Shown here: positions 1-22,313 of the stretch, in pieces
Position numbering within the stretch: position 1 is the first letter of the stretch
Layout: every line of letters begins with the position of its first letter
Origin: a virus
Virus record (IMG/VR): IMGVR_UViG_3300032086_001969
Location: 1-22,313 of that record
Strand: one strand, 5' to 3'
Length of the DNA stretch: 22,313 nt
Notes under the pieces: generated by a model
Told to the model about the DNA's origin: nothing
Seen by the model: the letters and a program-made list of their open reading frames with translations, nothing else
Database searches by the model: none
Translations under genes and position numbers: made by a program

Positions 1-265
1 ATGTTTTTAAAGTTAAGTCGGTGAGGGTTCCAAGGCTGCCCATTAGGGTGTGCCAACTAAGGAAGACATATCTCTCTTAACTCGAGCTGATTAGATGTAT
101 ATCTATTTACTGAGGAAACTCGAGGCGAAAAAAAAAGACCTTAAGAAAGAACCCAGTTGAAACAAGCATTTCTAGTTACACAAAACGATTTAACAACTAG
201 GCTTCTGGATTCTTACTTAAAGTCTCTTTTTCGTTTTGTGATTCTTGACGCTGGTTTCAATCAGC
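1..265 (-). ncRNA. Candidate structured noncoding RNA, 5' part, truncated by the window edge
   Basis: No gene fits this stretch, but on the minus strand it folds into consecutive stem-loops. First is GCTG/CAGC (262-265 with 250-253) with an 8-nt loop. Next is a long hairpin: 205-233 pairs with 126-156 (one U-U mismatch, three G-U pairs, a 2-nt bulge), continued by 201-204/164-167 and 195-200/172-177, with apical loop 178-194. Then come CTCGAG 119-124/81-86 enclosing 101-105/92-96, and a stacked arm 76-82/11-17, 61-64/28-31, 52-54/34-36, 46-48/39-41. The apical loop bases 179-188 are exactly complementary to 231-240, and bulge 157-163 to loop 254-260, suggesting a pseudoknot and a loop-bulge contact. 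A promoter-like sequence precedes it. The family is unknown; large ornate phage RNAs such as GOLLD or ROOL are only an analogy. A terminator (T9 tract at 128-136) or a DNA-level replication element are alternatives. Confidence 0.5.
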
Positions 266-272
266 AAATACT

Positions 273-300
273 ATTTTACTCCTTTATTTAATTTTATCAA
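273..300 (-). promoter_or_regulatory. Putative sigma70 promoter for the structured RNA
   Basis: On the minus strand TTGATA (300-295, 5/6 to consensus) is followed after 16 bases by TAAAAT (278-273, 5/6). The expected start lies about 7-8 bases on, at or next to G265, the first base of the first hairpin of the structured region. The -35 lies inside the end of the upstream gene. The region is AT-rich, so chance matches are a real concern; the coincidence of start site and structure is the main support. Confidence 0.45.
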
Positions 301-499
301 CCTGTTCTTGGTTGTTGTTTAGTTCATTAAGCCCGTTTTCGATAAGTCCAATCGCAGAATTAAGACCTCTAGCCTCTATTTGAGCCTGAAACATAGCCAG
401 ATAGCCTGCAATTGTCATTTCTTGCCGCATGCTTAACGGGTCAATATCCTTCAATCCTTTAGTTATAAAATCAACTATTGCGCTGTAATTATCACTCAT
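284..499 (-). CDS. Small hypothetical phage protein (71 aa), last gene of the left operon
   Basis: An acidic, probably all-helical protein of 71 residues with no recognised motif. The start is well supported: AAAGGAGG lies about 9 bases upstream and overlaps the end of the preceding gene, which stops 3 bases before this ATG. It is the last coding gene before the structured noncoding stretch; its 3' end carries the -35 box of the putative RNA promoter, and an AAAGGAG directly after its stop has no ATG or GTG at a usable distance. The asparagine- and glutamine-rich C-terminus (residues about 57-67) is low complexity. Function unknown. The operon context suggests an accessory or early-type phage protein. 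Confidence 0.75.
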   Translation of the reverse strand: MSDNYSAIVDFITKGLKDIDPLSMRQEMTIAGYLAMFQAQIEARGLNSAIGLIENGLNELNNNQEQVDKIK

Positions 500-502
500 T
501 CT

Positions 503-736
503 CTATTCCTCCTTTTCGGGATACATGCTCATTATCTCTATTCTTTCGTATTCATTCACATCACAACACTCGATAGCATCATGCGGAACCTCGCAGTCTC
601 CAGCTAGCAACGCCGGACAACCCTCATCGCAGCCTGACATTACCCCATAATTATGGCAGACGCTGGAAGTTATAAACCCACCTTCCAAATCTGTCATAGT
701 GCGGCTAAATGCAAGCTTATGGTTGTTTGGCTTCAT
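503..736 (-). CDS. Small cysteine-rich protein (77 aa), possible metal binder
   Basis: The 77-residue product has six cysteines, at about positions 27, 36, 40, 48, 57 and 58, plus histidines at 28 and 52. The core CDEGCPALLAGDCEV gives C-x3-C-x7-C spacing, which would suit a small zinc-binding or iron-sulfur fold; this is inference from residue pattern only. The rest is acidic, ending in PEKEE. Its ATG overlaps the stop of the upstream gene in an ATGA (733-736), pointing to translational coupling. I do not recognise a named family. A disulfide-bonded secreted peptide is unlikely because no signal sequence is present. Confidence 0.75.
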   Translation of the reverse strand: MKPNNHKLAFSRTMTDLEGGFITSSVCHNYGVMSGCDEGCPALLAGDCEVPHDAIECCDVNEYERIEIMSMYPEKEE

Positions 737-1053
737 TCTTCTATATCCTCCTTAGTTATTAGTTTTTGTAGGTCAACGTACAGATTTATAAATAAGTCCA
801 TATAATCCATGCTTAAATGCCTTCCTTTGTCTGCATGATACTCCGCAATCAACTCTTTTATACCATCCACTAGAGACTCCCTATCCTCGTTAAAGTGTTT
901 AGCTATAGCTATGGCATCTTGTTTTCTGATGTCAATGAAGCATTCATTATCATAACAATCACTATACCCAAGAGCCTCTAATTGGATTACATCTGAATCA
1001 CAATTAATGAAATTTAACTCATCATCGCTAAAATCATACTCTACTATGCTCAT
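733..1053 (-). CDS. Hypothetical acidic phage protein (106 aa)
   Basis: This acidic 106-aa protein has a beta-looking N-terminal third and a helical remainder; the stretch IDIRKQDAIAIAKHFN (about residues 40-55) predicts a strand followed by an amphipathic helix. No catalytic or binding motif is evident. It overlaps both neighbours by ATGA tetranucleotides (1050-1053 upstream, 733-736 downstream), so it is embedded in the coupled small-gene operon that starts at the promoter near 2800. It is the longest member of that operon. Function unknown; small phage-encoded host-takeover or regulatory proteins have this general character, but nothing specific can be claimed. Confidence 0.78.
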   Translation of the reverse strand: MSIVEYDFSDDELNFINCDSDVIQLEALGYSDCYDNECFIDIRKQDAIAIAKHFNEDRESLVDGIKELIAEYHADKGRHLSMDYMDLFINLYVDLQKLITKEDIEE

Positions 1054-1295
1054 TGTTTGTTATCCTCTCTTCTTCTTAACTCAGCTTTTAATGCAATTTT
1101 CCACTCATAGCCGTAAGCATCAATCCACCTATCATTAAGCCTCCCAGTTTCTATGCACCTTATAAGGTTTTTTATGTGGGAAACTTTCATTTCTGATATG
1201 TGAGTAGTTTTCCCGTTACGCTCTGTCCAGTATTCACAACTTAGAGTGTCGTCACAAAAATCAAAATCAATAATTTCATCCATACCGAACCCCAT
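1050..1295 (-). CDS. Hypothetical phage protein (81 aa)
   Basis: An 81-aa protein with an N-terminal beta-rich part and a segment EMKVSHIKNLIRCIE (about residues 35-49) of the kind seen in many small phage hypothetical proteins, which pair a DG/NGK-type turn with an 'M..HI.N.I' helix. That resemblance is from memory and is not a functional assignment. The ATG at 1295 directly abuts the upstream TAG stop, with GAGG about 8 bases before it. A second in-frame ATG at 1283 (MDEII) with GGGG 6 bases upstream is an alternative start giving 77 aa. The downstream neighbour overlaps by ATGA. Confidence 0.75.
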   Translation of the reverse strand: MGFGMDEIIDFDFCDDTLSCEYWTERNGKTTHISEMKVSHIKNLIRCIETGRLNDRWIDAYGYEWKIALKAELRRREDNKQ

Positions 1296-1508
1296 CTACT
1301 TACCCTCGCATTCAATTACTATTCGATTAGGCCGCTTTCCCTTGTGTGGGATGTCTTGACCATGCTCGATACTGGTTGATTTGACTTTCTGGCTGAATTC
1401 GCTTTGGCATGTTGGATGTTTGGGTTTTTCAAAACCTCCAAAAACAGAGCCTCCTATTAAAAAACCTCCAAGCCAAACAAGGATCAACGCCGGTAACAAA
1501 CCTTTCAT
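1296..1508 (-). CDS. Small membrane-anchored or secreted protein (70 aa)
   Basis: The N-terminus is one hydrophobic glycine-rich segment (about residues 3-26, including ALILVWLGGFLIGG) after a single lysine, followed by a hydrophilic tail with two cysteines (about 34 and 67) and many basic residues. This predicts an inner-membrane protein with N-in, C-out topology or an uncleaved signal anchor; I see no convincing lipobox. GGAG lies 7 bases before the ATG, and the start overlaps the upstream stop by ATGA. It could be a spanin-like or superinfection-exclusion protein, but it is too short and featureless to choose. Function unknown. Confidence 0.72.
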   Translation of the reverse strand: MKGLLPALILVWLGGFLIGGSVFGGFEKPKHPTCQSEFSQKVKSTSIEHGQDIPHKGKRPNRIVIECEGK

Positions 1509-1753
1509 AAATCACTCCAAGAGAGTTTAGAGGCTAATATCTTGCCGTTAATATCATTAACATGCGTTGAATTGTCTGCAGCAGCCTCTAAAGCATTAAT
1601 CCTATTTAAGTCATCCAACCTTTCAATAATTGGCTTACGGCTCCGAATTTCAGCCTCTTTATCTTTCTCCATATCGGCTATTAGGCTTTCAACCGCATCC
1701 TCTAAGAGGTATAAACTGCTTTGTATTTCCTTTAATCGTTGAATGTGGCTCAT
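1505..1753 (-). CDS. Hypothetical coiled-coil protein (82 aa)
   Basis: The first 55-60 residues form a strongly predicted amphipathic helix with heptad-like leucine/isoleucine spacing (IQRLKEIQSSLYLLEDAVES, then further charged residues), followed by a short alanine-rich segment and a non-helical end. It probably oligomerises. AAGGAG sits 9 bases upstream of the ATG and the start overlaps the previous stop by ATGA. It lies between two genes for small membrane proteins, so a membrane-associated partner is conceivable, but that is inference. No enzymatic motif is seen. Confidence 0.75.
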   Translation of the reverse strand: MSHIQRLKEIQSSLYLLEDAVESLIADMEKDKEAEIRSRKPIIERLDDLNRINALEAAADNSTHVNDINGKILASKLSWSDL

Positions 1754-1956
1754 TTTTCTAGCTCCTTATTGTGTTTATTGGTTCGTTTAAACGCTTCTTT
1801 ATTAAACTCACTCTTGCGCCACTCAAAAACCTGCCTATGTGCTCTACCTTCCACCTTCCGGAGATCATCTATTAATTTTAATTTTTCTCTGCTTTTTACG
1901 ATATCCGAATAAAGCTGATACAGTATGTACAAAAGGAAAGATTCAAGAATAATCAT
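1750..1956 (-). CDS. Small single-span membrane protein (68 aa)
   Basis: The N-terminus is a hydrophobic helix rich in Leu/Ile/Tyr (MIILESFLLYILYQLYSDIV), followed by a highly basic helical tail of about 48 residues. The charge distribution suggests a short membrane anchor with a cytoplasmic basic domain, or a reentrant amphipathic helix. I chose the ATG at 1956 because AGAGG lies 7 bases upstream; the in-frame ATG at 1986 has no good ribosome site and would overlap the previous gene by 44 bases rather than 14. Function unknown. The basic tail could bind nucleic acid or acidic lipid; no homology is claimed. Confidence 0.68.
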   Translation of the reverse strand: MIILESFLLYILYQLYSDIVKSREKLKLIDDLRKVEGRAHRQVFEWRKSEFNKEAFKRTNKHNKELEK

Positions 1957-2194
1957 TTTCAATCCTCTCATTCCGGTTAAATACATTCTTTCTGTTGTTG
2001 TAGCATTTTAATGCTTCCTGCTTATCCTCGAACCAGTCGTGGAATCTAGTATGTAGACTTTCTTTCTGCTGCCTAATACTCCCTCTAATCTCATTAGTTC
2101 TAAAATAAAAAACACACTTGCCGCGAATTTTGATGATTACTTTTTCATAGATTCCGGTGTTTGTTACTTTCCACATTGTTGTTGGCTGACTCAT
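1943..2194 (-). CDS. Hypothetical basic protein (83 aa)
   Basis: A basic 83-aa protein that begins with a beta-rich segment (WKVTNTGIYEKVIIKI) followed by a lysine/arginine-rich region and a helix with aromatic residues (FHDWFEDKQEALKCY). A small beta-then-alpha fold is likely. GGAGG lies 6 bases before the ATG, one of the strongest ribosome sites in the left operon, and the start overlaps the upstream stop as ATGA. The 3' end overlaps the next gene by 14 bases. I do not recognise the family; nucleic-acid binding is possible from charge alone. Confidence 0.72.
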   Translation of the reverse strand: MSQPTTMWKVTNTGIYEKVIIKIRGKCVFYFRTNEIRGSIRQQKESLHTRFHDWFEDKQEALKCYNNRKNVFNRNERIENDYS

Positions 2195-2439
2195 AATGCC
2201 CTCCAGGTCGTATCTTTTGGGTGTTTTGCCATAATGCAGTAATCCATACCTGATATTTTCGAAAGCTCTGAGATGGTTTTTTTGGCGACGTTTAGATAGT
2301 CAAACGCACTAACCCTGAATGTGTAGGCGTTTTCAGTGTTATAATACCCGCATTCAAAACTTACTCCATCGTTATATTTTCGAAACTTCAAGTTGCCAAG
2401 TTTTGTTACTTTCCCTCTGTAGTTCTTTGTTAGACTCAT
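2191..2439 (-). CDS. Hypothetical basic protein (82 aa)
   Basis: The reading frame extends upstream to 2514, but that part overlaps another real gene, and the ATG at 2439 (MSLTKNYRG) is preceded by GGTGG at 7 bases and overlaps the previous stop by ATGA, so I start there. The protein is 82 aa and basic: beta strands in the first two-thirds (KLGNLKFRKYNDGVSFECGY) and a helix near residues 48-62 (VAKKTISELSKIS). No motif identifies it. The arrangement repeats the coupled layout seen through the operon. Confidence 0.72.
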   Translation of the reverse strand: MSLTKNYRGKVTKLGNLKFRKYNDGVSFECGYYNTENAYTFRVSAFDYLNVAKKTISELSKISGMDYCIMAKHPKDTTWRAL

Positions 2440-2561
2440 GACACTAACCACCCTATAAACCATATTAAACCAAGCCCAATCAGCCAAAACAGTAAACCTA
2501 TGCCAACTAAACATAATAGACTTACTTGGCCCTCTGTTGCGTTATCTTGCTCGTTATTCAT
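2436..2561 (-). CDS. Very small membrane protein (41 aa)
   Basis: Translation of this 126-base frame gives 41 residues: a 12-residue polar acidic head, then about 27 continuous hydrophobic residues rich in Leu, Gly, Trp and Ile (including GLLFWLIGLGLIWFIGW), and a terminal Ser. It is one transmembrane helix with almost no exposed tail. Its ATG overlaps the repressor-like gene's stop (2558-2561) and its TGA overlaps the next gene's start (2436-2439), both as ATGA, which argues for a real translated gene despite its size. GAGG lies about 10 bases upstream. It could modulate a host membrane protein or act as a toxin-like peptide; nothing in the sequence decides. Confidence 0.68.
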   Translation of the reverse strand: MNNEQDNATEGQVSLLCLVGIGLLFWLIGLGLIWFIGWLVS

Positions 2562-2764
2562 TGTGGGAATACCTCGTCTACTGTTGAGTTAAGATTCATA
2601 GCTATCAATCTAGCCCTGCCTAGTGATGGGCTTCTAACTTTACCCGTCTCTAAGTCGTGGATATAGCTTTTGCTAGTGCCGGTCATATCGGCCAAGGATT
2701 GCAACGTAAAGTCTTGCGCTCTCCTAATTTTTCTTACATTATTTGGACGTCTCGTATTGTTCAC
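2558..2764 (-). CDS. XRE/Cro-family helix-turn-helix DNA-binding protein (68 aa)
   Basis: A single-domain DNA-binding protein in the lambda-Cro/C1 class. Residues about 10-60 match the HTH_3 pattern: helix RKIRRAQDFTLQSLADMTGT, then the recognition helix around SKSYIHDLETGKVRSP and two closing helices ending in TVDEVFP. There is no C-terminal peptidase or oligomerisation domain, so it is Cro-like in size rather than a full repressor. The start codon is GTG, with AGGTG 5 bases upstream. It is first in the left operon, directly behind a strong promoter, so autoregulation at that promoter is likely by analogy. Whether it serves lysogeny control or timing of the small-gene operon is open. Confidence 0.85.
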   Translation of the reverse strand: MNNTRRPNNVRKIRRAQDFTLQSLADMTGTSKSYIHDLETGKVRSPSLGRARLIAMNLNSTVDEVFPQ

Positions 2765-2795
2765 TTTACACCTACTTTGTTATTGGATTACGAAC

Positions 2796-2824
2796 ACTAT
2801 AGACAAAATAATACCCGCTGTCAA
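2796..2824 (-). promoter_or_regulatory. Strong sigma70 promoter for the left small-gene operon
   Basis: TTGACA (2824-2819, consensus) and TATAGT (2801-2796, 5/6) are separated by exactly 17 bases. The predicted start is near 2789, leaving about 25 bases of leader before the GTG of the HTH gene. The promoter overlaps the terminator of the late unit: the 3' stem arm and U-rich tail form its spacer. The 7-bp inverted repeat of that stem is also a possible operator for the adjacent HTH protein. Confidence 0.8.
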
Positions 2825-2842
2825 ATTTAATTTCGAGCGGGT
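2803..2842 (-). terminator. Probable intrinsic terminator after the tailspike gene
   Basis: On the minus strand ACCCGCT (2842-2836) pairs with AGCGGGT (2819-2813), a 7-bp GC-rich stem, with a 16-base AT-rich loop that can form a further small stem (AAAT/ATTT). It is followed by TATTATTTTG, a U-rich but interrupted tail. It sits 15 bases past the tailspike stop codon, where the late transcription unit would be expected to end. The large loop and imperfect U-tract make it weaker than a canonical terminator. Confidence 0.6.
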
Positions 2843-2856
2843 TTAAGCTTAAGGCG

Positions 2857-4971
2857 CTACCATGTCGCCCCGCTGTGAGCGGTTCTTGTCCAGCCGTTAC
2901 CTGCTGAAATTATATTTGTGCGATAAAAGTATATATAAGTTCCATCTATAGCGTAATCCCCATCCTCACCGCTGTCGCTTGAGGCTGTTGGGACTGATAC
3001 AAGCCTTGCAATAGCTCTTGTCCCTCCATTGTGATAAACGGACAGCCCAGATGTTGTATCATACCTCATCATTCCATCGGTCAACGACGTAAAATTCCAT
3101 GCGGAACTTGGAGTAAGTTTAAAATGTGGGAATTCATAGGTTTGGTCTGGGCCGCCGTTAAAATTAACATTCCCTTGACCTGGTCTTGGATAAAAGTCTT
3201 GGATTAATGCTGTAGGGGCTGTCACCCCAAACGAGTTAAGCATTCTATAAACGCCTATAGAGGATTTGCCCCATGGAAATGCGCCGCCCTCGCAAAAATT
3301 AGCTGTTCCTGACGCCCCTCCAGAATCCGCAACCGTAACCTCAATTGAGTTTGTGTCAACTACAGAGGTTATCTCGTGAACTCCGTCAAAAGTAGCGTCA
3401 GAGCTGTCCCACAAAAGAATCCTCTGGCCTTCTCTTATTGATGATACCCCGAGATTGTGAGTTATTGTTAATGTTGTTGTTGATCTTGACCATGCAGCAT
3501 CTCTTACGGGTCTTAGTGGGTATGTTCCGCTGTCAAAATTAGGCATAAAAGGCTCATACCTTAATTCTAAATTAGACATAGTGCTATTATCTAAAATCCA
3601 ATCTTTAAATGCCGCACTAGAGTCTTCGCATCTGACGCCTTGGCCAATGTAAATACCAGAGGCGTTAGTTCCAAGCTCCACCCCATACTCTGTTATAGTC
3701 AACGCTTCACAGCTCCCAGACACCCAATTAATGTGATTGCTTATCTCTACGAATAGGTTTCTTACATTCGCTCTGATATTGCAAGAATTTAGGTAGACAG
3801 TGTTCGCCTGCCCTTCATTGGCAACTCCTGATAGCGTCAAGCCGTAATAGTTGTTTCTAACGTACCACCCGTTAAAGCTGTTATAAAAAGCACCGGTAAT
3901 CGTTGGGTTGGGGTTTGTTTCACCAAGATAGTAATTAGGGTTCCCAGACAAAATAACAGCCTTTGCACCTGTTTTTAAATAGCCGTCAACATGTACTGGA
4001 AGCATATTGTCTGCTTGAACATTTGATGCGTAAATACCTGCGTCCCTGTCAGAATTCCCTGTAAGTCTGAAATTGCCAAACGTCCAGCCTTGAACTCCTC
4101 CACCGTTGGCGACCTGTCTATCAGCGGCTGTGCCCACTATAAATGCTGGGTCTGATGTCGCCGCTGTAACATCAGTAAATACTGTTGTTGCTGGTCCACT
4201 CATAATAAAATTGCTATCTCTATAGACATTTATTTGTCCATCGATATCATACGCGCCTCCAGTATCATACGTACCAACACCACTAAATTGAGCATAGAGG
4301 GTGGCAGCGTTTATGGCGGCGACGTTATCTGATCCACTTGCCGAGTCAGAAGCCCCGCAAGATCTTATGTTTATGCCGTCACCCGCCCTCAACACAAAGC
4401 ACTTAGTAGCATCAACGGTTGATACGATAATATTAAATCCGTTTGGTAGGTCTACGTTTGGAGTGGTTCCTACTGTGGTGACTTTGTACTTTGCGCCGCC
4501 ACCATTACCGCTTGAATATTCATCGGTTTCAACTATTTCGCCGACCTTAAAATCAAAAACAGTTAAACCATCTCTTGATAAGTGGTTAGCCATGTCTGAA
4601 ACTGTTAAACATCCGTAGTCAGTGTAATCGCCTATATTTGATTTAACTATATTGCTGGAACCGCCTTCTGCGTTTATATTGTCAGCGAACTGTTTGGCAT
4701 TACTTGTGTCATTAGCGTCCGCCTCAGCTTCTGTTGGGAATAGCCATAAGTCATAAGCCCCATCAATATAAGGTATTGTTAGAGCGCCACCCACCGTATT
4801 AGGAAAGCCGTTAGTATCTAACTCAAGCTTTGCAACAGTAGTAGACCCTGCTGAATCCAAAGCCATAACAAGCGGCGTTGTAGTGCCTTGCGTGTAAGCC
4901 TTTAACCACCAGTTAGCGTATAGATCTGGATCATATTGAGGTATTGTGTATGCTATCGGGGCGTAGGCCAT
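2857..4971 (-). CDS. Tailspike protein with N-terminal head-binding domain and beta-helix body (704 aa)
   Basis: Residues 1 to about 105 resemble the particle-binding domain found on podovirus tailspikes (motifs YANWWLKAYTQGTTTPL and DGAYDLWLFPTEAEADAND). After a glycine-rich linker (about 150-160, SSGNGGGAKY) comes a segment with DSASGSDNVAAINAA and GTYDTGGAYDIDG, the usual entry into a pectate-lyase-like right-handed beta-helix, which fills most of residues 195-560. The C-terminal part is beta-rich and ends in W. Such proteins bind and often cut host surface polysaccharide; I cannot assign the catalytic residues or substrate. It lies directly after the ejection proteins (TAATG overlap with the upstream gene), the P22 gene 9 position. 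Length matches P22 gp9 (about 670 aa). Confidence 0.85.
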   Translation of the reverse strand: MAYAPIAYTIPQYDPDLYANWWLKAYTQGTTTPLVMALDSAGSTTVAKLELDTNGFPNTVGGALTIPYIDGAYDLWLFPTEAEADANDTSNAKQFADNINAEGGSSNIVKSNIGDYTDYGCLTVSDMANHLSRDGLTVFDFKVGEIVETDEYSSGNGGGAKYKVTTVGTTPNVDLPNGFNIIVSTVDATKCFVLRAGDGINIRSCGASDSASGSDNVAAINAATLYAQFSGVGTYDTGGAYDIDGQINVYRDSNFIMSGPATTVFTDVTAATSDPAFIVGTAADRQVANGGGVQGWTFGNFRLTGNSDRDAGIYASNVQADNMLPVHVDGYLKTGAKAVILSGNPNYYLGETNPNPTITGAFYNSFNGWYVRNNYYGLTLSGVANEGQANTVYLNSCNIRANVRNLFVEISNHINWVSGSCEALTITEYGVELGTNASGIYIGQGVRCEDSSAAFKDWILDNSTMSNLELRYEPFMPNFDSGTYPLRPVRDAAWSRSTTTLTITHNLGVSSIREGQRILLWDSSDATFDGVHEITSVVDTNSIEVTVADSGGASGTANFCEGGAFPWGKSSIGVYRMLNSFGVTAPTALIQDFYPRPGQGNVNFNGGPDQTYEFPHFKLTPSSAWNFTSLTDGMMRYDTTSGLSVYHNGGTRAIARLVSVPTASSDSGEDGDYAIDGTYIYFYRTNIISAGNGWTRTAHSGATW

Positions 4972-6836
4972 TATTCTAAATCCTCTAATAGTTCTTTTAT
5001 GGCTTTTATAGCCTTTTCTGGGGTGCTGCCTTTTAACTTATCAACCACTGTCTTGCTTGCTTTTGCGGCAGCTTGAGCTGCTGAACCTGTGGCAGCGTCA
5101 ACAACCCCTTCCGCTATTTGATTCTTAAATCCTGTTTTTGGTGCCAGCTTAAACAGGGTTTCCAGATCGTCAGCAAACAAAACTTGCTCCAATATTCTAT
5201 CTTTAAATTTAACACCGTTATTGATTGCAGCATCTTCGAGCTTGCTCATGGTTTCTATAAGATTTGCTCTAGTTTGCGTATTATTGGTTAGAGATCTTAA
5301 TTTGACCCCTAAAGCTTTATCTGCCTGACCGCCAGAAAGATTCAACTTAGCGCCTGCCGCCTTTTGAAAATCATCCAAAGCACCGATAGTTTCAGAGTAA
5401 ACATCATTAACTCTCTTGTATGCTGGAAATTGCTCATCCAGCAAAGAGTCGAGCGACCTTCTGAGATTTTTTAGCGGGGCTTCAGCGGCTCCAGCCTGAC
5501 CTGTTGCGGTTTTACCGAAAGCAACTTGCTTATCTATGAATCTTTTTAGCTTGTGTACCTCTAGAGCGTTTCCAGACTCAGGAAGCTTATTAAGTCTTTT
5601 AAGAGCCAAGCTCAATATTTTTTGAGAGCTTGTCGCGCCTGGGACACCCCCTTCTATCGCTGAGTCAACAAAGTTCAACCTCCTAAGATTACCATCTATT
5701 TTTATATCTAATTTAGCTAAATCGTCAGCAAATTGATTAATCGCGGTAGATTTATTTACCGTTTGCCCTTTAAGAGAGCTGTTGGCTATTTTATCTAAAT
5801 TAACGCCTGCCCTGTTGTTAATACTTCTAACCGCCTTAACTCTATTCAATAAAGAGTCTCCAGCAATGTCGCCAACTCTATTTTCTGCTCTAAACGTTCT
5901 ATTTTTTAGTGATTTTTCGGCAATTTCAAGCATCCTTTTGAAGTTTAACCTCTCTAATGCGTTTGAGGATTTAACCATTGATACTGTAGCCGCATCCAAC
6001 CCCTCGTTAACTGCGTTTTGTGCGACTGAATCTTTAACAATTCTAGGCAATCCGTCAGTTATTTTGCTTTTTAGATTGTTCGCACTTAATTTCACCCCTG
6101 CAACATCAGCATCGGTAGAGCCTTCTGCTATCATTTGAGATAGTTTTTGCTTTGCTGGTGTTTGAAGTTTTGAAAATTTATCAACTGTTGCTCGAGTTGC
6201 TTGCTGTTGCGCAGCTGTACTAGCGGCCGATTGACCTGGAAGCCCCTTAACACCTGTTAGCTGTTTAACCCCTAACAAAGATAACGTTGCATCTGGCAGC
6301 GTGGAAGCGATAGCAGCCACAAATGGACTACCTGTTTTATTTAAGACATCATCACCCACATTCCCTCTAACAGTCTCCAAACCCTCAGTAACCGGCTGTA
6401 ATGTTTCAGCAACATCTTGCACCGCCCCTTGACCCGTTCTTAGTTTAGGTTTAAAGGTTAACGCCTCTTGAACTTGCTTTTGTCTCGCCGCCCCTGCAAA
6501 TTCAGGTGCAAAAGGGTTGGCTGCATCAGCTAGGCCAGCAATTCCAGATATTGGACCAGAAACTAACCCGCTGCCGACAGCGAGAAATCCCTCAACGCCG
6601 CCGAATACTTGTTCTAGCAAGTCTGGGTTTTGTTTGACTTGATTTAAGCGATCTAAATCACCTTGAATTGATTGTATTTTAGCCTCAGCTTCTTGCTTTA
6701 TTCTCTGTTGATCTGGTGTTAGTGATGGAGCTTGTTGAGATTGGACAAAGGCAAATATCTGCTCTTGCGTAGCCCCTTCTGGAGCTTCAACAGTAACTAT
6801 TTTACCATCGGGCATTTGAACTTTAACGGCTGGCAT
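4971..6836 (-). CDS. DNA ejection (injection) protein, P22 gp16-position (621 aa)
   Basis: A large virion-internal protein expected to be ejected with the DNA into the host envelope. The first 35 residues form a small domain (VQMPDGKIVTVEAPEGATQE) common at the start of podovirus ejection proteins, followed by a coiled-coil stretch (about 42-70), a glycine/alanine-rich amphipathic region (about 78-110, FLAVGSGLVSGPISGIAGLA) that could insert in membrane, and a long helical C-terminal body. Length is close to P22 gp16 (609 aa), and it follows gp7- and gp20-like genes. No lytic transglycosylase motif is visible. Start and stop overlap neighbours by TAATG. The assignment rests on position, size and composition rather than clear residue conservation. 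Confidence 0.72.
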   Translation of the reverse strand: MPAVKVQMPDGKIVTVEAPEGATQEQIFAFVQSQQAPSLTPDQQRIKQEAEAKIQSIQGDLDRLNQVKQNPDLLEQVFGGVEGFLAVGSGLVSGPISGIAGLADAANPFAPEFAGAARQKQVQEALTFKPKLRTGQGAVQDVAETLQPVTEGLETVRGNVGDDVLNKTGSPFVAAIASTLPDATLSLLGVKQLTGVKGLPGQSAASTAAQQQATRATVDKFSKLQTPAKQKLSQMIAEGSTDADVAGVKLSANNLKSKITDGLPRIVKDSVAQNAVNEGLDAATVSMVKSSNALERLNFKRMLEIAEKSLKNRTFRAENRVGDIAGDSLLNRVKAVRSINNRAGVNLDKIANSSLKGQTVNKSTAINQFADDLAKLDIKIDGNLRRLNFVDSAIEGGVPGATSSQKILSLALKRLNKLPESGNALEVHKLKRFIDKQVAFGKTATGQAGAAEAPLKNLRRSLDSLLDEQFPAYKRVNDVYSETIGALDDFQKAAGAKLNLSGGQADKALGVKLRSLTNNTQTRANLIETMSKLEDAAINNGVKFKDRILEQVLFADDLETLFKLAPKTGFKNQIAEGVVDAATGSAAQAAAKASKTVVDKLKGSTPEKAIKAIKELLEDLE

Positions 6837-8044
6837 TATTGATCCACGCTAATAATTTTAAATCCTGAGAAATCTTGACTTTCTGGCTGCTCTTGAGATT
6901 GTGACTCTTCTTGTTTTGAGCGCAAAAAACCTGCAACCGTCCCGCCTTGATCTAAGAATTGAATTTGCTCGTTAAAGTAGTCTCTAAGCTTGGACTGTGC
7001 CGCTTTTTTTCTCTCAAGGAAGTCTTTTAAGTCTGGTTCGCTCATACCTGTATCTAAAGCAATCGATCTAGCTAAATTTAACTCGCCCTCAGATAAAGCG
7101 CCGAAAGTTGTCGAGCCTACAACATCAAGCGCTAATTCGCCTTGTATTTGATTTAACTCTCTAGTAGCTGCTTTTATACTAGGAAAGAATCTTTCTGCCG
7201 CACCAGTTCCAGCGCCTCTATCTAGAGCGCCTATCGCTCTATCGATATTGTTGATGTTTTTAGTAATGCTTGCAACCTTCTCAAAACCAGAGTCAATAGC
7301 CTTTCCTCTTGATGATGCTGTTAATTCTCCAAATTTTTCTCTTTGCTTAATATCTGCTTTATTTTCTCCAACCGTTTGAGAGGTAACCTCACTACCGCCG
7401 ATCGAAGCCGGAACAAATGTTTTTTGGACTGGATCGAATATGTGGGGAACACCACCAACATCCACAGTTTTAGCAGAAGCTCCAACCGCTCTTGGTGCAG
7501 TCCCTAATGCTATTCTAGCTGATTGCTTTTCTTCATCGGTCGCATTAGGATCTTTTAAAGTATTTAGCAACGACTGCCGCTCTCTTTGCCCAGCCGTCAT
7601 ACCACTATTGCCAGAAAACACACCTAATTTTTGACCTAATTGAACACCTTGATTAGCTCTTTGAGCTGCTAGCTCTGGATTAGTATCAATAAGCTGCAAA
7701 AACTGCTTACTCTCAGAAGAGTCAACTCCCTGTCGTTCTAGTTCAACTATTCTCTGCTTGGTAAAGTTTCTAGCCCCTTCAATATCTCCACTGTTTAACA
7801 TGGGGGCGACTTGAGCTGCCGCGACCGCAAGAGATTTGAGTTTTCTTTGTTGCGCTTGGCTTTGAATGTCCGCCTGCCCTGAGTCGACCTGCTGCTGTAA
7901 AGCTTGCTGTCTTAATTCAGATTGAGCCCGATTCTCTCTAATTCTATCTAAAGAATCAACATTTCCAAGAAGCCTTGAGAATGAGCTAGCCACATCAATT
8001 TGGGGCTTAACTTGAAATAATAACCTTGGGTCTACCTCAGCCAT
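6836..8044 (-). CDS. DNA transfer/ejection protein, P22 gp20-position (402 aa)
   Basis: An almost entirely helical, glutamine- and alanine-rich protein: coiled coil at about 30-75 (repeated QQ/QSQAQQ), a Gly/Thr-rich linker with a short beta segment near 190-215 (KTVDVGGVPHIFDPVQKTFV), then a helical domain from about 230 to 375 and a low-complexity Glu/Gln/Ser tail. The C-terminal helical domain, with GTGAAERFFPSIKAA and FGALSEGELNLARSIA, is of a kind widely seen in podovirus ejection proteins, where it contributes to the DNA-transfer channel. It overlaps the upstream gene by 8 bases and lies between gp7- and gp16-position genes. Confidence 0.75.
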   Translation of the reverse strand: MAEVDPRLLFQVKPQIDVASSFSRLLGNVDSLDRIRENRAQSELRQQALQQQVDSGQADIQSQAQQRKLKSLAVAAAQVAPMLNSGDIEGARNFTKQRIVELERQGVDSSESKQFLQLIDTNPELAAQRANQGVQLGQKLGVFSGNSGMTAGQRERQSLLNTLKDPNATDEEKQSARIALGTAPRAVGASAKTVDVGGVPHIFDPVQKTFVPASIGGSEVTSQTVGENKADIKQREKFGELTASSRGKAIDSGFEKVASITKNINNIDRAIGALDRGAGTGAAERFFPSIKAATRELNQIQGELALDVVGSTTFGALSEGELNLARSIALDTGMSEPDLKDFLERKKAAQSKLRDYFNEQIQFLDQGGTVAGFLRSKQEESQSQEQPESQDFSGFKIISVDQ

Positions 8045-8933
8045 GTTCGATACCTATCTTTTGATAATCTACTTTGCCGTAGCCGTCTTGATACATTGCC
8101 GCCTCTGGATTTAACTCAAGAACATCTGAAAACATAACGCCAGTGTATTCACCAGAAAGCCCGAATTTTTCATAAGCCTCATCATTCCAATCCCATCGCC
8201 AAATATCATAGCCTTTCTCATTGCCTATTATCTCAACATTCGCTTTTAATCTGGAATCTGAAAACATAGCGGCTATTGTTCCGCCAAGTTGTAGCAGGTT
8301 GTTGGTTGCTTGCTGTTGGTTTTGAGCTTGTGCACCTATACCTGCTGCCCTTACATTTCCAGCGTTTTGAGCTAGGCCGGAAAGCGCTGTACCTTGACCA
8401 ATGGCTGTATTTGCTTGAGATGTAGCGATACCCTGGCCTAAGCCAAGAAGGTCTAAGATTGAATTCTTTTGACCTTGTATTAAAGGGCTTGCAGTTGATA
8501 AGAAGTTGTTTGAAAGTTGTAGTAATGTGTCTCCGGCGCTTAGCCTGCCGCCTGCCGCCGCTCTTGCATCTGTTGCCCTGTTGGCATTCCCCAAAGAAGC
8601 TTGAAATATCGGGTTGTTTTGAAGGAATTCAAATTGTGCGTTAGGATCTGTTAGAAATCCAGCTTGATCAACTGCGCCTTCTGCCACACCTGCAAATGGA
8701 TTAAAAAAACCTTGTGCCGCCTCTCTAGCTGCAATCTCCTCAAGCCTTGCTTGACCTATTGCATCTAGCTGCTCTTGTTGGGCTTGATCTATATCATCAG
8801 CCGCTCTTCGACCAAAGAGATCAAGAGGATCACCTAAAATGTCGGAACCTTCCTCACCAAAAACGGCATCACCTATAGGGCCACCGCTTGCTATATCGAT
8901 TATTGTGTCAGCTGCGCCACCGCCAATACTCAT
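8037..8933 (-). CDS. Ejection protein (gp7-position) with C-terminal S74-like segment (298 aa)
   Basis: The first 220 residues are helical and rich in Ala, Gln and Gly (coiled-coil like at about 45-75), as in podovirus DNA-transfer proteins. From residue 224 the character changes: FSDSRLKANVEIIGNEKGYD, then IWRWDWNDEAYEKFGL and YTGVMFSDVLELNPEA, which resemble the intramolecular-chaperone (peptidase S74/endosialidase-tail) domain, where a SD-x-RLK motif starts the auto-cleaved chaperone. Here the segment is only about 75 residues, so cleavage is uncertain; a short version occurs on similar phage proteins. It starts by ATGA overlap with the upstream GNAT gene and overlaps the next gene by 8 bases. 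Confidence 0.75.
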   Translation of the reverse strand: MSIGGGAADTIIDIASGGPIGDAVFGEEGSDILGDPLDLFGRRAADDIDQAQQEQLDAIGQARLEEIAAREAAQGFFNPFAGVAEGAVDQAGFLTDPNAQFEFLQNNPIFQASLGNANRATDARAAAGGRLSAGDTLLQLSNNFLSTASPLIQGQKNSILDLLGLGQGIATSQANTAIGQGTALSGLAQNAGNVRAAGIGAQAQNQQQATNNLLQLGGTIAAMFSDSRLKANVEIIGNEKGYDIWRWDWNDEAYEKFGLSGEYTGVMFSDVLELNPEAAMYQDGYGKVDYQKIGIEHG

Positions 8934-9391
8934 ATTAACCTACCTATTTCTTCTCTAGTTAGTCCGACAACATGTTGATCATGTAAATTGCCGTTTTTAA
9001 GGTATGATTTTTTAATCAATCCTTCGTTTTTAAAACCTAATTTCAACGCTAGTTTATAAGTGGTTATATGATTTGTTCCTATGAACGATATAACCTTGTT
9101 TATACGCTGGTTACTGTATATCCAAGTTAGTAGACATTTTACTATAGATTTCCATTTTCTGCACTTATCTGGAAGTGCGTAGGGGTGAAAGTCTACCATT
9201 GTTGCTTGAATTATCCCCATTTTACATATAGCTATCGGCTCACCTCTATCAAGAACCACTACCCATACACAACTTAAATCGACCCTTGGTTGCCATTTTT
9301 CTATATCTATTCCGTCTTCAAATGCTAAATCTTTGACCAGCATTAGATATTTTTTTATCAGTGCTGCATCAGTTGATATTTCGCAATTCAT
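8930..9391 (-). CDS. GNAT-fold protein, P22 gp14-like head assembly factor (153 aa)
   Basis: The sequence follows the GNAT acetyltransferase fold: mixed beta/alpha N-terminus, central strands WVVVLDRGEPIAICKMGII, a helix around RKWKSIVKCLLTWIY, strand NKVISFIGTNHITTYKLALK, and the closing LGFKNEGLIKKSYLKNG, the usual end of GNAT proteins. The canonical acetyl-CoA Q/R-x-x-G-x-G/A loop is not evident, so catalysis is doubtful. In P22, gp14 (a DUF2824 GNAT-like protein needed for virion assembly) sits between the tail-needle gene and gene 7, and this gene is likewise just before the first ejection protein. Its ATG begins one base after the stop of the upstream gene. Confidence 0.72.
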   Translation of the reverse strand: MNCEISTDAALIKKYLMLVKDLAFEDGIDIEKWQPRVDLSCVWVVVLDRGEPIAICKMGIIQATMVDFHPYALPDKCRKWKSIVKCLLTWIYSNQRINKVISFIGTNHITTYKLALKLGFKNEGLIKKSYLKNGNLHDQHVVGLTREEIGRLI

Positions 9392-9733
9392 TTAAGATGA
9401 AATAACGCCATCACATTCTGCATTTATAACATTCGCTGTTTCAGCTGATGCTGCCAGTGTATATCCAGCATTAATAACCTTACCTATCATTTCGGTTGAG
9501 TTCCAAGTGCCTTTTGGTGCTATTGCTCTTCTAGCTATGACATTATCATCAGAACTTGAATTTGTTGATAGGTATCTATATATAGTAACGTTTTGCACCG
9601 AGTCTGATTGATTGTAAAATGAAACCGCCGCAATTAAATTTGATGAGGCGGAGCCAGATACTACTGATGTTAGTTCTGTCGCTGTCGTTGATAACTGCGT
9701 CTCTGTCTTGAAATTGGTTGGTAGCTTAGGCAT
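9392..9733 (-). CDS. Small beta-rich virion protein (113 aa)
   Basis: This 113-aa protein is rich in Ser, Thr, Ala and Val with alternating hydrophobic strands (LIAAVSFYNQSD, VQNVTIYRYLS, TEMIGKVINAGYTLAASA), pointing to a compact beta-sandwich like those of small tail or head-completion proteins. It overlaps the preceding gene by 8 bases and abuts the GNAT gene, inside the late operon. No signal peptide or membrane segment is present. A virion role is inferred from location and fold character; the specific role is unknown. Confidence 0.72.
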   Translation of the reverse strand: MPKLPTNFKTETQLSTTATELTSVVSGSASSNLIAAVSFYNQSDSVQNVTIYRYLSTNSSSDDNVIARRAIAPKGTWNSTEMIGKVINAGYTLAASAETANVINAECDGVISS

Positions 9734-10787
9734 TCTCTCCGCTCCTTATCTCTAATTGACCTCTCATTAATGCGGTAGCTGACAGAAACCCTGTAAGGTC
9801 ATCTTGAACCGTTAATGTTAAAGAATCGCCAGGATTTAAAACCAACGGCCTTCTAAAAAACACTTCAAGCGTTAACATTGTGTTTGTTCCATCGTCTGAA
9901 AGTAAGTTTTGATCAAAGCCGAAGTTCTGCAAGTCTAAAGCTGTTTTAAATATTCTACCCAAAACCCTTGATCCATTGACAGACCTGGAGAATAGAATAC
10001 CCCTAGCTAAGGTCTCGCCAAGCAAGTCATTATAAGCCTTTGCTGCGTTACCTGTTACGTTGTTAACCAGTACGATTCTGATACATTCTACATATAGAAT
10101 AGTCCTACCATCAGCAGCAATCTCAAAGTCAATATTACCGCCAGCCTCTTCTACTTGTATGTTGTCAAATCTAACAGTGGGTTTAGAGCCGCCACTTCTG
10201 ACCATATTTATAGTCATCTCGTCGAATGTTTCTTGATCTAAACCTAAATCTTCAAGAGGGATGGTTATTTGCTGGTATTCGTTTAAGTTTGATACGTCTA
10301 GATAGTTACCCAACTCCGCCAAAACACCTTTATCAACACCACCCAAAGAAAATGATATCTCTATTTCATTTTGAGTAGGGCTATATGTTTCAAGCCTAAC
10401 TGCCATCGTTATTGCTACATAATTAGCACCATTGACAGATGATGCCCCAGTAAAAGTAGCATTATCATTATTGTTTGCGCCTGTAATTGACACACAGGCC
10501 AACCCTGTATCAGGATTGGTGGTATCTGCAAAATCCCATGAACCAGCACCAGCGGCACCAGTCCAAGCGGCGGTATCCCCGCCGTCATTGATTACCACCG
10601 GCGTGCCTGAGAATACTGCTGATTGATTAAAGGCAGACCCAAAATCTGGATTTAGGAATGGTCTAGTTATATTGCTTTTGGGATATAACTCGTCAGTATA
10701 AGTGACAACGCCGACCACCCCTTCGCGTTCTCGAAAGTCAGCTTGTGATTTTCCTGTCGCACTAAGGAGTCTAACACTGTTAGCCAC
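9726..10787 (-). CDS. Virion protein with an inserted carbohydrate-binding-like domain (353 aa)
   Basis: Three parts can be seen. Residues 1-43 and about 217-353 look like one beta-rich phage structural domain (GVVGVVTYTDELYPKSN; later ILYVECIRIVLVNN and SLTLTVQDDLTGFLSATALM). Between them, about 44-215, lies a segment with the features of a galactose-binding/CBM-type jelly roll, ending in YQQITIPLEDLGLD, a following Met/Val-rich strand, and the typical last strand PTVRFDNIQVEE. This could bind host or environmental glycans, as on capsid or tail fibres. The start codon is GTG, overlapping the upstream TAG by one base. The exact virion location is unknown. Confidence 0.7.
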   Translation of the reverse strand: MANSVRLLSATGKSQADFREREGVVGVVTYTDELYPKSNITRPFLNPDFGSAFNQSAVFSGTPVVINDGGDTAAWTGAAGAGSWDFADTTNPDTGLACVSITGANNNDNATFTGASSVNGANYVAITMAVRLETYSPTQNEIEISFSLGGVDKGVLAELGNYLDVSNLNEYQQITIPLEDLGLDQETFDEMTINMVRSGGSKPTVRFDNIQVEEAGGNIDFEIAADGRTILYVECIRIVLVNNVTGNAAKAYNDLLGETLARGILFSRSVNGSRVLGRIFKTALDLQNFGFDQNLLSDDGTNTMLTLEVFFRRPLVLNPGDSLTLTVQDDLTGFLSATALMRGQLEIRSGENA

Positions 10788-11341
10788 TACATATCCTCAA
10801 AATGATGCAACATAGACACTTCGCACAATCCCGTTGTGCCGGTGTCGTATTCAACAGCGATAGCTTTACCTGGACCAATTAGCAAACCATCAGAAAAGTT
10901 AATGATAGATTCTCCGTCAGCAGTAGTTCTAGCTGTGCCGATTTGATTGTTGAAAGTTAGACCAGTAATGGTAGCACCTCCTCCCATTACTTCGGACTGA
11001 GCTGAGCCACCTGTATTGGTGTTAAGATTTGAGTCTGTAAGGCTATCCCCCGCAGCTGCCGTGCCTTCTACTTCAAACACTTTAAAGAGAGCAGCCTCTT
11101 TTGAGGACACTTTCAGGTCTGAAACAAAATCGTTTAAGTTGGCCGAGGTGTTTTTCCAATAAAAAACTATGTTACCAGCCACTGCGGAGAATCCAGGCAT
11201 AATGGCCTTAAATGAAAGAGAGTTGTCTCTTGATGCATAAAACAGCCTAGGATTTGTTTGAGAAGAAACATCGGCCCTTTGCTGTTTATTGATGGCCATA
11301 TCTCCATTTCTGCCTTGGCCATCAGTTATTCTAAAACCCAT
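10787..11341 (-). CDS. Beta-rich virion structural protein (184 aa)
   Basis: A 184-aa protein dominated by predicted strands and glycine/threonine-rich turns, with no signal peptide or membrane helix. A short N-terminal stretch (GFRITDGQGRNGDMAINKQQ) may be an arm, followed by a body containing LSFKAIMPGF, NIVFYWKNTSANLND and a C-terminal strand pair GKAIAVEYDTGTTGLCEVSM. This fits a tail or head-decoration protein of the late operon; I do not recognise a named family. GGAGAG lies about 9 bases before the ATG, and the start is 2 bases after the preceding stop. Confidence 0.72.
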   Translation of the reverse strand: MGFRITDGQGRNGDMAINKQQRADVSSQTNPRLFYASRDNSLSFKAIMPGFSAVAGNIVFYWKNTSANLNDFVSDLKVSSKEAALFKVFEVEGTAAAGDSLTDSNLNTNTGGSAQSEVMGGGATITGLTFNNQIGTARTTADGESIINFSDGLLIGPGKAIAVEYDTGTTGLCEVSMLHHFEDM

Positions 11342-11343
11342 AA

Positions 11344-11499
11344 TTACTCTCCTGGTTGATCATTTGTATCATCTAGTTGAAAATCTATATCTGTACTATT
11401 TTGAAGGTGCAAATTCATTATTTGCAACTGTTTAAAAATTAATAGCAGTAACTCGTTAGTTGATAGCTCCTGCTCTTTGTCGTCTACTATGTAACTCAT
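11344..11499 (-). CDS. Small helical phage protein (51 aa)
   Basis: Translation of the stretch between two virion genes gives a 51-aa protein starting MSYIVDDKEQELSTNELLLL, continuing as an amphipathic helix (FKQLQIMNLHLQ) and ending in an acidic tail. It fills a space that would otherwise be 154 bases of noncoding DNA in a tightly packed operon. Its ATG overlaps the upstream TGA as ATGA, and its stop is followed 2 bases later by the next start. Small proteins of this type with a Leu-rich helix occur at this position in many podoviruses; function unknown. Confidence 0.72.
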   Translation of the reverse strand: MSYIVDDKEQELSTNELLLLIFKQLQIMNLHLQNSTDIDFQLDDTNDQPGE

Positions 11500-12005
11500 A
11501 CTATCCGCCAATACTCGCCAAAAAATACAAAGGTTAAACTTGTTCCCCGTTGTGATATCCTGATATCGTTACAAGCATCTTTTATTTTTATGCTGTTCCC
11601 GTTACCCAATATTACCACATCTTTATTGCTATCGCTTGCGACTATTACCGAGTCGTTAATGTTGGGATATTGAGGCAAGCTGACATTTCCAGATCTAACT
11701 TCAATATAATCAAACGGCGCAGAAGTGTAATTGCTTGTTGCCGTGACAGTGTTAAATGTTGCTGAAACATGTCTAGGCTGTTGTAAAAAAGAGAAGTCAT
11801 CGCCTTTGATATCGCCATCACTAGATACTGATGTATTAAAAGAAAAATCGCCCTCAGAGGTTTGGATAATATCAGTTGCTCCTCCGGTTCTTTGCCAAAG
11901 CTGCAAAATAACTCTGTTTAAATGCGTTAGATAAGTATTAATACTCCTATCGGCGGACCATTTTTTTGGCATTCTGACTTGTGGGGGTGGGTTAACATTC
12001 GACAT
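11496..12005 (-). CDS. Probable tail/head-completion protein (169 aa), tail-needle position
   Basis: The N-terminal 45 residues are proline-containing then helical (RMPKKWSADRSINTYLTHLN followed by a Leu/Gln helix and WQRTGG), and the rest is predicted beta structure ending in FVFFGEYWRIV. The 'helix-LWQRTGG' start is common in phage proteins following the gp10-like gene. In P22 this slot holds the tail needle gp26, but this protein lacks the long trimeric coiled coil, so I do not call it a needle. It starts one base into the upstream stop (TAATG) and overlaps the next gene by ATGA. Confidence 0.68.
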   Translation of the reverse strand: MSNVNPPPQVRMPKKWSADRSINTYLTHLNRVILQLWQRTGGATDIIQTSEGDFSFNTSVSSDGDIKGDDFSFLQQPRHVSATFNTVTATSNYTSAPFDYIEVRSGNVSLPQYPNINDSVIVASDSNKDVVILGNGNSIKIKDACNDIRISQRGTSLTFVFFGEYWRIV

Positions 12006-13411
12006 TAGTACCCCGCCAGCCTTAAGTCTGCCGCAGCCGAATAAATTCCATATTTGTTTGGATCTGTTGTTGTCATTCTAATAATGCAATCATAAAAAGT
12101 ATCTAGATTGAACATTTCAACTTTTAACGTAAACTGGCCCAATCGACCAACCCGACCCCAGCCTTTTTGCTTCCAACTGTTGCCGCCATCATAAGACACT
12201 TCAAATTGAATTTTTGGATCTTCACCTTGGCCTGACACAACAGCGTTTCCTTTTTCCATTATCAACTCAAATCTAGACATTTGAACTCTGGCACCTGGAG
12301 CGCCTAAAGTGGCGCCACTTATCGAGCTTGTCGTTCTACGTCTTTGTATTTCACTTCCACCGTTAGTCATTACATTTGTGGACATTTCATACAAGTTACC
12401 ATCATCCATACCCCACAATTTTCCATAAGCGCTAATAATTGACGTTATTTGATATTTTTTGTCGTTTAATCCAGAAGATAATTCAAACCACCCCCTCTTT
12501 GACAAGGACTCATTTAAACACCAGGTTTTGTTCGCCTGAGGAAATGTCAACATGTAAAAATTTATGCCTTGTATTGTGAATGTTTGCCCTATAGCATCGT
12601 CAATTTTTGAATATCCTTCAATAGCATTTGATATAGCCGCAGTAGAGACTCTATCTCTTGATCCTCCTGTCGCTCTATATATGGCATGATCATCACCTAG
12701 CCAGTACATGAATTCATCAGTATTGGCTATAGAGTATTTCGATGCACAGCCGACCTCGAATATTTGCCCATCAATTCTAGCCAAAGGAGGATTCCCCTCA
12801 CCTGTATTCCACCAAGGTTCACAAGACTCCTTGCCTATCATGTAGGCGTTTTGCTGAAAGGCGTAAGCCGCAACTAGATCGTCGGGCTTACTCTCAGCCG
12901 CAAATGAGTTTAATCCGCTTGCAGTGTCTGGTGAGTTTGGATCGGCAATAGTTGCCAATCTTGGCTTGGTGTAAATCATTTGGCTGTTAAGGAATGTAAC
13001 TGATTCACTACCAATTATATTTGGATCTGTAACTGTAGAAATTGCACCATTGTATTTGTATACACCGGTTGAGGAGATTATGATCACATTAGTTCCATCA
13101 GAAGACAATATACATCTATCATCGCCAGGAACATCAGCTAGCGCAGTAACAATTCCAGCACTATTAAAAGAATAAAGCTTCTGACCTGAAACCCAATGAG
13201 GAACGCCAACCATCTTGATAGCTCCGCGATCCTTGCCGCCGGTGGTTGACTTTAAATCTAACCCAGGGAATTGATGCAAAACGTATTTATCTTTACCCTC
13301 TTCAACAATTGAGTGATAAAGGTTTTTTGTTTGCTGTACAGCTAGAGGTCTAGACCTATCTTGGTAGCTAGGCCCAGTTATATTAATTGGAATGTTTGTT
13401 GTAAATGTCAC
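12005..13411 (-). CDS. Packaged-DNA stabilisation / tail accessory protein, P22 gp10-like (468 aa)
   Basis: The protein is all beta with repeated blade-like units, and its length nearly equals P22 gp10 (472 aa), which binds the adaptor ring and plugs the tail hub after packaging. The opening (RPLAVQQTKNLYHSIVEEGK, then LHQFPGLDLKSTTGG) is typical of that family, as are QLNYVFQ-like central segments (here LVAAYAFQQNAYMIG) and the IGQTFTIQGINFYML / TWCLNESLSKRGWFE segments near residues 275-315. It starts at GTG overlapping the adaptor stop as GTGA, supported by position immediately after the adaptor, as in P22 (gp4 then gp10). Confidence 0.87.
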   Translation of the reverse strand: MTFTTNIPINITGPSYQDRSRPLAVQQTKNLYHSIVEEGKDKYVLHQFPGLDLKSTTGGKDRGAIKMVGVPHWVSGQKLYSFNSAGIVTALADVPGDDRCILSSDGTNVIIISSTGVYKYNGAISTVTDPNIIGSESVTFLNSQMIYTKPRLATIADPNSPDTASGLNSFAAESKPDDLVAAYAFQQNAYMIGKESCEPWWNTGEGNPPLARIDGQIFEVGCASKYSIANTDEFMYWLGDDHAIYRATGGSRDRVSTAAISNAIEGYSKIDDAIGQTFTIQGINFYMLTFPQANKTWCLNESLSKRGWFELSSGLNDKKYQITSIISAYGKLWGMDDGNLYEMSTNVMTNGGSEIQRRRTTSSISGATLGAPGARVQMSRFELIMEKGNAVVSGQGEDPKIQFEVSYDGGNSWKQKGWGRVGRLGQFTLKVEMFNLDTFYDCIIRMTTTDPNKYGIYSAAADLRLAGY

Positions 13412-14034
13412 GGTGTTGCGCCTGATACTGTCATAGTCGGAGCGGGACCATACCTTCCGTCTCTATCAGAGTTATTAGCTCCATCAATTGCATCAATATA
13501 CAAATCAAGATGTGACTGCGCTTGTTGTTGATCTTGTGAGTACTTAAAAAGAAAATACAAAGCTCCATGCAAATAAATATCTGGGTGATTTGTTAGAACA
13601 ATATTAGTTGGCGCTGCCGAAGTTAGGGCGGCAGGCTTTTTGAAATAGTTAACCTCTATCGAATAAGCTTGGTCTGGTGTTATATCCAACTCAACCTGAC
13701 TACCAATAGTAAAAAAGCAAGGTATTCCAGTGGAATCTCTACGCTTCATAGATTCTGGGTTTCTGTATTTTAAATCATAATATTCGCTATCAACAATTAT
13801 CTTGACTGAACGCCATGTTGAATAATTATCAGGTAAAGCGAAAAATTTAGTTGATACGCTAGCTGTTGAGGTTGTTTCCTCTTCCTTTATCTCTAGTCGT
13901 TCATGGTATTTTGTTCTCTTGAACATATCGACTTCGGTCAATCTTATAAAATCATCAACAAGGAGATCTATATCATCCCTTTTTGACCAACTTATAATTG
14001 AGTCTTTTAGCGTTTGATACGTACTTATAGCCAT
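13408..14034 (-). CDS. Head-tail adaptor protein (208 aa), P22 gp4-position
   Basis: The N-terminus AISTYQTLKDSIISWSKRDD, followed by a helix with FIRLTEVDMFKRTKYHERLE, is characteristic of the phage adaptor (SU10-type/podoviral head-completion) proteins that attach beneath the portal. The middle is a beta region (FFALPDNYSTWRSVKII, VELDITPDQAYSIEVNYF) and the C-terminus is helical with the typical HPDIYLHGALYFLF segment and a trailing DGRYG. It is the first gene after the internal terminator and is followed by the gp10-like gene with a GTGA overlap. Only a weak AAGG precedes the ATG. Confidence 0.83.
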   Translation of the reverse strand: MAISTYQTLKDSIISWSKRDDIDLLVDDFIRLTEVDMFKRTKYHERLEIKEEETTSTASVSTKFFALPDNYSTWRSVKIIVDSEYYDLKYRNPESMKRRDSTGIPCFFTIGSQVELDITPDQAYSIEVNYFKKPAALTSAAPTNIVLTNHPDIYLHGALYFLFKYSQDQQQAQSHLDLYIDAIDGANNSDRDGRYGPAPTMTVSGATP

Positions 14035-14046
14035 GTTTTCGCCTTG

Positions 14047-14070
14047 AAAAATAGGGCGGTTTCCCGCCCT
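14047..14070 (-). terminator. Intrinsic terminator between capsid and tail blocks
   Basis: On the minus strand AGGGCGG (14070-14064) pairs with CCGCCCT (14059-14053), a perfect 7-bp GC-rich stem closed by GAAA, a stable GNRA tetraloop, then A and five T residues (14051-14047). It lies 6 bases after the stop of the 58-aa gene and 12 bases before the adaptor ATG. It is the only clear hairpin-plus-U-tract inside the late unit, so it probably acts as partial terminator or mRNA 3'-end stabiliser, unless late transcription is antiterminated. Confidence 0.8.
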
Positions 14071-14076
14071 TAAGTA

Positions 14077-14253
14077 TTACTCGTCGCTCTCAGGCTCGGA
14101 AGGCATCTCAACCTTAACAGCTTTTTTTGCTGTTTTGGTTTTTGTTACTTTCTCCATCCAAGAAGCAGGCTGTTTTTCTTTGCACTCGAATTCTTTACCT
14201 TCTTCGATCAATTCTTCTCCATACCAGCCTTTTTTGGTTGCTGTTACTTTCAT
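14077..14253 (-). CDS. Small charged protein after the cement gene (58 aa)
   Basis: Translation gives 58 residues beginning MKVTATKKGWYGEELIEEGK, with an EFECKEKQPASWMEKV centre and a Lys/Ala/Thr-rich then acidic tail (PSEPESDE). The opening 'KGxYG...I.EG..F' followed by a Trp resembles the short beta-hairpin proteins often placed next to capsid genes. A strong AGGAGG lies 4 bases upstream, overlapping the stop of the cement gene, so expression should be high. The terminator follows immediately. Function unknown; a minor capsid or head-completion role is possible from context. Confidence 0.75.
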   Translation of the reverse strand: MKVTATKKGWYGEELIEEGKEFECKEKQPASWMEKVTKTKTAKKAVKVEMPSEPESDE

Positions 14254-14261
14254 AAATCCTC

Positions 14262-14735
14262 CTAAGTGATGCTATAACCGCTTGCATAGTCATTAGGCGC
14301 ATCTGCTTGGTTAGCAGGCACTAAATAAGCTGAACAAGTGATAGTTGGGCTAGTTCCAGCGGTAACATAACGAATACCTAAGTATCGTTCGCTTTCTGAT
14401 GTTGCCGTTGCTGGGATTGGCACAAAGATTCTAAACCCTGCAACCAATAGATCAGCATCTTGTGCTGGCGCTGTCGGCGTGCCTGACTCAAAGATTCTTT
14501 CACCGATAAGCTGTCGCCCAGTTGATTGAGCTGCGTTAGAAGCGTATTCAACTTGGAAAGTGTAATCCTCATCGCCGGTTGTTTGGTCTGCTGCTACTTC
14601 AACAACAAACATAACCGCCATCGCTTCACCGTTTCCGAGAGAGCGATCAACTGATAAGTCTACAACATTGGTTCCAACAGCTGATGTAGTTACTGCTTGA
14701 GAGTCTGAAAACTCTAATTGGCTATCAACGTACAT
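14262..14735 (-). CDS. Capsid cement/decoration protein, Bbp16-like (157 aa)
   Basis: The N-terminus MYVDSQLEFSDSQAVTTSA with NVVDLSVDRSLG matches the pattern of the Bbp16 family of capsid cement proteins known from Bordetella phage BPP-1, whose jelly roll locks the coat shell. The remainder alternates strands and glycine/threonine turns (AMAVMFVVEVAADQTTGDED, LLVAGFRIFVPIP, ERYLGIRYVTAGT) and has no helices of note. It follows the major capsid gene by 10 bases with AAGGAG overlapping the capsid stop, as expected for a stoichiometric shell protein. Family assignment is from remembered pattern, not alignment. Confidence 0.83.
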   Translation of the reverse strand: MYVDSQLEFSDSQAVTTSAVGTNVVDLSVDRSLGNGEAMAVMFVVEVAADQTTGDEDYTFQVEYASNAAQSTGRQLIGERIFESGTPTAPAQDADLLVAGFRIFVPIPATATSESERYLGIRYVTAGTSPTITCSAYLVPANQADAPNDYASGYSIT

Positions 14736-14745
14736 AATATTCTCC

Positions 14746-15762
14746 TTATGATACTTGAGCTTCAGTTTCTAACAAACGATCAACCTTGCGTACCGGAATG
14801 TTAAGAAAACGAGTTTCGTGAATATTGGTGCCAAACTGGTTTAAAGCTGGCTCGATTGTTACTGCGCTAGATGATTTGTCTAATGCTGCAACGCGCAAAT
14901 GACTAAGTGCCGTTCTGTTTGCGTAGAAGCTAGGCTTAATCCCATTTAAAGAAGGGAGACGGTCAATGGCTCTAGACATTAATTTAATTAACGCCGTTGA
15001 AGCTGATGCAGCCTGAGTGCCGGTCTGTCCGACCATATCGCTAACATCAATATTGGCAATCCTTACAACATAGCGCCAGTCTTTAACAACCAGCCCATTT
15101 TTCCACTTGTATTGATCCATATAAGCGCGGAATCGGTCATTATTAGAGTCGAAAGCATCACCTAGACCTAAATCTGAATGCTGCAATCCAGCCTTTGAGC
15201 CTTTAGGGAACACACCAAAAACACTTTGAGCGCCCCATCCGACAAGCCAAACCGACATATTATCAGCACCGGTACCACCAGCATCAATAATATTAGTTGC
15301 ATTAGCCGCTGATAAATCACCATATCGAGCCGCAAATCCTACATATTGCTCTGGATTGGCCGCGGTGCCGTAAAACATAGTTTCAGCTTGTTGTTGACTC
15401 ATAGCCTCCATAAATGGCACAGACTCAGAAAGCCGATAAGCACCCAGATTGCCATTAAGTCCCGCTTCATCCTCATCAACTTCCGAGCGAGCTTCGAGAA
15501 TAGCTGCATTCTCAGTAACTTGTGCAGTTGTTGATTTTGATTTAGGAACACCTTGATTAATTTTTCTGTAGTAAGTAGTTGGCAATCCTGTTCGAATTGT
15601 AGTTTGCTCACCAGTTGGAAGGTTGCCTTCTTTAAAAAGCATATCCTCTAATATTTCATTTGATTGCGATAGCACCTCTGTGATTACCGCTGTTTTACCA
15701 TCTGGATCTAGGCGCTTGGCCCAATCTGCCATGGTTAATACGTTTGTTGCTAAAGTAGCCAT
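14746..15762 (-). CDS. Major capsid protein, BPP-1/epsilon15-type HK97 fold (338 aa)
   Basis: The start ATLATNVLTMADWAKRLDPD, followed by VITEVLSQSNEILEDM, GNLPTGEQTTIRTGLPTTYY and KINQGVPKSKSTTAQVTE, is the conserved N-terminal pattern of the BPP-1/epsilon15 group of coat proteins. Later landmarks are LNGNLGAYRLSESVPFMEAM, a YVGFAARYGDLSA segment, KWKNGLVVKDWRYVVRIANI and IPVRKVDRLLETEA at the C-terminus. Length is normal for the group (about 330-340 aa), and no separate delta domain or protease is visible upstream. AAGAGG lies 9 bases before the ATG. It sits between scaffold and cement genes, as expected. Confidence 0.9.
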   Translation of the reverse strand: MATLATNVLTMADWAKRLDPDGKTAVITEVLSQSNEILEDMLFKEGNLPTGEQTTIRTGLPTTYYRKINQGVPKSKSTTAQVTENAAILEARSEVDEDEAGLNGNLGAYRLSESVPFMEAMSQQQAETMFYGTAANPEQYVGFAARYGDLSAANATNIIDAGGTGADNMSVWLVGWGAQSVFGVFPKGSKAGLQHSDLGLGDAFDSNNDRFRAYMDQYKWKNGLVVKDWRYVVRIANIDVSDMVGQTGTQAASASTALIKLMSRAIDRLPSLNGIKPSFYANRTALSHLRVAALDKSSSAVTIEPALNQFGTNIHETRFLNIPVRKVDRLLETEAQVS

Positions 15763-15779
15763 TATTTTAACCTCTTAAT

Positions 15780-16694
15780 TTAGTTACCATACATTATTTC
15801 AGCGGCAGTTCTTTTAACAGTCGAGTTTTGCTTGGTTTTAATGGTCGGCTTTATCTTAACGACTTTCTTTTTTGTTTCGGATGCTCTATTTCTAGACTCC
15901 CAATACCTGGAAGCGTCAATTACAACCTGCCAATCATTAGCAGTCTTTAGCTGCTCTTGCTTTTCCTTGCTCATACCAACATGTGTTAGGTATTTAGTTA
16001 AAACTTCCAAATCTTTAGTTTTCTTAGGGGTATCTTTACCTTCACTATCAAACCACTCTGGATTATTCTTTTTAAACACCTCTTGCTGTTGGTCAACCTC
16101 TTCTTGAGACATGGGTTTTGGCTTGTTGGCTTCTTGTATCTGGCTTTTAGCCTTGGATATAGCTGCCTCTCGCTTTTCCTTAATCTCTTTCTGCTTTAAG
16201 AATTCCGCTGTATCGAATTCTCTTAGATCATCCCAATCAATAGCTTCGTCCGCTTCCTTTATCAGCGCCTCTAGAGTTGCGACTGATTCATTTAGCGTTC
16301 CAAAGCGTTTATCCGCCTCTTCTTTGATCTTAGCTTCTTTGTCTTTCTCGAAAGCCCTTCGATCATTAGCTAGTGCTTGAGTTTTCTTTGTATAGTCTTT
16401 CTGCCTTAAATCACCTTGCTCCCATTCTAAGATTTGTTTAGCCGATACCTCGCGGCCTTTAATCTCGTAAACTAGGCTTTCTAAGTCTTCTGACTCATCA
16501 GATTCACCGCCTTCCATATCGTCAGAGCTGGCTTCGGATTCCTCTTCGACCTCTTCTGATGATGCTTCTACAGATTCATCTGGTTGATCTTCGATGATTT
16601 CGTCTTCAATGGTTGGTTCCGAATCGGACTCCTGACTATTATCGCCGTAGAAAAGAGCAGCAGGTTCCAAAATTGGATTGTCTGTATCACTCAT
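15780..16694 (-). CDS. Capsid scaffolding protein (304 aa)
   Basis: A typical scaffold architecture: a long acidic disordered N-terminus (residues about 20-75, dense Glu/Asp/Ser), a short conserved-looking segment LVYEIKGREVSAKQILEW (about 73-90) and KDYTKKTQALANDRRAFEKD, then long coiled coil (about 105-200), and a strongly basic C-terminal tail (KKKVVKIKPTIKTKQ) that would bind the coat protein, as in P22 gp8 (303 aa). Position between portal and coat genes supports this. AGGA overlaps the stop of the upstream gene 8 bases before the ATG. No protease motif is seen, so exit without cleavage, as in P22, is a fair inference. Confidence 0.87.
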   Translation of the reverse strand: MSDTDNPILEPAALFYGDNSQESDSEPTIEDEIIEDQPDESVEASSEEVEEESEASSDDMEGGESDESEDLESLVYEIKGREVSAKQILEWEQGDLRQKDYTKKTQALANDRRAFEKDKEAKIKEEADKRFGTLNESVATLEALIKEADEAIDWDDLREFDTAEFLKQKEIKEKREAAISKAKSQIQEANKPKPMSQEEVDQQQEVFKKNNPEWFDSEGKDTPKKTKDLEVLTKYLTHVGMSKEKQEQLKTANDWQVVIDASRYWESRNRASETKKKVVKIKPTIKTKQNSTVKRTAAEIMYGN

Positions 16695-16698
16695 AGTA

Positions 16699-16998
16699 TT
16701 ATCCTATCATATTATTAATTGATTGTTTAGCCCTATCAATAAGGCTTAATTGCTCTTTTGCCATCTTTCCTGTCTGGATAGCTGACAAAAGTTTACCTTT
16801 AACGGTCCCTAATGATTTAAGCTGCCTATATATTTCCTCTCTTTTTTCCACATCTTTAAAAGATGAAGACTTCATTGATTCAAAAAGTTCAGCCTCATAT
16901 TCCAAAAACAAATTCGAGACTCCGTTATAAATTAAACTGGCCGTTTGGCCGTTATTCATTTCACTAACTAGTTTTTCGTCAACTTCTTCTTGGTTCAT
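16699..16998 (-). CDS. Hypothetical helical protein between portal and scaffold (99 aa)
   Basis: A 99-aa all-helical protein with acidic N-terminus, a middle stretch (FLEYEAELFESMKSSSFKDV) and a C-terminal helix (LSLIDRAKQSINNMIG). The overlap of its ATG with the portal TGA (ATGA) and of its stop region with the scaffold ribosome site places it firmly in the late operon. Proteins of similar size sit between portal and scaffold or coat genes in BPP-1-like podoviruses; I know of no demonstrated function. A portal-assembly or head-interior role would be a guess. Confidence 0.75.
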   Translation of the reverse strand: MNQEEVDEKLVSEMNNGQTASLIYNGVSNLFLEYEAELFESMKSSSFKDVEKREEIYRQLKSLGTVKGKLLSAIQTGKMAKEQLSLIDRAKQSINNMIG

Positions 16999-19031
16999 AT
17001 TAGCGCCCCGTCGATATTCTTGTTTGTTTCAGCTTCAATCTTTGTTAAATCGACAGCTATGTCTTTATCATGCTGTTGAGTGCTTTGAACGGTTTTAATA
17101 TTAAACTGCCGCCTATTCTCTTCAAGCTTCTGGGTTTCTATCATAGCCCTAGCTTGTGTCGCCACCAACTTCTCCTTAGCTCTAATAGTTTCAGCCTCCG
17201 CTAGTGGGTTTTGCATCTCTTGAATTTGTTGTTGTAAAGCTTGTACCATTTTAGTCATTATTTCGTTTTGAGCTGTTAATAACTGTTCTGGGCGCTCTGG
17301 ATTATTGAAGTATTGACCAACGTCAGATATATCCATCGACTGGAGTAAAGAGTCTACCGTATTGTAGATTTTAACTTCATCAACTAAAGGTGAGCCTGCC
17401 GCTTGCATTTGTTGCTGTATGGAGAGTATTAACCCAAGAGATTCAGATGATTTATCGCCATCTCCAGCGCCTAACCCTACCGTACTTTTTGCTGAGTGTT
17501 TAAACTTCCAGTCTGCTGGGTTAGTTTTAAGTGGCCTACCTAGCACCATTATTTCAACTTCGGTAGTTTGGTATATCGATATAAGTTTAGCCAAGCCTGT
17601 ATAAAGCCTTAAATAAGCAGTCTCTGCAATATTTCTAACTACAAGCTCTATCTTTGCTGCGCTTTGATCTTGTACGCCATTAAATCTAGTAGCTGTTTCC
17701 TTCTCGAAAGTATCTGCACTCAACCCTTGCGAAGACAATAATGATCCAGTTGTTTGCGCCCTTGCTTGATCTGCATATTGAACCACTTGCAAGCACTCGC
17801 CACCAATATAGCTCACATTAATCGGCATTATTGATTGGCCTGGGTTGTTGTCGCCTTTGGTTCTGACTAGACCGTTTGGCCTTTTAATGATTAGATCATC
17901 TATATTGACATTATCATTGACGCCAATCTGCGGAGCGTTATGTGCGTAAGTGTTATCGAGAAGGCCTCTAACTAATGCTGTTTTTAGTTCGGCTGATGGC
18001 TCAGTAATTTCAACTCGCCCCTTACCTACCATAGTTTGAGGCATTAGTATTGCGCTAGCTACCACATAATTAACTAGCTCGTATGGCTCATCGGTCAATA
18101 TCTCATCGCCCGATTTAATAATATGTCGGCGCTCACTTGACCCGCTTCCATCTTTATCGATTTTTATCAGGAAGTCTGACACCTGTACATTTTCGTTAGC
18201 CCAGTCCCCAAAGCTATCTTGATGAACTGTGCCGTCTTCATTGTATTTTGTGTTTGACAAGCTTTGTTGATTGGACGCCATTGGCAGCTTTGCTACTAGC
18301 TTTTGATCGAAACCCTCTTGGACGAGTTCACCCCTAGTCTTTGTGTGGCATTCGCCTATCAGGTTGGCATCATCTTCATCGATTGCGCCGGATGATATTA
18401 AAAACCCACCAATAGGAACGCCGCACACCTTAGCCTCGCGCTTTTTAGTAACAACTTCGAATGTTATATCTACAACCTCAACGCCCTCATTAAGCGATAT
18501 TTCAGAGCGGTCAACAATTTCAACGCTTAAAACATCCTCACCAGCCAAAGATTCTTCAACCTCATCAATCTCTTCAAAGGTTAACCCGTTTCTTACAATG
18601 GTTTCTTTGGTTTTTACGTCCTCTATAAAGAACTTAAGAGCCGCTAAGTTTTGTATTTCTATCTCTTTTAAAAAGCTTGATTGGACCCTGTATGAATCTA
18701 ATTGACCTCGAACAATCCAATCAATGTAATCTGTTTTATCTTTCGCTTCTTGGATGTCTTCTGGGTTTTGAGTTGATGGTTTGAATACTATTGGTTTTTT
18801 AGCGCCAAGGAATGTTCTAACAAGGCTTGGCATATCTGCTTCAACAACATCTTGCACATCATTTGATACAAATCTTGATCGCTCTGCTTGCTCATTGCCG
18901 TATGGTTCTCGGTTGTATCGTCTGTATTTTTCTTTTGCAGAAGACTCGTTTTTAAGAGCGTTTTGCAATGCGTCAGCTTCATAGTTATTAACTATTGATA
19001 AATATTCATTCTTAGAAAGCTTATGGGGCAT
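16995..19031 (-). CDS. Portal protein, podovirus P22-like type (678 aa)
   Basis: Residues 1-120 carry the usual portal opening: helical wing with KEKYRRYNREPYGNEQAERS, FVSNDVQDVVEADMPSLVRT, FLGAKKPIVFKPSTQNPED and a following YIDWIV helix. The central portion includes a mixed beta domain, SDFLIKIDKDGSGSSERRHI, and the stem/crown helices after GRVEITEPSAELKTALVRGL. The C-terminal 120 residues are a long Gln/Glu-rich helix (ALQQQIQEMQNPLAEAETI) such as forms the barrel in P22 gp1 (725 aa). The gene follows TerL with one base between stop and ATG; the ribosome site is weak, implying coupling. It makes the 12-fold ring through which DNA is packaged. Confidence 0.9.
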   Translation of the reverse strand: MPHKLSKNEYLSIVNNYEADALQNALKNESSAKEKYRRYNREPYGNEQAERSRFVSNDVQDVVEADMPSLVRTFLGAKKPIVFKPSTQNPEDIQEAKDKTDYIDWIVRGQLDSYRVQSSFLKEIEIQNLAALKFFIEDVKTKETIVRNGLTFEEIDEVEESLAGEDVLSVEIVDRSEISLNEGVEVVDITFEVVTKKREAKVCGVPIGGFLISSGAIDEDDANLIGECHTKTRGELVQEGFDQKLVAKLPMASNQQSLSNTKYNEDGTVHQDSFGDWANENVQVSDFLIKIDKDGSGSSERRHIIKSGDEILTDEPYELVNYVVASAILMPQTMVGKGRVEITEPSAELKTALVRGLLDNTYAHNAPQIGVNDNVNIDDLIIKRPNGLVRTKGDNNPGQSIMPINVSYIGGECLQVVQYADQARAQTTGSLLSSQGLSADTFEKETATRFNGVQDQSAAKIELVVRNIAETAYLRLYTGLAKLISIYQTTEVEIMVLGRPLKTNPADWKFKHSAKSTVGLGAGDGDKSSESLGLILSIQQQMQAAGSPLVDEVKIYNTVDSLLQSMDISDVGQYFNNPERPEQLLTAQNEIMTKMVQALQQQIQEMQNPLAEAETIRAKEKLVATQARAMIETQKLEENRRQFNIKTVQSTQQHDKDIAVDLTKIEAETNKNIDGALI

Positions 19032-19032
19032 G

Positions 19033-20589
19033 TTATAAAATTCCCGAATTTTGATAGTTTATTTTGTCCCAAACCTTAGCAACGATAGGTTTAAACAATG
19101 ACATCATAACACAATCGCCCTCGTTTGGAGAGTCGATTTTATTTGCCTTCATGTCTTTTTTACTCATTATTTGATGTAAACCTTTGCCATTTTGAATCCT
19201 TGGTACTCTGGTTAATTGCGATCTTAGGTCAACTATATTCTCTATTCCGTCCGAGTCGAAGCTGATCATATCGTCAGGATCTATGTAATCGCCTCTAACA
19301 ACACACTTGTAGGTATTAAACATTCTATCTGCTAAAGTGATGTAATATTGAGATCTGTTATTTAGGAAGGTTTCCATATAAGTCTTTGGAGACTCGTCTT
19401 TTTTGTCATTGATTTCTTGGTATATCTTTTCAGCATTATCCTGCCCCTTTCCCGACAAGCCACCCCTAAAGCCATGAAATTGAATTTTAGTTCCTGCAAA
19501 ATTATCTGATATTTGGCGCTTAAGCCCTGTTCCCATCCCATCGAAATCCCAAACAAACCAGTCAGCCCCGTCCTTTATTGCGTTACTAGTAGCCCAATCA
19601 CATACTTCATCTATTTCGCCTTTGTTTTTCGATTTCACTTTCTTGATAATTGAGCCGTGTTTTAGTACGTAGCCTCCAGCATCTTCTCCATCATTGAAGG
19701 GGTCATGCACTGCTATCTTGCAACCATGAGGTTCGAACGCCTTTTTTAGTCTGGATATTTTGTGAGCGTCAACACAAGCATCAAACCACTCGCCTTTTAT
19801 GATGGCGTCCTCGACCTCGTCTAGATAATCACCGTGCCACTTGTGCCTATACGCTGAATCTGAAAGCTTATCTTTATCATCAAGCCTCTCTTGCTCTAGC
19901 CCTGATGCGATAAACCAAGACTTCGGCATATCAGTGTAATTCATTTCAACAACCATAATTGTGTCATCTTCATAATACCCGCATCTAGCAAGTTCTTTGT
20001 CGGCCCTAGCTAGCCACTTCTTAGCTATCGCGCCAGTTCTAACGCCTCTATTCATTGTAATAATGATTTCAGGCATTTTTATATTGCTATTAGCTAGTAG
20101 TTCGTCTAAATCGTCAATAGATTCTACCGATCGCCCATCTAAAAGCTTTTCCGTATCGGTGGCATTTAATCGAACAGACGCGGTTAAAACTCTTAAGGTG
20201 TTGTCAGATATATCCTCACCTTCCTCTATCCAAAGACCATCAACACCGGACAATGTAGATTTAAGAGAGGTTATATTCCTAGCGAGCCCCCTATAAAATG
20301 TCCGCCCTCCGCTTTTTTTGTGAGTGATTGATGTTTTGGTGTCTTCAAATCCAGGAATGCCTAGCCTTTCTATTTCATCCAGTAGTGTTCTATGAACTGA
20401 TTCCTCAATAGAGTTTTGATTCTCTCTCGCACAACACCATAACTCACCTGAATATACTTTAGCGCTCACGTAGTCAGCTATTCCTGTTGATTTAGTTGAC
20501 CCTCGACCGCCAACTATTATCTTTATTCTTTTTGGTTTTGTGAATACAGGGTAAAGCTTACTAACATAATCAATTTTGATGTTAGTCAT
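19033..20589 (-). CDS. Terminase large subunit (518 aa)
   Basis: The packaging motor ATPase/nuclease. With the ATG at 20589 the protein starts MTNIKIDYVSKLYPVFTKPK. Walker A is GGRGSTKS at residues 27-34, Walker B GLWIEEGE near 118-125 with the catalytic Glu at about 123, and the coupling motif EIIITMN at 174-180. The RNase H-like nuclease domain shows VHDPFNDGEDAGGY (Asp296) and WDFDGMGTG (Asp348/Asp350). The reading frame extends further to 20688, but that part overlaps the small terminase gene and looks unlike protein; the ATG at 20589 overlaps its stop (ATGACTAA), with ATG 20595 as alternative. The closest class is the Terminase_3/P22-Sf6-like group. Headful packaging is likely but not shown. 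Confidence 0.93.
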   Translation of the reverse strand: MTNIKIDYVSKLYPVFTKPKRIKIIVGGRGSTKSTGIADYVSAKVYSGELWCCARENQNSIEESVHRTLLDEIERLGIPGFEDTKTSITHKKSGGRTFYRGLARNITSLKSTLSGVDGLWIEEGEDISDNTLRVLTASVRLNATDTEKLLDGRSVESIDDLDELLANSNIKMPEIIITMNRGVRTGAIAKKWLARADKELARCGYYEDDTIMVVEMNYTDMPKSWFIASGLEQERLDDKDKLSDSAYRHKWHGDYLDEVEDAIIKGEWFDACVDAHKISRLKKAFEPHGCKIAVHDPFNDGEDAGGYVLKHGSIIKKVKSKNKGEIDEVCDWATSNAIKDGADWFVWDFDGMGTGLKRQISDNFAGTKIQFHGFRGGLSGKGQDNAEKIYQEINDKKDESPKTYMETFLNNRSQYYITLADRMFNTYKCVVRGDYIDPDDMISFDSDGIENIVDLRSQLTRVPRIQNGKGLHQIMSKKDMKANKIDSPNEGDCVMMSLFKPIVAKVWDKINYQNSGIL

Positions 20590-20971
20590 TCTCATCAACA
20601 GGGGTAAATGTGAAAGATACGTCAGCGACTTGAATTGGACCACCATTAGCGCCTGACATTTCTGTGCTCTGCTTGTCATGGTATCCATGCTTACCTAGTA
20701 GAAGCTTTGCAATCGTTGCGTTATACTCTCCTTTGAGGCTCTTATTAAAGGTTACAAGCTCTTGTTTTTCCTTAATTGCGTCTAATATATCCCGAAATTG
20801 TTTGTTTTCATCCTCTGCCCATGTGTATATAGTGGTCTTACCTCTTCCCAATACAGAGCATAAACCAACTATGCTTGGTACTGCATGATCATGTTCAGAG
20901 GCGTAAGTTTTTATGTAGTCCCACGCCTGCTCCTCTATCTCTTCGCTCCAATCTGTAGGTCTGCCAGCCAT
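20582..20971 (-). CDS. Terminase small subunit (129 aa)
   Basis: The DNA-recognition subunit of the packaging machine. It opens MAGRPTDWSEEIEEQAWDYI, a basic start and helix common to this family, followed by a helix-turn-helix part (PSIVGLCSVLGRGKTTIYTW), an oligomerisation helix (DILDAIKEKQELVTFNKSLK), and the typical ending IAKLLLGKHGYHDKQSTEMS with a beta-strand tail. ATG 20971 has AAGGG 7 bases upstream; a GTG directly before it (20974) would add one residue and abuts the previous stop. It overlaps the large terminase start by 8 bases. Size suits the Sf6 gp1-like class (140 aa). Confidence 0.87.
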   Translation of the reverse strand: MAGRPTDWSEEIEEQAWDYIKTYASEHDHAVPSIVGLCSVLGRGKTTIYTWAEDENKQFRDILDAIKEKQELVTFNKSLKGEYNATIAKLLLGKHGYHDKQSTEMSGANGGPIQVADVSFTFTPVDEND

Positions 20972-20974
20972 CAC

Positions 20975-21286
20975 TTAACCCTTTTGACTATCTAAACAGC
21001 GCACTATTCCGATGTTAACATTAAGCCTATTAGATGTGTCAACAACATCATCTATACAAACTCTGTTTGGGTCGCAGAATAATAGGTAGTTTTTGCTTGG
21101 ATCGATTTCAAATAGATTGGTCGGCTTGTTGTCTAGCCCTATAATTGAAGCTGTGTGATATAAAGCTTTTTCGTTGGTTGTTAGTTGGATTGCATCACCG
21201 TCTTTAGCTTTCGATAGTTTTTCGGCTAATGTGTTTGAGGCTTCTGCGAGTTCTTTTATCTCGGGTTTTTCTATTAGAAATATCAT
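20975..21286 (-). CDS. Hypothetical phage protein upstream of terminase (103 aa)
   Basis: This 103-aa protein has a helical first half (EIKELAEASNTLAEKLSKAK) and a mixed beta/alpha second half (KNYLLFCDPNRVCIDDVVDT, then LNVNIGIVRCLD). It contains two or three cysteines but no recognised motif. AAGGA lies 11 bases before the ATG and its stop abuts the start of the small terminase, so it belongs to the head of the packaging operon. I do not recognise the family; position does not allow a functional call. Confidence 0.7.
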   Translation of the reverse strand: MIFLIEKPEIKELAEASNTLAEKLSKAKDGDAIQLTTNEKALYHTASIIGLDNKPTNLFEIDPSKNYLLFCDPNRVCIDDVVDTSNRLNVNIGIVRCLDSQKG

Positions 21287-21311
21287 TGATACGAGTCCTT
21301 ACGGTTATTCG

Positions 21312-21557
21312 TTAGTTTGGTTTGTGTGAAAATTCTTCCAATTTCTCTAATCGCTTTTCTAGTTCGATTATCTTTAATTGTAAATTTTTGTTGTGTTTTT
21401 GTTCGAATCTGTTTTCTATTGATTTAGCCCATGCGTCTATGACGCCTTTGAAGCCTATATTGTTTAGCGCTATTGATAAAACCAGTATTGAGCCAGAAAA
21501 TACCAATACCGGTCTAGATGCGTAATTCTCAAGGCTTTTTATTGATGGTCTTTTCAT
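21312..21557 (-). CDS. Single-span membrane protein with coiled-coil tail (81 aa)
   Basis: A basic N-terminal head (about 17 residues) precedes one transmembrane helix (PVLVFSGSILVLSIALNNIGF, counted at about 17-37), followed by an amphipathic Lys/Glu-rich coiled coil (LQLKIIELEKRLEKLEEF) to the end. With an N-in topology the coiled coil would face the periplasm, the layout of an i-spanin (Rz-like) or a membrane tether. In P22 the lysis genes lie just before the terminase genes, which makes a lysis role plausible. At 81 aa it is short for Rz, and no outer-membrane partner or endolysin is visible in the window, so the function stays open. Confidence 0.7.
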   Translation of the reverse strand: MKRPSIKSLENYASRPVLVFSGSILVLSIALNNIGFKGVIDAWAKSIENRFEQKHNKNLQLKIIELEKRLEKLEEFSHKPN

Positions 21558-21567
21558 AGCTTACTTT

Positions 21568-21849
21568 CTAAGCATTTGAGAATTTCTTAGCTTTTTTAAC
21601 AAAATCATTCTTGCTTAAGTCTGGGAAGTATTTATCTCTTGACGCTGGGCTTGCTAAAGCTGCTTGCATCTCAGATATAGGTACTAGCTTGGGTTTTAGT
21701 TTTGCTACCTTTTCCCGTATCTTCGCTTCTACTAGCGCAGCCTTTTTAATTTCGTCATTAAGTTTATCTAGCTCAGCTTGGATAGGTGCTTTTTTGCTTT
21801 CTAGAGCGTCAAAGATAGCCTTTTCTTGATCTGTGAATTTGCCTTTCAT
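21568..21849 (-). CDS. Small helical coiled-coil protein (93 aa)
   Basis: From the ATG at 21849 (MKGKFTDQEK) the product is 93 aa and almost fully helical: LESKKAPIQAELDKLNDEIK continues into a Lys/Ala/Glu-rich coiled coil, then a Pro-containing hinge (KLKPKLVPIS) and a short helical end. The frame extends upstream to 21885, but that would overlap the preceding gene; the ATG used here lies one base after that gene's stop, next to GGTGG. There is no membrane segment. It could pair with the coiled-coil membrane protein that follows; this is speculative. Confidence 0.7.
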   Translation of the reverse strand: MKGKFTDQEKAIFDALESKKAPIQAELDKLNDEIKKAALVEAKIREKVAKLKPKLVPISEMQAALASPASRDKYFPDLSKNDFVKKAKKFSNA

Positions 21850-21850
21850 T

Positions 21851-22264
21851 TTAAACCACCGTAAAGGACGAAGTAGTCCAGTCAATTGTTAGTGTTTCGC
21901 CTGATGCTAATGTTAAGTCTGATCCGTAGTCATACCAGCACAGCAATGGGTCTAACGGGCTTGTTGGAGTGTTATTATAGACAACAACATACCTAAAAGT
22001 AGCCACTGCGCCTGATGCAGTAAGAACTAGATCAGTAAATAACTGTGTGAATGTTCCGGATGTTTGACCGCTTGATGATGTTGTTATGTTTCTTGACGAC
22101 AGGTTGGTGTAAGATATTTCAGTTAGGTTTGCTAATACTGAGTTTGTTGCGACTGGAGCGTTTGCAGCTGCGCATAATGCAACTGTAAATTGATCTGTTG
22201 AAGATGTGTAAACACCTTCTAGCCAGTCCTCAACTGTTTGATTGAATTTGTTATAGGTTGCCAT
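21851..22264 (-). CDS. Phage virion-type beta protein (137 aa)
   Basis: The start MATYNKFNQTVEDWLEGVY, then TDQFTVALCAAANAPVATNS and a stretch with ISYTNLSSRNIT, follows a pattern common to small phage proteins in which a short helix (x-F-x-x-x-VEDL-x-x-G) is followed by beta strands and an ending of the type W-x-D-Y-G...TIDW. These are usually annotated only as hypothetical or putative tail/head proteins. AGGAA is 7 bases upstream. Its C-terminus (DWTTSSFTVV) resembles the end of the truncated gene just upstream, suggesting tandem relatives. Confidence 0.78.
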   Translation of the reverse strand: MATYNKFNQTVEDWLEGVYTSSTDQFTVALCAAANAPVATNSVLANLTEISYTNLSSRNITTSSSGQTSGTFTQLFTDLVLTASGAVATFRYVVVYNNTPTSPLDPLLCWYDYGSDLTLASGETLTIDWTTSSFTVV

Positions 22265-22285
22265 TTTAGTTCCTATTAGTTAGTT

Positions 22286-22312
22286 TTAAACAACAGTCCA
22301 AACTGTTGAGGT
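22286..22312 (-). CDS. 3' end of an upstream gene, truncated by the window edge
   Basis: The last complete codons before a TAA (22288-22286) read TSTVWTVV on the minus strand, 21 bases upstream of the next ATG. It resembles the ending TSSFTVV of the following gene, so it is probably the C-terminus of a related virion-type protein. With only eight residues visible, the reading frame is supported by spacing and this resemblance alone. Confidence 0.4.
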   Translation of the reverse strand, partial: TSTVWTVV

Positions 22313-22313
22313 T

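Follow-up and report, generated by a model that had tools for sequence, protein, structure and literature searches.

A widespread structured RNA of marine phages with predicted pseudoknot helices and a terminator-like end

The closest described systems are the GOLLD and ROOL RNAs, HK022 put, and the noncoding RNA of phage ICP1. GOLLD comprises a variable 5' part, a linker capable of holding tRNAs, and a conserved 3' part, and it is located near phage tRNA islands (PMC12286853). In HK022, the nascent put RNA binds RNA polymerase and suppresses both pausing and termination (PMC9378689), and ICP1 expresses an abundant large noncoding RNA between gp139 and gp140 (PMC7567579). Here, we describe RNA1, a structured RNA that had escaped annotation and that constitutes a real, widespread family in marine phages; those with a known host mostly infect gammaproteobacteria. 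It was detected at the left edge of an IMG/VR virus record of 22,313 bases (i.e., the whole stretch that was analyzed, hereafter the window).

RNA1 shares with GOLLD and ROOL the character of a structured phage RNA with pseudoknots near tRNA islands, and the GOLLD-type location near or around tRNAs was seen in four isolates, where tRNAs directly follow RNA1, and in the array of L003. RNA1 differs from both in its length (~101-161 nt) and in its terminal U run. Their Rfam models match neither RNA1 nor RNA2 (a second conserved element of these loci), in agreement with the initial annotation, which had been made from the sequence alone. More specifically, Rfam searches at gathering and permissive thresholds returned only chance matches in the window and only tRNAs in its relatives. 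Membership in GOLLD (RF02032) was rejected since neither the window nor the relatives gave a covariance-model match, and a dedicated GOLLD search was empty, as were its control genomes; ROOL was likewise rejected because the all-family scans yielded nothing except tRNA. Like put, RNA1 is a structured cis RNA directly behind a phage promoter, but it carries two pseudoknot helices and a terminator-like end. To our knowledge, put has no such end. A stem with an adjoining U run, located between a promoter and a tRNA/RNA operon, is shared with intrinsic terminators and attenuator leaders, whereas the 19-24-bp stem P3, its large folded loop, and the covarying helices X and Y that cross it set RNA1 apart. 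As in the RNA1 loci, the large noncoding transcript of the Vibrio phage ICP1 comes from a stretch without ORFs; however, no RNA1 anatomy was recognized in ICP1, which is without tRNAs, and no homology to its noncoding RNA (L067 5098-6108, minus strand) was found, the best match being a nonsignificant 22 nt with L023 (E = 0.04). We found no description of RNA1 in the open-access literature, although absence there is weak evidence. RNA1 is thus placed as a new family among the structured phage RNAs found by tRNA islands, with an unusual build that joins a knot to a terminator-like end.

The window is probably a viral fragment, and its long genes are all on the minus strand. PHROGs identify terminase, portal, scaffold, major head protein, head closure, and DNA-ejection genes, and the matches of the head protein include epsilon15/phiV10-like phages, with environmental phages being closer. 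The RNA locus lies at the downstream end of this late gene block, past a run of small ORFs whose last member (284-499, minus strand; 71 aa) is directly upstream of RNA1. This ORF is also found upstream of RNA1 in relative I (L031), which is 97.6% identical to the window across the end of the ORF and the promoter. As initially annotated, the left edge is without a gene: positions 1-283 contain no gene-sized ORF, the longest being 44 aa on the opposite strand and 20 aa on the minus strand, and with ORFs of just 20-44 aa a protein-coding reading of the region was rejected.

The minus strand of 1-290 is strongly folded, as had been proposed (-74.6 kcal/mol, z = -4.15, 0 of 200 shuffles as good). 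All of the excess stability resides in 128-272 (-44.8 kcal/mol, z = -6.0, 0 of 200 shuffles), where a single dominant hairpin of ~40 pairs is predicted, corresponding to the ~39-pair hairpin reported earlier. Four consecutive hairpin domains had also been described, but 1-127 folds at chance level (z = -0.65, 49 of 200 shuffles), and the first 100 bases have no match in any relative found.

We delimit RNA1 to 128-272 (~145 nt, minus strand, as are all elements below), based on this folding signal, on the same architecture in 32 loci, and on the allele-swap tests described below. Its start probably falls at ~266-272, close to the previously drawn boundary of 265, and its end at the U run. A promoter-like site indeed precedes it, with the sigma70-type elements TTGATA (-35, 300-295) and TAAAAT (-10, 278-273) separated by a spacer of 16 (273-300; 10 of 12 matches). 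Near the RNA1 5' end, the sequence contains a short hairpin, P1 (GCTG/CAGC, 250-265), which occupies the same place in window-type relatives with a changed loop sequence. The P1 loop holds X (TTGAAAC, 260-254), predicted to pair with X' (GTTTCAA, 163-157), and Y (CACAAAACGA, 231-240) would pair with Y' (TCGTTTTGTG, 188-179) in the loop of the inner hairpin P4 (172-200). The long stem P3 is composed of a 5' arm (205-227) and a 3' arm (136-156) that form 21 pairs (-28.2 kcal/mol); X' immediately precedes the 3' arm, and a run of 9 U (128-136) directly follows P3 as an intrinsic-terminator-like end. Judged from the sequences, a fold in which X and Y are long-range helices crossing P3 as pseudoknots is strongly supported. 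The big hairpin of the initial annotation is therefore present, but it is not a hairpin alone, being crossed by these covariation-supported helices.

Simultaneous pairing of X and Y with P3 (i.e., a static knot) is no less likely than a switch between them. When the two are treated as alternatives, X+Y comes within 2 kcal/mol of P3 in alleles B and D, but most alleles favor P3 by 5-28 kcal/mol, a margin that speaks for a static knot rather than a simple equilibrium switch. Since near-equal energies occur only in B and D, a general bistable switch is unsupported.

Past the U run, the window continues with a linker (CGCCTCGAGTTTCCTCAGTAAATAG, 103-127) that is near-identical in relatives A, B, and E, where it stands at the start of an array of RNA modules. 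By position relative to these loci, 1-102 is taken as the start of such an array, cut by the contig end, and contains a candidate closing stem (AGTTAAG, 82-76; CTTAACT, 17-11). Positions 127-1 would thus be the cut-off start of a module array, the contig ending before anything recognizable.

Relatives were collected by several routes. Using the protein at 733-1053 as a lead, we found IMG/VR G001, with two copies (A and B), and G002 (C), and a DNA pattern led to G003 (D); pattern and protein searches added relatives E, F, G, H, and I, and part of the downstream region (RNA2) as a query uncovered nine further IMG/VR loci. One BLAST query matched 48 records (44 Vibrio and 4 Pseudoalteromonas), mostly with no feature annotated there, and another matched HS1 and HS5 at 90%, its many other matches being explained by the methyltransferase sequence included in the query. 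From the isolated-phage matches, 21 loci were retrieved in addition to four earlier ones. Plasmids gave no match, and neither the RNA2 pattern nor the flanking protein matched any of 84,980 bacterial and archaeal genomes. Collectively, IMG/VR contigs and isolates of Vibrio and Pseudoalteromonas phages yielded 32 homologous RNA1 loci, most of them unannotated, which represent 24 distinct X alleles. A covariation-supported pseudoknotted RNA has remained unannotated in dozens of isolated phages of these genera that can be grown in the laboratory, and its expression, its termination, and the effect of knock-outs are directly testable.

To compare the 32 loci, each sequence was trimmed to begin immediately downstream of the -10 hexamer and to end with the U run. 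All 32 contain a P3 of 19-24 pairs that ends at this 3' boundary. X lies in the loop of a short P1 hairpin close to the 5' end, and X' sits 0-5 nt before the P3 3' arm in most loci. Y and Y', the latter inside the P4 loop, were found in types A, G, and N, and no Y was seen in the Vibrio V subtype. Because MAFFT fails to align X and Y across subtypes, covariation was tested by position in scripts rather than with a pair-counting tool: in an allele-swap test, each X window was paired in turn with the X' windows of all other distinct alleles. For X (24 alleles), own pairing reached 388.8, as compared with a mean of 284.6 and a maximum of 356.4 over 100,000 random assignments (p <= 1e-5). Similarly, Y (17 alleles) reached 331 against a random mean of 216 and maximum of 288 (p <= 1e-5), and P3 duplexes formed from own arms averaged 29.0 kcal/mol as opposed to 9.7 for swapped arms (p = 5e-5, the floor of 20,000 permutations). 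The test windows for X, Y, and P3 were picked after inspection, TATAAT and the U run had served in part to locate the loci, and relatedness was reduced only by keeping distinct alleles. The V subtype, which is without Y, served as an internal negative control and gave p = 0.33 in the same Y test. The fixed X window gives low scores for a few alleles: in L037 and NF, X' precedes Y'. Within the window subtype, every one of the 10 Y positions forms a pair in all six sequences, and each position shows 2-4 pair types; the same holds for X apart from its ends.

Nearly the whole sequence has changed between phages while pairing was kept, which argues that RNA1 is a real RNA. Compensatory changes in the stems had been named beforehand as one observation on which the RNA reading would stand or fall, and the outcome is strongly favorable. 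Such near-total stem turnover with kept pairing represents a striking natural experiment in RNA evolution.

The order of promoter, P3, and U run is well preserved, with these elements in place in 32, 32, and 31 of the 32 loci, respectively, and the hexamer at the -10 position is TATAAT in 29 of them, bearing in mind that loci were located partly by TATAAT. The U run has at least 5 U in all loci except HS5, which lacks it and keeps P3, X, and Y. RNA1 thus displays the intrinsic-terminator feature of a stable stem with a U run immediately behind it. In Seahorse, 1.116.O, 1.085.O, and H2, an intact tRNA gene begins 0-3 nt past the U run, and one or two more tRNAs (Trp, Arg, Gly, Met) come next. 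A tRNA that abuts the U run leaves no space for a promoter, and is therefore presumably made by read-through from the RNA1 promoter; RNAs downstream of RNA1 probably need such read-through. Because RNA1 can directly precede phage tRNAs, it bears on the question of why tRNA islands and structured RNAs are maintained side by side in phages. In HS5, BS5, and jenny, the RNA1 unit is found among head genes, indicating that it is not always the leader of an early operon.

RNA1 also appears to move as a unit. The RNA1 of relatives C and I is identical although their promoters differ, and A, C, and D combine a common promoter with different RNA1 sequences, which suggests that RNA1 behaves as a cassette; indeed, cassette-like exchange is seen between near-identical flanks. 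On our reading of the ORFs, the structural gene blocks differ among relatives, one being a siphovirus with a tape-measure-like gene and others being podovirus-like. Relatives with different structural blocks nevertheless have the promoter, the RNA region, and the small-gene cluster in common, implying exchange of the RNA unit between virion types.

In the relatives, RNA1 is followed by stem-closed modules, by tRNAs or tRNA-like RNAs, and then often by RNA2. Relative C (L003) has two tRNA-Arg genes within a stem-closed module. Relative D (L004 884-998, minus strand) contains an element resembling tRNA-Leu in which the anticodon loop and the variable arm are enlarged; it scores 39.9 bits against the Rfam tRNA model and is not called by ARAGORN. 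Relative F (L023 ~5030-5130) carries a tRNA-like module of ~66 nt, with a 3' CCA and a T-arm-like hairpin, that is common to Xanthomonas phage Kintu (L033 1995-2065), where it precedes tRNA-Trp, Gly, and Arg; its 7-bp acceptor-like stem differs compensatorily between the two. On reading the sequences, the remaining modules are stem-closed structures of no recognized kind. The first module after the U run was considered as a universal tRNA-like stem, an idea that was rejected since individual closing stems are mostly no better than shuffles; our impression is that a few loci only have a tRNA-like first module. A further module at L003 ~7050-7225 combines a 10-bp acceptor-like stem and a T-loop (GGTTCGATTCC) with a large insertion that replaces the anticodon arm.

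RNA2 is the second conserved noncoding element, with the motif GGCGACAaC..cTAAAcTGTTYYGCATATTG, and it lies downstream of RNA1 or of phage tRNAs (e.g., L007 525-645, L034 2900-3055, and L039 3895-4055, among others). It is present after RNA1 in many loci, often followed by a DNA methylase, HNH, or T5orf172 GIY-YIG gene. No Rfam match was obtained for RNA2, and RNAalifold gave a consensus structure of just one 5-pair helix. A conserved noncoding stretch was also observed directly before a T5orf172 GIY-YIG-type gene at L003 ~7540-7765, L004 ~400-610 (minus strand), and L018 ~4815-5030.

The structured RNA gene of no known family that the initial annotation proposed is borne out, with a promoter of its own and with relatives in which the region runs on as structured RNA. 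The proposal of a large RNA running off the edge has no support in that form, RNA1 itself being compact (~145 nt) and ending in a U run; a single long RNA spanning RNA1, the modules, and RNA2 is possible. With respect to function, our leading, still tentative interpretation is that RNA1 is a knotted promoter-proximal leader of a phage RNA/tRNA operon that partitions transcription between stop and read-through. This leader model builds on the conserved fold, the layout of promoter, P3, and U run, the abutting tRNAs, and the cassette exchange. During transcription, P1, X, Y, and P4 would fold into a compact pseudoknotted domain atop the 20-odd-bp P3, which together with the U run has the geometry of an intrinsic terminator. 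A fraction of the polymerases might terminate at this point, freeing a stable knotted RNA of ~145 nt, with the remainder reading through into the tRNAs, tRNA-like RNAs, structured modules, RNA2, and downstream genes, for which no promoter of their own is visible close by. Given that X and Y could form before the P3 3' arm exists, we postulate that the knot sets or regulates the ratio of stop to read-through. Transcription, termination, read-through, and any regulation are thus expectations that we draw from the arrangement.

The same arrangement may be read in other ways. RNA1 might instead be a stand-alone small RNA that acts in trans on a host protein, ribosome, or nuclease target, or as a decoy, with the U run as its terminator and the downstream RNAs living on ordinary leakage. 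Its compact conserved fold with few conserved bases, its own promoter and U run, the strong diversification of X and Y, and its different genome contexts are in line with this possibility, which we nevertheless regard as somewhat unlikely because, in the loci read, RNA1 is always directly joined to more RNAs or tRNAs, and HS5 keeps the knot despite having lost the U run. The co-occurrence of RNA1 and RNA2, with variable modules or tRNAs between them, recalls the three-part layout of GOLLD, whose linker sometimes holds tRNAs, and its location by phage tRNA islands (PMC12286853), so RNA1 could be the 5' domain of one large ornate RNA that includes the variable, possibly tRNA-holding linker and the conserved RNA2, with a GOLLD-like structural or cage-forming role and no homology. 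That is doubtful in view of the U run that separates the halves in 31 of 32 loci, the different downstream RNA that accompanies RNA1 in jenny, 1.064, and 1.276, and the lack of an Rfam match to GOLLD or ROOL. The place of RNA1 directly behind a promoter, for which HK022 put is a precedent (PMC9378689), would also suit a cis-acting antiterminator whose nascent RNA binds polymerase and resists terminators through the operon, but RNA1 itself has a terminator-like end, and we consider this very unlikely. Lastly, P3 and the U run resemble an ordinary operon terminator, which, however, would require neither its own promoter nor P1 nor the covarying helices X and Y; the allele-swap tests reject such a terminator or a chance repeat, leaving it a scarcely credible account of the region.

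Beyond the leader model, we propose a more speculative idea, one that we deem improbable: X and Y may diversify under selection so that the RNA of each phage pairs only with itself. As an allele-specific module, RNA1 would then provide RNA-based recognition between co-infecting or resident phages (for immunity, exclusion, or copy control) through conditional termination before the tRNA/RNA array.

Two of the contigs retrieved have additional features. In one (L009-L012, IMG/VR 3300032087_003094, 74,480 bases), two complete phage-like gene sets are placed one after the other; their structural blocks differ, and the two RNA copies lie 35 kb from each other. This contig is either a chimeric assembly or a real dimer. 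In the other, the small-gene cluster upstream of the RNA includes a gene with many pentapeptide-like repeats of the ADLRSANL type (L004 ~2430-2760, minus strand).
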